A stretch of 64,000 nucleotides of DNA, taken from the NCBI GenBank assembly GCA_001281695.1, contig LJIE01000001.1, positions 2,246,586 to 2,310,585 on the forward strand. Reading direction: 5' to 3'. Shown here piece after piece: positions 1 to 64,000 of the stretch (its first letter is position 1; every line of letters starts with the position of its first letter). The notes below the pieces were generated by a model. That model worked only from the letters and a program-made list of their open reading frames with translations, had not been told where the DNA came from and made no database searches. The translations under genes were made by a program, and so were the position numbers. The DNA comes from a bacterium 336/3 (GTDB lineage Bacteria; Bacteroidota; Bacteroidia; Cytophagales; Thermonemataceae).

Positions 1-515
1 ACACGCAAAAGATAACTTTTTGTTATTGAAAGCTTTACAATTTCCAGATTAAAAGCTTTAACAATATTTTCAAAATCTTCGATACTCATGGAATCATCAG
101 GCTTTACAATTATTTCATCACGTAATACCACGAAAGGACTTGTTTTTGACATGAAAGAGCCAAAAATGGGTGTTGCACTTAAGATATCGCTGTCTGTATT
201 CAGTAAAGCTAATTGTTTATCAAATGTTTGACAACTAAATGGAATATTCAATATTAATGCTACTTCATTAAAATTAATCTTTGTAGGAGGTATATTCAAT
301 GTGAAATTTGGGTATCTGCTTATGATTTCTGTTACTTCATCAAGTGTGATATTAGGTTTATTAAATTTTATCCATACTTCTCCTTTTTGTTCTGGTAGAA
401 AATACTCTTTGTCATCATAGAAGTAAAATCTTGGTTTACATAAAACAGAAGTCTCTTCCTTTTTACAAGCAATCAAACTAAAGCTAAGTGCAAGTAGTAC
501 TAGTATGATCTTCAT
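1..515 (-). CDS. Lipoprotein, N-terminal part (runs off left edge)
   Basis: Open frame of 171 codons from an ATG at 515, continuing past the left edge with no stop seen. The N-terminus is a lipoprotein signal: MKIILVLLALSFSL followed by lipobox IAC and a KKEE stretch, so it should be anchored in an outer or inner membrane leaflet facing the periplasm or outside. The mature part has a stretch near residues 130-170 (VVLRDEIIVKPDD, then a helix ending in LSITKSYLL) that resembles the inhibitory prodomain preceding some Bacteroidota subtilisin-like S8 proteases. This is an inference from a short stretch; the catalytic domain, if any, lies outside the window. Confidence 0.6.
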   Translation of the reverse strand, partial: MKIILVLLALSFSLIACKKEETSVLCKPRFYFYDDKEYFLPEQKGEVWIKFNKPNITLDEVTEIISRYPNFTLNIPPTKINFNEVALILNIPFSCQTFDKQLALLNTDSDILSATPIFGSFMSKTSPFVVLRDEIIVKPDDSMSIEDFENIVKAFNLEIVKLSITKSYLLR

Positions 516-560
516 AATTTAATATTGTTTATGGAAAATAGGCTAAATTTTGGTGAAAAA

Positions 561-594
561 TAATAAAAAAAGCATTAAGATTTTCTTAATGCTT
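561..594 (-). terminator. Rho-independent terminator of hisC
   Basis: Perfect 11-bp inverted repeat, arms 570-580 (AAGCATTAAGA) and 584-594 (TCTTAATGCTT), 3-nt loop. On the minus strand it is followed by a T-rich run (TTTTTTATTA). The hisC stop codon (586-588) lies inside the stem. Confidence 0.75.
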
Positions 595-1626
595 AGAGTA
601 TTTTTGTAGAGTTTGAATCAATATTTCATTTTCCTGATGAGTGCCTACACTAATTCGCAAACAGCCTTCAATCACCTTTACTCTGTTACGAACAATAATC
701 TTTTCTGAAAGCAGATAATCAAATATTTTCTGAGCCTCCTGCATTTTTACAAGTAAAAAATTGGCATCTGAAGGATATACTTTTTCTACAAATGGAAGAG
801 TATTTAGCTTATTCTCAAGATATTCTCTCTGAGTGATAATTTCTTTCACCATCTCATTTTTCTGAGCCTCTTTCTGCAAACTTTCTTGCACAAGTTCCTG
901 TGTAGTTTGGCTTATATTATAAGGTGGTTTAATTTTATTAAGAACAGCTATCAAATCTTTATGAGCAAATGCCATTCCCAAACGCAAAGCAGCAAGCCCC
1001 CAAGCCTTTGAGAAGGTTTGAATAATGACAAGACGTGGATATTTTTCCAGATGTTTTACCCATGAAGCCTCAGCACAGAAATCAATATAGGCTTCATCAA
1101 GCAAGGTAATACCCTGAAAATGATCTAAAATGTACTCAATATCTTCTTTTTTGAGCAAATTCCCACTTGGATTGTTGGGTGAACACAAAAATATAATTTT
1201 GGTGTTTGAATTGATAGTTTGTTTTAATTTTTCTAAATCTATCTGAAAATTAGCGTCTAAAGGCACTTTCTGAATTGGTACAGCATTGATATTGGCACTT
1301 ACCTCATACATACCATAAGTAGGAGGCATGATGATGATATTATCTTGATGAGGCTCACAAAATGCTCTAATCAGCAAATCAATGGCTTCATCACTGCCAT
1401 TTCCCAAGAAAATATTTTCCATTCCCACATTTTTAATAAGGGATAATTGGTATTTGATATGTTTCTGATGAGGGTCAGGATAACGATTATAAGGTTTGGA
1501 GGTAACAGAACCTAAAGGATTCTCGTTGGCATCTAAAAAAATGCCTTCAGAGCCACTGTATTCATCTCTGGCAGAAGAATAAGGGGCAAGCTCAATAATA
1601 TGAGGGCGAAGTAACTGGTTAAACAT
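586..1626 (-). CDS. hisC: Histidinol-phosphate aminotransferase
   Basis: 346 residues, normal length for the family. It is a PLP-dependent fold type I aminotransferase that converts imidazole acetol phosphate plus glutamate to histidinol phosphate in histidine synthesis, in the cytosol. Visible motifs: LDANENPLGS near residue 31, FLGNGSDEAID near 73, SPNNPSGN at 149-156, LLDEAY with the PLP-ring aspartate at D177, and SKAWGLAALRLG with the PLP lysine at K207; the substrate arginines follow near the C-terminus (NRVKVIEGCLRISVG). No other his gene is nearby, so it is separated from the rest of the pathway in this window; some HisC paralogues act on aromatic amino acids, which cannot be excluded. 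Start ATG at 1626 lies just after a dispersed palindrome. Confidence 0.9.
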   Translation of the reverse strand: MFNQLLRPHIIELAPYSSARDEYSGSEGIFLDANENPLGSVTSKPYNRYPDPHQKHIKYQLSLIKNVGMENIFLGNGSDEAIDLLIRAFCEPHQDNIIIMPPTYGMYEVSANINAVPIQKVPLDANFQIDLEKLKQTINSNTKIIFLCSPNNPSGNLLKKEDIEYILDHFQGITLLDEAYIDFCAEASWVKHLEKYPRLVIIQTFSKAWGLAALRLGMAFAHKDLIAVLNKIKPPYNISQTTQELVQESLQKEAQKNEMVKEIITQREYLENKLNTLPFVEKVYPSDANFLLVKMQEAQKIFDYLLSEKIIVRNRVKVIEGCLRISVGTHQENEILIQTLQKYSKH

Positions 1627-1643
1627 AAAATTTTGATGATATT

Positions 1644-1678
1644 TTGTAGAGGCGAATCATGATTCACTCCATCTACAA
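1644..1678. repeat. Degenerate dispersed palindrome (TTGTAGRGGC type)
   Basis: Imperfect palindrome in the 54-bp gap between lolD and hisC: outer arms TTGTAGA (1644-1650) and TCTACAA (1672-1678), inner perfect palindrome GAATCATGATTC (1654-1665). The left arm TTGTAGAGGC resembles the second palindrome at 19945-19970, so both may belong to one dispersed intergenic family. The right half here has diverged. Confidence 0.5.
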
Positions 1679-1680
1679 CC

Positions 1681-2337
1681 TTAATTGTTTACAATTGTTC
1701 CATCTTGGATGCGAATACTTCTATCAGCCATTTGTGATAGTGTAGGGCTATGGGTTACAATCACAAAAGTAGTATTAAATTGCTTACGAATATCAAAAAA
1801 AAGATGATGTAATTCTTCAGCGTTTTTAGAATCCAAGTTACCACTGGGTTCATCGGCAAAAACTACTTTAGGTTGATTGATAAGGGCTCTTGCCACAGCC
1901 ACTCTTTGGGCTTCACCACCCGAAAGTTCAGAAGGCAAATGTGTACCTCTGCCTTTTAACCCCAACGTATCTAAAAGATGTTCCGCTTTTTCATACACTT
2001 CTGGAGATTTTTTACCACCCAAAAGAGCAGGCAAGGCTACATTTTCGAGGGCTGTAAACTCAGGTAAAAGATTATGAAACTGAAATACAAACCCAATGTG
2101 TGTATTTCTGAAGTTGGCTAATTTTTTTTCAGAAAGTTCAAAAATAGATGTTCCTGCAATAGAAATATTACCAGAATCGGGTTTATCCAAACTGCCCAAA
2201 ATATGAAGCAAGGTGCTTTTTCCAGCACCTGATGCTCCAATAATCGAAACAATTTCTCCTTCGGTAATTTCTAAACTTAAATTTTTGAGCACTTGTAAAC
2301 TGCCATAGTTCTTACAAATATTGGTGGCTGTAATCAT
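1681..2337 (-). CDS. lolD: LolD-type ABC transporter ATP-binding protein
   Basis: 218 residues, complete. ATPase subunit of the MacB/LolD class, which powers LolCE-type permeases that release lipoproteins from the inner membrane or export peptides. Walker A GASGAGKS at 34-41, Q-loop [18 protein letters not shown] from about 83, signature LSGGE at 138-142, Walker B VVFADE at 158-163, D-loop NLDS and switch histidine H196. The [10 protein letters not shown] and SGNLDS wording is typical of LolD. No permease lies next to it; the upstream gene overlaps it by 4 bp (ATGA at 2334-2337), so translation is probably coupled. LolD is the likely assignment but other MacB-class partners are possible. Confidence 0.8.
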
Positions 2338-3764
2338 TTGATTTTGAAGAACTTTTCGTCAATTCTAATGTAGGAAGTAGGTGCAAAGCCTGTTCTTTTA
2401 AATGCAAGAGCCTTTTCCAAAAGAGCTTTGCCTTTGTCAGGTTTTTCACTCTTTCCTTGTGAACTCATCAGTTTAATAACTTTCACAAAAACAGCCGCAT
2501 ACAAGCAATTTTGCTTGCCTAATAATCTGATTTGTCTTTGAATACTACCCAAAAGCTGATTCAATAAGTCATTGTCTTCCATGATTGCATATTGAATGGC
2601 AAGAATAATCTTGATTTCTAACAATGCATAAGGGTATTTTTTCACAGAAACTTCATTGAGTAGGTTATTAATCCATTTTGAAGCTTCTTCGTACTTTTCT
2701 GCATAATAACATGATAGAGCTCTATAAGCTACATAACTCACATAGTTAGGCACATCATCCATATCTATCTCGAATTCTTGAAATAACATACCATTCTCAG
2801 TGTATAATTCATGTTGAATGCCCAAACGAAGGCTTCTTTCAAGCTTTGTAAACAAGAAACGAGCAGGGTAAGTATGGAGTGTATAATTTGACATCAATGC
2901 ACTTACAGAATCATTTACTTCATCAAAATAATCTTCTGCTTTTCTGTAAACTTTATAACGGTTGTAATATTCGAGCTTGAGATATTCAAATACAATTTTT
3001 AAATGATGATAAATTGTATCCATCTGATACATATCAAAAATCTGCTGAACCCTTGCTAAAATGTTTTCTATGGGTTCTTCGTCCATAGATTCGTTTTCTT
3101 CAACAAACAAACGATGAAAAATTCCTACACAACTCTGGTACACATAAAGTCTGTGTGAGTCATAAAGGTTTTTGACAGAAATGAGTTCTTTATTGATAAG
3201 TGTAATCTCTAATTTTTCCGTTTCATTGCTGGAAAATAAATAGCTGCCATATTTTCTGAAATAATCACTAATCAGAGATTCTACTTTATCCACAGAAAGC
3301 ATATAGGCAATATGCTTGTTGTAGAGTTGGGAATAAGTAAAGTATTCAGGAGTATGGGTATGTAACCTTTTAAGCGATTTATAAACAACAGTCAGTTCAT
3401 TGGATAAATCGTAGTCTAACAACTCTTTTTCTAATTTTTTGAGTGTAGCAATCACAATAGTCCTTTTCTTTGTAAAGAAAATTTCAGGAATATTGGCTAC
3501 TTTTTTTAATAAATCGGCTCTGGGGTTTTCAACTTGTTCTAAAAGATATTCTTCGATTTTTTGGTTGAGACGAGAACGAAGTGTATAATAAGCATTACTA
3601 TTAACTCCCAAATCTTTCATGATTTTAGAGTCGGAGGATTTCTCTTGATACATCATTTGTAGCAAAAGAGCTGACTTATCAGCACCGCTTTCCATCAAAT
3701 TGCTATAAAGAATTTCATAGTCTTGTTTAGAGAGCTGTTTGATTATACTTTTTAATTTTGCCAT
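2334..3764 (-). CDS. Conserved helical protein of unknown function, coupled to lolD
   Basis: 476 residues, no signal peptide and no membrane segment visible, rich in Lys, Leu, Tyr and Glu, with a mostly helical pattern that looks like TPR-like solenoid segments in the second half (for example [29 protein letters not shown] around residues 340-370). Likely cytosolic. I do not recognise a named domain. It is the first gene of a two-gene unit: its TGA overlaps the lolD ATG by 4 bp. The N-terminus ([30 protein letters not shown]) suggests an early helical bundle. Start ATG at 3764 is the only good candidate. Confidence 0.65.
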
Positions 3765-4100
3765 TTTAACAAACGCTTATGATTTAAGGCTTATTGAGCT
3801 TTGTATGAAAGACAATAGAATCCTATATGGAAATATTTTGACAAATTTTATCAAAAAATAAAAATAACTTTAAAAACTTACTTTTAGCAAATAGCTTTAA
3901 ATAACACCTTATGACACAATGTTAATAAAAATGTTTTAAAAAATCAAAAAAAATTACCTGAAAATTACATGAAATATTTTTTTTGAATAATGAAAACTTT
4001 CAGATTTATAAAAGTTTATAAAAGGTGATACAGACATTTTTTTGCATACCATAAATAAAAACTATAACTTGGCATGATTTTTAAAAGTTAAGATGTTTTT
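3765..4100. other. Intergenic region between divergent genes
   Basis: 336 bp of very AT-rich sequence between the start at 3764 (minus) and pnp (plus). Apart from a candidate pnp promoter at 4041-4072 I see no gene, repeat or RNA structure in it. A short out-of-frame ATG at 4093 reads ATG TTT TTA TGA across the pnp start. Confidence 0.6.
4041..4072 (+). promoter_or_regulatory. Candidate Bacteroidota promoter of pnp
   Basis: TTTG at 4041-4044, exactly 20 nt, then TAACTTGG at 4065-4072, close to the Bacteroidota form TTTG-N19/20-TAnnTTTG. A transcript would start about 4079, roughly 20 nt before the pnp ATG. Confidence 0.45.
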
Positions 4101-6269
4101 ATGATTCCAAATCCGATTGTCCAAAAAATTACATTGAGTGATGGACGCGAAATTACAATTGAAACTGGTAAGTTAGCCAAGCAAGCTCATGGCTCTGTAG
4201 TAGTAAGAATGGGTAACACAATGCTTTTAGCTACTGTTGTTTCCAACGAAAAAGCTGCTGAAAACCCTTCTTTCTTTCCTCTTTCTGTAGATTATCAAGA
4301 AAAATTTGCTGCTGCGGGTAGAATACCTGGGGGCTTTAATAAAAGAGAAGGAAAACTTTCTGACCAAGAAGTATTAATCAGTCGTTTGGTAGATAGAGCC
4401 ATGCGTCCTTTGTTCTCTGACGATTATTACAATGATACACAAATCAACATATTTTTAATTTCTCACGACCCTGAAGTAATGCCCGATGCCTTAGCTGGAC
4501 TTGCTGCTTCGGCTGCTGTGATGGTTTCGGATGTGCCGTTTAATGGACCCATGGCTGAAGTTCGTGTAGCGAAAGTAGATGGAAAACTCATCATCAATCC
4601 TACACCCGAACAAATGGCTAAATCTACTTTAGACATGATGATTGGAGCATCTGAAAAAGATATAGTGATGGTAGAAGGGGAGATGATGGAAATTTCGGAA
4701 CAAGAGATGTTAGAGGCACTCCAATTAGCTCATCAAGAAATAAAACTTTTGTGTGCTGCTCAAAAAGAACTAGAAGCCAAAGCTGGAAAAACAGAAAAGC
4801 GTGTCATTAAGTTTAAAGAAGACAAAGAATTAGAAGAAAAAATTTGGAATGAGTACTATTCAAAAATGTACGAAGTAGCCAAACTCCTCCAAGATAACAA
4901 AGACCTTCGTAAAAAATCCTTCAAAGCTGTAGAAGACGAATTCTACAACTCCCTTCCTGAAGATCATAACATAGATTTATACCTTGCCAATAAATATTTA
5001 CACGATATCCAAAAGGCAGCTGCTCGTAATTTAGCTCTTGATGAGAAAGTTCGTTTGGATGGTAGAAAAGCTGACGAAATACGTCCAATTTGGTGTGAAA
5101 TAGACTATTTGCCTATGGCTCATGGTTCGGCTCTTTTTACAAGAGGTGAAACACAGTCGCTTACTACGGTAACTTTAGGAACAAAATTGGATGAGAAAAT
5201 GATAGACCTTACTACTCAAAAAGGTTTTGAACGTTTTCTTTTACATTATAATTTCCCTTCGTTCTCTACAGGTGAAATAAAGCCCAACAGAGGACCAGGC
5301 AGACGTGAAATAGGACATGGAAACTTGGCTCAAAGAGGTCTGAAAATGGTATTGCCTCCAGAATCTGAAAATCCTTATGTATTGCGTGTAGTATCTGATA
5401 TTTTAGAATCGAATGGTTCTTCTTCTATGGCTACTGTATGTGCTGGTACACTTGCTCTCATGGATGCAGGGGTGCAAATTAAAGCTCCTGTAGCGGGTAT
5501 TGCAATGGGCATGATTTCTGACTCAAAAACAGGTAAATACATTGTTCTTTCAGATATTTTAGGTGATGAAGACCATTTGGGAGATATGGATTTTAAAGTG
5601 GTGGGTACTGAAAATGGTATCACAGCTTGCCAAATGGATATCAAAGTAGATGGACTTTCTTTTGAAGTACTTGCACAAGCTTTAGACCAAGCTCGCCAAG
5701 GAAGATTGCATATTTTAGGTATCATGAAACAAGCCATCGAAAAACCTAAAACCGAAATGAAATCTCATGCACCACGTATTGAGGTGATTAGAATAGAAAA
5801 AGACCAAATTGGAGCTATTATTGGTCCAGGTGGTAAAGTTATTCAGGAAATTCAAAAAATGAGTGGAGCTACCATTGTGATTGAAGAAAAAGAAGATGGT
5901 GGGTATGTTAATATTTTTGCTACCAATGGCGAATCGTTAGAGATAGCGAAAAATCGAGTAAAAGGTATAGTTGCTGTTCCTGAAATTGGAGAAATCTATA
6001 CAGGAAAGGTAAAAAATATCCAACCTTTTGGTGCTTTTGTTGAGTTTATGCCTAACAAAGATGGTTTACTTCATATTTCTGAAATCAAATGGGAAAGATT
6101 GGAAAAAATGGACGGAGTACTCGAAATAGGAGAAGAAGTGACAGTAAAACTGATTGAAGTTGATAAAAAAACAGGCAAATACAAACTTTCTCGTAAGGCA
6201 TTGTTACCCAAGCCTGAAAAGAAAGAAAAAGAGCCTACTCCCAATGAAGGTAGTGCAGAAAATAAATAA
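4101..6269 (+). CDS. pnp: Polyribonucleotide nucleotidyltransferase (PNPase)
   Basis: 722 residues, full length for the family. Phosphorolytic 3'-5' exoribonuclease that degrades mRNA to nucleoside diphosphates in the cytosol, acting as a trimer. Two RNase PH domains are visible: the first from about residue 10 ([21 protein letters not shown]) and the second from about 320 ([22 protein letters not shown]) with the phosphate-binding [19 protein letters not shown] region near 440. These are followed by a KH domain at about 560-620 ([13 protein letters not shown]) and an S1 domain at about 630-700 ([17 protein letters not shown]). The tail is charged and Lys/Glu rich. rpsO, a common neighbour of pnp, is absent here. 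Confidence 0.97.
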
Positions 6270-6276
6270 CGAAGTA

Positions 6277-6310
6277 AAATCCCTATCAATCGATAGGGAT
6301 TTGTTTTTTA
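6277..6310 (+). terminator. Terminator of pnp
   Basis: Perfect 11-bp stem AAATCCCTATC (6277-6287) / GATAGGGATTT (6292-6302), AATC loop, followed by TTGTTTTTTA. It sits between the convergent ends of pnp and the SbtA-like gene. Confidence 0.85.
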
Positions 6311-6319
6311 TAAAAAAAA

Positions 6320-7285
6320 TTAATAATTGCTTGCAATCCAAAAATACAAGGGCATTCCAATAGTAATATTAACAGGAAAGGTAATGGCTAATGTCATAGG
6401 TAAAAATAAACCAGGGTTGGCTTTGGGTACAGCTATTTTCATGGCAGCAGGTACAGCAATATAAGAAGCACTGGCTGCAAGTACTCCAAACATAAAACGA
6501 TTACTAATATCGTCTGTGATAGCGGAACTAATCAGGCTGATTACCACACCATTAAACAAAGGAACAACAATAGCGAATATCAACGGAAAAATACCATTTG
6601 ACATAAAACTATTCAGATTTCTTCCACTTGCTATCCCCATATCCAATAGAAATATAGCTAAAAAACCTTTGAATATATCTGTGGTAAAAGGTTTGATACC
6701 TTCTGCATGCTTTTGGCTTGCTATGAAGCCTATAACAAGGCTTCCTAATATTAGAAGTACACTACCATTTGTAAACGAGTGCTTGAGAGCATGTCTTTTC
6801 TTTATCTTTTCAACATCATTGCCTTTATAAAATATTGAAATAAGGATAAGCCCCACAATAATAGCAGGAGACTCCATCAGAGCCATGATAGCCACCATGT
6901 GTCCATGTACAGACATTTGTTGCGATTCTAAATAATTTGTTGCTGTTACAAATGTTACAGCACTTACAGAACCATAGGCTGCGGCAACTGCCCCTGCATC
7001 AAAAACACTCAATTTGCGTTTTAAAATAAAGAATGTATAAGTAGCCACACCTGCTGAAAGGGCTATTCCAAAAAGCATAGACCACATAATTTCAAGAGTA
7101 AAATGCTCATGAGCTAATTCTTGTCCACCTTTGAAGCCTATGCAAAAAAGAAGATACAACGAAATAAATTTTGAAGAGTTAGGAGGGATTTCTAAGTCAC
7201 TTTTTACATAAACAGCTACAATTCCTAAAACAAAAAATAAAAGAGCTGGATTTGTTAAATTTTCTATGAGAAGGTCGAAATTCAT
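6320..7285 (-). CDS. SbtA-like sodium-dependent bicarbonate transporter
   Basis: 321 residues, about ten hydrophobic segments. It belongs to the family of SbtA (formerly DUF897), inner-membrane Na+/HCO3- symporters. Recognisable family features are the paired repeats with LYLLFCIGFKGG near residue 44, GSVSAVTFVTA near 105, FLLDMGIASGR near 210, and the C-terminal ASASYIAVPAAMKIAVPKAN followed by ITFPVNITIGMPLY. It is divergent from a LysR regulator, an arrangement typical of CmpR/RbcR control of inorganic-carbon transport in phototrophs, here in a presumed heterotroph. The real substrate could be bicarbonate for anaplerosis or another anion; the family call is firm, the substrate less so. No SbtB-type PII protein is adjacent. 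Confidence 0.8.
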   Translation of the reverse strand: MNFDLLIENLTNPALLFFVLGIVAVYVKSDLEIPPNSSKFISLYLLFCIGFKGGQELAHEHFTLEIMWSMLFGIALSAGVATYTFFILKRKLSVFDAGAVAAAYGSVSAVTFVTATNYLESQQMSVHGHMVAIMALMESPAIIVGLILISIFYKGNDVEKIKKRHALKHSFTNGSVLLILGSLVIGFIASQKHAEGIKPFTTDIFKGFLAIFLLDMGIASGRNLNSFMSNGIFPLIFAIVVPLFNGVVISLISSAITDDISNRFMFGVLAASASYIAVPAAMKIAVPKANPGLFLPMTLAITFPVNITIGMPLYFWIASNY

Positions 7286-7380
7286 AAATTTTGATAAATA
7301 AATTTTTGTTGCTGCAAAACTCTGATATTTTTTTTATAACTTTTTATTTATATTTGAAATGTTGATTATAAAATTTATTT

Positions 7381-8304
7381 ATGAACTATACATTGAATCA
7401 ACTAAAAATTTTCTTAAAAGTAGCTGAATACAAAAGTGTTACGAAAGCTGCTCAAGAATTGCATCTTACACAACCTGCAGTTTCTATTCAACTCAAAAAC
7501 TTTCAAGACCAATTTGATATACCACTTACAGAAACGATAGGGCGAAAGATATTTATTACAGATTTTGGGAAAGAAATAGCCGAAGCTGCCAAGAATATCC
7601 TCAACGAAGTAACTACAATCAATCATAAAACGCTTGCCTACAAAGGACAAATTACAGGGAGACTTACTATTTCGGTGGTTTCAACAGGCAAATACGTCAT
7701 GCCTTATTTTCTTACAGATTTCCTAAAAAAATATCAGGGTGTAGAGCTTGTCATGGATGTAACCAACAAAGCACAAGTGATAGAAAGTCTTGAAGAAAAT
7801 GAAGTAGATTTCTCTTTGGTTTCTATTCTGCCCGAAAATATGGCTTTACATAAGATAGAACTTTTAGAAAATAAATTGTTTTTAGTTGGAAATGGAGAAA
7901 CGCAAATCAAAGAAGAATTAGAGCTTTTTGCTATCTTGGAGCATATACCTCTCATTTATAGAGAAAATGGTTCAGGGACAAGACTCACAATGGAACGCTT
8001 CATGATGAATCATCAGGTAAAAAGTTATAAAAAAATAGAATTAACAAGTAATGAGGCTGTTAAACAAGCAATTTTGGCAGGATTAGGCGTTTCAATTATG
8101 CCCATTATTGGTATCAAAAACGAACTTTTATCAGGAGAACTCAAGATTATACCCATCAAAGGCTTACCCATTCAAACTACATGGGATTTGATTTGGCTCA
8201 AAAGAAAAAAATTATCACCTGTTGCAGAAATGTTTACAAAATATTTGCAAGAACAAAAATCTAAAATTGTTCAGAAATACTTTAATTTTGAGATGTTTAA
8301 GTGA
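7381..8304 (+). CDS. LysR-family transcriptional regulator (CmpR/RbcR-like)
   Basis: 307 residues, standard LTTR length. N-terminal winged helix-turn-helix at about 1-60 (LNQLKIFLKVAEYKSVTKAAQELHLTQPAVS pattern) and a periplasmic-binding-like effector domain from about 90 to 300, with GSGTRLTMERF near 200 as in the CmpR/RbcR/CysB-like group. It is divergent from the SbtA-like transporter with 95 bp between starts, so it probably regulates that gene and itself. A TATATTTG at 7349-7356 looks like its -7 element, but no -33 TTG is found at 20 nt. Its 3' end meets a convergent lipoprotein gene only 4 bp away. Confidence 0.88.
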   Translation: MNYTLNQLKIFLKVAEYKSVTKAAQELHLTQPAVSIQLKNFQDQFDIPLTETIGRKIFITDFGKEIAEAAKNILNEVTTINHKTLAYKGQITGRLTISVVSTGKYVMPYFLTDFLKKYQGVELVMDVTNKAQVIESLEENEVDFSLVSILPENMALHKIELLENKLFLVGNGETQIKEELELFAILEHIPLIYRENGSGTRLTMERFMMNHQVKSYKKIELTSNEAVKQAILAGLGVSIMPIIGIKNELLSGELKIIPIKGLPIQTTWDLIWLKRKKLSPVAEMFTKYLQEQKSKIVQKYFNFEMFK

Positions 8305-8308
8305 AAAA

Positions 8309-8914
8309 CTAAACTCGTTGCCAAGTTTCGCCATTAACTGTAAACTGAATAATTCCCCATGTTTTTGAATAATAATAATCAGACGTTTTATATACATTTT
8401 GATAAGTAAAACCATTCACATCCAATTGATTATAAAAAATAATAGAATAATCAGGAGAAATAGGTTGAGCATTTACAAATGTACTTTGATTTTTATTGAT
8501 GTAACCAATTGGGTATGAGGGATAAGTTGAGGAATTGGAAAAAGTAATATATATCAAAGCTCTTGATTCCATTGTATAGCTTGAAGATGCTTCATATTTC
8601 AAAATAATTCTCTTTTGCTCAGAATTAGCCATTTCTATAGTAATCATTTCTTGTTGGCGTGGGTCAATCAAACATCCCCATTTATCAGTTCCTCTATTGC
8701 TTCTAAGTGTCTTTTTTTCTGCCTTGATTACACTGTACGTTTTAACTTCTCCTGTTTTAGTACTTTTAAAGGAGTATATTTGATTCAAATCATAAATCTG
8801 CCACTCATAATCTTGTTGACTGAATAGATGTTTTTCTACTCTTTCATCACATTTATAGCATGCCACAGCCCAAAAAAGTGAGCTAATCAATAAAATATAA
8901 ATAACTTTTTTCAT
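8309..8914 (-). CDS. Putative lipoprotein, unknown function
   Basis: 201 residues. The N-terminus MKKVIYILLISSLFW followed by AVAC is a lipoprotein signal peptide with the lipid-modified cysteine near residue 19. The mature part is beta-rich with many Tyr, Ser and Thr and ends in WGIIQFTVNGETWQRV; no domain is recognised. It is expected to be an envelope lipoprotein. Convergent with the LysR gene, with only 4 bp between stops and no visible terminator. On the minus strand a TAAATTTG upstream of the start could be a -7 element but lacks a matching -33. Confidence 0.65.
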   Translation of the reverse strand: MKKVIYILLISSLFWAVACYKCDERVEKHLFSQQDYEWQIYDLNQIYSFKSTKTGEVKTYSVIKAEKKTLRSNRGTDKWGCLIDPRQQEMITIEMANSEQKRIILKYEASSSYTMESRALIYITFSNSSTYPSYPIGYINKNQSTFVNAQPISPDYSIIFYNQLDVNGFTYQNVYKTSDYYYSKTWGIIQFTVNGETWQRV

Positions 8915-8980
8915 AGAATGTTTTGTCTTGTATATTTAGGCAATACAAATTTATAAATTTTTATAAAAAAATAAAAACCT

Positions 8981-9400
8981 ATGAATCGCCCTCAAGACTG
9001 GCAATTTGACTATGCCAGCGAAAATGATATGTATGTTACAGAATTCTCTACAGAAGAATTAGAAAACTATTTAAATAAGCCTTATCCTAAAGATAAAATA
9101 TGTTTGTATTGCGTTCTTTTTCATAAAGATACAGAGAAAAAAGTAACTGTTTTTGGAGCAAACAATCAGTTTGTGGTAGAGTGTTGGATAAACAAAAATG
9201 CTGTATTCCAAAGAAAAGACACAGACACAAGCAAAAAAGCCACTATTTATAATTATCCCAATACAGGAGAAAGCTTAGAAGTATTGGAAGGTGAAGTGAT
9301 GGATTTCGAGAATGTTAAAAAAATTGTAACATATTTTTATAAACAAATGAAACCACATCCTGATTATAGTGTTGTTAAAAAATCGTATATTTACAAGTAA
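8981..9400 (+). CDS. Small unknown protein upstream of nuoB
   Basis: 139 residues, no signal peptide or membrane segment, acidic start ([26 protein letters not shown]) and lysine-rich end. I do not recognise it. The stop is only 8 bp from the nuoB start on the same strand, so the two are very probably co-transcribed. It contains [20 protein letters not shown], which reads like a beta hairpin, giving an alpha/beta appearance similar in size to single-domain immunity or chaperone proteins; that is only an impression. Confidence 0.6.
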
Positions 9401-9408
9401 AAAGTATC

Positions 9409-9915
9409 ATGAAAACAGGCGAAGGAGGCATCATTATCACCAAATTAGATGATTTGCTCAACTGGGCAAGGCTATCATCTTTATTTCCAATGGGTTTTGG
9501 GCTGGCTTGTTGTGCCATAGAAATGATGGCAGCGTACAGTTCCAACTACGATTTGGATAGATTTGGGGTTATTCCAAGGGTTTCACCTCGTCAGTCTGAT
9601 GTGATGATAGTGGCTGGAACAGTTACATTTAAAATGGCAGACCGTATCAAAAGACTTTATGAACAAATGCCTGAACCCCGTTATGTAATTTCTATGGGAA
9701 GTTGCTCAAACTGTGGAGGACCTTACTGGGAGCATGGCTATCACGTTGTTAAGGGCGTGGATAGAATTATTCCTGTAGATGTGTATGTACCAGGTTGCCC
9801 ACCACGTCCCGAAGCCCTGATAGGAGGGTTTTTAGAACTCCAGAAAATAATCCAAAAAGAATCCTTATTTGCTCCAAAGGCTGTTCAAGCAATTTTAGAG
9901 AAAGAGAATGTATAA
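9409..9915 (+). CDS. nuoB: NADH-quinone oxidoreductase subunit B
   Basis: 168 residues. NuoB carries iron-sulfur cluster N2 at the junction of complex I with quinone, on the cytoplasmic side of the inner membrane. The N2 ligands are visible: tandem C34-C35 in [11 protein letters not shown]99 in GSCSNCGG and C130 in [35 protein letters not shown] and the [11 protein letters not shown] wording match Bacteroidota NuoB closely. In most genomes nuoB sits between nuoA and nuoC; here neither is present, the neighbours being a small unknown gene and a convergent tspO. A second nuoB within a nuo operon elsewhere is possible. Confidence 0.92.
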
Positions 9916-9923
9916 ATTAATAC

Positions 9924-10397
9924 TTAACTATTTAACTGCCAAATAGTTCCGTTGAGAACTGTTGCAAAACTTACCCAAATCAAATAAGGAATGAGTAAAA
10001 TCCCTGCAACCTTCTTGATTTGGTAAAAATGATAAATTGTAGCGACTATCATTATGAGCATGATAAGGATTTCTACAAAAGCCCATCCAACTTGATGAAA
10101 ATTAAAAAAAATAACAGACCAACAAAGATTTAGCACAAATTGAATTAAAAATAATGTAACAGCCTTTTTTTGAAGAAAGTGCTTGTTGTGCCAAACAATA
10201 CCCAAAGCAATACCCATACAAATATATAAGACTGTCCAAACAGGACCAAAAAGCCAGTTGGGTGGATTCCAAGAAGGTTTATTGATGAAAACATACCAAT
10301 TTTGGATGGATTCGGTGGTGCTGAAACCACTGGCAATGCCTAAGGTTAAACAAAGAATTGCACAAAGAAAAGCTTTAAAAAATAGAGATTGTGTCAT
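9924..10397 (-). CDS. tspO: TspO/MBR family membrane protein
   Basis: About 157 residues from the ATG at 10397 (an in-frame ATG at 10427 would add ten less hydrophobic residues). Five hydrophobic segments with the family hallmarks KPSWNPPNWLFGPVWTVLY in loop/TM2, LNLCWSVIFF in TM3, and LIPYLIWVSFATVLNGTIWQLN in TM5. TspO proteins bind porphyrins and sterol-like ligands and are linked to tetrapyrrole or stress regulation; the exact role in this organism is unknown. The gene lies between nuoB (convergent, 8 bp) and a secreted-protein gene upstream on the same strand. Confidence 0.92.
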   Translation of the reverse strand: MTQSLFFKAFLCAILCLTLGIASGFSTTESIQNWYVFINKPSWNPPNWLFGPVWTVLYICMGIALGIVWHNKHFLQKKAVTLFLIQFVLNLCWSVIFFNFHQVGWAFVEILIMLIMIVATIYHFYQIKKVAGILLIPYLIWVSFATVLNGTIWQLNS

Positions 10398-10452
10398 GGA
10401 AAAATTCAAACTTTCCAATTTAAACAATACTCATCTCAAAATGTTTGAAGAT

Positions 10453-11979
10453 TTATCGAATTAGTAATACACTTCCTGCCTTTTGGGAAAAGGACGAACC
10501 ATCAGAAAATCTGCCCACCAATGTCCACACATATACATCACTGGGCATGGGTTTACCCTGAAATGTACCATCCCAGCCTCTATTAAGAGCATCCGAAAGG
10601 TTTTGTGTTCTATAAAGGAGCTTTCCTTGAGAGTCATAAATACTCCAATCTACTTCAGTAATATTTTTTCCTTTTATTCTCAATAAATCATGAATACCAT
10701 CATCATTAGGCGAAAATAGGGATGGAATAAACAAATCTTTTTCTCCATTATCTGCTTTTAAACAGACTGTTTTTTGAGTGCTACAACCCACATTATTGGT
10801 GATAGTTACAGTATAGCAAAGAGAATCACTATCTACATAAACTAATGGATTTGCTATATTAGGGTTTGAAAGTCCATCAGTAGGTAACCAACTATATATT
10901 TCTCCACCATTGGCTTCTAATTGTACATAAGTACCCTTACCAACACGCATTTCGGGCAAAGGCAAAGTACTATTGGGTGTAGGCTTGATAGTGATATTGA
11001 TAGGTGTTCTCTCATAACTCAAACAACCATTAGAGAAAACACAGACATAATAAGTTGTAGAATTTTCTATACTGGTAGTAAACTCGCTACTATCAACAGG
11101 TTGTCCTGCTTCATTAGAAATAGGTTCACCACCTGTGGCAGTTTTGTACCATCGGTATTGTACACGCTCTCTATTGTAAGAAGCTTTTAACGTAACTTTT
11201 CCTAAACCACATTTTTCTACATGGTTTGCTAAAGCTTTATCTTCGGATGTTCTGAAAGTCCAAGTATTAGCATCATAAATGCCTTCATAAACGCTTCCTC
11301 CTGCACCTATAAAACTCACAGGGTCTATAAGTATATAGTATTCTGTGGATGGAAGAAAAGGTTTATTAGTAGTAAAAGTAATAGTATTGGTATTATTGGC
11401 AACAACTTGATTGGAGTTTACATATATTTTGTCATGTAAAATACCATTATTCTTTGCGTAGATAGAGATTTTTCCGACAAAACTTGAATTGATACTTACA
11501 TTGCCTGATACACCTATCTGAAAAGAACTTTGCTTAATGGATATACAGGAGCTATTGTTTGTAGGATTAAAAGACTGATTCATAATGAGGCCATTAGCTG
11601 TTGTAAAACGCCATTCTGTATTGGAATTAAAACCAATAAAAGGCTCACTACTCAAATTTTTGAATACACCAGAAAGAATTTTTACAAAAATTACCTGATT
11701 GGTTGATAACATAGAAGGCAGTATAATCACAGCCTTATTATTTATAATTTCTACACAAGTACAACTAACAGGGATACTAAAAATCAGATTATTACTTGAG
11801 CCATCATAGACAGAAATATTACCTATTCCTTTTTGAATAGGTTCATTGAAATAAATTTGTAAACGAGTATTGGTTGGCACTTGGGTAGCTCCTCTACGAG
11901 GTAATAATAGTGTATCAGTAGGAGTTGCCCACAATGAAATAGAAAATAAAAATAAGAAGATATAAAATATAATTTTCAT
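10453..11979 (-). CDS. Secreted Ig-like protein with type IX secretion (gliding) C-terminal domain
   Basis: 508 residues from ATG 11979, chosen because MKIIFYIFLFLFSISLWA gives a clean signal peptide. Domains in order: a Big_5-type Ig-like domain (about 25-130, TLLLPRRGATQVPTNTRLQIYFNEPI), a second similar beta domain (about 150-245), an Ig-like domain with paired cysteines (about 255-335, QYRWYKTATGG), a PKD/Ig-like domain (about 340-410, YSWLPTDGLSNPNIANP), and a C-terminal gliding-motility-associated domain (about 418-508, PSLFSPNDDGIHDLLRIKG to PSDVYVWTLVG). The last is the type B sorting signal that directs export and surface attachment through the type IX system. Probably a surface adhesin-like protein. 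Confidence 0.88.
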   Translation of the reverse strand: MKIIFYIFLFLFSISLWATPTDTLLLPRRGATQVPTNTRLQIYFNEPIQKGIGNISVYDGSSNNLIFSIPVSCTCVEIINNKAVIILPSMLSTNQVIFVKILSGVFKNLSSEPFIGFNSNTEWRFTTANGLIMNQSFNPTNNSSCISIKQSSFQIGVSGNVSINSSFVGKISIYAKNNGILHDKIYVNSNQVVANNTNTITFTTNKPFLPSTEYYILIDPVSFIGAGGSVYEGIYDANTWTFRTSEDKALANHVEKCGLGKVTLKASYNRERVQYRWYKTATGGEPISNEAGQPVDSSEFTTSIENSTTYYVCVFSNGCLSYERTPINITIKPTPNSTLPLPEMRVGKGTYVQLEANGGEIYSWLPTDGLSNPNIANPLVYVDSDSLCYTVTITNNVGCSTQKTVCLKADNGEKDLFIPSLFSPNDDGIHDLLRIKGKNITEVDWSIYDSQGKLLYRTQNLSDALNRGWDGTFQGKPMPSDVYVWTLVGRFSDGSSFSQKAGSVLLIR

Positions 11980-12079
11980 GCAAACCAATTGAATTTATTA
12001 TAAATACTCTGCAAATAAAAAAGGTAGCCAAAAAATACAAAATTTTCTTGACAAGAATTTATATTTGTTTGTAATAAAT

Positions 12080-12109
12080 AAAAAAGGACTCAATTTTGAG
12101 TCCTTTTTT
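12080..12109. terminator. Bidirectional terminator, permease side
   Basis: Stem AAAAAGGACTCA (12081-12092) / TGAGTCCTTTTTT (12097-12109) with an ATTT loop. It lies just downstream of the permease gene on the minus strand, whose U-tract it provides; A and T runs on both sides let it work on either strand. Confidence 0.85.
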
Positions 12110-12126
12110 ATTATGATAATTTATAT

Positions 12127-13593
12127 CTATACATTCTTTTCTAAATGGCTATTACGTTTTCCATAAGCAAAATATACCAACACACCAACTACAAGCCAAC
12201 CAGTAGCTAATTTTTGAGCTAAAGGATTCAGATTTACAATCAAGAACACATTTGTTAAAATACCTAAAACAGCAATCACGGGTAAGGCAGGTACTTTAAA
12301 GCCACGTTCTAATTGTGGTTCACGTATACGAAGTAACCATACAGCACCACAAACCATTGCGAAAGCAAACAAAGTTCCAAAGCTTGTCATATCACCCAAA
12401 ACAGAAATTGGAGTAAATGCTGCTACAACAGAAACTACTAAACCTACCAAAAGTGTACTTTTGTAAGGTGTTTTGAACTTTTCATGAATTTCTTTGAAAA
12501 AATTAGGTAATAAACCATCTTTTGCCATACCCAAGAAAATTCTTGTTTGTCCAAGCATCATTACAAGCATTACTGAAATAAGACCTGCTGTTGCAGCGGC
12601 TGTAACAATATACATAGCCCAAGGTTTACCAGCCTTATCAAAAGCAGCAGCTACAGGGGCTTTCAAAGCATCGCCTACAATGTCTTTTTCATAGTGCATC
12701 ATACCTGTAAGCACCAAAGAAACAGCAATATACAATACTGTACAAATGAGTAATGAAGCAATAATTGCAAAGGGTATATCTTTCTTAGGATTGATAGCTT
12801 CACCTGCTTGCGTAGAAACGGCATCAAAACCAATATAAGCAAAGAAAATTGCAGCTGCTCCACCAAAAATACCCCCAATACCATACGCAGAATGTGGTTT
12901 GCCATCTTCTCCAATAATCTCTTTTGCATCAGGAATGAAAGGAGTCCAGTTCTCAGGAACAATAGAAAACATTCCAACAAAAATTACAAATAATACAGCA
13001 GCTACTTTCAATACCACAATAAGATTATTTGCACTTGCAGCTTCTTTGATACCCTTTACTAAAATAGATGTAACAACCCAAACAATCAGGAATGCAGGTA
13101 AATTCACAGAGAATCCTGTCTCTCCTAATTTTGAATATGACATTGGGTCATTGGTGAGATAAGGAGGTAAAGTAATACTAAATAGTTTTAATAGTTTACT
13201 AAAATATCCTGACCAACTGACTGCCACCGTCATAGCTCCCATACCATACTCCAAAATAAGTCCCCAACCAATCAGCCAAGCAAACAACTCTCCAACAGTA
13301 CCATACGCATATGCATAAGCAGAGCCCTCAACAGGCAACATGGAAGCAAACTCAGCATAACAAAGTGCAGCAAAAATACAAGCTATACCAGCTACCACAA
13401 AAGATAAAGCCAAGGCTGGTCCTGCATGGTAGTGAGCAGCCGTACCCGTAAGTACAAAGATACCACCACCAATAATAGCACCGATACCAATGGCTGTTAA
13501 ACTCCATTTGCCTAATACTCTATTGAGGTTACTTTTTTTCATATCAGCTTCAAAAGCACTGATAGGTTTTTTTCTCCAAATCGATTGAGACAT
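12127..13593 (-). CDS. APC-family amino acid permease (cationic-type)
   Basis: 488 residues with about 12-14 transmembrane segments in the inner membrane. The N-terminal substrate motif GIGAIIGGGIFVLTGTAAHYHAGPA (near 35-60) and FFAYIGFDAVSTQAGEAINPKKDIP (near 255) are typical of the YfnA/CAT (cationic amino acid transporter) branch of the APC superfamily, which imports amino acids by proton-coupled transport. The specific substrate cannot be read from sequence. Its 5' leader holds a perfect 10-bp inverted repeat (13638-13659). The gene is divergent from pth. Confidence 0.88.
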   Translation of the reverse strand: MSQSIWRKKPISAFEADMKKSNLNRVLGKWSLTAIGIGAIIGGGIFVLTGTAAHYHAGPALALSFVVAGIACIFAALCYAEFASMLPVEGSAYAYAYGTVGELFAWLIGWGLILEYGMGAMTVAVSWSGYFSKLLKLFSITLPPYLTNDPMSYSKLGETGFSVNLPAFLIVWVVTSILVKGIKEAASANNLIVVLKVAAVLFVIFVGMFSIVPENWTPFIPDAKEIIGEDGKPHSAYGIGGIFGGAAAIFFAYIGFDAVSTQAGEAINPKKDIPFAIIASLLICTVLYIAVSLVLTGMMHYEKDIVGDALKAPVAAAFDKAGKPWAMYIVTAAATAGLISVMLVMMLGQTRIFLGMAKDGLLPNFFKEIHEKFKTPYKSTLLVGLVVSVVAAFTPISVLGDMTSFGTLFAFAMVCGAVWLLRIREPQLERGFKVPALPVIAVLGILTNVFLIVNLNPLAQKLATGWLVVGVLVYFAYGKRNSHLEKNV

Positions 13594-13637
13594 TACTACA
13601 AAATTTTATTATGAAAACTAAAACAATTAAACATAAA

Positions 13638-13659
13638 AATTGGGAGATGTCTCCCAATT
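13638..13659. promoter_or_regulatory. Perfect palindrome upstream of permease
   Basis: AATTGGGAGA (13638-13647), 2-nt centre, TCTCCCAATT (13650-13659). It lies 45 bp upstream of the permease ATG at 13593. It could be an operator; with only two spacer bases and no strong T-run it is a poor terminator. Confidence 0.45.
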
Positions 13660-13753
13660 GAGGATGCAATTTAAAGAGTTTTGAAAAAATAATAGTATTT
13701 TTTAAAACTTTTTTTGGATTTTTTCATTCTCGTCAATTTTTTGAGAACAATAC

Positions 13754-13784
13754 TTGTTATAAAAGCAGGAAAAACATAGCTTGC
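13754..13784 (+). promoter_or_regulatory. Candidate promoter of pth
   Basis: TTG at 13754-13756, 20 nt, then TAGCTTGC at 13777-13784, close to the Bacteroidota TTG-N20-TAnnTTTG form. A start near 13791 would leave a 24-nt leader before the pth ATG. Confidence 0.5.
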
Positions 13785-13814
13785 AACTTTTTAGATTTTT
13801 GAGATACAAAAACT

Positions 13815-14375
13815 ATGAAGTATTTAATCGTAGGTTTGGGAAATATAGGTGCTGAATATGCCCATACACGGCATAATATAGGCTTTATGGTGGTGGATGC
13901 TCTTGCCAAAACGAAAGATGTTACTTTTCAGACTGGACGTTTGGCAGATGTGGTGGATTTTAAACACAAAGGAAAACATATTTATTTAGTGAAACCCTCC
14001 ACATACATGAACCTAAGTGGCAAGACTGTAAATTATTGGATGCAAGAATTAAAAGTACCTTTAGAGCAAATTTTGGTAATTACAGATGATTTGGCTCTGC
14101 CATTTGGAAAATTACGCTTGAGAGCCAAAGGCTCTGATGGAGGACATAACGGCTTAAAAAGCATTCAAGCAACTATCAATAGCCAAGATTATGCTCGTTT
14201 ACGTATGGGGGTAGGAAGCGATTTCCCAAAAGGAGCTCAAGCAGACTATGTTTTAAGCCCGTTTAATGAAGATGAACAAAAAGATTTAGAAAAAATATTA
14301 GAAACTGCCTCTAATGCTGTACTGAGTTTTTGTTTAGAAGGGGTCAGCAATGCCATGAATAAATTTAATAAATAA
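13815..14375 (+). CDS. pth: Peptidyl-tRNA hydrolase
   Basis: 186 residues, normal length. Cleaves the ester bond of peptidyl-tRNA released from stalled ribosomes, recycling tRNA in the cytosol. Active-site residues are visible: N10 in VGLGNIGAEY, the catalytic H20 in THRHNIGF context, and the aspartate in ITDDLALPFGKLRLRAKGSDGGHNGLKSI around residues 92-115; STYMNLSG near 66-73 is also diagnostic. It is followed at 34 bp by gldA on the same strand, so the two may share transcripts. Confidence 0.96.
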   Translation: MKYLIVGLGNIGAEYAHTRHNIGFMVVDALAKTKDVTFQTGRLADVVDFKHKGKHIYLVKPSTYMNLSGKTVNYWMQELKVPLEQILVITDDLALPFGKLRLRAKGSDGGHNGLKSIQATINSQDYARLRMGVGSDFPKGAQADYVLSPFNEDEQKDLEKILETASNAVLSFCLEGVSNAMNKFNK

Positions 14376-14409
14376 AAAAGAGGGAAGAGGAAGTAACATA
14401 AATTCACTT

Positions 14410-15327
14410 ATGATAAGCGTCAAAAATCTTACTAAAATATACAACAAGCAAAAAGCAGTTGATAATATCAGTTTTGAGGCTGAAACAGGGAAAATTGTAG
14501 GCTTTTTGGGACCTAATGGAGCAGGTAAATCAACGACCATGAAAATAGCTACAGGCTATATTGCTGCAACATCTGGTACAATAGAAGTAGCTGGTTTTGA
14601 CGTAAATACACATATCAAAGAGGCTCAAAAGTGTATTGGGTATTTACCTGAACACAATCCGCTGTATTTAGATATGTATGTGAAGGAATATTTGAGTTTT
14701 ATTGGTAAAATTCATCAAATATCACAAAAGTTAGATACAAGGATTGCAGAAGTAGTAGAAATGTGTGGTTTGGGGCGTGAGCAACACAAAAAAATAGGAA
14801 TGCTCTCAAAAGGGTATAGACAAAGGGTTGGCTTGGCACAAGCTCTCATTCATAATCCTCCTGTTCTGATTTTAGATGAACCTACCACAGGACTCGACCC
14901 CAATCAGATTGTAGAAATTAGGCAACTAATTAAACAAGTGTCTGAAAATAAAACAATTATACTTTCTACACACATCATGCAAGAAGTACAAGCTATTTGT
15001 GATAAAGTAGTCATTATCCATCTAGGGAAAATTGTAGCGGATGCTCCTGTAGAAGAAATTAAAACATTATCTCAAAAAGAACGTATCTTGCGAGTGGAAT
15101 TTACAGAAAGTATTGATGTTGACACCTTAAATCAAAAAATACAAGGAATCAAAAGCTTGAAAGCTTTGAGTTCCACAATTTGGGAAATAAGAACTTTACA
15201 TGATAATGATATTCGAGCAGAAATATTTAAATTAGCAACGCAAGAAAACTGGACGATACTAGAAATAAAACAAGAAGAAAAAAACTTAGAAAATGTATTC
15301 AGAGAACTCACAGGAACCACTCTTTAA
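14410..15327 (+). CDS. gldA: Gliding-motility ABC transporter ATPase GldA
   Basis: 305 residues. ATPase subunit of an ABC-2 type exporter. Walker A GPNGAGKS at 34-41, signature LSKGY at 132-136, Walker B VLILDEP at 152-158 and switch histidine H188. The segment YLPEHNPLYLDMYVKEYL (78-95) is characteristic of GldA, the ATPase that with GldF and GldG is needed for gliding in Flavobacterium johnsoniae; the last 100 residues form the extra C-terminal domain of this subfamily. gldF and gldG are not adjacent, so the partners must lie elsewhere. Overlaps the next gene by 35 bp. Confidence 0.78.
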   Translation: MISVKNLTKIYNKQKAVDNISFEAETGKIVGFLGPNGAGKSTTMKIATGYIAATSGTIEVAGFDVNTHIKEAQKCIGYLPEHNPLYLDMYVKEYLSFIGKIHQISQKLDTRIAEVVEMCGLGREQHKKIGMLSKGYRQRVGLAQALIHNPPVLILDEPTTGLDPNQIVEIRQLIKQVSENKTIILSTHIMQEVQAICDKVVIIHLGKIVADAPVEEIKTLSQKERILRVEFTESIDVDTLNQKIQGIKSLKALSSTIWEIRTLHDNDIRAEIFKLATQENWTILEIKQEEKNLENVFRELTGTTL

Positions 15328-16162
15328 ACAAGAACTACAAATAGCTTCATCACACCATCATAAATCTATTGGAATGGATATTCGCTTAGTTTTAGATGAT
15401 GAAACTAAGCCACTTGTGATTTTTGTACACGGATTTAAAGGATTTAAAGATTGGGGACATTTTAATTTGATAGCAGATGAATTTGCTCGCAACGGATTTA
15501 TTTTTGCCAAAATTAATCTTTCTCATAATGGCACTTCACCTACGGATAAACGAAATTTTGTAGATTTAGAAGCCTTTGGACATCAGACTTTTTCCAAAGA
15601 CTTACATGATATTGATGATGCTATTAATTATTTCTTTTCAGAGGATTACTTGTTCAAGGCGAATACAAATTTACAAGAATTGTATCTCGTTGGGCATAGT
15701 AGAGGAGGAGGACTTGTCATACTAAAGGCATCGGAAGATAGTCGTGTGAAGAAAGTAACAACTTGGGCTTCTATTAGTGAGAGTGGATTCTTATTCAATA
15801 AAGAACGTATTGAAGAAATTGAAAGAAATGGAGTAATTTATATTGAAAATGCTCGTACAAAACAAAATATGCCTATTTACAGGGAAGTTTATGAAGACTT
15901 ACTCAGAAACTCTCAAAGGTTTGATATAAAACATAAAATTTCTAATCTACAGGTACCATTATTGCTAATACATGGTAAAAATGATACTTCTGTTTCTCCA
16001 AAAAGCTCCGAAAATCTCAAAGATTGGGCTAAAAATGCCACACTAATTCTTTTAGAAGATGCTGACCATACTTTTGGAGGCAAGGAACCTTATACAAATG
16101 ATTTATTGCCTGTTCACACAGATGAATTGGTAGATGAAACCATTGCCTTCTTTAAAGGGTAA
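15293..16162 (+). CDS. Alpha/beta hydrolase
   Basis: 289 residues, cytosolic (no signal). Classic alpha/beta hydrolase: oxyanion motif FVHGFKGFKDWGHF at about 44-57, nucleophile elbow GHSRGG with S136, acid D231 in IHGKNDTSVSP and H259 in LEDADHTFGG. Family members include dienelactone-hydrolase-like esterases; the substrate is unknown. The start overlaps the gldA coding end by 35 bp; the next ATG (15374) would remove part of the first beta strand, so 15293 is preferred. A strong terminator follows. Confidence 0.82.
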   Translation: MYSENSQEPLFKQELQIASSHHHKSIGMDIRLVLDDETKPLVIFVHGFKGFKDWGHFNLIADEFARNGFIFAKINLSHNGTSPTDKRNFVDLEAFGHQTFSKDLHDIDDAINYFFSEDYLFKANTNLQELYLVGHSRGGGLVILKASEDSRVKKVTTWASISESGFLFNKERIEEIERNGVIYIENARTKQNMPIYREVYEDLLRNSQRFDIKHKISNLQVPLLLIHGKNDTSVSPKSSENLKDWAKNATLILLEDADHTFGGKEPYTNDLLPVHTDELVDETIAFFKG

Positions 16163-16186
16163 ATGTAACAATATTAGAAAACTACT

Positions 16187-16230
16187 AAAAACGCTGTTGA
16201 GATTAATTCAACAGCGTTTTTGTTTTTTAA
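16187..16230 (+). terminator. Terminator after alpha/beta hydrolase
   Basis: 14-bp stem AAAAACGCTGTTGA (16187-16200) / TCAACAGCGTTTTT (16208-16221), loop GATTAAT, followed by GTTTTTTAA. Confidence 0.9.
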
Positions 16231-16557
16231 TAACTAAATTTTATTGCTAAAATAATATATCTTTGCTAAAATAATATATTTAATAAGAATAATATTCTAA
16301 TATTTAAAATTTTAACACAAAATTATTTGTTAATAATAAATTTTAATCAAATTTTATAAAGGTATAAGACTCTTTTCTGATTTTTGTTATTTATTTTAAT
16401 GACTTAAATTATAAAAATAATTAAAAAAATACTTGTAATTGTTTTATTATAATAGATATATAAATTACCAAAAATATACTTAAAATTATATTCTTCCAAG
16501 ATAAAATTTCAATTTTGGGATATGCAAATTAAAATCAATTTTAAAGTCATTCCCATT
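16231..16557. other. AT-rich leader of the carbon-uptake cluster
   Basis: No gene seen in this 327-bp stretch between the terminator and the porin-like gene. It holds a tandem 19-bp repeat (16244-16279), a small palindrome AGAAT-AAT-ATTCT (16286-16298) and otherwise simple AT-rich sequence. The promoter of the downstream genes should be here, but I see no clear TTG-N20-TAnnTTTG match. Confidence 0.5.
16244..16279. repeat. Two tandem copies of a 17-bp motif
   Basis: TTGCTAAAATAATATAT occurs at 16244-16260 and again, identically, at 16263-16279, a 19-bp period (nearly two helical turns). It lies about 280-315 bp upstream of the porin-like gene start and could be a paired protein-binding site. 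Confidence 0.6.
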
Positions 16558-17979
16558 ATGAAAAAGCTATTCCTCCTTCTTACATGGCTGATTGCAATAG
16601 GTTTAAGCCCTAAGGTAAATGCTCAGGGTTCTGAAATGTATGGCAAAGGTATTCGTATCAATTTAGATACAACAGGTAAACGTTATATACGTTTTATTAC
16701 TTGGCATCAGGTGTGGATGCGTTACATTGATAACAATCCTGGAACAACTGTAAACGGACTTCCTGAAGCAAGTACTTGGGACTTGGGTTTGCGTCGCTCT
16801 CGTTTTTTATGGTACACACAGATTTCACCTCGTTATTTAATACTTGCCCATATTGGTATCAATAACCAGACTTTTGTAAATGGAGGTGGTTCTGGAACAA
16901 CTGGAGTGGGAGGTTATGGGGTTGGTAAAAAACCACAACTATTTCTACATGACTTTTGGAATGAATATCAAGTAGTAAAAGATAAGCTGTATTTGGGTAC
17001 GGGTTTGCATTACTGGAATGGTGTAAGTCGTATGGCAAGTGCTAGTACATTGAATTTCTTGGCGATGGATGCTCCTATTTTCAACTGGCCTCTTATTGAA
17101 GAAACAGACCAATTTGCTCGTCAGTTTGGAATTTATGCAAAAGGAAAATTGCCAATTGGCAAAAAAAGTTTGGATTACAGAGTTTATCTCAATAAACCCT
17201 TTGCCACACCAACCCCTGATGCTACTATTCAGGCAACCCCTGAAAGAGCTTATGCCACAAATAATAATACAGGAGCTGTAGGGGGGTATTTTAGTTTTGA
17301 ATTGGCTGACAAAGAAAGCAATGTATTGCCATTCTTTGTAGGTACATATGTGGGTACAAAGAAAGTCATCAATGTTGGAGCAGGTTTTCATTTACACCCC
17401 AAAGCTACTAAAAGCTGGAATGCTACAGAAAGTCGTTTTGAAGGGCATGACATGCAACTTTTTGGCGTAGATTTTTTTGCGGATGTACCTCTCAATAAAG
17501 AAAAAGGAACAGCTTTTACAGGATATTTATTGTATCAAAATATGAATTTTGGAAAAAATTATATACGTTCCATTGGTATTATGAATGAAGGCTTACCAAC
17601 ACCTATTGGTTCTATTGGACAAGGTGGTGGAAATGCAGATTGGAGAATAGGAACAGGAAGCTTGATATATGGTGAAGCTGGATATTTATTACCAAAAAGT
17701 ACTTTGGGAAGCAAAGGAAAATTGCAAGTATTTGCCACAGGAACTTATAAAAATTTGGAGTATCTAGCTGACCCAGCTTTAACATATGGTGCTGGTTTTA
17801 ACTATTTTATTGATGGACATCATGCTAAAATATCTCTCAAATATCAAAGCAGATCTATTTATGAAGGAACATTTAATGCTGCAACAGGAGAGAAACCTAC
17901 GTTAAATGATAACTCTGACTTGGTAGGTGGTAGAAAACGCTTAGGCGAAGTAATCATACAAACCATGATTTATTTATAA
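16558..17979 (+). CDS. Porin-like outer-membrane protein
   Basis: 473 residues from ATG 16558; the ATG at 16522 is less likely because MKKLFLLLTWLIAIGLSPKVNAQ at 16558 is a clean signal peptide ending at AQ. The mature protein is rich in Gly, Tyr, Phe and Asn with alternating beta strands, e.g. RYIRFITWHQVWMRY, LGLRRSRFLWYTQISPRYLILAHIGIN, and ends in VIIQTMIYL, a typical C-terminal strand with hydrophobic last residue. This looks like an outer-membrane beta-barrel of the porin type. First gene of the block with an MHS transporter and acs, so it may admit small carboxylates; that is inferred from context only. Confidence 0.7.
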   Translation: MKKLFLLLTWLIAIGLSPKVNAQGSEMYGKGIRINLDTTGKRYIRFITWHQVWMRYIDNNPGTTVNGLPEASTWDLGLRRSRFLWYTQISPRYLILAHIGINNQTFVNGGGSGTTGVGGYGVGKKPQLFLHDFWNEYQVVKDKLYLGTGLHYWNGVSRMASASTLNFLAMDAPIFNWPLIEETDQFARQFGIYAKGKLPIGKKSLDYRVYLNKPFATPTPDATIQATPERAYATNNNTGAVGGYFSFELADKESNVLPFFVGTYVGTKKVINVGAGFHLHPKATKSWNATESRFEGHDMQLFGVDFFADVPLNKEKGTAFTGYLLYQNMNFGKNYIRSIGIMNEGLPTPIGSIGQGGGNADWRIGTGSLIYGEAGYLLPKSTLGSKGKLQVFATGTYKNLEYLADPALTYGAGFNYFIDGHHAKISLKYQSRSIYEGTFNAATGEKPTLNDNSDLVGGRKRLGEVIIQTMIYL

Positions 17980-18024
17980 AATAAAGCTCAAATATTAAAA
18001 ATCAACTTTTTAAAATTATATTTT

Positions 18025-19605
18025 ATGGCATCTTCCTCACAAACCGTACATACCAAAACAGATAAGAATATCTGGGGTGTGATTACAGCCTCCTCTGTAG
18101 GAACGCTGATTGAGTGGTACGACTTCTATATTTTTGGAAGTCTGGCAGCAATGGGTATTATTGGAAAACAATTTTTCCCTGGTGATAATCCTACAGCAGC
18201 ATTTTTAAGTTCACTAGCTACTTTTGCTGCGGGCTTTATAGTTCGTCCTTTTGGAGCTTTGTTTTTTGGACGTTTGGGTGATTTGATAGGCAGGAAATAT
18301 ACATTTTTGGTTACACTGCTTCTTATGGGTGGTTCTACTTTCTTCATAGGATTGATACCCAGTTATGCTTCTTGGGGAGCTGCTGCCCCAGCTTTGGTTC
18401 TTTTGCTACGTTTGTTACAAGGCTTGGCTTTAGGTGGCGAATATGGCGGAGCAGCTACTTATGTAGCCGAGCATGCAGGGTCTAACAAAAGAGGTTATTT
18501 TACAGCATACATTCAAACAACAGCTACTTTGGGCTTATTGATGTCTATTGGGGTGATTATTCTTACACAAATGTTTTTAAGAGATGATAAAGCTGTAAAC
18601 CCTAATGGAGCCTTTGAAGAATGGGGCTGGAGAATACCTTTCTTAGTATCTATTTTCTTAATTGTAGTTTCTGTTATTATTCGTATGAAAATGCACGAAT
18701 CACCTATGTTTAAGAAAGTAAAAGATGAAGGAAAAACATCTAAAAACCCACTCAAAGAAAGTTTTGCAAACAAAGCCAACTTAAAAATGGTATTGCTTTC
18801 TTTGTTTGGTGCGACAGCAGGGCAAGGTGTGGTATGGTATACAGGTCAGTATTATGCTCTTTCGTTTATGAATAAAACTTGTGGTATTGACTCTGCCCAA
18901 GCCAACGAAATAATTATGATTGCTATTATTTTTGTGACACCTTTCTTCTTGGTATTTGGAGCTTTATCTGATAGGATTGGACGCAAATTTATTATGATGG
19001 CAGGTTTACTGGCTGCAATGCTTGCTTACAGACCAATTTATCAAACGATGTTTGATATTTCTGATCTCAAACAGAAAAAAGAAATTATAGCAGAAACCAA
19101 AGTAACAACACAAGGAGAACTTGTAAAAGGTAAAAAAGACTCTTTGGTTACTACTAAAACTACCAAAGTGTTTGAAGATGGAACAAAAGCAACTCTCATT
19201 GCCAAAGTAACCAAATTTGAAGATACCAATAAAAAACCTAAAGAAGAGAAATCTAAAGCTGTAAGATTAAGTAGTAGTGATAAAACTATGATGATATTTT
19301 TGATTTTTATTCAAATATTCTTTGTGACAATGGTATATGGACCAATAGCTGCATTCTTGGTGGAAATTTTCCCAACTAAAATACGCTATACTTCTATGTC
19401 GTTACCTTACCACATTGGAAATGGTATATTTGGAGGACTTACACCTTATATAGTTACAAGAGTTATTGAAGCTACCAAAACTACAGAAAATCCCTCAGGC
19501 GATATTTTGGCAGGTTTATGGTATCCCATAGGTATTGCAGCTCTTACATTCATCATAGGTATGATTTACTTGCCCAGTCGTACAGATAAAGAAGTGATGG
19601 ACTAA
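18025..19605 (+). CDS. MHS-family MFS carboxylate:H+ symporter with an inserted loop domain
   Basis: 526 residues, about 12 transmembrane segments. The start SSVGTLIEWYDFYIFGSLAA (24-42), RPFGALFFGRLGDLIGRKYTFL (74-95) and the ALGGEYGGAATYVAEH motif (135-150) are diagnostic of the metabolite:H+ symporter family (ProP, KgtP, ShiA), which take up organic acids or osmolytes. Residues about 342-420 form a Lys/Thr-rich hydrophilic insertion between late transmembrane helices, beyond usual family length (about 430-450). Position between a porin and the acs regulatory block suggests acetate or another short carboxylate as substrate. Confidence 0.88.
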   Translation: MASSSQTVHTKTDKNIWGVITASSVGTLIEWYDFYIFGSLAAMGIIGKQFFPGDNPTAAFLSSLATFAAGFIVRPFGALFFGRLGDLIGRKYTFLVTLLLMGGSTFFIGLIPSYASWGAAAPALVLLLRLLQGLALGGEYGGAATYVAEHAGSNKRGYFTAYIQTTATLGLLMSIGVIILTQMFLRDDKAVNPNGAFEEWGWRIPFLVSIFLIVVSVIIRMKMHESPMFKKVKDEGKTSKNPLKESFANKANLKMVLLSLFGATAGQGVVWYTGQYYALSFMNKTCGIDSAQANEIIMIAIIFVTPFFLVFGALSDRIGRKFIMMAGLLAAMLAYRPIYQTMFDISDLKQKKEIIAETKVTTQGELVKGKKDSLVTTKTTKVFEDGTKATLIAKVTKFEDTNKKPKEEKSKAVRLSSSDKTMMIFLIFIQIFFVTMVYGPIAAFLVEIFPTKIRYTSMSLPYHIGNGIFGGLTPYIVTRVIEATKTTENPSGDILAGLWYPIGIAALTFIIGMIYLPSRTDKEVMD

Positions 19606-19662
19606 AAGAATGATAGATGTTCATATTAAATGATAATTTTTCAACATTAAAATAAAAAAATC

Positions 19663-19938
19663 ATGGATGCGATTAAAAAAATTCTTGGAGTTGTTTGGCT
19701 TGTATTAGCCCCAACGCTTGTATTGATGATGATACGACAATTTGTAACAGAAATTCCTGAACTTGAAAAAGCAATTGCAGATGGTAAAAAACCAGCCAGC
19801 GAGATGCAAAGTACTTATATATTTTGGATTATCACAATTACCATTTTTGTGCCTATTGCAACAGGCTTAGGCCTATTTGGGTATTATGCCCTCAAAAATG
19901 AGTATAAGCAAATTGCAACCTCCTCAGCTGAGTTATGA
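19663..19938 (+). CDS. Small two-helix membrane protein (DUF6814-like)
   Basis: 91 residues with two transmembrane helices, about 7-25 (ILGVVWLVLAPTLVLMMI) and 51-75 (IFWIITITIFVPIATGLGLFGYYAL), joined by a polar loop IPELEKAIADGKKPASEM. It resembles the DUF6814 proteins that sit next to MHS transporters in Bacteroidota; function unknown, possibly an accessory subunit of the transporter. Located 57 bp after the transporter gene on the same strand. Confidence 0.65.
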   Translation: MDAIKKILGVVWLVLAPTLVLMMIRQFVTEIPELEKAIADGKKPASEMQSTYIFWIITITIFVPIATGLGLFGYYALKNEYKQIATSSAEL

Positions 19939-19944
19939 TAAACT

Positions 19945-19970
19945 TTGTAGGGGCATATTTGCCCCTACAA
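19945..19970. repeat. Dispersed GC-rich palindrome (TTGTAGRGGC type)
   Basis: Perfect 11-bp arms TTGTAGGGGCA (19945-19955) and TGCCCCTACAA (19960-19970), loop TATT, just after the stop at 19938. Locally GC-rich in an AT-rich genome and sharing TTGTAGRGGC with the copy at 1644-1678. As RNA it would form a stable hairpin, but without a T-run it is not a standard terminator. Confidence 0.6.
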
Positions 19971-20049
19971 GAAATGTTGTGTTTTAAGAAAGTAAAGCGA
20001 TATTTTATTGGAATATCGCTTTCTCAAACTTTCAAAATATAAACTAAAG

Positions 20050-20250
20050 ATGAAGAATCTACAAAAAATAACACCCAAAATTGTACTTGTATTTGTAGTG
20101 GCTATGTTGTTATTTAATTTTCCAATATTGGCTATTTTCAATCAAGTAGATTTTTTTATGGGCTTACCCAGTGTTGTGGTATATATCTTTGTAGTGTGGT
20201 TTTTGGTGATAGGGGCTTTATTTTTTATCTTTAATAAAAAAGAATCTTAA
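20050..20250 (+). CDS. Small two-helix membrane protein
   Basis: 66 residues from ATG 20050 (an upstream in-frame ATG at 20008 gives an unlikely polar extension, YRFLKLSKYKLK). Two hydrophobic helices, IVLVFVVAMLLFNFPILAIF and VVVYIFVVWFLVIGALFFIF, with KKES at the end. It lies 5 bp before the symporter-kinase start. Small proteins of this shape often accompany SLC5/SSS-type symporters; it may be a subunit of the fused sensor that follows. No named family is certain. Confidence 0.6.
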   Translation: MKNLQKITPKIVLVFVVAMLLFNFPILAIFNQVDFFMGLPSVVVYIFVVWFLVIGALFFIFNKKES

Positions 20251-20255
20251 ATACA

Positions 20256-22895
20256 ATGAACTGGGGAATTATTGTCATAGCGTCTCTTTTATATTTGACC
20301 TTGCTCTTTGTATTGGCTTATTTGGCTGATAAAAAGGCTCAAAACCATCAGAGCCTTATCAATTCTCCTTATATATATGCATTGTCATTGGCTGTTTATT
20401 GTACAGCATGGACCTATTATGGTTCAGTAGGCAGAGCCAGTAAAAGTGGTATCGATTTTCTTTTAATTTACTTAGGCCCCACACTTTCAGCACCTTTATG
20501 GTGGTTTATCATCCGAAAAATTATTAGAATTTCTAAAATACAAAATATCTCTAACATTGCTGATTTGATAGCAACTCGTTATGGTAAAAGTGCTACTTTA
20601 GGAGCTATTGTAACTATCGTATCTGTTTTAGGGGTTGTTCCTTATATATCGTTGCAAATCAAAGCAATAGGAGAAAGTTTTAGTATCATGATTGCTACTC
20701 AAGAAGCTTCTGTTATTAAACCAGTTTATATAGATTATGCCTTTTATACAACGATTGTTTTAGCAATTTTTACTTTATACTTTGGAACACGCCAACTGGA
20801 TTTGAATAAAAAAAATGAAGGAATGGTATTTGCCATTGCTTTTGAGTCTTTATTCAAACTATGTGCTTTTTTGGTAGTGGGTAGTTATGTGACATTCTTT
20901 ATTTTTGATGGTTTTGGAGATGTTTTTTCAAGGGCATTTGCTCAAAAAGAACTTCAACATTTGTTTACCATCAATACTCAGTCAAGTTATAAGTCTTTGG
21001 AGTGGTTTTTGGTAGGCTTAGCTTCCATGTTTGCCATTATGTTTCTGCCTCGTCAATTTCAGATGCTTGTGGCTGAAAACAAACAGGAAAAACATCTCCA
21101 GAAGGCAATTTGGCTATTTCCTTTATATCTATTCATTATCAATATTTTTGTAATGCCTATTGCCCTTGCAGGCAAACTTTCTTTTCCTGATAGTAATATA
21201 GATGCAGATACTTACATTTTAGCATTACCTTTAGCCAATAATCAGAATTTAATAGCCTTAATTACCTATTTGGGAGGATTTGCAGCAGCAACCAGTATGG
21301 TGATAGTAGCTTCACTTGCACTTAGTTTGATGCTTACAAATAACCTATTTATTCCTATCAGTTTGTCTTTTTCTATTACTAAACACCTAAAAGATAGGCA
21401 ATGGGGACGTTGGGTACTTTACACACGCAGATTGAGTGTAGTTTTGATCTTGATATTGGCTTATGGGTATTTAAAAGTAATTGCTGATACACCACTTGTT
21501 TCAATAGGACTAATTTCGTTTGTGGCTGTTTCACAGTTTGCACCAGCCATTATTGGAGGGCTTTATTGGAAAGATGCAACACAAAAAGGAGCTATGGCAG
21601 GTATTCTGACAGGTTTTTTGATATGGACTTTTACGCTCATACTTCCTACTCTCATTAATAAAGGTATTTTTCCTGAAAGTATTCTTAGTGAAGGACTATG
21701 GGGAGTAAATTGGTTGAAACCTTATCAATTATTTGGACTCAAAGAATTGGAGCCTGTGGCACATTCATTATTTTGGAGCTTATTATTCAATATGGCAATG
21801 TATGTTTTTGTTTCCATACAAACGAATCAAACCTCACAAGAACGTAGTCAAGCAGAGTTTTTTGTAGATGTTTTCAAATATTCCAATATTTATGAAGAGG
21901 CAGTAGTTTGGAAAGGAATAGCTCATAAAAAAGATTTAGAAGGACTTTTAAGTAGTTTTTTGGGAGTTGAAAAAGCGAAGAACTTACTTGCAGATTTTGA
22001 AAAAGAACAAAATATAGCTTCTGAGAACAATCAGGAAAATAATGCTCGATTGGTAAAATATGCCGAAAGAATATTAGCAAGTACCATTGGTTCTACATCT
22101 GCTCGTATTTTGGTGGCTTCAGTAGTACAAGAAGATGAAATAAGTAAAGAAGAGTTACTTCAAATGTTAAAAGAATCGCAAGAACTAAAAAAACTCAATT
22201 TTGAACTCAAAAAAACAGATATACAAAAAAATGAATTTATAGGCACAGTAACCCACGAGCTTCGTACACCCATTACATCCATTCGTTCTTTTTCAGAGAT
22301 TTTATATGATAATCCTGATTTAGATGAAAACCAACGCCAGCAGTTTTTACAAACAGTCATCAATGAAACTCAGCGTATGGAACGCTTGATTAATCAGGTA
22401 TTAGATTTGGAAAAATTTGATTCAGGAAAACAAGTACTAAGTTTAGAAAAAATTGATATACAAGAGGTTATAAAAGAAGCAATAGGTATTTATCAAACAG
22501 TTATTCAAGAAAAAAATTTGAATTTTGTGGTCAATGCAACACAACAAAATATTTTTATTCTGGCTGATAAGGATAGAATCTTGCAAATTGTGCTTAATTT
22601 TCTTTCTAATGCTGTGAAGTTTTCGAAAAAAAATATTATAATAGATAGCCAAATAGAACAAGATAGCGTTAGAGTAGTGGTAGCAGATGATGGAAAAGGA
22701 GTTCCTGCCGAATTGAAAGAAGCTATTTTTGAGAAATTCTTTCAGGCAGAAAACCAGACAATCAAAAAACCTAAAGGAAGTGGTTTGGGGCTTGCTATTT
22801 GTAAGAAAATTATTCAATATCATAAAGGACAAATAGGAGTAGAAACCTCTAATGGTTTAACTAAATTCTATTTTACTTTACCTCTAGTCAATTAA
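20256..22895 (+). CDS. Na+/solute symporter-STAC-histidine kinase (CbrA/CrbS-like sensor)
   Basis: 879 residues. Residues about 1-520 are an SLC5/SSS-type transporter with 12-13 transmembrane helices (SLAVYCTAWTYYGSVG near 45, MFLPRQFQMLVAEN near 262). Residues about 545-640 match the STAC linker domain of such sensors (AVVWKGIAHKKDLEGLLSSF, then LASTIGSTSARILVASV). Then comes a HisKA dimer with phospho-acceptor H667 in THELRTP, and a HATPase domain with N-box N785 (NFLSNAVKFS), G1 DDGKG, F-box FEKFFQ and G2 GSGLGL. No PAS domain. Same architecture as CbrA and CrbS, which sense histidine/carbon or acetate. It is followed at 10 bp by a receiver gene and then acs. Confidence 0.9.
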   Translation: MNWGIIVIASLLYLTLLFVLAYLADKKAQNHQSLINSPYIYALSLAVYCTAWTYYGSVGRASKSGIDFLLIYLGPTLSAPLWWFIIRKIIRISKIQNISNIADLIATRYGKSATLGAIVTIVSVLGVVPYISLQIKAIGESFSIMIATQEASVIKPVYIDYAFYTTIVLAIFTLYFGTRQLDLNKKNEGMVFAIAFESLFKLCAFLVVGSYVTFFIFDGFGDVFSRAFAQKELQHLFTINTQSSYKSLEWFLVGLASMFAIMFLPRQFQMLVAENKQEKHLQKAIWLFPLYLFIINIFVMPIALAGKLSFPDSNIDADTYILALPLANNQNLIALITYLGGFAAATSMVIVASLALSLMLTNNLFIPISLSFSITKHLKDRQWGRWVLYTRRLSVVLILILAYGYLKVIADTPLVSIGLISFVAVSQFAPAIIGGLYWKDATQKGAMAGILTGFLIWTFTLILPTLINKGIFPESILSEGLWGVNWLKPYQLFGLKELEPVAHSLFWSLLFNMAMYVFVSIQTNQTSQERSQAEFFVDVFKYSNIYEEAVVWKGIAHKKDLEGLLSSFLGVEKAKNLLADFEKEQNIASENNQENNARLVKYAERILASTIGSTSARILVASVVQEDEISKEELLQMLKESQELKKLNFELKKTDIQKNEFIGTVTHELRTPITSIRSFSEILYDNPDLDENQRQQFLQTVINETQRMERLINQVLDLEKFDSGKQVLSLEKIDIQEVIKEAIGIYQTVIQEKNLNFVVNATQQNIFILADKDRILQIVLNFLSNAVKFSKKNIIIDSQIEQDSVRVVVADDGKGVPAELKEAIFEKFFQAENQTIKKPKGSGLGLAICKKIIQYHKGQIGVETSNGLTKFYFTLPLVN

Positions 22896-22905
22896 ATTTT
22901 TTTAT

Positions 22906-23274
22906 ATGAAAGTGTTAATAGTTGATGACGAACCTAATATCTTGATGTCTTTGGACTTTTTAATGCGAAAAGAAGGCTATGATGTATTGGTTGCTCGTAA
23001 TGGAAAAGAAGCTCTTGAAAGCCTTGAAAATAACGAACCTGATATGGTTTTACTCGATATTATGATGCCAGATGTAGATGGCTATGAAATATGCCAATAC
23101 ATCCGAAAACAAGAAAATTTACAAAACTGCAAAGTGATTTTTTTGAGTGCTAAAGCCAAAGAAGCTGATATACAGAAAGGATATGAAGCGGGTGCTGACT
23201 TTTATATGACAAAACCCTTTTCTAATAAGAACTTAATTGGTAAAGTAAAAGAATTGTTACTCTACCATGAATAA
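22906..23274 (+). CDS. Stand-alone response-regulator receiver
   Basis: 122 residues, only a CheY-like receiver domain. Acidic triad D7-D8-E9, phospho-acceptor D51 in VLLDIMMP, T/S in FLSAKA near 84-89 and K103 or K104 in MTKPFS. It lacks any DNA-binding or output domain. It is 10 bp after the symporter kinase and is its obvious partner. CrbR/CbrB, the usual partners, carry LuxR or sigma54 output domains, so here the signal must be passed on by protein-protein contact or act on the kinase itself. Confidence 0.93.
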   Translation: MKVLIVDDEPNILMSLDFLMRKEGYDVLVARNGKEALESLENNEPDMVLLDIMMPDVDGYEICQYIRKQENLQNCKVIFLSAKAKEADIQKGYEAGADFYMTKPFSNKNLIGKVKELLLYHE

Positions 23275-23327
23275 TAAACCTAAGTAGAGATAAATTTTAC
23301 ATCATTTATACTAAAAATATTACAATT

Positions 23328-25238
23328 ATGCTATCTAAAATCAACACCTTGAGCGGATACTTGTATGAGTATCAAAAAAGTATTGCCAATCCCGAAGACT
23401 TTTGGGACAGTGTAGCTCAACAATTTTTCTGGAGAAAAACATGGGATAAAGTGTTAGATTGGAATTTTGATAATTTAGACGTGAAATGGTTTATCAATGG
23501 TAAACTTAATATTACGGAAAATATCTTTGAGAAAAATCTATTTATGTTAGGTAATAAACCAGCTATTATTTTTGAAGCAAATGACCCCAAAGAACCTACT
23601 GTAACTCTTACATATAATCAACTATATGAAAAGGTTTCTCAGTTTGCTAATGTGCTTTTAGCCAATGGCATCAGAAAAGGAGATAGAGTAGCCATTTATA
23701 TTCCAATGGTGCCAGAGGCAGCTATTGCCATGCTTGCTTGTGCAAGAATTGGGGCTATTCATTCTGTTGTTTTTGCAGGTTTTTCAGCTTCTTCATTGTC
23801 TGATAGAATTAATGATGCAGAAGCCAAAATGGTGATAACCTCTGATGGCAATTATCGTGGAGCAAAATCGATTGATGTTAAATCGGTGGTAGATGAAGCC
23901 CTCGAAACCTGCTCATCTGTTCAGAAAGTAATTGTTTTGGAACGTACCAAAACGCCTGTAACCATGAAAGAAGGCAGAGATATTTGGTGGCATGATGCCA
24001 TTAAGGGTGTTGCTACTGAAAACAAAGCCGAAGAAATGGATTCAGAAGATATGCTTTTCATTCTTTATACATCAGGCTCTACGGGAAAGCCCAAAGGAGT
24101 AGTACACTCCACTGGAGGCTATATGGTTTATACAGCTTATACTTTCCGAAATGTATTTCAGTATGAACCACAAGATATATTTTGGTGTACTGCTGATGTG
24201 GGTTGGGTAACAGGACATTCTTATATTGTATATGGACCATTACTCAATGGTGCAACGGTAGTGATGTTTGAGGGAGTTCCTACCTATCCTGATGTAGATA
24301 GATTCTGGGATGTAGTAGAAAAGCACAAAGTAACCCATCTTTATACAGCACCCACAGCCATCAGAGCTTTGATGGCTTATGGAACAGAACCTATTCAAAA
24401 ACATGATTTGAGTAGTTTAAAAGTATTAGGGTCTGTGGGTGAACCTATTAATGAAGAGGCTTGGCAATGGTATTATCACCATGTAGGTAAAGGAAATTGC
24501 CCTGTAGTAGATACTTGGTGGCAAACTGAAACAGGAGGGATGATGATGTCACCATTAGCTGGCATTACACCTACTAAACCAGGGTATGCTACACTTCCAC
24601 TTCCTGGAATTCAGCCTATTATTGTAGACAATGAAGGTAATGAGCTGAAAGGCAACAACGTAGAAGGTAATTTATGTATCAAATTTCCTTGGCCTTCCAT
24701 GATACGAACTACTTATGGCGACCACGAAAGATGTATCAATACTTATTTTAGAAGTTTTAAAAACTTGTATTTTACAGGTGATGGTGTAAAACGTGATGCA
24801 GATGGGTATTATCGCATTTTAGGACGTGTAGATGATGTTATCAATGTTTCAGGACACCGTTTGGGAACAGCTGAAGTAGAAAATGCTATCAATTCACATC
24901 CTTTGGTACTCGAATCGGCTGTGGTAGGCTACCCCCATGACATCAAAGGGCAGGGCATTTATGCGTATGTAATTTTAGATAGTGCAAGTCAGAACCATGA
25001 AGCAGATAAAATCAAACAAAGTTTGCTGACAACAGTTACAAAAGTTATTGGACCCATTGCCAAACCAGATGTGATTCAGATTGTTTCGGGGCTACCTAAA
25101 ACTCGTTCAGGTAAGATTATGCGTAGAATATTGCGTAAAGTGGCAGAAGGCGATGTTTCAAATTTAGGAGATACTTCTACACTCCTTGACCCAAGCATTG
25201 TAGACGAAATTGTATCAGGGGCAGGACTTAAAAAATAG
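23328..25238 (+). CDS. acs: Acetyl-CoA synthetase
   Basis: 636 residues, typical length. ATP plus acetate plus CoA to acetyl-CoA and AMP, cytosolic. ANL-superfamily motifs: P-loop YTSGSTGKPKGVVH at 247-260, the adenine/acetate pocket segment VDTWWQTETGG near 395, the hinge region GRVDDVINVSGHRLGTAE near 505, and catalytic lysine K596 in KTRSGKIMRR, the site that is acetylated by Pat enzymes in other bacteria. Last gene of the sensor block and ended by a long terminator. Regulation by the upstream kinase/receiver pair is inferred from position and from CrbSR precedents. Confidence 0.96.
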   Translation: MLSKINTLSGYLYEYQKSIANPEDFWDSVAQQFFWRKTWDKVLDWNFDNLDVKWFINGKLNITENIFEKNLFMLGNKPAIIFEANDPKEPTVTLTYNQLYEKVSQFANVLLANGIRKGDRVAIYIPMVPEAAIAMLACARIGAIHSVVFAGFSASSLSDRINDAEAKMVITSDGNYRGAKSIDVKSVVDEALETCSSVQKVIVLERTKTPVTMKEGRDIWWHDAIKGVATENKAEEMDSEDMLFILYTSGSTGKPKGVVHSTGGYMVYTAYTFRNVFQYEPQDIFWCTADVGWVTGHSYIVYGPLLNGATVVMFEGVPTYPDVDRFWDVVEKHKVTHLYTAPTAIRALMAYGTEPIQKHDLSSLKVLGSVGEPINEEAWQWYYHHVGKGNCPVVDTWWQTETGGMMMSPLAGITPTKPGYATLPLPGIQPIIVDNEGNELKGNNVEGNLCIKFPWPSMIRTTYGDHERCINTYFRSFKNLYFTGDGVKRDADGYYRILGRVDDVINVSGHRLGTAEVENAINSHPLVLESAVVGYPHDIKGQGIYAYVILDSASQNHEADKIKQSLLTTVTKVIGPIAKPDVIQIVSGLPKTRSGKIMRRILRKVAEGDVSNLGDTSTLLDPSIVDEIVSGAGLKK

Positions 25239-25271
25239 GTGTCTGTTTAGAAATAAAAATACATTGTATTC

Positions 25272-25326
25272 AAAAAATACACAAAATAATTTTCACAGAA
25301 AGTTATTTTGTGTATTTTTTTTTTAG
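25272..25326 (+). terminator. Terminator of acs
   Basis: Perfect 18-bp stem AAAAAATACACAAAATAA (25272-25289) / TTATTTTGTGTATTTTTT (25303-25320), 13-nt loop, followed by TTTT. Unusually long for a bacterial terminator. Confidence 0.85.
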
Positions 25327-25358
25327 ATTTGCAATAAAAATAAATCTCTTTTACACTT

Positions 25359-26246
25359 ATGAAAGAAGTCTTAGACCATTTATTCACTGTTGAATCTCTT
25401 ATTAGTATTCTATCTCTAACCTTGATGGAAATTGTATTGGGTATTGATAACATTGTTTTTATTTCTGTAATTGCTAATAAGTTGGAACCAACAGAAAGAA
25501 AGAAAGCTACAAATATTGGATTAGTTATAGCCATTATTCCAAGAGTTGTATTATTGTTTGCAATTTCTTGGATTATCAAGCTTACAACACCTTTATTTCA
25601 TTTAGTAGTACCCATTACCAATTTTGACTTTCACCCAAGTGGTAGAGATTTGATTTTATTGGCAGGTGGTTTATTCTTGATTTATAAAGCAACTACTGAG
25701 ATTCATCATAAATTACAAGGACAAGAAGAAGTAGTAGGCAGAGCTAAAAACTCTTCTATGGGAGGTGTTATTGTACAAATTGCACTTCTAAATATTGTTT
25801 TCTCTTTTGACTCTATCCTAACAGCCATTGGTATGGTGGATGCAGCAAAACCTGAAAACTTGTGGATTATGATTCTTGCAGTGGTTTTTTCTATGGTTAT
25901 CATGATTTTCTTTGCAGGTCCTGTAAACCATTTTGTAAATAAAAACCCAACAGTAAAAATGCTTGCATTGGCTTTCCTTGTGATGATTGGTACAATTTTG
26001 ATTATGGAAGGTTTAGAAAAAGAAGTATCAAAAGAGTATGTCTACTTTGCTATGTTCTTTGCTTTAATGGTAGAACTCTTGAATTTACGTATGATGCGAA
26101 AAGCTCAGGCTATCAGGCTACGTATGCGTTATGTAAAAGATTTAGAAGATGACAATGCCTCTGAAGCAAACCTTGTAGATTCTGAGATGACACGCAAACA
26201 GTTGGATGTAAAACACCTGAAGGGTAAGGTAAAAGATAAAGAATAG
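25359..26246 (+). CDS. TerC-family membrane protein (possible metal exporter)
   Basis: 295 residues, about seven to eight transmembrane helices. TerC/Alx family: acidic motifs LMEIVLGIDN at 22-31 and FSFDSILTAIGM at 149-159 place the conserved acidic residues of both halves in the membrane. Relatives include Alx and MeeF/MeeY manganese exporters; here substrate is unproven. The C-terminal 40 residues are hydrophilic. No yybP-ykoY-type leader fits in the 38 bp between the acs terminator and the start. A terminator follows. Confidence 0.9.
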   Translation: MKEVLDHLFTVESLISILSLTLMEIVLGIDNIVFISVIANKLEPTERKKATNIGLVIAIIPRVVLLFAISWIIKLTTPLFHLVVPITNFDFHPSGRDLILLAGGLFLIYKATTEIHHKLQGQEEVVGRAKNSSMGGVIVQIALLNIVFSFDSILTAIGMVDAAKPENLWIMILAVVFSMVIMIFFAGPVNHFVNKNPTVKMLALAFLVMIGTILIMEGLEKEVSKEYVYFAMFFALMVELLNLRMMRKAQAIRLRMRYVKDLEDDNASEANLVDSEMTRKQLDVKHLKGKVKDKE

Positions 26247-26298
26247 AAATAAGATATAAGGCAAAAGATGTGAGATAAGAATAAACATCATAAAAAAT

Positions 26299-26330
26299 AA
26301 TACCCTATAATACTTATAGGGTATTTTTCT
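26299..26330 (+). terminator. Terminator of terC-family gene
   Basis: 12-bp stem AATACCCTATAA (26299-26310) / TTATAGGGTATT (26314-26325), loop TAC, then TTTCT. Ends 20 bp before the next gene. Confidence 0.85.
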
Positions 26331-26350
26331 AAAAATTAAACCTAAAAACA

Positions 26351-27295
26351 ATGATTATTTATAATTCCAAAAATTGGAGTCTAGTTATAAAAAGTATATT
26401 TGGGTTTGGCTATGCATATAATGTTAGAGAACTACTTAAAATACAATCGATTATACTTGTTTATTGCTTGATAGTTGTTTATTTGCGTTTGCATATATTC
26501 AATAATGTCAAAGATTATCCAATTGAACTAAATGTTACATTTCTTTCTTTGATTGGGGTAATTATGGGTTTGACTCTGGTATTTCGTACCAACTCTTCGT
26601 ATGATAGATGGTGGGAAGGGCGTAAACTCTGGGGAGCTCTTATCAATGAAAGTCGTACGATGGCATCCAATTTTTATGCTCTTTTAACTCTCAATCCTCA
26701 AGAAAGACGTTATTTAGCAGCTCAAATTGGTAATTTTGCCTATGCTTTGCAAGGGCATCTCAGAGATAGTGTTAATATGGATCATCTTGACTCAGCAGGA
26801 GATGCTACTTATATAGATGAACTCCGAAAGGCCAAACATATTCCACATCGAATAGCCACCAACATATTTGTAAAAATGGAAGAGCTTTACAAAAAAGGAC
26901 TTTTTACAGATGTAGATAAAATAAATATCAAAGAACAAATAGAACAGATGATTAATGTGATGGGAGCTTGTGAACGTATCAAAAATTCACCTATTCCTTT
27001 TTCCCATGTTTCGTTTATCAAAAGTTTCATTATTTTGTATTGTATCATATTACCTTTAGGAATGGTGGATACATTTCATTATTACACTGTTCCTGCTGTA
27101 TTTTTGATAAGCTATGCACTTGCTGGGGTAGAAATCATATCAGAAGAAATAGAACAACCTTTTGGTACAGATGCTAATGACCTTCCTTTATTGCATATAT
27201 CAAATGTAATTAAGAGCAATGTTTATGAAATTATGGAAGTACCTATAGATAAAGAATTGCCTATTGCCAAAGAAAATAAAATGGTATTAATATAG
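26351..27295 (+). CDS. Bestrophin-family ion channel
   Basis: 314 residues, membrane protein with hydrophobic helices near 20-50, 60-80, 220-245 and 250-270. Bacterial bestrophins form pentameric ion channels. Hallmarks: LVFRTNSSYDRWWEGRKLWG (about 75-95), RIKNSPIPFSH (about 213-223) and GVEIISEEIEQPFGTDANDL (about 265-285). These match the bacterial bestrophin-like group (UPF0187). Physiological ion not deducible. It is convergent with the cyclase-like gene. Confidence 0.9.
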   Translation: MIIYNSKNWSLVIKSIFGFGYAYNVRELLKIQSIILVYCLIVVYLRLHIFNNVKDYPIELNVTFLSLIGVIMGLTLVFRTNSSYDRWWEGRKLWGALINESRTMASNFYALLTLNPQERRYLAAQIGNFAYALQGHLRDSVNMDHLDSAGDATYIDELRKAKHIPHRIATNIFVKMEELYKKGLFTDVDKINIKEQIEQMINVMGACERIKNSPIPFSHVSFIKSFIILYCIILPLGMVDTFHYYTVPAVFLISYALAGVEIISEEIEQPFGTDANDLPLLHISNVIKSNVYEIMEVPIDKELPIAKENKMVLI

Positions 27296-27359
27296 AAGTA
27301 CAAAAAGGATTTTTAAAGTAGAAAAAAATATTAGAAATTTTCTAAATATAATCCAAAAG

Positions 27360-28058
27360 TTATTTCCACTCATGTTTATTCATGTAGTAGCATTTTTCAT
27401 GTTCTGAGTTAAAAATAAAATTACTTTCTGTCCAAAAATCAGTTGTAATACCATTCTTAACACTATATTTAGTTTCATTACGTAATAGTTTATAAATATC
27501 TTTTGAAATGCCAATATAATGAGGAGAATGACATAACTCACCAATTGTAGTAGCTCTTTTAATAGTATTTCCAAGCCATATCAGGTCTTTGTCATGATTA
27601 TAATGAGATTTTACACATAAAATTGTGCCAACATCAATGCCAATGCCAAATTCGAGTTCATAAGGACTTGGGTTTGGTTTTGTTCTTTTGAGCATATAAA
27701 GCATGAGAAAAGCAGCTTCAATAGCATTGTTTAGCTGTTTAATGCTATTATTTTTAAAGAAAATAACTAAATTACCATTGTTAAAATTTCGGACATCACC
27801 ACCCATAGCACTTGCTATTTTATTAATAGTTTGAAAATAAGAGAGATGTGTTTTGAGAATAGCAGATTTATCAGATGAATTGAAAAGTTCAGATGTATTT
27901 CGTAAATCAATATATACAGTAATGCTTTCAAATTCTAAACCTGTATTGGCTTGGAATTTGAAGTCATCGTGATAAGGAATATAATTGACTTTTTCTGTGA
28001 AAAACTCTTGGTCTGTAATGACTTTAAGGGTTTTAAAAATTTCTTGTTTGAGAGCCAT
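27360..28058 (-). CDS. Degenerate class III nucleotide cyclase domain protein (Pycsar-cyclase-like)
   Basis: 232 residues, no signal or membrane segment, a single class III cyclase catalytic domain from about residue 45 to 195. First metal aspartate D51 in VYIDLRN is present. At the second metal position the usual GD is GN (G95-N96 in FNNGNLVIFF). The segment GIGIDVGTILCVKSHYNHDKDLIWLG (138-163) resembles the uridylate/cytidylate cyclases of Pycsar anti-phage systems, but the transition-state asparagine (VNxA) reads IKRA, with K167. So it looks like a diverged, possibly inactive cyclase. No effector gene lies beside it on the same strand. Confidence 0.7.
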   Translation of the reverse strand: MALKQEIFKTLKVITDQEFFTEKVNYIPYHDDFKFQANTGLEFESITVYIDLRNTSELFNSSDKSAILKTHLSYFQTINKIASAMGGDVRNFNNGNLVIFFKNNSIKQLNNAIEAAFLMLYMLKRTKPNPSPYELEFGIGIDVGTILCVKSHYNHDKDLIWLGNTIKRATTIGELCHSPHYIGISKDIYKLLRNETKYSVKNGITTDFWTESNFIFNSEHEKCYYMNKHEWK

Positions 28059-28097
28059 TTGTGTATAAATATCCTACACAAATTTACAAACTAAAAA

Positions 28098-28132
28098 AAT
28101 GCCACGCATCAGGGAATCCCTGATTTTGCATT
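28098..28132. promoter_or_regulatory. Palindrome upstream of cyclase-like gene
   Basis: Core inverted repeat ATCAGGGA (28108-28115), one central base, TCCCTGAT (28117-28124), with outer arms AATGC (28098-28102) and GCATT (28128-28132). It lies 40-75 bp upstream of the cyclase ATG at 28058. Operator or dispersed repeat; only one copy seen in this window. Confidence 0.4.
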
Positions 28133-28255
28133 GGTGTAATAAAATAATTTTTTTTAACTAAAATTGATGTATTTTCTTTGTTTTTTTTGATTTTTGTTGT
28201 TTTTTTATTGAAAAAACCATGTAAGTTTTCTGTGTTTTTATGATATTTTGTATTT

Positions 28256-28942
28256 ATGAGCCATGTTATGCTTGATGAGATTCGGATAGATGTTGTCCGA
28301 AAAAAAATGAAAAATATACGTCTAACCATCTATCCATCCACAGGAAAAATTAGACTTTCTGTACCCAAAAAAACATCTGAAAAAATGATACAAAGTTTTT
28401 TGAAATCAAAGTTGGATTGGATAAAAAAACATAGTCAAATTTCTGAAAATCAGATTCGTATAAATTATAATTTTGAAACAGGAGAAAATCATGCTTTTTT
28501 AGGGAAACTATATCCCTTAGAAGTCATTTATCAAGAAAAAAGACAAAAAGTTGAATTGAAAAATGAAATACTATACTTGCTTGTAAATAAGGATTCTACA
28601 AAAGAAAATAGACAAAGACTATTCAATACATGGTACCGTAAGCAATTAGAAGCTATTTTACCTGAGATGATAGCTCATTGGGAAAATATAATGCAGGTAA
28701 AAGTGGAGGAGTGGCGTATCAAGAGCATGAAAACCAAGTGGGGGACTTGTAATATCACTAAAAAACGTATTTGGCTCAATTTAGAACTTATCAAGAAAAC
28801 AAAAGAACAACTAGAGTATGTAGTTGTTCATGAAATGGTACATTTATTTGAAAAATATCATAACAAAAGGTTTTACGATTTGATGACGCATTATTTGCCT
28901 AACTGGAAGGAAATTAGAAAACAACTCAATCAGATTGTATAG
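28256..28942 (+). CDS. YgjP/SprT-like zinc metallopeptidase
   Basis: 228 residues, cytosolic. DUF45 (YgjP-like, M48-annotated) family: KTKWGTCNITKKRIWLNLEL at 159-178, the zinc motif HExxH at H192-E193-H196 and the third ligand candidate H202 in YHNKRF. The N-terminal half is a beta domain with IRLTIYPSTGKIRLSVP. Family members are putative metallopeptidases, often coded near restriction enzymes; here no restriction gene is adjacent. An alternative start is the ATG at 28268. Convergent with the SMI1/KNR4 gene at 8 bp. Confidence 0.88.
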   Translation: MSHVMLDEIRIDVVRKKMKNIRLTIYPSTGKIRLSVPKKTSEKMIQSFLKSKLDWIKKHSQISENQIRINYNFETGENHAFLGKLYPLEVIYQEKRQKVELKNEILYLLVNKDSTKENRQRLFNTWYRKQLEAILPEMIAHWENIMQVKVEEWRIKSMKTKWGTCNITKKRIWLNLELIKKTKEQLEYVVVHEMVHLFEKYHNKRFYDLMTHYLPNWKEIRKQLNQIV

Positions 28943-28949
28943 GGTATGG

Positions 28950-29582
28950 TTATTTTTTCTTCTTCTTTTTTGAATTATTGGCAATATACTCATCCAGCCA
29001 TGCTTCATACCAACTCAAAAAATCTATTCTCTGGTCGTCTTTACTCAAATAATAATCAGGATAGATGCCTGCATCGTTGCCTCTGTCATCTACCCAAATA
29101 TTATTATACTCTTTGCCATTGACTACCAGATGAATAAAAACGCCACAACCAAAATTGGAGAGCTTTATCATGCCATTAATCCATTTATCATGCATATACT
29201 CTTCCTGATATGCCTCATATTCTTCCTGATTATCAATATCCTGAATAGGATTCCAGTAATCTGAGAGCATAAAAGGCTGAGATATGTCCACAAAATTATC
29301 TCCTTTATAATCTAAATCTACATATCTACTATCTTCAAGGCTTTCAAGGCCATAGTAAGGTCCTGCACCACCGTTACCAACCTGTTTCAAAAACTCTCTA
29401 TAACCCAAAGGCAATGAAATCTGATATGTTTTTTCAAAATCCTCAATTTCACTTTCTGAAATCGTAGGGTTTAGTTCATACTTATGTTTTTGAACTCCAA
29501 AAGAAGATAAGTTTGTATCTAAACTTTTGAGTGTGGCAAGTTTTTCTTTGATTCTATTGATTTGTTCTTGTAAGTCGTCCAT
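28950..29582 (-). CDS. SMI1/KNR4 (SUKH) family protein
   Basis: 210 residues, soluble. SUKH superfamily core: ISESEIEDFEKTYQISLPLGYREFLKQVGNGGAGP (about residues 39-73), followed by the acidic and aromatic region and a poly-lysine C-terminus. Proteins of this type are common immunity proteins against contact-dependent or polymorphic toxins; here no toxin gene is seen. Last gene of a six-gene minus-strand run (next start 3 bp upstream). Confidence 0.82.
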   Translation of the reverse strand: MDDLQEQINRIKEKLATLKSLDTNLSSFGVQKHKYELNPTISESEIEDFEKTYQISLPLGYREFLKQVGNGGAGPYYGLESLEDSRYVDLDYKGDNFVDISQPFMLSDYWNPIQDIDNQEEYEAYQEEYMHDKWINGMIKLSNFGCGVFIHLVVNGKEYNNIWVDDRGNDAGIYPDYYLSKDDQRIDFLSWYEAWLDEYIANNSKKKKKK

Positions 29583-29585
29583 AAT

Positions 29586-30605
29586 TTAAGCTAAGTTTTT
29601 GATAACCTGAATCGTTTTTTCAAGCATATCGTCTGTGAAATCGAGATGAGTTACGAGTCTGATATGTTTTTTACTAAAAGGAGATACCAAAACACCTTTT
29701 TCTGCAAATTTTTGAGTGAAGGTAGCAGAGTCAATAGGTGGAGGCAATTCAAAAATAATGATATTGGTATCAACAGGCATTACACTTGCTGTATAATTTA
29801 CACTTTGAAGGACTTTTTCAAGCTCTTTGGCTCTTTTATGGTCTTCAGAGAGCCTTTCAATATGGTTATCCAAAGCATACAAAGCAGCAGCTGCCAAATA
29901 ACCAGCCTGTCGCCAGCCGCCACCCATTACCTTTCTAATGCGTTTGGCTTTTTTGATAACAGTTTTAGAACCCAGTAATACAGAACCTACAGGACATCCC
30001 AAACCTTTCGAAAAACACACCGAAATTGTATCAAAGTGCTTTCCATATTCAGAAGGTTGTTCTTGAGTGGCTACCAGACTATTCCAAACTCTTGCCCCAT
30101 CTAGATGCAGTTTAAGATGATTATTTTTACAAAAACTTGAAATTTCTTCAATTTGGGGAAGGGTATAAAAACATCCACCACCTTTGTTTACAGTATTTTC
30201 AAGGGCTACAATAGATGTTTTGGGATAATGAATGTTATCTTGGTTGATATTTTCTTCAATTTGGTATGGAGTCATTCTGCCTCTCATGCCTTCTACCAAA
30301 CGGACAGAAAGCAACGAATTGGAAGCAAGCCCACCACCTTCATAATTATAAATATGTGAAAGCTTATCGCAAATAATTTCATCATTGGGTTCTGTAGTAG
30401 CCCTGATACCAATTTGATTGGTCATTGTTCCAGAAGTACAAAATAAACCAGCCTCCATTCCAAAAAATGAAGCAGTTTTTTCTTCAAGAGTTTTGACAGT
30501 GGGGTCTTCTTCATACACATCATCACCCACCTGAGCCGAAAACATTGCCTCCAGCATAGCAGGAGTAGGTTTGGTAACAGTATCACTACGTAAATCTATG
30601 AGCAT
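29586..30605 (-). CDS. ltaE: Low-specificity L-threonine aldolase
   Basis: 339 residues. PLP-dependent fold type I enzyme that splits L-threonine or allo-threonine to glycine and acetaldehyde. Start MLIDLRSDTVTKPTPAML is typical, as are VGDDVYEEDPTV (26-37), GTMTNQIGI (59-67), LHLDGARVWN with PLP-aspartate D169, and the PLP lysine K200 in SVCFSKGLGCPVGS. C-terminal domain complete. It sits between YdeI-like and SMI1/KNR4 genes with 3-bp gaps, so it is probably co-transcribed with both. No frameshift seen. Confidence 0.95.
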   Translation of the reverse strand: MLIDLRSDTVTKPTPAMLEAMFSAQVGDDVYEEDPTVKTLEEKTASFFGMEAGLFCTSGTMTNQIGIRATTEPNDEIICDKLSHIYNYEGGGLASNSLLSVRLVEGMRGRMTPYQIEENINQDNIHYPKTSIVALENTVNKGGGCFYTLPQIEEISSFCKNNHLKLHLDGARVWNSLVATQEQPSEYGKHFDTISVCFSKGLGCPVGSVLLGSKTVIKKAKRIRKVMGGGWRQAGYLAAAALYALDNHIERLSEDHKRAKELEKVLQSVNYTASVMPVDTNIIIFELPPPIDSATFTQKFAEKGVLVSPFSKKHIRLVTHLDFTDDMLEKTIQVIKNLA

Positions 30606-30608
30606 ATT

Positions 30609-31181
30609 TTATAGTTTTTTATTTTCAAAAGCTGAATTAATAATTTTTTCGATGCGGGCTTGGCGTGTGGGAGTTGTTTTGGCATTAAAAAGCCACTCCA
30701 AAATACCTCTTTTATAAGAACGTGAAAACTTCTCCCAATTTTGTAAAGCAGTTAAATTTTTTTCAAATTCTATTTTTAAATCTTCGGGTAAAATCAGATT
30801 TTCTACATCATTGAGGGCATCCCAAGTACCTGTTTTCTTCGCTAATTCTACCATTTTAAGTCCAGATGGCATCATCAGACCTGCTTCTATGAGTCTGGCT
30901 ACCTTTTCTTTGTTTACTCTGCTCCAATTGCTTTTGGGTTTGCGTTTGGTAAAATACTGATAACGACTTTCTTCATCTCTTTTGCTGACTGTGCTATCAA
31001 TCCAGCCAAAGCAAAGGGCTTCATCTACTGCCTCCGAATAATAGACACTGGGAGTAGAGCTGTCTTTTTTGTAAAGAATCAGCCAAACAGCTTTTTCTGT
31101 GTCGTGATTTTCTGATAGCCACTTTCTCCAAGCCTCTTGGGTTTCAGCATGAAAGGTTATGATACCATTTTTGAGTTCCAT
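30609..31181 (-). CDS. YdeI/OmpD-associated family protein
   Basis: 190 residues, soluble. Matches the YdeI family: EAWRKWLSENHDTEKAVWLILYKK (16-39), YYSEAVDEALCFGWIDSTV (47-65), YFTKRKPKSNWSRVNKEKVARLI (76-98) and the C-terminal NWEKFSRSYKRGILEWLFNAKTTPTRQARIEKII. E. coli YdeI is associated with outer-membrane OmpD/NmpC and peptide resistance, but the mechanism is unknown. Part of the compact operon 28950-33187; its stop is 3 bp from the ltaE start. Confidence 0.85.
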   Translation of the reverse strand: MELKNGIITFHAETQEAWRKWLSENHDTEKAVWLILYKKDSSTPSVYYSEAVDEALCFGWIDSTVSKRDEESRYQYFTKRKPKSNWSRVNKEKVARLIEAGLMMPSGLKMVELAKKTGTWDALNDVENLILPEDLKIEFEKNLTALQNWEKFSRSYKRGILEWLFNAKTTPTRQARIEKIINSAFENKKL

Positions 31182-31186
31182 AATTT

Positions 31187-31723
31187 TTACTGATGAATTT
31201 CTACACCCCTCTGAGCCAAAATTTTGAGTGTTTCAAAATTCTCGTCTTTGTTCATATCAATAGGAGTACGATAAATGGATAGTTTTTTCAGATTTTTTAA
31301 TTTCTGGAATACTTGAATATCAGTTACTTGTGTTTGTGAGATATTCAGATACTCCAAACTTGTACAATGAGCTAACGCTGAAATATCAGTTAGATTTTTG
31401 TTGGTATCCAGTAAAAGTGTTTTGAGTTTTGTGAGGTTTTTAAGAGGTTCAACGCTTTTTACATTGTTGGCATAGAGCCAGATTTCTTCTAAATCGAGCA
31501 TATTTGCCAAAGGTGTTAAATCTTCAATATGATTACCATCTAAAGATATTTTTTTTAGGTTCGGGGCTTGTTCTAAACCTTCCAATGAATCAAGAGGCTC
31601 CCAATACATTTCGGCTTCGGCTCGGTATTCACTCCAGTCAAAATCTTTCATTTTTGCCATTTTTTCAGGTGTGACAGGAGCAGAAATAAGCTCTTCTAAT
31701 GCTTTTTTGAGTGTATAGTCCAT
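31187..31723 (-). CDS. Leucine-rich repeat protein (internalin-like repeats)
   Basis: 178 residues, no signal peptide. About five LRRs of 22 residues from about residue 55 (LKKISLDGNHIEDLTPLANM, LEEIWLYANNVKSVEPLKN, LKTLLLDTNKNLTDISALAH, LEYLNISQTQVTDIQVFQK, LKKLSIYRTPID), of the short bacterial type. N-terminal 50 residues are helical and acidic. LRRs are protein-binding surfaces; without a signal peptide it should act in the cytosol, possibly as an immunity or scaffold protein. Same operon as DUF4279 and YdeI-like genes. Confidence 0.85.
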   Translation of the reverse strand: MDYTLKKALEELISAPVTPEKMAKMKDFDWSEYRAEAEMYWEPLDSLEGLEQAPNLKKISLDGNHIEDLTPLANMLDLEEIWLYANNVKSVEPLKNLTKLKTLLLDTNKNLTDISALAHCTSLEYLNISQTQVTDIQVFQKLKNLKKLSIYRTPIDMNKDENFETLKILAQRGVEIHQ

Positions 31724-31735
31724 GTTGTTTAATGT

Positions 31736-32119
31736 TTAATCAATCGATAGGCTTTTTATTTCATGACAATCTATATTCAAAGAAATTCCTAATTCTCCAA
31801 GCCTTTTCATTTCTTGAGGATGAAACTCCATAGCACACTGTTGATCATACTCATAAATCAGCCAAAAGAGAATATCTTTGTTGGTAATACCTATTTTTTC
31901 AAGAGCATCAAATTTAGGTTCTAAAATATCCAAAAAAATATTTATAAAATCAAAAGAATATTCATCTTCAAAATCAACACAATACGCCCAAAAAGCATAA
32001 GGATTATGACTAAATTTAGTTTTTGAAAAAGTAGTTGGTTGTACCCCTAAAACTTCTGTGATTTTACTATACATTTCAAATGTTCCATCTGTATTTATAT
32101 ATAATCTATAATATTTCAT
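31736..32119 (-). CDS. DUF4279-like protein
   Basis: 127 residues, soluble, acidic and aromatic. The pattern of an N-terminal beta strand (YYRLYINTDGT), a central FWAYCVDFEDE and the C-terminal CAMEFHPQEMKRLGELGISLNIDCHE matches DUF4279 proteins, which are often found as solitary or immunity-like genes near polymorphic toxins. No toxin is seen here. Start ATG at 32119 abuts the stop of the upstream gene (32120). Confidence 0.6.
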   Translation of the reverse strand: MKYYRLYINTDGTFEMYSKITEVLGVQPTTFSKTKFSHNPYAFWAYCVDFEDEYSFDFINIFLDILEPKFDALEKIGITNKDILFWLIYEYDQQCAMEFHPQEMKRLGELGISLNIDCHEIKSLSID

Positions 32120-33187
32120 TTAGTAATGTTTTACTTGAATATTCTGAATCTGGGTAATCATTTCGCTTAAATGTGTTTCCATTTCTTTGACTTTGGGATA
32201 TGAGATCCCCAGAGATACATTTGTATAGACACACACATAATTTAATTCGTGGTAGTGATGGTAGTCTTTGCGTAGTTTTTCTAAATTATAATATAAATCT
32301 TTAGTGACTGGAGCTTGCACATAATAGTCTATTTGATAAACATAATCATAGCTTATTTTAATTTCTACCAAAAAGCCCTCAAAATATCCTTTCCATCGGT
32401 CTCTGAAAAATAGAAATTTATGCTTATTAACAAAAGTCTTTAATTGTTTCATTTTAGCTAAATAAGCAGGAGAAATATACCGTTTCTCGAAAAATGCTTC
32501 CTGACTCCACAATCCCCACTCAATAAATAAAAAAAATCCCAGAGAAAAAACAGCTCCAAATGTGAAACTATCCCAAAGTATTTGGAGTAGTTTATCCAAA
32601 GAAAATTGGATATTTGCACTACGGATAAATCTGCCTATAAATATAAAAGAAAACGAAGGCAAGAATATCCATTTTCCATAGGTAGAAATTATTTCTTTAA
32701 CTTTCTCCCATACCACAGATTTTGATACTTCGTATTTTTTTGCCCCAAAATCATACATATCTATTTCTTTTGGAGCATAATTTAACTTTTCAAAAATGGA
32801 GTTTATGGTTGGATAATCTTCTTCTAAAATATGAATGAGTAGATATTTATTAGATTTAATTTCATAAGAAAAATGATGCTTTTTGAGAGCAGGAACTATC
32901 ATTTTTTCAAAATCAAAGATATAAGGAATTGTGCTTGTTAGAATTTCATAAACATAGGTGTACTCTTTAGATTCTTCAAGAATGTCTAAATAATTGTTAT
33001 GAGTAATATAGTTCTCATTATCAATACTCTTTGCATACATAATAGTACCTTTAGGAATCAAGTCGTATTCCAAACTAATTAATGAGCCTTCAAGCAGGAC
33101 AAAACGTTCAGGCAGAATTTCTCTTGCCCGAACTTTATTTTTTATATTTTCAGTATAATGTATATGTAACCAAACTTCTTTTGCCAT
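32120..33187 (-). CDS. Two-helix membrane protein of unknown function
   Basis: 355 residues from ATG 33187 (an in-frame ATG at 33238 adds MYLFFSFAINHINIQDF, less likely). Cytosolic-looking N-terminal 165 residues, two hydrophobic helices near 175-200 (WIFLPSFSFIFIGRFI) and 215-235 (FGAVFSLGFFLFIEWGLW), then a soluble C-terminal domain rich in Tyr and Lys. I recognise no domain. First gene of the minus-strand operon running to 28950; its partner proteins are immunity-like, so a membrane-located sensor or effector is imaginable but unsupported. Confidence 0.6.
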   Translation of the reverse strand: MAKEVWLHIHYTENIKNKVRAREILPERFVLLEGSLISLEYDLIPKGTIMYAKSIDNENYITHNNYLDILEESKEYTYVYEILTSTIPYIFDFEKMIVPALKKHHFSYEIKSNKYLLIHILEEDYPTINSIFEKLNYAPKEIDMYDFGAKKYEVSKSVVWEKVKEIISTYGKWIFLPSFSFIFIGRFIRSANIQFSLDKLLQILWDSFTFGAVFSLGFFLFIEWGLWSQEAFFEKRYISPAYLAKMKQLKTFVNKHKFLFFRDRWKGYFEGFLVEIKISYDYVYQIDYYVQAPVTKDLYYNLEKLRKDYHHYHELNYVCVYTNVSLGISYPKVKEMETHLSEMITQIQNIQVKHY

Positions 33188-33282
33188 AAAGTCTTGTATA
33201 TTAATATGATTAATTGCAAATGAAAAAAATAAATACATAAAATTACTTATAGCACATCTACATAAAAAACAGCCCTTTTATT

Positions 33283-33290
33283 TATATTTG
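33283..33290 (+). promoter_or_regulatory. Candidate -7 element of hydrolase gene
   Basis: TATATTTG, an exact match to the Bacteroidota -7 TAnnTTTG, 22 bp before the ATG at 33312. No TTG at the right distance upstream, so this is a weak call. It argues against an ATG at 33288, which lies inside it. Confidence 0.3.
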
Positions 33291-33311
33291 TATCAACACT
33301 ACCCATTTTTT

Positions 33312-34484
33312 ATGAAAAAAAGACTTATCACAATTATTACCTTTATTTACTGCCTGACAAGTTGGGGACAAAACTCTTTGTATGATTACCTCAAACTTGG
33401 AAAATTTAAAGTCGGTTTCACAGATACCATTATTCTAGATAAAACCATCCAATATAATGCTTTTGGCTATAACGGCATGAAACCCTACTTTGTACAAGTT
33501 TGGTATCCTCTCAAGCAAATATCAAAAAAAGACTCTTTCTTGTATTTTAAAGATTTTTATAGTGTAAATAAAACAAGTATTTTTAAATCAGTTCAAGAGC
33601 AATCCAAAAAACATCATCAAGAAATCATGATAAGAGATTGCATTTCTGAAAACACAGAAACTGGTAATCCCAACCAATTCGATCATTATACTTTTGAGGA
33701 TATTTTTAATCTGATAGGGAATATACAAACCAGAAGTGTTTTAACCCCAATTTCTAAAAAATTAAATTATCCTGTTATTGTTTATCATCATGGTTCGCAA
33801 AGCAATTCTTTTGAAAACTTTGCAATGGCAGAATATTTTGCTTCCAGAGGCTTTGTTTTTGTCTCTGCTAACTTTCATTTGCCTTACGAAAATATGAGTT
33901 ATGGATTAAGACCTTTCAGTCAGATGGTTAAAAATGAAGAAGAGAAAAGTTTACATACAATATTAGAATTTGCAAAATCTTTGAGTAAATCATCCACTAT
34001 ATTTTTTGTAGGGCATAGTTTCGGAGCTCAAATGGGCTTTAGAACTTTAGACCAAAATAAAAATATTAGTGGAATGGTATCTTTAGAAACGACCATTGAG
34101 TTTAAAAAAGATCATGAAAAAATAAAAGAATTGTGGTCAGAGGTTTTTCAAAAAATAGTACAAGAAAAAGCTCATTATCCATTTCCTGTATTATTATGTG
34201 CTGCTACTGGAAAGAAAGAAGCATTTGATTTCTTTAAAATATTAAATGCTAAAAAAATCAATTTCGTTTCCACTATTGAGCAGTTTAATCATAACGCCTA
34301 TACTTCTATATTCCATTTGAGATATCTTCTGAATAGCAAAATACCACAATCAGATAAAGCTTTATTAGAAAAAAGTCTGAAAATATATGTAAAACACCTT
34401 GAAACCATGTCTGTTTTTTTTGATGAGGCTCTCAAAAGTAAGAGTAATAAAGAACAAGAAATACTTTTTATAGATGCTCAATAA
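33312..34484 (+). CDS. Exported alpha/beta hydrolase
   Basis: 390 residues from ATG 33312, with signal peptide MKKRLITIITFIYCLTSWGQ. Alpha/beta hydrolase of the dienelactone/platelet-activating-factor acetylhydrolase type: oxyanion motif VYHHGSQSNSFENF near 157-170, nucleophile elbow GHSFGAQ with S236, and QFNHNAYTS as the likely histidine loop near 330. Long N-terminal extension before the core. Expected periplasmic or outer-membrane-facing; substrate unknown. A terminator hairpin follows directly. Confidence 0.8.
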   Translation: MKKRLITIITFIYCLTSWGQNSLYDYLKLGKFKVGFTDTIILDKTIQYNAFGYNGMKPYFVQVWYPLKQISKKDSFLYFKDFYSVNKTSIFKSVQEQSKKHHQEIMIRDCISENTETGNPNQFDHYTFEDIFNLIGNIQTRSVLTPISKKLNYPVIVYHHGSQSNSFENFAMAEYFASRGFVFVSANFHLPYENMSYGLRPFSQMVKNEEEKSLHTILEFAKSLSKSSTIFFVGHSFGAQMGFRTLDQNKNISGMVSLETTIEFKKDHEKIKELWSEVFQKIVQEKAHYPFPVLLCAATGKKEAFDFFKILNAKKINFVSTIEQFNHNAYTSIFHLRYLLNSKIPQSDKALLEKSLKIYVKHLETMSVFFDEALKSKSNKEQEILFIDAQ

Positions 34485-34490
34485 AAATAC

Positions 34491-34532
34491 AAAAGATTGA
34501 TAAATGCTTTCAAAGCCACTTACCAATCTTTT
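34491..34532. terminator. Terminator between convergent genes
   Basis: AAAAGATTG (34491-34499) / CAATCTTTT (34524-34532) with an inner GCTTT-C-AAAGC hairpin. It serves the hydrolase on the plus strand and the secreted protein gene on the minus strand. It is closely similar over 42 bp to the tRNA-Leu terminator at 35287-35330. Confidence 0.65.
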
Positions 34533-34553
34533 ATACCTTAAATCAAGTAAATT

Positions 34554-35159
34554 TTAAGATTTTTTCCCAATATCAAATTTGCCAGTAACTTTATTCCAAA
34601 TCAACTCTATGACCTTAAACTTCCTTTTTTCAAAAGTTTTTGTATAGTCTTTGGGTAGATTGCTATAAACGAATTGTTCTTTTGTAGCAGGGGTACTTTT
34701 GGCTAAAACTGTAGTTCCTATTTGTGGCAAAATTAAATGCAAATTAAATTCATTTAATGACCTTTCAGGTAGGGGTTGTGAACCCCAAAAATCTTTGAAT
34801 CTTAGGCTGGGGCAAACTTGTTCTGTTACATCTTTCCATTCATTATTCTGATAAACATAAAACTCTGTTCTTGTCATGATGATACCCAAAGCAGGTTGTG
34901 AGGCAGAATATTGAAAGCCAAATATCTTACTTTTATCATTTTTGGTAAAACATTTGAAACTAATGGCATCATCAGTGTCTTTAGGGTTCTCTATTTTGAT
35001 GAAAGCATTTTTTTCATCGATTGTAACTTTATTAGTTTCACTGCTTTGTGTGGATTTACGTTCTGTGTGCTTAAATAGCTCATAAAACTCTTTAATTGTG
35101 GTTTGGCTTTTAGACACATAAGGAAACAATAGCAAAAAGCCTACAATAAGATTTTTCAT
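34554..35159 (-). CDS. Secreted protein of unknown function
   Basis: 201 residues from ATG 35159, chosen because MKNLIVGFLLLFPYVSKSQ is a signal peptide; the ATG at 35189 adds a cysteine-rich stub. The mature part is beta-rich with KAFIKIENPKDTDDAISFKCF-type strands and a C-terminal KVTGKFDIGKKS. No family recognised. Convergent with the exported hydrolase; upstream is a tRNA-Leu terminator. Confidence 0.6.
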   Translation of the reverse strand: MKNLIVGFLLLFPYVSKSQTTIKEFYELFKHTERKSTQSSETNKVTIDEKNAFIKIENPKDTDDAISFKCFTKNDKSKIFGFQYSASQPALGIIMTRTEFYVYQNNEWKDVTEQVCPSLRFKDFWGSQPLPERSLNEFNLHLILPQIGTTVLAKSTPATKEQFVYSNLPKDYTKTFEKRKFKVIELIWNKVTGKFDIGKKS

Positions 35160-35282
35160 ACAGCAATTGGTTAAAATGCAAGAGTTCAATTAAAATAACA
35201 AAAATGCCATAGGCAACTCAATGTACATAATAATAACTTGAAATCCTATTAAAAAGAGAAGATTTATTAGTGCAAATAACAA

Positions 35283-35330
35283 ATAAAAAAGGCTGATAAA
35301 TGCTTTTGAAGACATATTATCAACCTTTAA
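35283..35330 (-). terminator. Terminator of tRNA-Leu
   Basis: On the minus strand: AAAGGTTGATA ... TATCAGCCTTT (one G-U pair) followed by TTTTATTT. Directly 3' of the tRNA gene. It resembles the 34491-34532 hairpin. Confidence 0.65.
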
Positions 35331-35333
35331 GAG

Positions 35334-35415
35334 TACCCAAGGCCGGAATCGAACCGGCACGCCCGAGGGCATACGATTTTGAGTCGTACGCGTCTACCAG
35401 TTCCGCCACTTAGGC
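35334..35415 (-). tRNA. tRNA-Leu (anticodon CAA)
   Basis: 82 nt read on the minus strand. Acceptor arms GCCTAAG / CTTGGGT with discriminator A; anticodon arm TACGA-CTCAAAA-TCGTA places CAA in the loop; T arm GCCGG-TTCGATT-CCGGC; long variable arm as in class II tRNAs. No encoded CCA (GTA followed by CTC). It reads UUG leucine codons. Confidence 0.95.
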
Positions 35416-35437
35416 ATCTACTACTCAATTCGGACTG

Positions 35438-35469
35438 CAATATTACGAGTTGTAAATGAAACCTGCAAA
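35438..35469 (-). promoter_or_regulatory. Promoter of tRNA-Leu
   Basis: On the minus strand: TTTG (35466-35469), 20 nt, TAATATTG (35438-35445), one mismatch from TAnnTTTG. The expected start near 35431 is 16 nt before the tRNA 5' end. Confidence 0.6.
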
Positions 35470-35498
35470 TGATTTTTTTATTTTTTTTGAAAAAAAAA

Positions 35499-35514
35499 TT
35501 ACTTTATAAAGTAA
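35499..35514. promoter_or_regulatory. Perfect 16-bp palindrome upstream of lpdA
   Basis: TTACTTTATAAAGTAA, a perfect 16-bp palindrome about 118 bp before the lpdA start and just upstream of the tRNA-Leu promoter. Possible operator for either gene. Confidence 0.4.
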
Positions 35515-35631
35515 CAAATTGATAAATAGAAGATTACTTTTTTATTTTTATTTCTTTTGCCTTTTCTCTTGTCTCTTTTTAGGGGTTTCGTTTTATTTGT
35601 AAAATTTTCAACGTAAAAAAGCATTCTGTAT

Positions 35632-37020
35632 ATGAACTACGATATTATTGTAATAGGGAGTGGACCTGGAGGTTATGTGGCTGCTATCAGAGCCTCACAA
35701 CTTGGTATGAAAACTGCTGTAGTAGAGACTGCCGAATTGGGTGGTATTTGCTTAAATTGGGGTTGTATTCCTACTAAAGCTTTGTTAAAATCTGCTCAAG
35801 TTTTTGAATATGTAAAACATGCAAAAGATTATGGTATTTCGGTAGGTGATGCTCAAATAGATTTTAAAGGAATGATAGGACGTAGTAGAGATGTGGCCAA
35901 TGGTATGAGCAAAGGAATTCAGTTTTTGTTTAAGAAAAATAAAATTGATTTGGTAGAAGGTTTTGGAAAACTTACCAAAGATAAAAAAGTAGAAGTAACA
36001 GCTAAGGATGGTAGCAAAAAAGTTATCGAAGCAAAACATATTATTTTAGCAACAGGCGGTAGAGCAAGAGAATTACCTCATATCAAGATAGATAACCAAA
36101 AAATTATTGGTTATAGAAAAGCAATGGTGATGGAAACGCAACCCAAGAAAATGGTTGTAATGGGTTCTGGAGCAATTGGTGTAGAATTTGCGTATTTCTA
36201 TAACTCAATTGGTACGGATGTAACAATTGTAGAATTTATGCCTCGTATTGTACCTGTAGAAGATGAAGACATTTCTAAACAACTGGAAAAATCTTATAAA
36301 AAAGCAGGTATTAAAATCATGACATCTTCTTCTGTTGAAGCTGTAGATACTTCAGGAGCAGGTTGTAAGGTTACTGTAAAAACTCCAACAGGTACAGAAG
36401 TTATAGAATGTGATGTGGTGCTTTCAGCAGTAGGGGTAACAACTAATTTGGAAGGAATCGGTTTAGAAGAGTTGGGCGTTAAAACTGAAAAAGGTAAAGT
36501 AATTGTAGATGGTTATAGCAGAACTAATATAGAAGGTGTTTATGCTATTGGAGATATTACACAGGGACAAGCACTTGCTCACGTAGCTTCTGCTGAGGGT
36601 ATTATTTGTGTAGAGAACATTGCAGGTCTACATCCACACCCTTTAAATTACAATAACATACCAGGTTGTACATATTGCCAGCCAGAGATTGCTTCTGTGG
36701 GACTTACAGAGGCTCAAGCCAAAGAACAAGGCTATGAGATTAAAGTAGGTAAATTCCCTTTCACAGCATCGGGTAAGGCAAGTGCAGGAGGTGTAAAAGA
36801 TGGGTTTGTGAAAGTAATTTTTGATGCTAAATATGGTGAGTGGTTAGGTTGCCATATGATTGGAGCTAATGTAACAGAAATGATTGCTGAGGCTGTGGTA
36901 GCTCGTAATTTGGAAACTACAGGACACGAAATCATCAAATCTGTTCACCCACACCCAACCATGAGTGAAGCCATTATGGAGGCTGTGGCTGATGCCTATG
37001 GCGAGGTAATTCACTTATAG
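35632..37020 (+). CDS. lpdA: Dihydrolipoyl dehydrogenase
   Basis: 462 residues, typical length. E3 subunit of pyruvate and 2-oxoglutarate dehydrogenase complexes or the glycine cleavage system; oxidises dihydrolipoamide with NAD+. FAD-binding GxGxxG at 9-14, redox cysteines C40 and C45 in GGICLNWGCIPTKALL, NAD motif MGSGAIGVEFAYFYNSIG near 180, and catalytic dyad H441-E446 in HPHPTMSE. No E1/E2 gene is adjacent, so its complex cannot be told from context. A strong terminator follows. Confidence 0.96.
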   Translation: MNYDIIVIGSGPGGYVAAIRASQLGMKTAVVETAELGGICLNWGCIPTKALLKSAQVFEYVKHAKDYGISVGDAQIDFKGMIGRSRDVANGMSKGIQFLFKKNKIDLVEGFGKLTKDKKVEVTAKDGSKKVIEAKHIILATGGRARELPHIKIDNQKIIGYRKAMVMETQPKKMVVMGSGAIGVEFAYFYNSIGTDVTIVEFMPRIVPVEDEDISKQLEKSYKKAGIKIMTSSSVEAVDTSGAGCKVTVKTPTGTEVIECDVVLSAVGVTTNLEGIGLEELGVKTEKGKVIVDGYSRTNIEGVYAIGDITQGQALAHVASAEGIICVENIAGLHPHPLNYNNIPGCTYCQPEIASVGLTEAQAKEQGYEIKVGKFPFTASGKASAGGVKDGFVKVIFDAKYGEWLGCHMIGANVTEMIAEAVVARNLETTGHEIIKSVHPHPTMSEAIMEAVADAYGEVIHL

Positions 37021-37053
37021 AATATCAGAAATTAGACATGAGATAAAAAATAT

Positions 37054-37085
37054 AAAAGCCCTGAATAATTCAGGGCTTTTGTTAC
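37054..37085. terminator. Bidirectional terminator
   Basis: 12-bp stem AAAAGCCCTGAA (37054-37065) / TTCAGGGCTTTT (37069-37080), TAA loop. It ends lpdA on the plus strand and, from the minus strand, the AbiJ-like gene whose stop is at 37082. Confidence 0.88.
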
Positions 37086-38194
37086 TTTAATCCATATTTT
37101 ATAAATAAATTGGAGAAAAATGATTCTATCATAAACTTCGGATTTTCGCTATTCATAAATTCATATCCTCCAAATCTATAAACCTCATATCCTTTTAATT
37201 TCAATAATCTATCTTCTTTAACCATCTCTGCATAGTTTTTAGGAGAAACTTCATTACTATTTATATTTATTGTATAGTGCTGTTTACCATCTATTTCAAG
37301 AATGATTCGGATATTATTGGGTAATAAAAGTAAAAAATCTATTCTTTGCTGAGAAACCCTTTTAACACCAGATAATTCTTTTATTGTTTTAGGGTCGTAA
37401 TGCAAATAGACTTGTGGGATTAAAGCTGGAAGTTTTTCTTGTAAGATATCTTTAAACACTTTAAAATAGTTAAAAAATAGAAATTTTTCTGACTCATTTT
37501 CATTTAGGGAATCTTCTAATCTTTTATATAAATCACGTTCGTAGTCTATATCTTTATCAAAAAGTCCTTGATTTTTGTTTTTCCACCAATCTATTAAAGT
37601 TTTCCAAGTTAATCCTTGAAAATCATTTATTTGCTCATCATATATCAGACAAAATTCTCCATTTTTTACAATCTCTATTTCATTATCAAGTGTGTCTGTT
37701 AAAATAATTTCAGGTTTTAATCCATTAGAAGCAAATATGATATTTTTAGGAGATTTAGTACCCAACTGCTGGGCTATTTTTCGAATTTTATAAACAGGAT
37801 AACCAGAAATCATCTCACTAATAGCCATTTCATAATTATCACCTTTAAGATGTTTGTTAATTCGTATCACATTCTTGTTAATATCTTCTAAATCAAAACG
37901 AACATCTGGATGAATAAAAGTTTCTAAGAACTTAATAAATATCTCATCATAAGAATTAATCAAATCAAAATATTCAAAATATAAATATCGTAAAGTAAAA
38001 TCATTATTATTTATCATATGCTGCCAAATATCACCTCTGGCTGTATTAAAACGAGAATCTTGAGAAGAAATTGAATCTAAACTCCATATTTTATCTAAAA
38101 AGGATATAATATCAAGTTGTCCTTCAATTTGAACATTCTCAATTAAATCATTTAAAAGTTTACGTTTGGTAATAGTTGTAAATATACTATTCAT
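37082..38194 (-). CDS. AbiJ-N-terminal-domain protein fused to a PD-(D/E)xK-type nuclease (candidate phage defence)
   Basis: 370 residues, soluble. Residues about 1-140 have the pattern of AbiJ-type N-terminal domains (SISSQDSRFNTARGDIWQHMINNND at 41-65, FLETFIHPDVRFD near 89-101, SGYPVYKIRKI at 130-140). Residues about 145-205 match a middle segment common in that group (PKNIIFASNGLKPEIILTD, GLTWKTLIDWW). Residues about 260-350 are a DUF559/Vsr-like nuclease: D286 in QRIDFLLLLP, E300-IDGK304-QHY as the catalytic E-x-K signature, and a final MVKEDRLLKLKGYEVYRFGG. Such combinations are seen in abortive-infection proteins. Its ATG overlaps the end of a radical SAM gene by 8 bp. Confidence 0.7.
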   Translation of the reverse strand: MNSIFTTITKRKLLNDLIENVQIEGQLDIISFLDKIWSLDSISSQDSRFNTARGDIWQHMINNNDFTLRYLYFEYFDLINSYDEIFIKFLETFIHPDVRFDLEDINKNVIRINKHLKGDNYEMAISEMISGYPVYKIRKIAQQLGTKSPKNIIFASNGLKPEIILTDTLDNEIEIVKNGEFCLIYDEQINDFQGLTWKTLIDWWKNKNQGLFDKDIDYERDLYKRLEDSLNENESEKFLFFNYFKVFKDILQEKLPALIPQVYLHYDPKTIKELSGVKRVSQQRIDFLLLLPNNIRIILEIDGKQHYTININSNEVSPKNYAEMVKEDRLLKLKGYEVYRFGGYEFMNSENPKFMIESFFSNLFIKYGLK

Positions 38195-39224
38195 CTTTTT
38201 TTAGAACTTTTTTTAATTCTTCTTCAAAAGGCATTTTGAGGATTTTTTTGTAGCGTTTGCATCCAGAGCAGGGAATGTCTTTTCTATCAGGTTGTTCACC
38301 TAAAAGCATTTTTTTGGCATAAGTATATTTTTCAGACTCTAAAAGATTTTCTAAGCCTTCTTCAAATACATTTCCAAAATCGCCAAAATGATTTACACAA
38401 CAACCCAGCAGTTTTCCATCCCAATTGATTTGTGGGGCTGTCCAGAGTTGCAGGCAAGCAGGAGAGTAGAATTTTTGTTCATTGGCTTCATAATCTTGGA
38501 TATAGGCCACGCCCAAACCTGTTTGTTCAGCTACTTTTTCAGGGTTCTGGATAGCAAATTTATTGGGGGCATAATTGAGTTTGGCTTTAAAGCCCATTCT
38601 GAGTTTTTGAGCTAATTCTTTGGCTTTTTCAAGCTCGTGTTCGTTGTGTCCGAATACAATAAACTGCCATTTAAGTTTAGGGAAACGACTTTTATAAACG
38701 CTTTTATAATGATTTATTTTCTCAATATTTTCAATGACCTTATTGAAATCTCCACCAATACGATAAATTTGATAGGTTTCTTGCGAAGCCCCATCAATTG
38801 AAACTTTCATTTTTTCGAACTCATATTTGACAAGGGCTTCAGCTACATTATCAGGCAGATGATTGAGATTTGTGCCATTAAGGGCAGTTAGTTTGATACC
38901 TTTTTCGTATGAAATTCGCAGAATATCTACAATTTCAGGGTTTAAAAAGAGTTCACCATAATTGGAAAGCTCAATTTTTTTGATTTGTGGGTTTTTATCT
39001 AAAAAATTAATAAAATCTTCTAAACGCAAATGTCCCCAGCCCACAGAAGAGTGCTTGCGATGGTAATGTGTACCTGTGAGGCACAAAGGGCATTTGAGCT
39101 GACATTTAGAAGATACTTCCAAACGAACATTTTCTATTTGTTTCCAATGAGCCAATGAAATATCCTTGAAACTGTCTTTCAGTTTTTGAGCAAAAGGAAT
39201 ATTTTGAAGCCATTTGGAAAGCAT
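38187..39224 (-). CDS. Radical SAM/SPASM-domain protein
   Basis: 345 residues, cytosolic. Radical SAM motif C41-QLK-C45-PL-C48 binds the 4Fe-4S cluster that cleaves S-adenosylmethionine. The TIM-barrel body follows (IKKIELSNYGELFLNPEIVDIL, KVSIDGASQETY, GEFNK-like segment). Extra C-terminal cysteines C257, C275, C276, C319 and C322 form a SPASM-type auxiliary cluster (LLGCCVNHFGDFGNV). Such enzymes modify peptides or sugars; substrate unknown here. It overlaps the AbiJ-nuclease gene by 8 bp (translational coupling likely) and is preceded by pheA at 44 bp. The sequence is not of the viperin type. Confidence 0.88.
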   Translation of the reverse strand: MLSKWLQNIPFAQKLKDSFKDISLAHWKQIENVRLEVSSKCQLKCPLCLTGTHYHRKHSSVGWGHLRLEDFINFLDKNPQIKKIELSNYGELFLNPEIVDILRISYEKGIKLTALNGTNLNHLPDNVAEALVKYEFEKMKVSIDGASQETYQIYRIGGDFNKVIENIEKINHYKSVYKSRFPKLKWQFIVFGHNEHELEKAKELAQKLRMGFKAKLNYAPNKFAIQNPEKVAEQTGLGVAYIQDYEANEQKFYSPACLQLWTAPQINWDGKLLGCCVNHFGDFGNVFEEGLENLLESEKYTYAKKMLLGEQPDRKDIPCSGCKRYKKILKMPFEEELKKVLKKDE

Positions 39225-39268
39225 TTTTTATAAGTCTTGTGTCTGAACTCTTATATCTTTTGTTTGTT

Positions 39269-40348
39269 TTAACACAATTTCACATAACTACCCAAACAAC
39301 GAATTTGCCCTTCGTATTTTTGTAGAATTCGCTGTACCTGAGTGTCCTCAATGTGTCCCTCAAAATCTACATAAAACCAATAATTGAACTTGGCTTCGTT
39401 TTTACGTGGGTGACTTTCTATTTTATTCAAATTGATGCCAAAACGATCAAATTCTTGTAAAAATACAGCCAAACTACCAGCCTTATCAGGTAAATCTACA
39501 ATAAGAGTAGTTTTGTCATCACCACTTTTAGCATTTTTGAAATCTTTTGAAATAATCAGAAAACGGGTAGTATTGTGAGCATTGTCTTCAATATTTTCAA
39601 ATAAAATAGGTAAATCATATATTTTCGCTGCAATATGTGAACACAAGGCAGCAGAATAAGGCTCATTAGCAGCCAATTCAGCAGCTTTGGAGGTAGATTC
39701 GACATGAATCAGTTCCGCATGACTAAAATAATCATTCAAAAACTTTCGACATTGTCTGAAAGCTATTTCACGAGAGTATATTTTCTTGATTTCTTTGGTT
39801 TGTTCGGTATGGCTTGCCAAAGAGAAATGAATAGACATGGGTATTTCAGCCACGATTTTTACATCTGAGCTATTGAGCAAATCTACCGTTTCAATCACTG
39901 TTCCTTCTTGATTGTTTTCTATAGGTACAACCCCAAAACGAACTCTTTGTGTATCTACGCTTTCAAAAACAGCTTTGATGGTAGAAAGAGGCATATATTC
40001 GCTCATAGCTCCAAATCTGCTTTCGGCAGCCTGATGCGAAAAACTTCCTTCAGGTCCTAAAAAAGCCACTTTTTCGGGCATTTCGATGGTACGAGCTACT
40101 GCAAAAATTTCTAAAAAAATCGCATCAATAGCAGAACTATTCAGTAAACCTACACTCTGCGAAGCCAAACGATTTAAAATAGATCTTTCTCGTTCAGGTC
40201 TGTAAATGAGGGCATTGTTAGATTTTTTGAGTTCCCCAATCTGCTTGACCACATCCATACGTTCGTTTAGGAGAGTAAGTAGTTGGCTATCAATATGATC
40301 TATTTGATTTCTAAGATTTTGTAAGGCTGTTTCTAAAGAATTTTGCAT
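39269..40348 (-). CDS. pheA: Bifunctional chorismate mutase/prephenate dehydratase
   Basis: 359 residues. N-terminal AroQ-type chorismate mutase at about 1-90 (NQIDHIDSQLLTLLNERMDVVKQIGELKK), then prephenate dehydratase at about 95-270 (AFLGPEGSFSHQAAESRFG, GVVPIENNQEGTVIET, and the TTRFLII segment) and a C-terminal ACT domain from about 280 (TTLIVDLPDKAGSLAVFLQE, NLNKIESHPRK) giving phenylalanine feedback inhibition. Converts chorismate to phenylpyruvate in the cytosol. The 3' end is followed by the radical SAM gene. Confidence 0.95.
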   Translation of the reverse strand: MQNSLETALQNLRNQIDHIDSQLLTLLNERMDVVKQIGELKKSNNALIYRPERERSILNRLASQSVGLLNSSAIDAIFLEIFAVARTIEMPEKVAFLGPEGSFSHQAAESRFGAMSEYMPLSTIKAVFESVDTQRVRFGVVPIENNQEGTVIETVDLLNSSDVKIVAEIPMSIHFSLASHTEQTKEIKKIYSREIAFRQCRKFLNDYFSHAELIHVESTSKAAELAANEPYSAALCSHIAAKIYDLPILFENIEDNAHNTTRFLIISKDFKNAKSGDDKTTLIVDLPDKAGSLAVFLQEFDRFGINLNKIESHPRKNEAKFNYWFYVDFEGHIEDTQVQRILQKYEGQIRCLGSYVKLC

Positions 40349-40417
40349 ATATTACAATTATCAATAAATAATTTAGCATTTACCACTTATAATTTATCAC
40401 TCATCATTTATAATTCA

Positions 40418-41725
40418 TCACTTCTTCTTATTTACCCTTTTCTTTTGTTTTTCTCTTTTTTGTTTTTGTTTGAGTTTAGGATTTTTTTTCTCATGGAAAG
40501 CTCCCTTAAACTCTGGATTGTCTTTCTTTTTCTGGTCGTCTATTTCTTTGGCAATAGCCTGACTTTCATCAAATAGAGTGTCATAAACATTTACTGCAGA
40601 TGGAATACGTACTCTTGGTATTTCCATACGTATAATTTCCTCAATTTTAGCTACATGATACATTTCGGCTTCATTAGCAAAAGTAAACGCATAACCCTGA
40701 TTTTTAGCTCTTCCTGTTCTGCCAATTCGGTGTACATACTCTTCATATAAAATGGGCACATCAAAATTAATGACATGGCTTACCAAACTCACATCAATAC
40801 CTCTTGCAGCTACATCAGTGGCTACTAAAATCTGAATATTATCATTTTTGAAACTATCAATGGCATTAAGTCTTGCATTTTGGTCTTTGTTGGCATGGAT
40901 CACCCGAACAGCACCTTCACCAAATTTTCTTTCAATAAACTTATAGATATTATTGGCATTATCTTTTGTTTTGGTAAAAACAATAACCTTGTTAAATTCT
41001 TCTGTTTTTGAAAGAAAATAGCCTAAAAGCTCAATTTTAGTTCTAAAATTAGGGACTTCATAAAGAGCCTGCTCAATAGTTTCAGCAGTGGTAGCTTGAG
41101 GAGTTACTTCTACCTGAACAGGAAACTCTAAAAACTCTTCAGAAAGTTTCAAGACTTTTTCGGGCATAGTAGCTGAAAAAAGTAAATTTTGGCGTTTTTT
41201 AGAAGGGATTACTTCTAAAATTTTACGAATTTGAGGCATAAAACCCATATCCATCATTTTGTCAGCTTCATCCAATACAAGTGTTTGTATTTGTTTGACA
41301 ATCAGTTCTCCAGATAAATAAATATCCATAAACCTGCCAGGAGTAGCTACCAAAATATCAACACCTTTATTGACTTCTTCTAACTGAGATTTGATACCCA
41401 CACCACCATAGGTTGCCACCATACGTAAATCTGTGTATTTACCCAGTTCATTAATATTTTTATGAATTTGGATACAAAGTTCTCGTGTGGGAGCAAGAAT
41501 CAAGGCTCTTGGGGCTGAACCTTGAGCATATTTCACTTTCATGAGTAGTGGAAGGGTATAAGCTGCTGTTTTGCCTGTACCTGTTTGGGCTATACCCAAT
41601 ACATCATGTCCTGCCAAAACCAACGGAATAGCTTTTTCCTGAATTTCAGTAGGATTTTGGTAGCCAAGCTCTTCAATAGCACTGAGGAGTTGTTTATTGA
41701 GTTTGAATTTTTCAAAATTTTCCAT
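40418..41725 (-). CDS. DEAD-box RNA helicase (RhlE-like)
   Basis: 435 residues. Q motif at the start (FEKFKLNKQLLSAIEELGYQNPTEIQ), Walker A AQTGTGKT at 46-53, motif II VLDEADKM near 150, motif III SAT near 182, and the C-terminal RecA domain with VATDVAARGIDV and HRIGRTGRA. The tail (KKNPKLKQKQKREKQKKRVNKKK) is basic, as in RhlE/CsdA-type helicases that remodel RNA in ribosome assembly or cold adaptation. Its stop is 69 bp upstream of the pheA start and its start is 6 bp from the ArnT-like gene stop. Confidence 0.93.
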   Translation of the reverse strand: MENFEKFKLNKQLLSAIEELGYQNPTEIQEKAIPLVLAGHDVLGIAQTGTGKTAAYTLPLLMKVKYAQGSAPRALILAPTRELCIQIHKNINELGKYTDLRMVATYGGVGIKSQLEEVNKGVDILVATPGRFMDIYLSGELIVKQIQTLVLDEADKMMDMGFMPQIRKILEVIPSKKRQNLLFSATMPEKVLKLSEEFLEFPVQVEVTPQATTAETIEQALYEVPNFRTKIELLGYFLSKTEEFNKVIVFTKTKDNANNIYKFIERKFGEGAVRVIHANKDQNARLNAIDSFKNDNIQILVATDVAARGIDVSLVSHVINFDVPILYEEYVHRIGRTGRAKNQGYAFTFANEAEMYHVAKIEEIIRMEIPRVRIPSAVNVYDTLFDESQAIAKEIDDQKKKDNPEFKGAFHEKKNPKLKQKQKREKQKKRVNKKK

Positions 41726-41731
41726 ATATCT

Positions 41732-43417
41732 TTAATCTTCGCTTCGTGGAGTATTCACTAAATTTCTTTTGAAAAAGCCAAAACCTCCGTATTTTTTAAT
41801 GAGTGTAATTTCAGGGTATTCTTTTTGGAAACGTTCAATATCATTAGATTTTACGACAAAAAAGGCATCTCTGTCTATTTTTCCTCTTAAAAGCCAATCT
41901 GTATTCTCTTGATAAGTTGTTTTTTGATAGAAATCAGGATTTTTATATTTAGGATATTCAAAATAAAAATATTGAGCATAACTTTTAAACCAAACGGTTG
42001 TAGCATAGCTATTGGGGTTCTCTTTTCTTAGTTTTTGATAAAATTCAATAGCAGGAGCTTGTGAATAAGCTTCTATTTTGGGTACAACCACAGCCGTATA
42101 AATAAACAAACACAAAGCTGTAGAACTAAAAAATGCAATAATAGATTTTGATAAATCTTTTCGTAAAAAGAAAATAGCAGAAATAACTAAAAGCCAATAT
42201 ACAATCCCAATGATGAACTCCCAACCTTGCCACTCAACAGGAGTACGCAGACAATCCACTGCAAAAGGGTCTTGGATATATTTATAAAATAGTTCTTTGT
42301 TGTAGGCAAATAAAGGAAGCCCTGTAAGTAAAATGGAAAAAACAGTTCCTAAAATACCAGCAACCCATGCTAGCCATTTGGCAGGCTTCTGGTTGTGTTT
42401 GAGGTAATACTCAAGGCTTTGAGTAGCCAAAAAGGAAAGAGGTAAATACGCCATAGACGAATAATGAACAATTTTGGTTTTTGCAATCGAAAACAAAATC
42501 ATCACTACCCAAAATAAATAAAGCATATATTTCCTGACAATAGGATGTGTTTCTTCTGGATTTCTTTGGAAACCTCTGAAAGCAAACACAGACATCGGGA
42601 AACAACCCAAAAAGACTACTACAAAATGATAATAAAAAGGTTGTTCATGTCCAGCGTCAGGTGTAGAAAATAACCTGATTTGATATTTAATAAACATTTC
42701 AAAAAACCACCAACCCCCTCTGATAAGCTCTACGCCAAACCAAGCAAAAGAAACAACCACTACTCCTAATGCAAACAGAAGTACATTTTTGATAGAAGTA
42801 ACTTTTCTGAAACGCACACTTACCCAAAAAACTAAAAAACTAAAAAACACCAATAAAAAACCAACTGGACCTTTGGTAAGAACAGCAAGCCCTGTGGAAA
42901 GTCCTGCCAAAATAGCAAAACGAGTTCCAAATTTATTATATTGATGCTCAATGCTTTTGGCTAAAAAATAAACACCTAGAAATATAAAATAGTTAAATAT
43001 AGGGTCAATAATACCCGATTTGAAATACAAATGAGGTAAGAAACTACCAAAATAAGCAAGAGCCCAAATAAACCCAAAACGCCTGTTATAAAGGTTTTTA
43101 CCTATTTGAAATAATGTAATGAGGGTGATCAAACCAAAAACAGCATTGGGAAATCTAGCTGCAAATTCGTTTACACCAAAGATTTTCATGGAAACGACCT
43201 GCATCCAAAAGAAAAGAGGAGGTTTCTCCCAAAAAGGCTGATAATTTACTTGTACTTGAGTGTAATTGCCAGTAGCAATCATTTCACGAGCTGATTCAGC
43301 GAAATTAATTTCGTCCCAATCAAACAAATGAACTCTACCCAAAAAGCTAAAATAAAAAATACAACTCAGTACAATGAGTATAAGTCCGTAAAACCTATAA
43401 TTTTTATTGAAATACAT
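41732..43417 (-). CDS. ArnT-like (PMT-family) integral membrane glycosyltransferase
   Basis: 561 residues, about 12 transmembrane helices in the inner membrane. The periplasmic loop-1 motif DWDEINFAESAREMI near residue 34 with D/E pair, and YQPFWEKPPLFFWMQ near 59, are the ArnT/PMT catalytic features. Family members transfer a sugar from a polyprenyl phosphate carrier to lipid A or protein. Acceptor unknown here. C-terminal domain (residues 460-561) is soluble and periplasmic. First gene of a unit with the DEAD-box helicase; dut starts divergently at 43497. Confidence 0.85.
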   Translation of the reverse strand: MYFNKNYRFYGLILIVLSCIFYFSFLGRVHLFDWDEINFAESAREMIATGNYTQVQVNYQPFWEKPPLFFWMQVVSMKIFGVNEFAARFPNAVFGLITLITLFQIGKNLYNRRFGFIWALAYFGSFLPHLYFKSGIIDPIFNYFIFLGVYFLAKSIEHQYNKFGTRFAILAGLSTGLAVLTKGPVGFLLVFFSFLVFWVSVRFRKVTSIKNVLLFALGVVVVSFAWFGVELIRGGWWFFEMFIKYQIRLFSTPDAGHEQPFYYHFVVVFLGCFPMSVFAFRGFQRNPEETHPIVRKYMLYLFWVVMILFSIAKTKIVHYSSMAYLPLSFLATQSLEYYLKHNQKPAKWLAWVAGILGTVFSILLTGLPLFAYNKELFYKYIQDPFAVDCLRTPVEWQGWEFIIGIVYWLLVISAIFFLRKDLSKSIIAFFSSTALCLFIYTAVVVPKIEAYSQAPAIEFYQKLRKENPNSYATTVWFKSYAQYFYFEYPKYKNPDFYQKTTYQENTDWLLRGKIDRDAFFVVKSNDIERFQKEYPEITLIKKYGGFGFFKRNLVNTPRSED

Positions 43418-43496
43418 GAGATTTTTTAATAAAATTGCATAAAATTAGCCAATTTGGTTTATAAAACAAAACTTCTCATATTTATACCTACTCAAA

Positions 43497-43934
43497 ATGT
43501 TACAAGTCAAAATTATTAACCAATCTAAACATGAAAATCCTCATTACGCAACAGAAGGTTCAGCGGGTATGGATTTAAGAGCCAATATAGATACTCCTGT
43601 TGTTTTACAACCCCTTGAAAGAACGCTGATACCTACAGGTTTGTATGTACAGCTACCCAAAGGCTATGAAGGGCAAATACGCCCAAGAAGTGGACTTTCT
43701 ATCAAGAAAGGTATAACCTTAATTAATTGTGTAGGAACACTAGATTCTGACTATACTGGCGAAATTAAATTGGGTATCATAAATCTCTCGCAAGAGCCTT
43801 ATACTGTAGAAGATGGAGAGCGTTTAGCTCAATTGGTGATAGCTCAATATACACAAATAGAGTGGTTTAATGTTGAAGTATTGGACGAAACCCAAAGGGG
43901 AGAGGGTGGTTTTGGTAGTACTGGAAAAAAATAA
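43497..43934 (+). CDS. dut: dUTP diphosphatase
   Basis: 145 residues, full length. Trimeric dUTPase hydrolysing dUTP to dUMP and PPi. All five motifs are visible: GSAGMDLRA (21-29), PRSGLSIKKG (59-68), VGTLDSDYTGEIK (78-90), GERLAQLVI (103-111) and the C-terminal RGEGGFGSTG. Divergent from the ArnT-like gene; followed at 22 bp by the DUF3592-like gene. Confidence 0.97.
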   Translation: MLQVKIINQSKHENPHYATEGSAGMDLRANIDTPVVLQPLERTLIPTGLYVQLPKGYEGQIRPRSGLSIKKGITLINCVGTLDSDYTGEIKLGIINLSQEPYTVEDGERLAQLVIAQYTQIEWFNVEVLDETQRGEGGFGSTGKK

Positions 43935-43955
43935 GTTTTTAGAAAAAGAAGAATT

Positions 43956-44405
43956 ATGCTTGTAGGATTATTTGCTTTCTTGATAAGTATTGTCTGTTTT
44001 TGGGCGAGCCAGAAGCTTATTAGATTGTATTTTGGCGTAAAAAAATGGAACAGAGTAGAAGCTAAAAATCTTTCTAAAGAAGTAATTTATGATGCAAATT
44101 TGATAGGAGGCTCTTCAGCAGGCTCAAAATATACAGTAAAAACTGAATATCAGTACGAATTTGAACAGAAAACTTATACAAACAATAAAATTATGCTTGC
44201 CGAATTGCTTGGTGGTAGATTTGCCACTTTAGAATGGCAAGCCAAAAAAATAGCTGAAAGAATTACAAACCCCATCAAAATTTATGTAAACCCTCAGAAT
44301 CCACAAGAATCTGTGATATTCTGTGAAGGCATTACATTGTACTTTTTTATAGCTCTGATGGGATTTGTGGCATTTTTAATAGGCATTTATCATTTAATAG
44401 CCTAA
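43956..44405 (+). CDS. DUF3592-like membrane protein
   Basis: 149 residues, N-terminal transmembrane helix (LVGLFAFLISIVCFWASQ) and C-terminal helix (LYFFIALMGFVAFLIGIYHLI). Between them a soluble beta domain with YQYEFEQKTYTNNKIMLAE and PIKIYVNPQNPQESVIF, the pattern of DUF3592. Function of the family is unknown. Convergent with a lipoprotein-membrane gene at 3 bp. Confidence 0.75.
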   Translation: MLVGLFAFLISIVCFWASQKLIRLYFGVKKWNRVEAKNLSKEVIYDANLIGGSSAGSKYTVKTEYQYEFEQKTYTNNKIMLAELLGGRFATLEWQAKKIAERITNPIKIYVNPQNPQESVIFCEGITLYFFIALMGFVAFLIGIYHLIA

Positions 44406-44408
44406 ATA

Positions 44409-45311
44409 TTAGTCTTGATTATTAGGGTTTTCTAAATCAGACTTTTCGAACTCTATTTTTTGGGATTTAGATTTTTTAAGAAGACTTTTTCGTCTTATCC
44501 AAAATAAAATAGCCCCAAAAGGAATATGGAAAAATATAAACCAAGGGGAAATAAGATTGGCTTTAAAATAATTGACACTAGGGATATTGAAAAAACTAAA
44601 AGTAGTAAAATTATTGCCATATATAAAAAATGAATGTTCAATATCGCCAGTACTCCAATTGATAGAAATTCTGTAATAATTTAGTAATACAATTAAAAAT
44701 GCCCATAATACTTTTTTGCCTACCGAAATTCTGCTAATAAACAACACAACCAGAGTAACTATTATAAATATTGCAATCAGAGTAGCAACAATAATAAAAA
44801 TATAGTGTGTCCAAGATTTATTATCAAAAGTGAATTTGGTTATTTCTTGGATAGGAATAGGGAAAATATTAGCTTCTACTTGTTTTACTAAAAATTGACC
44901 ATCTGATTGTTTTATTACCAATACAAATAAACCATATCCTCCCTGTTCAAACGCTAATTCATAAGCCACCTCATAAGAAATGATTTTTTTATCAGAATAT
45001 GAAAATGTTCGAATGTTGTAGAACTGACCCAATATTTTTATCTTCTTAATTTTGGCTCCTGCTAAGTTTTTGCTAGCGTTTATAAACCAAGTTTTTGTTT
45101 CTTCATTCAGAACTTCAGGTATGATATCTTGATAGCAGCCTTCTACATCACCAGCAATCATTTTACTGATAAATGTTTTGGAAAAATCATTCACTGCCTT
45201 AAAGTCTTGGGTTTCTTCAAGCTCAGTAGGTAGTTCCTGACAAGCCCATAAACTACACAAGGCAATCAATAAAAATGATTGAAAAATAATTTTTTTGAGA
45301 GAAATAACCAT
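44409..45311 (-). CDS. Lipoprotein with C-terminal membrane helices
   Basis: 300 residues. Signal MVISLKKIIFQSFLLIALCSLWAC with lipobox WAC near residue 24. Residues about 30-160 are soluble (nuclear-transport-factor-2-like impression: FKAVNDFSKTFISKMIAGDVEGCYQDI), then three or so hydrophobic helices (about 166-190, 198-215, 255-275) and a hydrophilic Lys/Glu tail. The mixture of a lipid anchor and later helices is odd; the first hydrophobic segment may be just a membrane helix. Same strand as 45331-46071 with a 19-bp gap. Confidence 0.6.
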   Translation of the reverse strand: MVISLKKIIFQSFLLIALCSLWACQELPTELEETQDFKAVNDFSKTFISKMIAGDVEGCYQDIIPEVLNEETKTWFINASKNLAGAKIKKIKILGQFYNIRTFSYSDKKIISYEVAYELAFEQGGYGLFVLVIKQSDGQFLVKQVEANIFPIPIQEITKFTFDNKSWTHYIFIIVATLIAIFIIVTLVVLFISRISVGKKVLWAFLIVLLNYYRISINWSTGDIEHSFFIYGNNFTTFSFFNIPSVNYFKANLISPWFIFFHIPFGAILFWIRRKSLLKKSKSQKIEFEKSDLENPNNQD

Positions 45312-45330
45312 AGAAGAGATATTTGTGGTT

Positions 45331-46071
45331 TTACCACTTTGTTTCTTTTACTTTTCCTAATTCAAAGATATTGGAATTTACATTTTTTGGAAATGAAATA
45401 TTGAAATATTTTTCAACCATGCGTAGTTTTCCATTGTTCTTGAATGAAATTTCAGTAGCAACGGGGTAGTTATCAATCATCTGATACGATTTTAATTCAA
45501 TATCAGAAACTACACCTCCAGTATTATGAATAACTCTTGTTACATACATATTCTTTTTATCTACCCAGAACTGCGAAGTCTGGGTATCTGAAGGTTCTTT
45601 TGTACCTACTACAATTATTTTTTTACCATTCATTTCTTTTTCATAAGAGGTCTCCAAATTAAAACCCAATTCCTGAAGTTGCTTTTCAGTTTGGTTTGGA
45701 GGCAAGAAATAAACATCAAATGCCAAGAGCAATAAATGATGCACCCTTTTTTCTTGTTGGGTAACTTTACCACCTGAAAAATAATAAATTGAATCATTCC
45801 TAAAAATAACGCCATTACCCGTTTCAAAGCCATTGAAACGAATATGCAGATTTTTAGGAGAACTTAGCATTTCTTGCCAAACTTCTTCCCTTACCAGCGA
45901 ATCGTTTCTATACAAATACACATTTTGTTCAAACTGCATATTTTTAGACCACTTCCCAGCCCAATGTTTATGCATTTTTTGGATAATTTTAGGAGATTTG
46001 ATATAAGGCGTTGTAGCCATCAAAACACTTAAAACGAAAACAGATAGCAATATTATAATGGATTTTCTCAT
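45331..46071 (-). CDS. Exported LolA/LppX-like fold protein
   Basis: 246 residues, signal peptide MRKSIIILLSVFVLSVLMA. The repeated beta strands with central SPKNLHIRFNGFETGNGVIFRNDSIYYFSGG, FWVDKKNMYVTRVIHNTGG and KSYQMIDNYPVATEISFKNNG read like the half-barrel of LolA-type or DUF4292 proteins, but the family is not certain. Its ATG immediately follows a terminator hairpin (46071-46105) on the same strand, so its expression may depend on readthrough or its own promoter. Periplasmic. Confidence 0.55.
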   Translation of the reverse strand: MRKSIIILLSVFVLSVLMATTPYIKSPKIIQKMHKHWAGKWSKNMQFEQNVYLYRNDSLVREEVWQEMLSSPKNLHIRFNGFETGNGVIFRNDSIYYFSGGKVTQQEKRVHHLLLLAFDVYFLPPNQTEKQLQELGFNLETSYEKEMNGKKIIVVGTKEPSDTQTSQFWVDKKNMYVTRVIHNTGGVVSDIELKSYQMIDNYPVATEISFKNNGKLRMVEKYFNISFPKNVNSNIFELGKVKETKW

Positions 46072-46105
46072 AAAAAAGACGTTATATATAAATCATACAA
46101 CGTCT
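46071..46105 (-). terminator. Terminator with U-tract abutting a start codon
   Basis: On the minus strand: AGACGTT (46105-46099) ... AACGTCT (46083-46077), then TTTTTT running into the ATG of the gene at 46071. It ends the 46130-47502 lipoprotein unit. Confidence 0.65.
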
Positions 46106-46129
46106 GAAAATAAATTTTGTTGTTTATAT

Positions 46130-46501
46130 CTATTTCTGAAAATTGAAAATTATACTATCTTTTTGGATAGAAATGCTCAGACTTTTCTCTAAAGCTTTTC
46201 CATTAGAATAATATCCACCTTGTTTTTTGTCTGTTTTGCCATTTTCTCTTGTAAATTCTATGGTGTAGCTACCATCTGCTTTATTATCTTTTAGGTTTAA
46301 TTCTTTAGATACCTTTGCATCATTGGCTAATTCTGCAATATCAGTTTTTTCTAAATTTTCACTTGTACTGATTTTAATATTGGATATTTTGCCTCCTGAC
46401 TTGTTTTCAACTTCAACATCAATTGTTTTACGACCTGTACTCAGGCTATCACAAGAGTTTAAAAGTATGATGAATAAAATGCTTGAAAAAAGATGTTTCA
46501 T
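46130..46501 (-). CDS. Small lipoprotein
   Basis: 123 residues from ATG 46501; the ATG at 46549 would place 16 extra residues before the signal and overlap the upstream gene by 34 bp. MKHLFSSILFIILLNSC is a lipoprotein signal (lipobox LNSC, Cys near 17). Mature part is acidic and beta-rich (KTIDVEVENKSGGKISNIKISTSE) with EKSLSISIQKDSIIFNFQK at the end. No domain recognised. Co-transcribed with the serpin-like gene upstream. Confidence 0.65.
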   Translation of the reverse strand: MKHLFSSILFIILLNSCDSLSTGRKTIDVEVENKSGGKISNIKISTSENLEKTDIAELANDAKVSKELNLKDNKADGSYTIEFTRENGKTDKKQGGYYSNGKALEKSLSISIQKDSIIFNFQK

Positions 46502-46515
46502 AAAATATAAGATTA

Positions 46516-47502
46516 TTAACGTGATAACAATTCTGTATTGGTTATCCATGCTCCAAAATAAGGATTTTTACTGTTTTTCTTCTTGAGCATGATAAAAAAA
46601 GTTTTGTCAAATATTAAGTTTTTTGGCTTAGCTTTTTCGCTTGGAGCTCCATCTGTCACAGTAACCTCACTCTCACTTTCTATTTCAGCTCCATTTTCAT
46701 TGAGTACAAAAGCTGTTCTTTGCCATGCTTTCTCAACGGTAAACACTCTATTTTTATTTGTTGAAAATTGTTGTTTTTCTAAAGAAGTATAGTTATGCTC
46801 AATATTGAATTGTATGGTAGGAATGATTAGAATATCTTTATCACCCCATTCATATTTCCAGTTCAAAGGGGCTTCTTCTTCACCCAATTTAGTTTTCTCT
46901 TCTACTACTTTTACTATTTCTGCCATATTTTGATAATTATCAGGCGTTTTGTATAAAATAATTTCATGTTCTCTATCTTTTGGAGAAATCTTGATGATAA
47001 AATCATGATCATCTTTGTAGTACACAATCTGAATGTTTTTAGTAATTTGCTTATTTCTGCCATGAGCCCCAAAAGCAACCACATTTTTACCCATAAACTT
47101 CAGTTTGTTGGGCATAGGTGTCAGTTTTTCTTCAAAAGGAAGCGATTTTTTAAATTCAGCTTTGGCTCTAATTAAATCACCATTTACTTCGCTTTCTATT
47201 TTGTATTCATCAGGATTAAGAACATCTTGAAAAGATTTCGAATCATTCAATAAAGTCAAATCCTTAAGATTTTTATCTATATTGGGAGGCTCATTGATAA
47301 CTTTCCTTACTTCATCCCAAGCATACAAAAGCGTTACACAATAAATGGCATTTTCTTTTTGAGAGAAAGAATTCTCTAAAGTTGATACAAAAACTGTTTC
47401 TTTATATTCCGAAAGTTTTTTTACTTGAGGAAATTTAGAATCTTGGGAAGTACAATTCATCAATCCTAAAAGGCTGATAATAAAATATAAAAACAATTTC
47501 AT
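46516..47502 (-). CDS. Lipoprotein with serpin-like features
   Basis: 328 residues. Lipoprotein signal MKLFLYFIISLLGLMNC with Cys 17. The C-terminal part resembles a serpin reactive-loop region: VLNENGAEIESESEVTV (about 270-287, hinge-like), then FDKTFFIMLKKKNSKNPYFGAWITN, echoing the serpin DRPFLFLIRHKKTGTILFMG pattern; the N-terminal NAIYCVTLLYAWDEV echoes the ISMALAMLY helix. Standard serpins are about 370-400 residues, so this is short and divergent. It may inhibit a protease at the cell surface; low certainty. Confidence 0.5.
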   Translation of the reverse strand: MKLFLYFIISLLGLMNCTSQDSKFPQVKKLSEYKETVFVSTLENSFSQKENAIYCVTLLYAWDEVRKVINEPPNIDKNLKDLTLLNDSKSFQDVLNPDEYKIESEVNGDLIRAKAEFKKSLPFEEKLTPMPNKLKFMGKNVVAFGAHGRNKQITKNIQIVYYKDDHDFIIKISPKDREHEIILYKTPDNYQNMAEIVKVVEEKTKLGEEEAPLNWKYEWGDKDILIIPTIQFNIEHNYTSLEKQQFSTNKNRVFTVEKAWQRTAFVLNENGAEIESESEVTVTDGAPSEKAKPKNLIFDKTFFIMLKKKNSKNPYFGAWITNTELLSR

Positions 47503-47520
47503 TTTCTAATATATAAAACA

Positions 47521-48036
47521 ATGAATTATATTATCCAAGAATTCTTAGATCTGGATAGTAGTCAACAAAAAGCAATTATAAAAGAAAAACTCTTTGAACT
47601 TGAAAATCAGAATCTATATGATTTTCTACTCATTATTTTTAAGAATGTTGATTACCAAACGAAAGAGTTTACCATCAAAACATTAGCCCAAGATACTCAA
47701 AAAGCATTTGAAATAGCAGAATTATTACTGAAACATATTTCAAAAGAGTTTATCAATACGCCCAAATACTATGGAGCAATGATATTGAAGGAAATCATCA
47801 CTCATACAGATACAAACAAAAGTGTGCCATTGCTTGTATCTGCTTATGATTTAGAAGATTATAGGGATATTCATTGGGCTATTGCTATGGCACTAGCTAC
47901 TTTATTAAACAACTTAGATGGTACTGAAAAAGACTATGTTATACACTTAATAAAAACAGAAATTAATAAAAAAAATGATATTGAAGGTAGTTTAGGAACA
48001 TATCTTCAGAGTTATACTAATATTAAATTCTTTTGA
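47521..48036 (+). CDS. HEAT-like helical protein
   Basis: 171 residues, no signal, all-helical pattern with repeated segments (LYDFLLIIFKNVDYQTKEFTIKTLAQD, YYGAMILKEIITHTD, IHWAIAMALATLLNNLD) like short HEAT/armadillo repeats. Unknown function. Starts 18 bp from the divergent lipoprotein start at 47502; its end overlaps the convergent GNAT gene by 14 bp. Confidence 0.6.
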   Translation: MNYIIQEFLDLDSSQQKAIIKEKLFELENQNLYDFLLIIFKNVDYQTKEFTIKTLAQDTQKAFEIAELLLKHISKEFINTPKYYGAMILKEIITHTDTNKSVPLLVSAYDLEDYRDIHWAIAMALATLLNNLDGTEKDYVIHLIKTEINKKNDIEGSLGTYLQSYTNIKFF

Positions 48037-48478
48037 TATGGGTTTGTTCCAGCCAATTTTCATAATTCATTTCAAACTTTATTTCGTTAGTACCATAGCT
48101 GCCTACTTCTTTCCAACCTGCTTTTCGATAAAATGCTTCAGCTCTGGTCTTATTTTCTGTACTTAACCAAACAAATGCTTGTGTTTGGGAAAAATACCAA
48201 TCTAGCATTGTATGGTGAAGTTTCCTGCCAATACCTTGTTTTTCATAATCGGGATGAATAAACAAAGCCCAAATATTATTTTTAAGCAAATCGACAACTG
48301 CAAAGCCAGCAATCTGAGAATTAATTTCGCAAACCCAACCTTTTCCATACGTTATGATAAAAGCCTCATAATCTGCCTCCGTAATCAAGGCTGGATTTGA
48401 AAGAATATTTTCTTTTACAGCATATCTTACAACATGCATTTGTGGAATATCTAGTTTTGTAGCTTCTCTAAAATGCAT
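48023..48478 (-). CDS. GNAT-family N-acetyltransferase
   Basis: 151 residues. GNAT fold with acetyl-CoA pyrophosphate-binding loop HPDYEKQGIGRKLHHTML near 84-101, the beta strand AGFAVVDLLKNNIWALFI before it, and NKTRAEAFYRKAGWKEVG near 120-137. Cytosolic acetyltransferase; the acceptor is unknown. Overlaps the 3' end of the convergent helical-protein gene; its start is 9 bp from the stop of the upstream hydrolase gene. Confidence 0.88.
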   Translation of the reverse strand: MHFREATKLDIPQMHVVRYAVKENILSNPALITEADYEAFIITYGKGWVCEINSQIAGFAVVDLLKNNIWALFIHPDYEKQGIGRKLHHTMLDWYFSQTQAFVWLSTENKTRAEAFYRKAGWKEVGSYGTNEIKFEMNYENWLEQTHIKRI

Positions 48479-48486
48479 GATTAAAA

Positions 48487-49287
48487 CTATTTAATAAGGA
48501 TATTGATTTGATTGATAAACTCTTTGGGGTGTAATAATGGAGCTTCTAAATGCCCACCTGTATATATCCATGATAAAGCGTCTTTTTTAGCATTCGCTAA
48601 AACCATTTCATAATGAGAATAAGGCACTTCTTTATCTTCTTTGGAATGTATAAGTAATATTTTAGACTTAGTAATAGTCTTGATATCCTCTTTAGCTCCA
48701 TAAGGAAATACCAAAAATGGTCTTGCCATTTCATGTTGTTCCACAGGCATGGAGGCGAGAGCAATATCAGTAAAAGAGGCAATACAGCCATCTAATACAA
48801 TAGCACTAATTTTGTCTTCATTGTTCTTGGTTAAGTTACAAGCTACCTGCGAACCCATAGAAGCACCATAAACAATCAGTTTTTGTTGTTTAAGTTTATT
48901 ATCTTTTAAAATAGCATCTAAAACTATTTGTGCATCAGTAGCAATATTTTTATGAGTGGGTTTGCCACTTGATTTCCCATAACCTCTAAAATCAATCATA
49001 AAAACCTGAAAACCATCTTGTACCAAAGGTTTGACGTACTTAATATACCTTGAAACATTTCCTCCACTTCCATGAAAATAGAGAATTGTAGCTTTGGGCT
49101 TCTTGATATTTGGGTACAACCAAACACCATGTAGAGTGTCTTTTTCTATAAAAAATGTTTGCTCTGTATGCTTTACAGAGTCAATTTTATTCCATTTCTT
49201 ACTTGGGAAATAAAATTTATCATCCATTTGCCCATAAGTTTTCAAACAAAAGGGTATCATCAATAAAATTACTGAGAAGAATTTCAT
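48487..49287 (-). CDS. Exported alpha/beta hydrolase (BEM46-like)
   Basis: 266 residues with signal peptide MKFFSVILLMIPFCLKTYG ending near residue 20. Serine hydrolase of the BEM46-like type: oxyanion motif ILYFHGSGGNVSRYI at 68-82, nucleophile S143 in VYGASMGSQVAC, acid D218 in SKEDKEVPY and H246 in TGGHLEAP. Periplasmic esterase-like; substrate unknown. Lies on the same strand as the GNAT gene, 9 bp upstream of it. Confidence 0.83.
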   Translation of the reverse strand: MKFFSVILLMIPFCLKTYGQMDDKFYFPSKKWNKIDSVKHTEQTFFIEKDTLHGVWLYPNIKKPKATILYFHGSGGNVSRYIKYVKPLVQDGFQVFMIDFRGYGKSSGKPTHKNIATDAQIVLDAILKDNKLKQQKLIVYGASMGSQVACNLTKNNEDKISAIVLDGCIASFTDIALASMPVEQHEMARPFLVFPYGAKEDIKTITKSKILLIHSKEDKEVPYSHYEMVLANAKKDALSWIYTGGHLEAPLLHPKEFINQINILIK

Positions 49288-49432
49288 ATAAGTATTTGTT
49301 TAAGGTAAATAGTTTTGTATGCCCTAAATATACAGATTTTACTAATATAATTTGATTTTCAGTTTATTTCAAGTAATTGGGTTGTTACATCATCAGAAAA
49401 GCGTTTTCTGGAGAGAGAATAATAAATGTTTT

Positions 49433-49768
49433 CTATGATTTTGAGGCTTTGGCTAAAATGATTTTTGCGATTAGTTCCAAAGGAAACTCCTGAGAGTGTG
49501 GAAAATGTAAAGCGTCTTTAGTATTTTTACCTCTGTATAAAGTAAGCTCATTTTCAAGGTGTTCTAAACCATACATAGGGTACAAACCAATATGTTTTTT
49601 GTAGGCAGCCATATACAAATGTTCTTTGCCTACCTTAAAAGAGGGGATACCATATCGAATACTTTCTTCTACATCAGGGTAAGTTTCTTTAAAAACATTC
49701 TGAATTTGTAATAGTCTTTCCTGAATTTCCTTTGGGAAATGAGCTATGTAGGCTTCAAAATTATTCAT
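49433..49768 (-). CDS. DUF1801 (YdhG-like) protein
   Basis: 111 residues, soluble. DUF1801 pattern: EAYIAHFPKEIQERLLQIQNVFKETYPDVEESIRYGIPSFKVG and YMAAYKKHIGLYPM, then HFPHSQEFPLELIAKIILAKA. The family binds iron in some cases (frataxin-like fold). Overlaps by 8 bp with the start region of the upstream gene's end (49761), so likely co-translated. Confidence 0.88.
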   Translation of the reverse strand: MNNFEAYIAHFPKEIQERLLQIQNVFKETYPDVEESIRYGIPSFKVGKEHLYMAAYKKHIGLYPMYGLEHLENELTLYRGKNTKDALHFPHSQEFPLELIAKIILAKASKS

Positions 49769-50792
49769 GAGTAATCTTATTGATTTTACCGTTTACCACA
49801 CTTACATTGAGTACTTGAATACAATCTACATTTTGTCCATTTTTCTTAGCAGGTGTCCAATTATTATGCATTTCTCTAACAATATCTAAAACCTGATGTG
49901 CTAGAGAATGTAAGAAAAAACTACTATATTGACTAATAACAAAAAAACTATCCATTTGTCCATTACAATTGATAGTAAAGGCGATTTTGACATCAAAGGA
50001 AACATCCTTCGCTTTTTTATCAAATAAAGGCTTATTATAAAATAACTCATGTACACCATAATGATCTTCTATCTTTGGAAATTGAGGAGGAATATCTGGG
50101 GCTGGATATTCTTTTATAGTTTTATGAGAATCTTCATAAAAACCATTGACTGCATATAAGTTATTATAGTTGCATAAACCTCTCATATAATTTCTATGCC
50201 CTACATATTTAAAAATAGCCAATTCATGTGATTTAAGAAAGAAATCTTCAAAATCATAAAGATGCTCAACAATAAGAATATTCTTATCCCATGATAAAAT
50301 ATTATCCCTCATAATAAAGCTATTTATTCCTCCATGTAGTTTACCATACTTCTCAATCATTTTTAAAAACTTTTTTTCACTAATGACTTTAGATTCTTCA
50401 GATTGTAAGTCTATTAGGATAAATTCTGTTTTTTGAAAAAATGGAGTAAGACCTATCCAAAAACCTTTTCTTTTTTGCATAACCAATGTTTTATGGTCTT
50501 GGGTAACACCATAAAACCTATCAACATTTTTATCAAGATGAATTGTTTTTTTTATTTCCCATGTATGTGTATCAAGCCAAAGAATTAAAGAGTTATAAGA
50601 GTAACCAAATCGGATAAATAAATTTTGATTGTTATTTTCATGAAGCCAAAGAATATCTCTTACACTTTTTGAAGAATCTGGAGAGGAAACTAAGAAGAAA
50701 GGCTCATAACCTTTGGGGATATTTTGATAGTTTTGACTTAGTACTGGATTACAAAATATGATAATCAAAAAGAAAACCAATAAATGTTTCAT
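49761..50792 (-). CDS. Exported protein with a TonB-C-like C-terminal domain
   Basis: 343 residues, signal peptide MKHLLVFFLIIIFCNPVLSQ. Residues about 20-240 are beta-rich, Tyr/Leu rich, unknown. The last 95 residues (VKIAFTINCNGQMDSFFVISQ through VREMHNNWTPAKKNGQNVDCIQVL) resemble the TonB C-terminal fold, often used in Bacteroidota as a stand-alone periplasmic binding domain. It is likely periplasmic or secreted. Overlaps the DUF1801 gene at its end by 8 bp. Confidence 0.65.
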   Translation of the reverse strand: MKHLLVFFLIIIFCNPVLSQNYQNIPKGYEPFFLVSSPDSSKSVRDILWLHENNNQNLFIRFGYSYNSLILWLDTHTWEIKKTIHLDKNVDRFYGVTQDHKTLVMQKRKGFWIGLTPFFQKTEFILIDLQSEESKVISEKKFLKMIEKYGKLHGGINSFIMRDNILSWDKNILIVEHLYDFEDFFLKSHELAIFKYVGHRNYMRGLCNYNNLYAVNGFYEDSHKTIKEYPAPDIPPQFPKIEDHYGVHELFYNKPLFDKKAKDVSFDVKIAFTINCNGQMDSFFVISQYSSFFLHSLAHQVLDIVREMHNNWTPAKKNGQNVDCIQVLNVSVVNGKINKITHE

Positions 50793-50817
50793 AGACTGAA
50801 TTTTGAATATAAGAAAC

Positions 50818-51447
50818 CTACTTTTTTGCTACAATAATAGTATGAATTTCATTGGTTCCGTCACCTTTAGGATAATTGATATGAAAAACTCGTAAAACCT
50901 TGAAATACAATATCCTTAAACTATCAGCAATAGACTCTAAAAGATGATAATAAAAGTAAATTCTATCGCCTTTGCTATTAGACTGATAACCAGATTTGTC
51001 TTCTTCACCTTCTACAAAACTAATATACAACAGCCCATCATCTAAAAGTAAATGATGACAATCTTCAATAAATTTTTTACAATCTGAAGAAGAAAGATAA
51101 GGCAGACAAAAACCACATACAATACCATCAAATACACTATTAAGGGTATCGATATCTCTTGCATCCATTACCTTAAAATTAGCTTTAGGGTTGTTTTCTT
51201 GGGCTAAAGCAACCATATTTTCTGATACATCAATGCCTGCAATATGAAAATCAGGGCGTTTTTGTAATAAATATTGTGTGATGTTGCCAGGTCCTGTACC
51301 TACTTCAAGTATTTTGGGATTTTGTTCTATAATTTGGTCACAAAAATAATCGTAAGTAGAATTATAAATATCTAAATTCATGAATTTCTCCTGATACAAA
51401 TCTGCAACTTTATTCCATGTACTGAAGGTTTCTTGATATTTATCCAT
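50818..51447 (-). CDS. Class I SAM-dependent methyltransferase
   Basis: 209 residues, cytosolic. SAM-binding motif I LEVGTGPGNITQYLL near 46-60, motif II acidic D in IAGIDVSENMV, motif III ANFKVMDARDI, and post-motif GIVCGFCLPYL. The substrate is unknown. One of two methyltransferases in this stretch, separated by a small zinc-ribbon-like gene. Gap of 5 bp to that gene. Confidence 0.88.
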   Translation of the reverse strand: MDKYQETFSTWNKVADLYQEKFMNLDIYNSTYDYFCDQIIEQNPKILEVGTGPGNITQYLLQKRPDFHIAGIDVSENMVALAQENNPKANFKVMDARDIDTLNSVFDGIVCGFCLPYLSSSDCKKFIEDCHHLLLDDGLLYISFVEGEEDKSGYQSNSKGDRIYFYYHLLESIADSLRILYFKVLRVFHINYPKGDGTNEIHTIIVAKK

Positions 51448-51452
51448 GACTT

Positions 51453-51809
51453 TTATTTTGAGTTATTTATAATTTTCTGAATTTCATTGATAATAAATTT
51501 TTTCTTTTTATAAAATTCTTTGGGAAAGTCATCATCAGGATCTGTAAATTTTAAATTATTTTCAAAAAAAAATTTGATATTATTTAGACCTCTCATATTT
51601 CGAGCAAAGAGAAACCTTTTACCAATATTTATTTTATAAAAATAATCTTTATTAGAAAATACATGGTTTTTATTAAGACCACAATATGAGCATTTTATAA
51701 TGCCTTCTTTTTTTGGGTATTGTATGTATGTGCCTGCCCGTTCAGCATAATAAGCAGCTTTTTTAGAGCACTTTGGACAAATAACATCAATATGGGTTTC
51801 TTCCATCAT
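51453..51809 (-). CDS. Small zinc-ribbon-like protein
   Basis: 118 residues. Two CxxC pairs, C11-PK-C14 and C40-SY-C43, form a probable zinc ribbon (DVICPKCSKKAAYYAERA, GIIKCSYCGL). The C-terminal half is lysine-rich and helical. No named family. It sits between two SAM methyltransferases with gaps of 5 bp and 5 bp, so it belongs to the same transcript; it may bind nucleic acid or act as an adaptor, which is an inference. Confidence 0.6.
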   Translation of the reverse strand: MMEETHIDVICPKCSKKAAYYAERAGTYIQYPKKEGIIKCSYCGLNKNHVFSNKDYFYKINIGKRFLFARNMRGLNNIKFFFENNLKFTDPDDDFPKEFYKKKKFIINEIQKIINNSK

Positions 51810-51814
51810 AGTAT

Positions 51815-52618
51815 TTATTTTTTCTTAGCACTAAGAGCATAAACCATGGGTATTTTATTACTTAAATGCTCAATTCTGTATTTTTGAGGCTCAAATTCAA
51901 TGGTTTTATTAAAACAATTGTAGGGTGAATAATCGTATTCGTCTAATGAAAGAATCTCTAATCCATTCTTGATAAGATTATTGATGACTTCACCCATTCC
52001 ATGATTCCAACAAACATAATCTTGTGTAATGGGGGCGTTTTTATCTGCATAAGTACCACTTTCTGTTTCAATAATAGCACCATCATTGAAGTAATTGTAA
52101 CCAATTCTTTCAAAATTATCATCAAACATCCATACAACAGGATGGAACTCTACAAAAATAAATTTGCCATTGGGTTTGAGATATTGAGAAATCAGTTTAC
52201 CCCATTTGTTCAAATCTGGTAGCCAACCAATTGTTCCATAACTTGTAAAAACAATATCAAAATGCTTGTCGAGGTGTTTGGGTAAATCATAAATATCAGA
52301 ACAAATAAAATCAGCTTTGATATTAAGCTGACTGGCAAGTTCTTGAGCTTTTTTAATTGCTTTATCTGATAAATCTACACCTGTTACTTCAGCTCCAAGT
52401 CTTGCCAAAGAGAGTGTATCTTGTCCAAAATGACATTGTAGATGTAAAATGCTTTTTCCTTGAATGTTTCCTAGTAAATCAATCTCAATATCATTTAAAG
52501 AAGATTTTCCATTGAGAAAACTTGTAAGATCATAAAAATCGGAGTTAAGATGTGATTCGAGTCTATTATTCCACGAATTTCTATTGATTTCAAGATAGTT
52601 TTGTTCTAGGAGTGTCAT
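51815..52618 (-). CDS. Class I SAM-dependent methyltransferase
   Basis: 267 residues, cytosolic. Motif I ILHLQCHFGQDTLSLARLG near 56-74, motif II VTGVDLSDKAIKKAQEL, motif III ADFICSDIYDLP, post-motif FDIVFTSYGTIGWLPDL. The HLQCHFGQDTLSLARLGA form is shared by a group of Bacteroidota methyltransferases of unknown substrate. First gene of the 51-kb methyltransferase cluster. Confidence 0.88.
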   Translation of the reverse strand: MTLLEQNYLEINRNSWNNRLESHLNSDFYDLTSFLNGKSSLNDIEIDLLGNIQGKSILHLQCHFGQDTLSLARLGAEVTGVDLSDKAIKKAQELASQLNIKADFICSDIYDLPKHLDKHFDIVFTSYGTIGWLPDLNKWGKLISQYLKPNGKFIFVEFHPVVWMFDDNFERIGYNYFNDGAIIETESGTYADKNAPITQDYVCWNHGMGEVINNLIKNGLEILSLDEYDYSPYNCFNKTIEFEPQKYRIEHLSNKIPMVYALSAKKK

Positions 52619-52694
52619 TCTGATAAAATTTATGAGTTTAAATATATTAAAATGAAAAGAAGTTTACAAATGCTTCTTAACCAAAGTCAATGAA

Positions 52695-52742
52695 AAAAGG
52701 AGAGTTTCTTATGATTTTTGCGAGAAATAAACTCTTTTTATT
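52695..52742 (+). promoter_or_regulatory. Terminator-like hairpin ending at a start codon
   Basis: AGAGTTT (52701-52707) pairs with AAACTCT (52729-52735), extended by G-U pairs of the flanking AAAAGG with TTTTTT; the T-run ends at the ATG at 52743. It resembles an attenuator or leader terminator for the DUF6326-like gene. Confidence 0.45.
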
Positions 52743-53159
52743 ATGAAAAATCAAAAAACGCTACTTTCCACACTCTGGATTTTTATTACCTTTAATTATC
52801 TCTATTGCGATTTGATAGGACTCATGGACTCAAAACTACTCAAACAGTACCTCAATGGCTCTGTTGAGGGTTTTACAATTGATGGAGATTTTCTACTTTA
52901 TGCAGGAATTCTGATGGAAATACCCATTTCCATGATTTTGCTCTCACGCATACTAAGCCCTAAACCAAATGCTGTTGCAAATATATTGGCTGGTGTTATC
53001 AAAACACTTGTGATGATACTTACACTTCTGGTAGGCAGTTTTACAAAGTATTATCTGTTTTTTGCCTGTATTGAGATTGCCACAACCATTTTTATAATAA
53101 TATATGCTTTTAAATGGTTTCAGGAAATCCAAAGAAGTCAGAAAATGATAGCTTTATAA
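52743..53159 (+). CDS. DUF6326-like membrane protein
   Basis: 138 residues, four hydrophobic segments (LSTLWIFITFNYLYCDLIGL, FLLYAGILMEIPISMILL, ILAGVIKTLVMILTLLV, YYLFFACIEIATTIFIII). Pattern TLWIFITFNYLYCDLIGLMD is that of DUF6326. Function unknown. Its 3' end overlaps the convergent Crp-type gene by 6 bp. Confidence 0.75.
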   Translation: MKNQKTLLSTLWIFITFNYLYCDLIGLMDSKLLKQYLNGSVEGFTIDGDFLLYAGILMEIPISMILLSRILSPKPNAVANILAGVIKTLVMILTLLVGSFTKYYLFFACIEIATTIFIIIYAFKWFQEIQRSQKMIAL

Positions 53160-53735
53160 GCCTTTTTCAGATAGTCTTTTACGAATACGACTCAAAGACT
53201 CTGGCTTGATACCCAAATAGCTGGCAATATAATATTGTGGCACTCTTTGGAACAAAGATGGCTTATTTTGTAAGAGTTTTACATAACGTTGTTCAGGAGT
53301 ATCTGTGAGAAATGCCATTAAAAAAGTTTGTTGTTCAGCAAAAACATTTTCCATGATGGCTCTCGAAACAGTTTCAAATCGTGGGAATTTTTTAAATATT
53401 TGTTGAGCAGATAACTCATTTCCAATAACTACACTTGTGTTTTCTAAGCACATAAGGTAGTCTTGAGATGGGTTTTCTGTTGAAAAACTATTGAGAGAGA
53501 TAATCCAGTTATCTTCTAAAAAGAAATTGGTTGTAATTTCTTCTCCATTTACAAGTTTATATTGTCTGACTAAACCCTCTAAAACAAAAAAAGTATCATC
53601 ATTGAATTGCCCTTCTTTTCTGATAAAATTGTCCTTTTGGAACGTTTTGACAAGCATACTTCCTTCAATTACTTGTTTTTCTTCTTCAGAAAAAGTAGTA
53701 AATTTTGAAAAATAGTCAATGAGTTTGTTGGGCAT
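53154..53735 (-). CDS. Crp/Fnr-family transcriptional regulator
   Basis: 193 residues. Cyclic-nucleotide-binding-type beta roll at about 20-120 (DNFIRKEGQFNDDTFFVLEGLVRQYKL), then helical linker with PEQRYVKLLQNKP and a C-terminal helix-turn-helix QYYIASYLGIKPESLSRIRKRL. This is the common small Bacteroidota Crp-like form; the usual cAMP-binding RxS residues are not evident, so the ligand is unknown. Confidence 0.88.
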   Translation of the reverse strand: MPNKLIDYFSKFTTFSEEEKQVIEGSMLVKTFQKDNFIRKEGQFNDDTFFVLEGLVRQYKLVNGEEITTNFFLEDNWIISLNSFSTENPSQDYLMCLENTSVVIGNELSAQQIFKKFPRFETVSRAIMENVFAEQQTFLMAFLTDTPEQRYVKLLQNKPSLFQRVPQYYIASYLGIKPESLSRIRKRLSEKGL

Positions 53736-53739
53736 AGAG

Positions 53740-54552
53740 TTATTGATTCAAAAGATTTATACATTCTTTTAACTTTTCAATACATTCTAATGGAATATCG
53801 TTGTCTTTTTGAGCATCATGGAGTTGTTTTTCCAGCAAAGGTAAAAAAAAGCTATTCTGAGTAGCTATCACAGCTTCATATAATAGAGTGCTGTAATTAT
53901 TTTTTAATAATTCATATTCAATAATTTCTGATATGTTATGATATTTTCTTTTTGCCAAGCCTAAAATAGCTTCATATCGAGTTTCTAAATGTTTATCTTT
54001 CAAACGTTTTCGTAAGGCATTTTGTATGTCTGCATTGTCTAAATCTGTTAAATCTCCAAGTCCAAAAGTTGCCCAATTTCTTATTCTACTAAATTTATCT
54101 CCTGATAGTTTTATTAAAGCATCTATTGCCTGAGAATCCTCGACTCCAAGTAGTGCAAATGTAAGCCCTTTTCTAATATCTTGATGAGGGTTATCTACAA
54201 AAGAACATAATGTTTTAATTTGCTTTTGATTCATTTTATGATTGTTGTGCCCAATAGCAAAAAGAAGAGAACTTATTGTTTTTGTATCTTTTTCATTATG
54301 AAGTATTTGGAATAATATTTTTATGGTTTCTTTGAAAAATGGGCGAGGGGGTAGCCCCAATTGAGCCACAATATCAATACCTATCATTCTGTTTTTAGCA
54401 TTTGGCGAGACTATTAACTCAACACACTTATCAAATAGCTCTTGACTTGGTTTTGAACGAAGCAAAGAGATTTTAGCCCAATAATTTTTATTAATTTGAT
54501 TATTAATGAGTTGATTGATAATTTGGTGATCTGTATATTTTCTTTTACTCAT
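53740..54552 (-). CDS. HEAT-repeat protein
   Basis: 270 residues from ATG 54552 (an ATG at 54579 gives a longer overlap with the GrpB gene). Repeated two-helix units typical of HEAT/PBS-lyase repeats: IGIDIVAQLGLP, IRKGLTFALLGVEDSQAIDALIKLS, IRNWATFGLGDL, TRYEAILGLAKR. Cytosolic scaffold; no catalytic motif. Starts inside the 3' end of the GrpB gene with 8 bp overlap. Confidence 0.82.
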   Translation of the reverse strand: MSKRKYTDHQIINQLINNQINKNYWAKISLLRSKPSQELFDKCVELIVSPNAKNRMIGIDIVAQLGLPPRPFFKETIKILFQILHNEKDTKTISSLLFAIGHNNHKMNQKQIKTLCSFVDNPHQDIRKGLTFALLGVEDSQAIDALIKLSGDKFSRIRNWATFGLGDLTDLDNADIQNALRKRLKDKHLETRYEAILGLAKRKYHNISEIIEYELLKNNYSTLLYEAVIATQNSFFLPLLEKQLHDAQKDNDIPLECIEKLKECINLLNQ

Positions 54553-55072
54553 TTGTGGCTTTTTTGAGAATATCAGCAATAAAATCTTTTGCTTTTACTT
54601 CTTTGAGTTGAGCATACAGTTTTTTATCCTGATGGGCTTGTTCAGCTATCTGATATTTAAGATTTTGATATTCAATGCGTTCTTTCTCATTTGCAATCAA
54701 ATAATCTCTAAATAAAAGGTGTCTTTTCAATTCTTGACTGTGAGTAGGGCAAACATACAAATGATGAGTAATAGAGTCTAAAATAGGATTTGAAACTGTA
54801 TGATTTCTTTTAAAAACTTCTCTATCTACAATACCCTGATTGCCATTATGATAATAACCAATATTTTCTAAAACTTCTTTTATATCATCAAAAAGAACAT
54901 TTTTATCGAAAACAATATCTATATCAATAATGGGTTTGGCTGCCAGATGAGGGACAGCTGTACTTCCTACATGCTCTATGGTGATATGTAAATGGGTGAG
55001 GGCTTTTTGAATCTCATTTTTTATTTTTTGAAAATCATCAGCCCAACTACTTTGATATTCTTGAATAAGCAT
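54545..55072 (-). CDS. GrpB-family protein (nucleotidyltransferase fold)
   Basis: 175 residues. GrpB/UPF0157: IEHVGSTAVPHLAAKPIIDIDIVF at about 36-59 is the diagnostic motif (GSTAVPGLAAKPIIDI), followed by YYHNGNQGIVDREVFKR and HLLFRDYLIANEKERIEYQNLK. The family has the nucleotidyltransferase fold with GS and DxD residues; function unsettled. Start ATG at 55072, 11 bp after the MliC-like gene's stop on the same strand. Confidence 0.92.
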   Translation of the reverse strand: MLIQEYQSSWADDFQKIKNEIQKALTHLHITIEHVGSTAVPHLAAKPIIDIDIVFDKNVLFDDIKEVLENIGYYHNGNQGIVDREVFKRNHTVSNPILDSITHHLYVCPTHSQELKRHLLFRDYLIANEKERIEYQNLKYQIAEQAHQDKKLYAQLKEVKAKDFIADILKKATNE

Positions 55073-55083
55073 GGATAATTTTT

Positions 55084-55422
55084 TTATTCTTTAGGTTTTG
55101 CCACAAAAATCGTTTTACCATCTTTTGTCAAATCAATATTTTCACCTTTTCCTCTTAATTCGTAGCGGTCGTTTTTGTACCAAATGCCCGAAGCTGGCAT
55201 TTGTCCTTTTAGTTCAATCGTTTTACCTTTAAATTTGAGTGTTACTGTATTTTTGGTGTTGTTGAATGACATTTCCAGTTTATGACCTTTTTTATCAACA
55301 GCAGAACTATTGACAATCTCATCCGTTACTTTTTCTGTTTTTTCTTGTGCGAAAACACTTGTAGAAGAAAAAAATGCAAGTGTTGTAAATAAAAAAGCGA
55401 TTTTTAAAGTTTTGATAGTCAT
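55084..55422 (-). CDS. MliC-like exported protein
   Basis: 112 residues, signal peptide MTIKTLKIAFLFTTLAFFSSTSVFAQ. The mature part (KLEMSFNNTKNTVTLKFKGKTIELKGQMPASGIWYKNDRYELRGKGENIDLTKDGK) has the small beta-barrel layout of the lysozyme inhibitor MliC/PliC, but lacks the usual cysteine pair and lipobox. It may inhibit lysozyme-type muramidases in the periplasm, though missing Cys makes that uncertain. Confidence 0.7.
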   Translation of the reverse strand: MTIKTLKIAFLFTTLAFFSSTSVFAQEKTEKVTDEIVNSSAVDKKGHKLEMSFNNTKNTVTLKFKGKTIELKGQMPASGIWYKNDRYELRGKGENIDLTKDGKTIFVAKPKE

Positions 55423-55451
55423 TTCTTTTTATTTAATAGTATGGATAAAAT

Positions 55452-56204
55452 TTAGTTTGCTAATTCTACTTCAATCATCTTTTTTAAGTTCAAATATTCT
55501 TTATACAATAACTGATAACGGTTTAATATCTCAGATATATTATCAGTAAATCTAATCTTGATTTTAAAATTGGGTTTTTGTATCAATTTTATTAAATCGC
55601 CTGAAGGGTACTCTTTAGTAACCTCTAAGTTTTCGTATATATAAGGCATCACGATGTTTTTTTTATAATCTATATAAAAATCTAAAGAAGCGAGTAATGA
55701 AGGCACATGTTCTTGATGAATACGTACAAGTTGTTCTAAAATTAACTTATTAGATATGATATCCAGTTTTCCTGTACTTTTAAGAGTTTCAAAAGCATTA
55801 TTATTGATAAGAGGGTATGTGGATCTAAAAAATACCTGAGAATATATTTTAACACTGTCAGGATATTTATTTTCTTGCCAATTGTACTTTCTAAAAAAGG
55901 ATAAACCATTTCTTACAAAAACATAACTCTCAATATCACCCTCCAATTCTTTAATATCACTCTCCAAATCAAAAAGTATTTGTTTAAGGTAGAATTTTTC
56001 CAGCTTCTGATTCTTGATATGCTCTTGATATTGATTTAAGTTAAAAGATAAAGTTATACTTAAAGATATAGCAATTACTTGTATAGCTAAATCATACCAT
56101 CTACTTCTTAACAACCATTTTTTAGGTTTGGTTTTCTTCTTCTCCTGAATAGGATTTTCTATGTTTGTTTCTAAAGAGTCCAGTTTTTCAGATTCATTTT
56201 CCAT
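55452..56204 (-). CDS. DUF6090-like membrane protein
   Basis: 250 residues. Hydrophilic N-terminus, one transmembrane helix (IQVIAISLSITLSFNLNQYQEH, about 36-57) and a helical C-terminal domain (KFYLKQILFDLESDIKELEGDIESY). This matches DUF6090 proteins of Bacteroidota, function unknown. Lies in a run of small genes on the minus strand, with the MliC-like gene 29 bp beyond its stop and the DUF3088-like gene upstream. Confidence 0.7.
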   Translation of the reverse strand: MENESEKLDSLETNIENPIQEKKKTKPKKWLLRSRWYDLAIQVIAISLSITLSFNLNQYQEHIKNQKLEKFYLKQILFDLESDIKELEGDIESYVFVRNGLSFFRKYNWQENKYPDSVKIYSQVFFRSTYPLINNNAFETLKSTGKLDIISNKLILEQLVRIHQEHVPSLLASLDFYIDYKKNIVMPYIYENLEVTKEYPSGDLIKLIQKPNFKIKIRFTDNISEILNRYQLLYKEYLNLKKMIEVELAN

Positions 56205-56245
56205 ATTGGAATTCTTGGTTTGGTAATAAGATTTTATATTGAATT

Positions 56246-56602
56246 TTATGGATGAGGTAATCCTATTTTATGTTTTTCTGAAAGATATTTGGCTATCAGG
56301 TTTGTGGAGTTTACAAATAATAGATTTTGATAAGTCTTGAAATAGCTTGTATCTATATTTTCTGTTGCATTTTTTTCAATAATAAGGACTGGACACCCTT
56401 GATTTTCTTCTCCTATTAAATCTATGATAATTTTTCTGGGTCTTTTGAAATCCACATAAATAATTTCTAATAAATCTCTGAGTTGAGGATAATACTGAAT
56501 GATACCTTCCATCATTGCACAATGTGGGCAATAATAACTAATTCCTAAATTGTCAATTTTTTCATCTTTAAAATTCGGGTAAAGTAATAATAGTTTATCC
56601 AT
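56246..56602 (-). CDS. DUF3088 protein (thioredoxin-like)
   Basis: 118 residues, cytosolic. DUF3088 hallmarks: ISYYCPHCAMMEGIIQYYPQL with C25 and C28 (CPHC), YVDFKRPRKIIIDLIGEENQGCPVLII, and a C-terminal ANSTNLIAKYLSEKHKIGLPHP-like end. The CxxC motif and fold resemble glutaredoxin/thioredoxin proteins; no biochemical role is known to me. It lies 143 bp after the serine hydrolase gene on the same strand. Confidence 0.85.
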   Translation of the reverse strand: MDKLLLLYPNFKDEKIDNLGISYYCPHCAMMEGIIQYYPQLRDLLEIIYVDFKRPRKIIIDLIGEENQGCPVLIIEKNATENIDTSYFKTYQNLLFVNSTNLIAKYLSEKHKIGLPHP

Positions 56603-56745
56603 ATAGATAGATTTTTTATATCATTTAGCCTCTTGACTAAAACGGATATAATGCTATATTATGTATTTTTATCTTTCAAATATTTGTTTACAAAAATCTA
56701 ATAAAAATGCAGAAAACCAAGTAATAGTTTTAAATTTTGAGTTAA

Positions 56746-57828
56746 TTATTTGTGTTTTTTTAGAGTTTTTAAAATCAATTTAGCAATATTTTGTACCAAT
56801 TGTGTAGGTGAGTTACAATCGCAATTCGTAAAACCAATTACATAAATATCTTCACTAGGAATATAGATAGCCATCGTTTTAAATCCAAAAATGCTTCCTC
56901 CATGCTCTCTGGAGGGTGTTCCGTCAATATCTCTTAGATGCCATCCATAACCATAACTGAATTCTTTATCGTTATTCAATTTATATTTACTGAAGGCTTT
57001 TTTCGTAGATTCAGCATTTAACAATACATTCTGATTGAGAGCATTTTGCCATTTGAGCATATCATCTAAATTAGACATCAATGCTCCTGACGAAAAGGGT
57101 ACACTAAAATTGATAATGGTTTTATTTACATATTCAGTTTCTTTTTTGTGGTATCCGTAGGCTCTTTTCGAAATAATTTTTCTATCATTAGCATACTGTG
57201 AGTGGCTCATATTTGCTTTCTGAAAGATATATTTTTTTATAAAATCTTCATATTTTTCTTTGGAAACAAGTTCTATAATATAGCCCAGCAATACATAACC
57301 TGAATTATTATAGTCAAATTTCTCGCCAGAGGCGAATTCAGCGGGTTCATTTTTAAAAAAATCTACCATCATCTGAGGTGTCATTTCTTTCTGAGCAATT
57401 TCTTTAAGAGATTTCATTTTTGTAAAATCCTTGATGCCAGAGGTATGTGTAAGCAAATGATGAATGGTAATTTTATCGCCTGATGGATAATCAGGGATAT
57501 ATTTAGAAACAACATCATTGACACTGAGTTTTCCTTGTTCTTCTAGTATCAAGATGGCAATGGCTGTAAATTGCTTTGTGATAGACCCTAACTGGAATAC
57601 ATAATCTGTTTCCAAATTAGTATTTAACTCCAAATTAGCTTTCCCAAAGGCTTTTTTGTAGAGAGGTTTCCCATTTTTAGCAACCATAAATACACCACCA
57701 GGGGCGTTTACGTCTTTGAGCTCAGCTAAAATTAGTTTATCTATTTTGGAACTTAATCGTTGAGAGAAAGCTACATGATAGGAAAGAGATAATACAAAAA
57801 TGAGGTAAAAACGTGTGAAATGCTTCAT
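56746..57828 (-). CDS. Exported serine beta-lactamase-fold hydrolase
   Basis: 360 residues from ATG 57828, giving signal MKHFTRFYLIFVLSLSYHVAFSQ; the ATG at 57855 adds nine residues. Class C/penicillin-binding-protein fold (Beta-lactamase family PF00144): S82-xx-K85 in LGSITKQFTAIA, tyrosine motif YNNSGYVLLGY near 175, and HGG in REHGGSIFG near 307. Acts as carboxypeptidase or esterase in the periplasm; a true antibiotic role cannot be inferred. Confidence 0.9.
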   Translation of the reverse strand: MKHFTRFYLIFVLSLSYHVAFSQRLSSKIDKLILAELKDVNAPGGVFMVAKNGKPLYKKAFGKANLELNTNLETDYVFQLGSITKQFTAIAILILEEQGKLSVNDVVSKYIPDYPSGDKITIHHLLTHTSGIKDFTKMKSLKEIAQKEMTPQMMVDFFKNEPAEFASGEKFDYNNSGYVLLGYIIELVSKEKYEDFIKKYIFQKANMSHSQYANDRKIISKRAYGYHKKETEYVNKTIINFSVPFSSGALMSNLDDMLKWQNALNQNVLLNAESTKKAFSKYKLNNDKEFSYGYGWHLRDIDGTPSREHGGSIFGFKTMAIYIPSEDIYVIGFTNCDCNSPTQLVQNIAKLILKTLKKHK

Positions 57829-57922
57829 GGAGGGCTGTAAATTTAATAGATACACAACTTGGGTTTAGACAAGATTTGCTCTATCAAGGTTACAAGTCCT
57901 AAAAGTTGTAATTAATATAAAT

Positions 57923-58129
57923 TTATTTATCTCTATTAATTAAACCAAGTGTTAATAAACCTGCTCCAAATAGTATTGAACCTCCAACGAAAGGAAATCC
58001 TGCACCTACTAAATCTTCCATTCTTGATGACCAAAGAAATGGAAAACAAAAAAACATACCAAAAAGACCAGCAAACATGGTAATAATAGCCAAAATGTTA
58101 ATTTTAGACTTTATAAATTTATCAAACAT
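57923..58129 (-). CDS. Small membrane protein
   Basis: 68 residues with two hydrophobic helices (ILAIITMFAGLFGMFFCFPFLW and VGGSILFGAGLLTLGLI), basic ends. No family recognised. On the minus strand, 28 bp downstream of the RluA-type gene's stop. Confidence 0.55.
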   Translation of the reverse strand: MFDKFIKSKINILAIITMFAGLFGMFFCFPFLWSSRMEDLVGAGFPFVGGSILFGAGLLTLGLINRDK

Positions 58130-58156
58130 AATTTAAAGTAATAAGAAGTTTATTAA

Positions 58157-58891
58157 CTACCCCTCATATCTAAACTCTAAATTTTCGGGTTTTATGTTTT
58201 CATCATCCAAAACCAGAAATTCTTCCCAGAATGGTTCTTTGGGGAGTGTAGCGATACAAAGTGTTTTTTCTTTTTTGATGGGATGCTCAAAAAAGAGTTT
58301 TCTTGAGTGGAGATTGATGGATTTATCTTTGTTGGGAGTAGGGTAGCCATATTTCAAATCGCCACGAATAGGACAACCTATTTTGGCAAGTTGCACCCTG
58401 ATTTGATGTGGTCTGCCCGAAACAGGCTCAATTTCTAAAAGAGTATAGCCATTAAGATGTCCAATTACACGATAATACAACTCTGATTTCTGAGCGTCTT
58501 GATAAGGAGCATCATAAGCTGTTACAGTATTCTTTCTCTCATCTTTCAGAAGCCAATGAGTAAGTTTGTCTTTTTTCTTTTCGGGTCTTCTACGAACAAT
58601 TGCCCAATAAACTTTTTGTACTTTTCTTTCTCTAAAAAGCTCATTCATACGTTCTAAACCTTTAGAAGTTCGAGCAAGTACCACAAGCCCGCTTACAGGA
58701 CGGTCTATTCGGTGTACCAAGCCCATAAAAACCTCTCCAGGTTTTTGATATTTTTCTTTGATATACTCTTTGGCATAATCGACAAGTGTTTTATCACCTG
58801 TTTGGTCATCGTGTACAAGCATTCCAGCAGGTTTATTGACAATGAGCAAATGATTATCTTCGTAAATTACATCAAAAGGGTAGGACTTCAT
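58157..58891 (-). CDS. RluA-family pseudouridine synthase
   Basis: 244 residues, catalytic domain only (no S4 domain). Catalytic aspartate D63 in LVHRIDRPVSGLVVLA, VNKPAGMLVHDD near 18-29, and the ITLLEIEPVSGRPHQIRVQLA region near 160-180. Modifies uridine in rRNA or tRNA; specificity (RluA/RluC/TruC-like) cannot be told. Its upstream 145 bp hold the palindromic repeat pair and the tRNA-His terminator. Confidence 0.92.
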   Translation of the reverse strand: MKSYPFDVIYEDNHLLIVNKPAGMLVHDDQTGDKTLVDYAKEYIKEKYQKPGEVFMGLVHRIDRPVSGLVVLARTSKGLERMNELFRERKVQKVYWAIVRRRPEKKKDKLTHWLLKDERKNTVTAYDAPYQDAQKSELYYRVIGHLNGYTLLEIEPVSGRPHQIRVQLAKIGCPIRGDLKYGYPTPNKDKSINLHSRKLFFEHPIKKEKTLCIATLPKEPFWEEFLVLDDENIKPENLEFRYEG

Positions 58892-58908
58892 AAACAGGTA
58901 ATTTTAAT

Positions 58909-58979
58909 AAAACCTATAAGGTTTAAAATTATAAATGAAATAGTTATAAAACAAGACTTCTCAAAACCTTATAGGTTTT
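58909..58979. repeat. Pair of inverted palindromes AAACCTATAAGGTTT
   Basis: AAACCT-ATA-AGGTTT at 58910-58924 and its inverted form AAAACCT-TAT-AGGTTTT at 58963-58979, 38 bp apart. Each is a palindrome by itself. They lie between the rluA-type start and the tRNA-His terminator. Likely a repetitive intergenic element or paired operator. Confidence 0.55.
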
Positions 58980-58984
58980 AGGAT

Positions 58985-59027
58985 TAAAATAAAAAAGCAA
59001 AAAAGCGTTTGAATTGCTTTTTTGCCA
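58985..59027 (-). terminator. Terminator of tRNA-His
   Basis: Stem GCAAAAAAGC (58997-59006) / GCTTTTTTGC (59016-59025), 9-nt loop; on the minus strand followed by TTTTTTATTTT. It lies 9 bp 3' of the tRNA. Confidence 0.85.
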
Positions 59028-59035
59028 TATTTTAG

Positions 59036-59110
59036 GGAGGATGATGGGTCTCGAACCCACGACCTTCGGATCCACAAACCGACGCTCTAACCGACTGAGC
59101 TACAACCTCC
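59036..59110 (-). tRNA. tRNA-His (anticodon GTG)
   Basis: 75 nt on the minus strand including the extra 5' G of tRNA-His (G-1 paired with C73). D arm GCTCAGTCGGTTAGAGC, anticodon loop TTGTGGA, variable and T arm GTGGG-TTCGAGA-CCCAT. Two U-U oppositions are present, acceptor 5-68 and anticodon 31-39, where the usual sequence has A-U. Otherwise complete; no encoded CCA. Confidence 0.9.
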
Positions 59111-59123
59111 GTTTTTTGTGATG

Positions 59124-59154
59124 CAAATATAGGGTGTTTAAAAGTAATTGTCAA
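59124..59154 (-). promoter_or_regulatory. Promoter of tRNA-His
   Basis: Minus strand TTG (59152-59154), 20 nt, TATATTTG (59124-59131), a perfect TAnnTTTG. The start point is predicted about 59117, 7 nt before the tRNA. Confidence 0.65.
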
Positions 59155-59163
59155 GAAAAAACA

Positions 59164-60372
59164 TTATTTTTTATACAACCATTTTTCAGGGTCAAGCTTT
59201 TTATCGTTCTTATAGATTGAAAATAAGAGCTCTGGCGTTCCTTCAAGGTTTAAAACCATTGTTCCTAAAACCTGATTTGGTCGTACTTTTTCGTTTTCTT
59301 TGATGGTAATATTTTCGACAGGTTCATAAATTGTAAAAAAATCACCATGATTAACCATCACACTATAACCTGGTCCCATACGCTCTCTGATGGCTTCGAC
59401 TCTACCTTCAAAAACAGCTTTAATTTTTGTACCTTGTTTAGATTGAATCTTGATGCCAGGATTATCGAAATAAAAGTTATTAATCAGAGGGTGTTTTTGT
59501 TTGCCAAACCCCATCGAAATAAAACCATTATCTACAGGCCAAGGCAAACTGCCTTTATTTTTAGAAAAAGAACCAGCCAATCTGATTTCTTCAGGGCTTG
59601 TAAGCACAATATTTTTGGCATTTTCATCACCAGAGCTTTTTTTCATTTCTGCTCTAATAACCGAAACAGCTTGGTCTTCAAGATTTTTGAGTGATTTTTT
59701 CTCTTCTTGATATTGCTCAATGAGTTCAGCTTCACGTTTAGAAAGGTCTTTTACTACTAAATCTTGCTCTTGTTTGAGGGTTTCAAGTTCTTGATTTTCA
59801 GAATATAAGCTATTTAAAACCAAAGCTTTTTCTTCTCGTTGCTTTTTGATGGCAATATTTTGTTCTTCTAAATAACGTTTTGTTTTTTCAATTTGCTCCA
59901 GTTGCTCTTTTCGAGCAACGGAGTATTGTTTGATAAACTGGGTACGTCTAAGTAATTCATTGAAATTTTTAGCTGAGATAATAAAATTGAGCTGATTGAA
60001 GCCAGTACTGATTTTAGAAGCTTCATAAATCATTTTGGCATATTCTTTTTTCAAATTCTTTAAATCTTGTTCTAAACCAGTAAGAATTTTCTCTGCATCT
60101 GTAATGTCTTTTTCAATGAGTGCAATTTCACGTTGAATAGTTGTTTTGATATTTTCTCTTTCGTTAATTTGAGCTTTAAGAGCAGTAAGCTCACCTAAAG
60201 AACGTTGTTTTTTAGAGCTTGCTTCTTTTAAAATTTTATTGATTTCATCAATATTTTTTTGTTTGGCATTTTTTTGCTCTTCCAATTGCTTTTTTCTATC
60301 TTGAGAAAAAACCTCAAAAGGAGACAAATAGATGAGAAAAGAAAGAATAAAAAATGCAAATCGTAAAGACAT
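59164..60372 (-). CDS. EnvC-like murein hydrolase activator
   Basis: 402 residues from ATG 60372, with signal peptide MSLRFAFFILSFLIYLSPFEVFSQ. Residues about 25-255 are a long coiled coil (repeats of KKQLEEQKNAKQKNIDEINK type). The C-terminal 130 residues are a degenerate M23/LytM domain: the first histidine site reads NPGIKIQS instead of HxGID, and the second HxH site reads LLFSIY. Without zinc ligands it should act as an activator of amidases at division sites, like EnvC, not as an enzyme. Periplasmic. Confidence 0.85.
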   Translation of the reverse strand: MSLRFAFFILSFLIYLSPFEVFSQDRKKQLEEQKNAKQKNIDEINKILKEASSKKQRSLGELTALKAQINERENIKTTIQREIALIEKDITDAEKILTGLEQDLKNLKKEYAKMIYEASKISTGFNQLNFIISAKNFNELLRRTQFIKQYSVARKEQLEQIEKTKRYLEEQNIAIKKQREEKALVLNSLYSENQELETLKQEQDLVVKDLSKREAELIEQYQEEKKSLKNLEDQAVSVIRAEMKKSSGDENAKNIVLTSPEEIRLAGSFSKNKGSLPWPVDNGFISMGFGKQKHPLINNFYFDNPGIKIQSKQGTKIKAVFEGRVEAIRERMGPGYSVMVNHGDFFTIYEPVENITIKENEKVRPNQVLGTMVLNLEGTPELLFSIYKNDKKLDPEKWLYKK

Positions 60373-60431
60373 AGAATTTTGGATAATAAACAAAATTATG
60401 ATTTTTCGAGGCTAACTCAAAATTTTAGCCC

Positions 60432-61334
60432 TCAAAAAAATATTTCTTGGGCAAGTCTGAACGTATTGCTGTGAGCCTCCACAATATCTGAGAGGCGTTC
60501 AGAATAGCCTCCACCCATGCTGATAGCCAAAGGAATTTGATTTTTCTTACAAATATTCAATACAAATTTATCACGTTGTTTGCAGCCCTCCATACTCACT
60601 TTGAGTCTACCCAGTTTATCAGTTTCTAAAATATCCACACCCGAAATATAAAAAATAAATTCAGGTTGTTCTTTTTCAATGAGTTGTGGGAGAGTATTAT
60701 ACAAAATATTCAAATATTCTTTGTCTGTGATGCCATCAGGCAAGCCAATATCCAAATCGGAACGTTCTTTTTGAAGAGGGTAATTTTTTTCGCCATGCAT
60801 GCTAAAAGTAAATACTTGAGGGTTTTTCTCAAAAATTTGTGCTGTTCCATTGCCCTGATGAACGTCCAAGTCCACAACTAATATTTTTTTGCATAAATCA
60901 TTCTCTATAAGATAGTTACTGGCAATGGCTACATCATTAAGTAAGCAAAATCCTTCTCCTTTGTTGGTAAAAGCATGATGTGTTCCACCTGCTATATTCA
61001 TAGATACACCATGTTTTTGAGCATACAAAGCACAGTCAATCGTTCCTTGTGCAATGATAATTTCTCTTTCGACAAGTGTTTGAGATAATGGAAAACCTGT
61101 TTTCCTGATTTCTGAAGTGCTTAAAGCTAAGTTTTTGAGTTTCTGCCAATAACTTTCTTCATGTGTATTGGTGATGTAACGCTCTAAAACTGGTTCTGGC
61201 GAGAAAAAATTATCTTGTTGAACTGTTCCTTCATACAAAAGTTGTTCAGGAATAAGTTCATATTTTTCCATAGGGAAGCGATGTCCTTCTGGCAATGGAT
61301 GTTTATAAATGGTGTTCCAAGCTATTTTGAGCAT
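60432..61334 (-). CDS. Histone-deacetylase-family protein
   Basis: 300 residues from ATG 61334; the ATG at 61412 adds a hydrophobic 26-residue extension not found in relatives, which begin MLKIAWNTIYKHPLPEGHRFPM. Arginase-deacetylase fold, bacterial HDAC/acetoin-utilisation-like amidohydrolase: GGTHHAF, GFCLLNDVAIAS, the zinc-binding VVDLDVHQGNGTA, FSMHGEKNYP, and GVDILETDKLGRL with MGGGYS at the end. Substrate may be acetylpolyamine or acetyllysine. Divergent from the WYL regulator with about 97 bp between starts, suggesting shared control. Confidence 0.9.
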   Translation of the reverse strand: MLKIAWNTIYKHPLPEGHRFPMEKYELIPEQLLYEGTVQQDNFFSPEPVLERYITNTHEESYWQKLKNLALSTSEIRKTGFPLSQTLVEREIIIAQGTIDCALYAQKHGVSMNIAGGTHHAFTNKGEGFCLLNDVAIASNYLIENDLCKKILVVDLDVHQGNGTAQIFEKNPQVFTFSMHGEKNYPLQKERSDLDIGLPDGITDKEYLNILYNTLPQLIEKEQPEFIFYISGVDILETDKLGRLKVSMEGCKQRDKFVLNICKKNQIPLAISMGGGYSERLSDIVEAHSNTFRLAQEIFF

Positions 61335-61430
61335 TTCTATTTTTCTTAAAAAAACATTAGATTCGGACTTTTGTTCTAAAAATAATAAAAGAATAAAAAA
61401 CTCATCACTCATAATTTATAATTTAAAAAA

Positions 61431-62459
61431 ATGTCTTTTAATAAATTAGCTCTAATTCGATATAAAACTATTGATGAATGCCTTAGAAATAGAGGACGGA
61501 GGTGGACACTTGAAAACCTCATTGAAAAAGTTTCGGAGGCTCTTTATGAATATGAAGGGATGTTAGATGGTGTCAGTAAACGAACTATCCAACTTGACCT
61601 GCAAATGATGCGAAGCGATAAATTAGGCTACAATGCACCTATTATTGTGGTGGATAGAAAATATTATACTTATGAAGATAAAGAGTATAGTATCATGAAA
61701 AACAGTCTTTCTTCACAAGATTTAGACAAACTCTCTGATATTGTAAAACTACTCAAACAATTCAAGGGCTTTGATTATTTTGAAGATATCGGGGCTATGG
61801 TGGGACGTTTGGAGGGGAAAATTCTTCAACAAAAAAATCAGACGCAAGCTTTTATAGATTTTGAAAAAAATGAACTCCTAAAAGGCTTAGAATGGATAGA
61901 CCCACTACTAAAAGCCATTAAAAACAAGACTTGTTTGGATATTCTTTATCAGTCTTTTAAGGCAAAAGAATCTTCTAAATTTCCTGTACATCCTTATTTG
62001 CTCAAAGAATACCGTAATCGCTGGTTTTTATTGTGTAAAACAGGTGATAGAAATGGCATTACAATTTATGCTTTGGATAGAATGCAAGCCATAGAAGAAA
62101 ATTTACTTGCAGAATACATTGAAGCAGAGGTAGATGTGATACACTTTTTTGATGATGTGATAGGTGTTACCAAAACAGTAGGGCAGGAGCCAGTTAATAT
62201 TATTTTACAGATAGACCAAGAAAATATGCCTTATGTACTCACCAAACCACTTCACTCATCTCAAAAAGTATTAGAAAAAGATGAAAATGGTATGACAATT
62301 AGTATTGATGTGGTGGTTAATTATGAATTGGAACGTGAAATTATGGGTTTTGGTGAACACATGAAGGTTTTAGCTCCTAATTTTCTCCAAAGACGCATCA
62401 AGAAACGATTTGAAAAAAGCTTGTTGAATTATCAAAATAATGAAGACAAGGAAAATTAA
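61431..62459 (+). CDS. WYL-domain transcriptional regulator
   Basis: 342 residues. N-terminal winged-helix at about 1-75 (TLENLIEKVSEALYEYEGMLDGVSKRTIQLDLQMM), WYL domain at about 155-225 (LDILYQSFKAKESSKFPVHPYLLKEYRNRWFLLCK) and a C-terminal WCX region to the end. WYL regulators bind nucleotides or nucleic acid and often control DNA-damage or defence genes; here the adjacent divergent gene is the histone-deacetylase-family protein. No defence gene is next to it. Confidence 0.9.
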   Translation: MSFNKLALIRYKTIDECLRNRGRRWTLENLIEKVSEALYEYEGMLDGVSKRTIQLDLQMMRSDKLGYNAPIIVVDRKYYTYEDKEYSIMKNSLSSQDLDKLSDIVKLLKQFKGFDYFEDIGAMVGRLEGKILQQKNQTQAFIDFEKNELLKGLEWIDPLLKAIKNKTCLDILYQSFKAKESSKFPVHPYLLKEYRNRWFLLCKTGDRNGITIYALDRMQAIEENLLAEYIEAEVDVIHFFDDVIGVTKTVGQEPVNIILQIDQENMPYVLTKPLHSSQKVLEKDENGMTISIDVVVNYELEREIMGFGEHMKVLAPNFLQRRIKKRFEKSLLNYQNNEDKEN

Positions 62460-62623
62460 TAAAAGAAACAAAAAACTATTTTTTAGAATAATATTTGGTT
62501 TTAATAGGTTTTGTATTGAAAAATATTTTTAAAAAATGCAAAAAAATAGAATAATGTTTTTTTATAATTAAGAAATAGTATAAGTTGTAAATATATTTTT
62601 ACACTAAATTTTTACTTAATCTT

Positions 62624-62986
62624 ATGAAAGACAAAAATCTTGTAGGCATTGGTGGGGGCTTGCTCACTGCTATTAGCGTATTTTTACCAGCATTATCTGT
62701 AATGGGGATGAAGACCAATTTTATGGAGTCTAATTCTGGAGTTGCCTATTTTTTTATCGTTTGTGGATTGATTGTAGCAGCTGTATCCTTTCTGGGTAAA
62801 AAGTGGCTCAATATTCTAAGCATATTGATAGGACTAATGATAGCTTTGCTTGCTATCAAATATCAAGGAGACACAAAAAGTAGTGGAGGAGAAGTGGGAA
62901 TAGGGCTTTGGGTGATGCTTTTGGGTGGTGTAGCTTCTTTGGCTGGTGGAGTGATGGGAATTATCAAAAAGAAACCTGTAGCTTAA
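62624..62986 (+). CDS. Small membrane protein
   Basis: 120 residues with four hydrophobic segments (LVGIGGGLLTAISVFLPALSV, VAYFFIVCGLIVAAVSFL, WLNILSILIGLMIALLAI, IGLWVMLLGGVASLAGGVMGII). Gly-rich, short loops. No named family. The upstream 164 bp after the WYL gene is AT-rich with no feature seen. A terminator follows. Confidence 0.6.
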   Translation: MKDKNLVGIGGGLLTAISVFLPALSVMGMKTNFMESNSGVAYFFIVCGLIVAAVSFLGKKWLNILSILIGLMIALLAIKYQGDTKSSGGEVGIGLWVMLLGGVASLAGGVMGIIKKKPVA

Positions 62987-62988
62987 AA

Positions 62989-63017
62989 CAAAAAAGGAGT
63001 TTAAACTCCTTTTTTTA
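62989..63017. terminator. Bidirectional terminator
   Basis: Palindrome AAAAAAGGAGTTT/AAACTCCTTTTTT (62990-63015) with no extra loop bases, ending convergent genes on both strands; it overlaps the stop of the lipoprotein gene at 63015. Confidence 0.85.
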
Positions 63018-63422
63018 TTGCACTTTTTTCAAGATAATGTTCCTTTGAATATTAGGAACAGAAGGAAAGCCTCCTACTGTATCCGTTTTAATGGTCATTT
63101 GATTAGAAGTTAATTCCAATATATCATAGGCTTCAGGCAATTCGTTTGCGTCTGAATATGAAATAGTTAATTTTTTATAATCATCACTCATATACCATAA
63201 TCCAAGAAGATTAGATAGATAGAAATAAGAACACTTGTTACTTCCTTGATTATCAATAAATACGCCACCTTGTTTAAACTCATACTGATTATCTAACTCA
63301 CATGCAGGAGTTGCCATATCAGAACGGGTAATGGAAAAAATACTCCATTTTCCAACAATTAGTTCTTCTGGTGTAGATTGTGGTGTTTCTTTCTTTTTAC
63401 AAGAAATAAAGGCGACAAACAT
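63015..63422 (-). CDS. Lipocalin-like lipoprotein
   Basis: 135 residues from ATG 63422. FVAFIS-C followed by KKKE is a lipobox, but only seven residues precede the cysteine; upstream in-frame codons (KSIRFIFIM) would extend a better signal peptide, with no ATG in place, so the start may be a non-ATG codon further up. Mature part GKWSIFSITRSDM and ILELTSNQMTIKTD pattern is that of the small lipocalin-like (DUF5004-type) Bacteroidota lipoproteins. Envelope protein of unknown ligand. Confidence 0.65.
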   Translation of the reverse strand: MFVAFISCKKKETPQSTPEELIVGKWSIFSITRSDMATPACELDNQYEFKQGGVFIDNQGSNKCSYFYLSNLLGLWYMSDDYKKLTISYSDANELPEAYDILELTSNQMTIKTDTVGGFPSVPNIQRNIILKKVQ

Positions 63423-63454
63423 GATGAAAATAAAACGAATACTTTTATAAAAAA

Positions 63455-64000
63455 TTAAAATAAGTTTTCTAAAAGCTTATCTTCCACAAAATTAGGCAAG
63501 GTTACTTTGAGTTTGGGTTCTTCTTCCATAGCTCTTTTGATGGCAAAAACGGCTTCTTCGTTTCTTGCCCAACTTCTTCTGGCAATGCCGTTGTTTACAT
63601 CCCAATGAAGCATCATTTTAAGCCTTCTTTCACTATCTTTAGAACCATCTAAAACCATTCCAAAACCACCATTGACTACTTCACCCCAGCCTACACCACC
63701 ACCATTATGGAGGCTAATCCAAGTGGCTCCTCTAAACGCATCTCCTACAAAGTTATGAACAGCCATATCTGCCGTAAAACTTGAACCATCATAAATATTA
63801 GAGGTTTCTCTGTAAGGCGAGTCTGTACCAGAAACATCATGGTGGTCTCTGCCGAGTACAATCGGAGCAGAAATTTCTCCACTTAAAATAGCATCATTCA
63901 AGGCTTTAGCAATTTTCATTCTACCTTCTGCATCAGCATACAGAATACGAGCCTGAGAACCTACCACCAAATTATTTTTCATGGCATCTTTAATCCAACG
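63455..64000 (-). CDS. hutU: Urocanate hydratase, C-terminal part (runs off right edge)
   Basis: About 182 codons of open frame, incomplete at its N-terminus beyond base 64000. Urocanase hydrates urocanate to imidazolone propionate in histidine degradation, using tightly bound NAD+. Recognisable C-terminal motifs: ILGRDHHDVSGTDSPYRET-like segment with APIVLGRDH, SLHNGGGVGWG and VLDGSK. The last residues (FVEDKLLENLF) and stop at 63455 are normal. Other hut genes would be outside the window. Confidence 0.92.
   Translation of the reverse strand, partial: RWIKDAMKNNLVVGSQARILYADAEGRMKIAKALNDAILSGEISAPIVLGRDHHDVSGTDSPYRETSNIYDGSSFTADMAVHNFVGDAFRGATWISLHNGGGVGWGEVVNGGFGMVLDGSKDSERRLKMMLHWDVNNGIARRSWARNEEAVFAIKRAMEEEPKLKVTLPNFVEDKLLENLF

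Follow-up and report, generated by a model that had tools for sequence, protein, structure and literature searches.

An AbiJ_NTD3 nuclease gene that overlaps a radical SAM/SPASM gene in the Bacteroidota strain 336/3 is probably a stand-alone, horizontally acquired defence-type gene

Introduction

The closest described relatives of the locus studied here are proteins in which an AbiJ-type N-terminal domain is fused to an effector. Anantharaman et al. (2013; PMC3710099) list AbiJ-NTD3 joined to AbiJ/HEPN, DUF2726-type REase, TIR, ABC ATPase and kinase domains. The AbiJ-NTD3-REase proteins of that text have an AbiJ_NTD3 domain followed by a nuclease of the restriction-endonuclease fold and a presumed role in defence, as does the protein described below; the REase described there is DUF2726-type, whereas ours is slightly nearer to DUF559 (14.3 bits over residues 291–349, cut-off 20.6) than to DUF2726 (12.9 bits, cut-off 24.7), both scores being sub-threshold. 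AbiJ itself, as presented in the same paper, combines an AbiJ-type N-terminal domain with a HEPN RNase; our protein shares the former, but none of its six Pfam matches with an E-value of 10 or less is to a HEPN family. The nuclease is a further member of an architecture already described in 2013 (PMC3710099).

The window analysed here is the whole 64,000-nucleotide stretch of contig LJIE01000001.1 of strain 336/3. A preliminary description of it had pointed to a radical SAM/SPASM gene overlapping the nuclease gene, and had suggested that the radical SAM enzyme might be the partner of the nuclease in defence. Here we compare both genes with their relatives and ask how well that partnership stands up.

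Results

Both genes lie where they had first been placed, on the same strand of the window: the radical SAM/SPASM gene at 38187..39224 (-), encoding 345 aa, and the AbiJ_NTD3 plus PD-(D/E)xK-type nuclease gene at 37082..38194 (-), encoding 370 aa. The reported 8-bp overlap is also there, the start codon of the nuclease lying inside the final eight bases of the radical SAM gene (ATGAATAG, 38187..38194 (-)), and co-translation of the two genes is plausible judging from this overlap. Upstream on the same strand are genes for a chorismate mutase/prephenate dehydratase, a DEAD-box helicase and a PMT-like membrane transferase, and the nuclease gene is the last of this run. A terminator-like hairpin with a 12-bp stem and a T tail lies just past its stop codon (37054..37080 (-)). 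It is the sole such site in 36950–40500, where shuffled sequence gives a mean of 1.7 sites, so that it is the position of the hairpin that matters and not the count, which is not above chance. Pfam recognised no defence gene among ten nearby genes in the window.

The 345-aa protein has the full set of radical SAM/SPASM features, as had been proposed: a radical SAM core (PF04055, 36.5 bits, cut-off 29.5), a SPASM domain (PF13186, 34.3 bits, cut-off 21.5) and, in the sequence itself, the CX3CX2C cluster motif at C41/C45/C48. Core and SPASM domain are shared with the radical SAM/SPASM maturases, but the best NCBIfam match, TIGR04317, reaches only 86.7 bits against a cut-off of 380, and the protein stays far under the cut-offs among the 25 families listed of the 38 matched. 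The match to viperin (pVip, PADLOC; 31.8 bits) covers residues 35–197 only, which is the shared radical SAM core; the window protein also has a C-terminal SPASM domain. Sequence searches against solved structures returned no match at a useful E-value for this protein, for the nuclease or for the nuclease family profile.

The AbiJ-type N-terminus of the nuclease is confirmed by a strong match to PF18860 (AbiJ_NTD3) over residues 6–169, at 37688..38179 (-), with an E-value of 3.2e-54 and 183.3 bits against a cut-off of 32.5. The PADLOC candidate-defence model PDC-M01A also matches, at E 4.2e-22 over residues 28–142; here model positions 33–148 of 639 align to the AbiJ_NTD3 part, whereas the remainder of the model is unmatched by the window protein. 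Structure alignments of residues 6–145 to CARD/death-domain and Cas13a proteins (Z 3.7–4.7) were set aside, as they probably reflect helical arrangement only.

The C-terminal nuclease domain, whose core spans approximately residues 286–370 (37085..37339 (-)), is less easily named. No NCBIfam or PHROGs family matches the window nuclease, and when seven homologues were compared with the DUF559 cut-off of 20.6 bits, one (L022) reached 20.8, one (L024) was printed as equal to the cut-off and the other five scored 12.2–19.6. Because these profile scores are weak, the nuclease reading is built on conservation across the family: it is the residues and the family that bear out an REase-type acidic active site, not the window protein's own profile score. 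Specifically, all 24 aligned proteins share D286, E300, D302, G303 and H306, while residue 304 is K in 20 of them, S in two, A in one and R in one. In a broader alignment of 13 proteins, read by eye, seven have K at this position and the other six have Q, M, S or A. The DUF559/Vsr-like signature originally proposed, D286/E300/K304, thus survives in its two acidic residues and in the probable nuclease assignment; K304 does not belong among the conserved catalytic residues, and given the invariant residues around it the triad is corrected to D...E-x-D-G-x-x-H. We take this motif to be an active site of the DUF559/Vsr-like style, and the C-terminus is probably a DUF559/Vsr-like PD-(D/E)xK-type domain.

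Structure predictions point the same way. Two models of the nuclease were obtained, the first with a mean pLDDT of 67.7 and the second with 81.2 and a pTM of 0.57. The best alignment of the second model (VIA-align) is to AbaSI (Z 5.7, rmsd 3.9 over 111 residues, model residues 215–370), with PvuRts1I close to it (Z 5.6, rmsd 4.3 over 107 residues, model residues 217–370), every Z being below 8, a level too low for trusting any single match. Lower-ranked entries include Can2/Cdn1, TnsA, Hjc, MunI and VRR-NUC, mixed with mitoribosomal and other chains; these five and others of the structures listed are PD-(D/E)xK enzymes. Foldseek found nothing at E ≤ 0.001 for either model. The alignments of these predicted structures support a PD-(D/E)xK fold without proving it.

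To judge the pairing we used 38 nuclease loci: nine genomic (eight from Bacilli, plus L033), ten plasmid-borne, picked from the 20 best of 104 plasmid matches, and 19 viral. Three further loci (L030–L032), in which AbiJ_NTD3 is fused to TIR, were excluded, and two of the 38 correspond to part of the window protein: L095 to its NTD3 segment alone, L094 chiefly to its C-terminal part. A radical SAM gene was found alongside none of the 38, combining annotation, PF04055, a local HMM and a motif scan. The overlap, whose conservation the preliminary description had named as a check, recurs at 0 of the 38 loci, and the homologues there never lie beside a radical SAM gene, an outcome that the same description had said would refute the idea; six genomes with an orthologue of the radical SAM gene, described below, have no nuclease. 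Both results count against the proposed partnership.

The separate searches agree. Annotation of nine plasmid stretches, whose gene table is incomplete (L043 being unannotated), includes no radical SAM gene. PF04055 is matched in two of the ten whole plasmid records, where the only such gene of NZ_CP109010.1 lies about 57 kb from the nuclease and the nearest one of NZ_CP108777.1 about 247 kb from it, and in none of the 19 viral records, some of which are short fragments. The nine genomic loci were checked with a local HMM, for which the window radical SAM protein was aligned with its six orthologues. Run on 2177 stop-to-stop frames of at least 70 aa covering all 38 loci, this HMM gave no credible radical SAM frame. 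A lone weak match, to a frame of 208 aa at L023 (13.7 bits, E 0.0025), was rejected, as this frame has no Pfam match. No CX3CX2C motif turned up in a set of 372 pruned ORFs. Note that the pruned set missed at least one true gene, the nuclease of L043, while the six-frame scan picks up the nuclease at all 38 loci and is therefore the more trustworthy. When checked, the HMM gave 13 matches in 13 loci (L009–L021), but the same protein had served to locate these loci, so they are not an independent control.

The radical SAM gene itself has a different distribution. Some relative of its protein occurs in 51 of 59 genomes, own genome included, and a distant radical SAM/SPASM relative (about 25–32% identity) is common to most genomes of the order sampled, making it a widely kept enzyme. 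Clear orthologues, with 59–72% identity, are found besides the own genome in G002, G003, G004, G007, G021 and G037, and the nuclease is present in 0 of these six. The 12.5–19 kb regions around the six orthologues share no adjacent gene with one another or with the window (one of them, L048, breaks off about 190 bp beyond its orthologue); other cross-matches in these regions are few, weak (23–40%) and located elsewhere. To find an undisturbed version of the site, lpd and the pheA-like gene were sought in nine genomes, own included, and at the sites found in relatives (eight lpd and three pheA loci, with flanks of at most 1.5 kb, some at contig edges) the radical SAM orthologue adjoins none; with flanks this short they offer no clean empty site for comparison. 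The C-terminus of the window protein aligns normally with those of the orthologues. With an orthologue but no nuclease in six genomes, and no conserved neighbour, the radical SAM gene seems to be a resident one that has no fixed partner, and the nuclease a sporadic newcomer.

Among the 59 relatives only the own genome has the nuclease; in the phylum sample of 395 genomes it occurs in two, the own genome and G352 (37% identity). PF18860 itself occurs in two of 296 genomes, own included, one of them above the cut-off. A scan of genome contigs elsewhere gave 11 loci, three sharing AbiJ_NTD3 only and eight from Paenibacillus and related Bacilli; with 48–51% identity the latter are the closest homologues found, and the Bacilli are presumably a phylum different from that of the window. 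Plasmid records gave 104 matches, in hosts including Exiguobacterium, Rhizobium/Agrobacterium and Streptomyces, and 44 of the matches have at least 80% query coverage; viral contigs gave 19 homologues, and phage records three matches, none reaching 80% coverage. The Bacilli, plasmid and viral homologues are mostly about 440–490 aa long and about 34–51% identical along most of the window protein, but most of those aligned bear an extra N-terminal segment of about 90 residues, and the 38 examined are without a radical SAM neighbour.

The base composition of the nuclease gene also stands out: its GC content of 25.8% (17.5% at third positions) is the lowest among 14 window genes compared, the radical SAM gene having 35.3% and lpd 37.7%. 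Since two genes about 2.6–5 kb away also have a GC content of about 29%, this is only mild support for transfer. Sporadic in its distribution, the nuclease gene was probably acquired horizontally.

The window copy differs from most of its homologues at the N-terminus: of the 23 homologues aligned, 22 carry 91 or more residues ahead of a position that five residues precede in the window protein (homologue starts are from annotation-free ORFs, the viral ones from the earliest start codon). Two sense codons ahead of the window ATG there is a stop in the same frame, so its short start is genuine. One nuclease of 377 aa (L035) is also without the extension, as are the NTD3-TIR proteins L030 and L031. 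A search of the own genome for the extension sequence gave no match, in a search run without a positive control. In most homologues the segment of about 90 residues before AbiJ_NTD3 is itself conserved (for example L024, 5722–6000), and it matches no Pfam family above cut-off in the seven nuclease proteins scanned.

Of 83 columns with 95% or higher conservation among the other proteins, the window protein further breaks 11. Several of the changes are conservative (K/R, I/L, I/M, I/V), others not. At the same columns L033 breaks 15 and L094 breaks 16, while the remaining 21 of the other 23 proteins break 0–5. Given the 11 broken columns and the absent extension the window nuclease could be impaired; on sequence grounds it may be either functional or worn.

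The homologues also allow a view of the company that this family keeps. Among the AbiJ_NTD3-TIR proteins, L031 and L032 are clear and L030 has a weak TIR_2 match (20 bits, cut-off 28); all three share AbiJ_NTD3 with the window protein but have a TIR effector where it has a nuclease, and the L031 and L032 examples are consistent with a swappable effector. Defence-type genes occur beside the homologue in four of nine annotated plasmid stretches: a Lit-family gene and DUF1837/helicase (L036), AbiEi with a sub-threshold AbiEii match (L040), SAVED (L041), and AbiJ-NTD4 with SIR2 (L042). The other five have no recognised defence gene, although one of them (L039) has a large helicase. A Schlafen AlbA_2 gene lies near the homologue of L023.

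Two further arrangements were seen among the longest ORFs of these loci. At L036 (104–5062) and L039 (1–5086) a large DEAD/DEAH helicase gene lies about 100–130 bp upstream of the nuclease gene on the same strand, accompanied at L036 by a DUF1837 gene. At 13 of the 19 viral loci (L080–L084 and L086–L093) the AbiJ_NTD3-nuclease gene is immediately preceded by a gene for an HTH/S24 CI-like repressor, with a small overlap in several; the repressors are 75–100% identical to that of L082. This prophage cassette of repressor and nuclease may serve in superinfection defence.

Discussion

The explanation that best accommodates these observations, with a probability of about 0.78, is that the nuclease gene stands alone: a defence-type gene of the AbiJ-NTD3-REase kind, probably acquired horizontally, that now closes a same-strand run of genes which includes the radical SAM gene. 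From this position it would borrow the transcription of the radical SAM gene, and perhaps its translation through the overlap. AbiJ_NTD3 would probably act as a sensing or targeting module that detects a phage component or an infection state; this would release the C-terminal PD-(D/E)xK nuclease (D286, E300, D302, H306) to cut DNA, which would block phage growth or kill the cell. This reading as a sensor with a DNA-cutting effector follows the proposal of Anantharaman et al. (2013; PMC3710099). The radical SAM enzyme would have a role of its own, unrelated to the nuclease, and the overlap seems to have arisen from where the two genes happen to lie, and not to mark a new defence system.

A lineage-specific two-gene defence system, with the radical SAM enzyme modifying the nuclease or the signal that controls it, would account for the 8-bp overlap on the same strand and for the intact reading frames of both genes. 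Against it, no radical SAM gene was found alongside 38 nuclease homologues, six relatives keep the radical SAM orthologue without the nuclease, and the normal alignment of the radical SAM C-terminus reveals nothing there that is specific to the nuclease context. We regard it as very improbable. The pairing could instead be imagined as a very recent unit, the radical SAM enzyme having been recruited in this lineage as modifier or activator of the shortened nuclease in place of a lost N-terminal control segment, but the overlap is the sole point in favour of such a local recruitment, which we find scarcely credible. The open-access literature searched, with most subscription papers lying outside it, contained no report of a pair of AbiJ-type nuclease and radical SAM enzyme and no experimental test of the AbiJ_NTD3-nuclease family, and the accessible part of a paper that mentions both AbiJ and radical SAM (PMC10853773) describes no such pair.

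More serious is the possibility that the window copy is a decaying, 5′-truncated one, which lost the N-terminal extension on inserting downstream of the radical SAM gene and now encodes a non-functional protein. The extension carried by 22 of 23 aligned homologues, its lack of a match in the own genome (in that search without a positive control) and the 11 altered columns of 83 would all fit. Against this, the 370-codon frame is open and retains all catalytic-type residues, the extension is not universal (being absent from L035, L030 and L031), and the 11 changes include several conservative ones, though others are not conservative. On balance we consider such decay unlikely, and prefer the stand-alone defence-type gene.

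The result removes a false lead toward a radical SAM-dependent defence system. For the AbiJ_NTD3-nuclease family, it suggests that the residues worth mutating are D286, E300, D302 and H306, rather than K304, and it places these proteins as a sizeable mobile family, found on plasmids of Bacillota, Actinomycetota and Pseudomonadota and on viral contigs.
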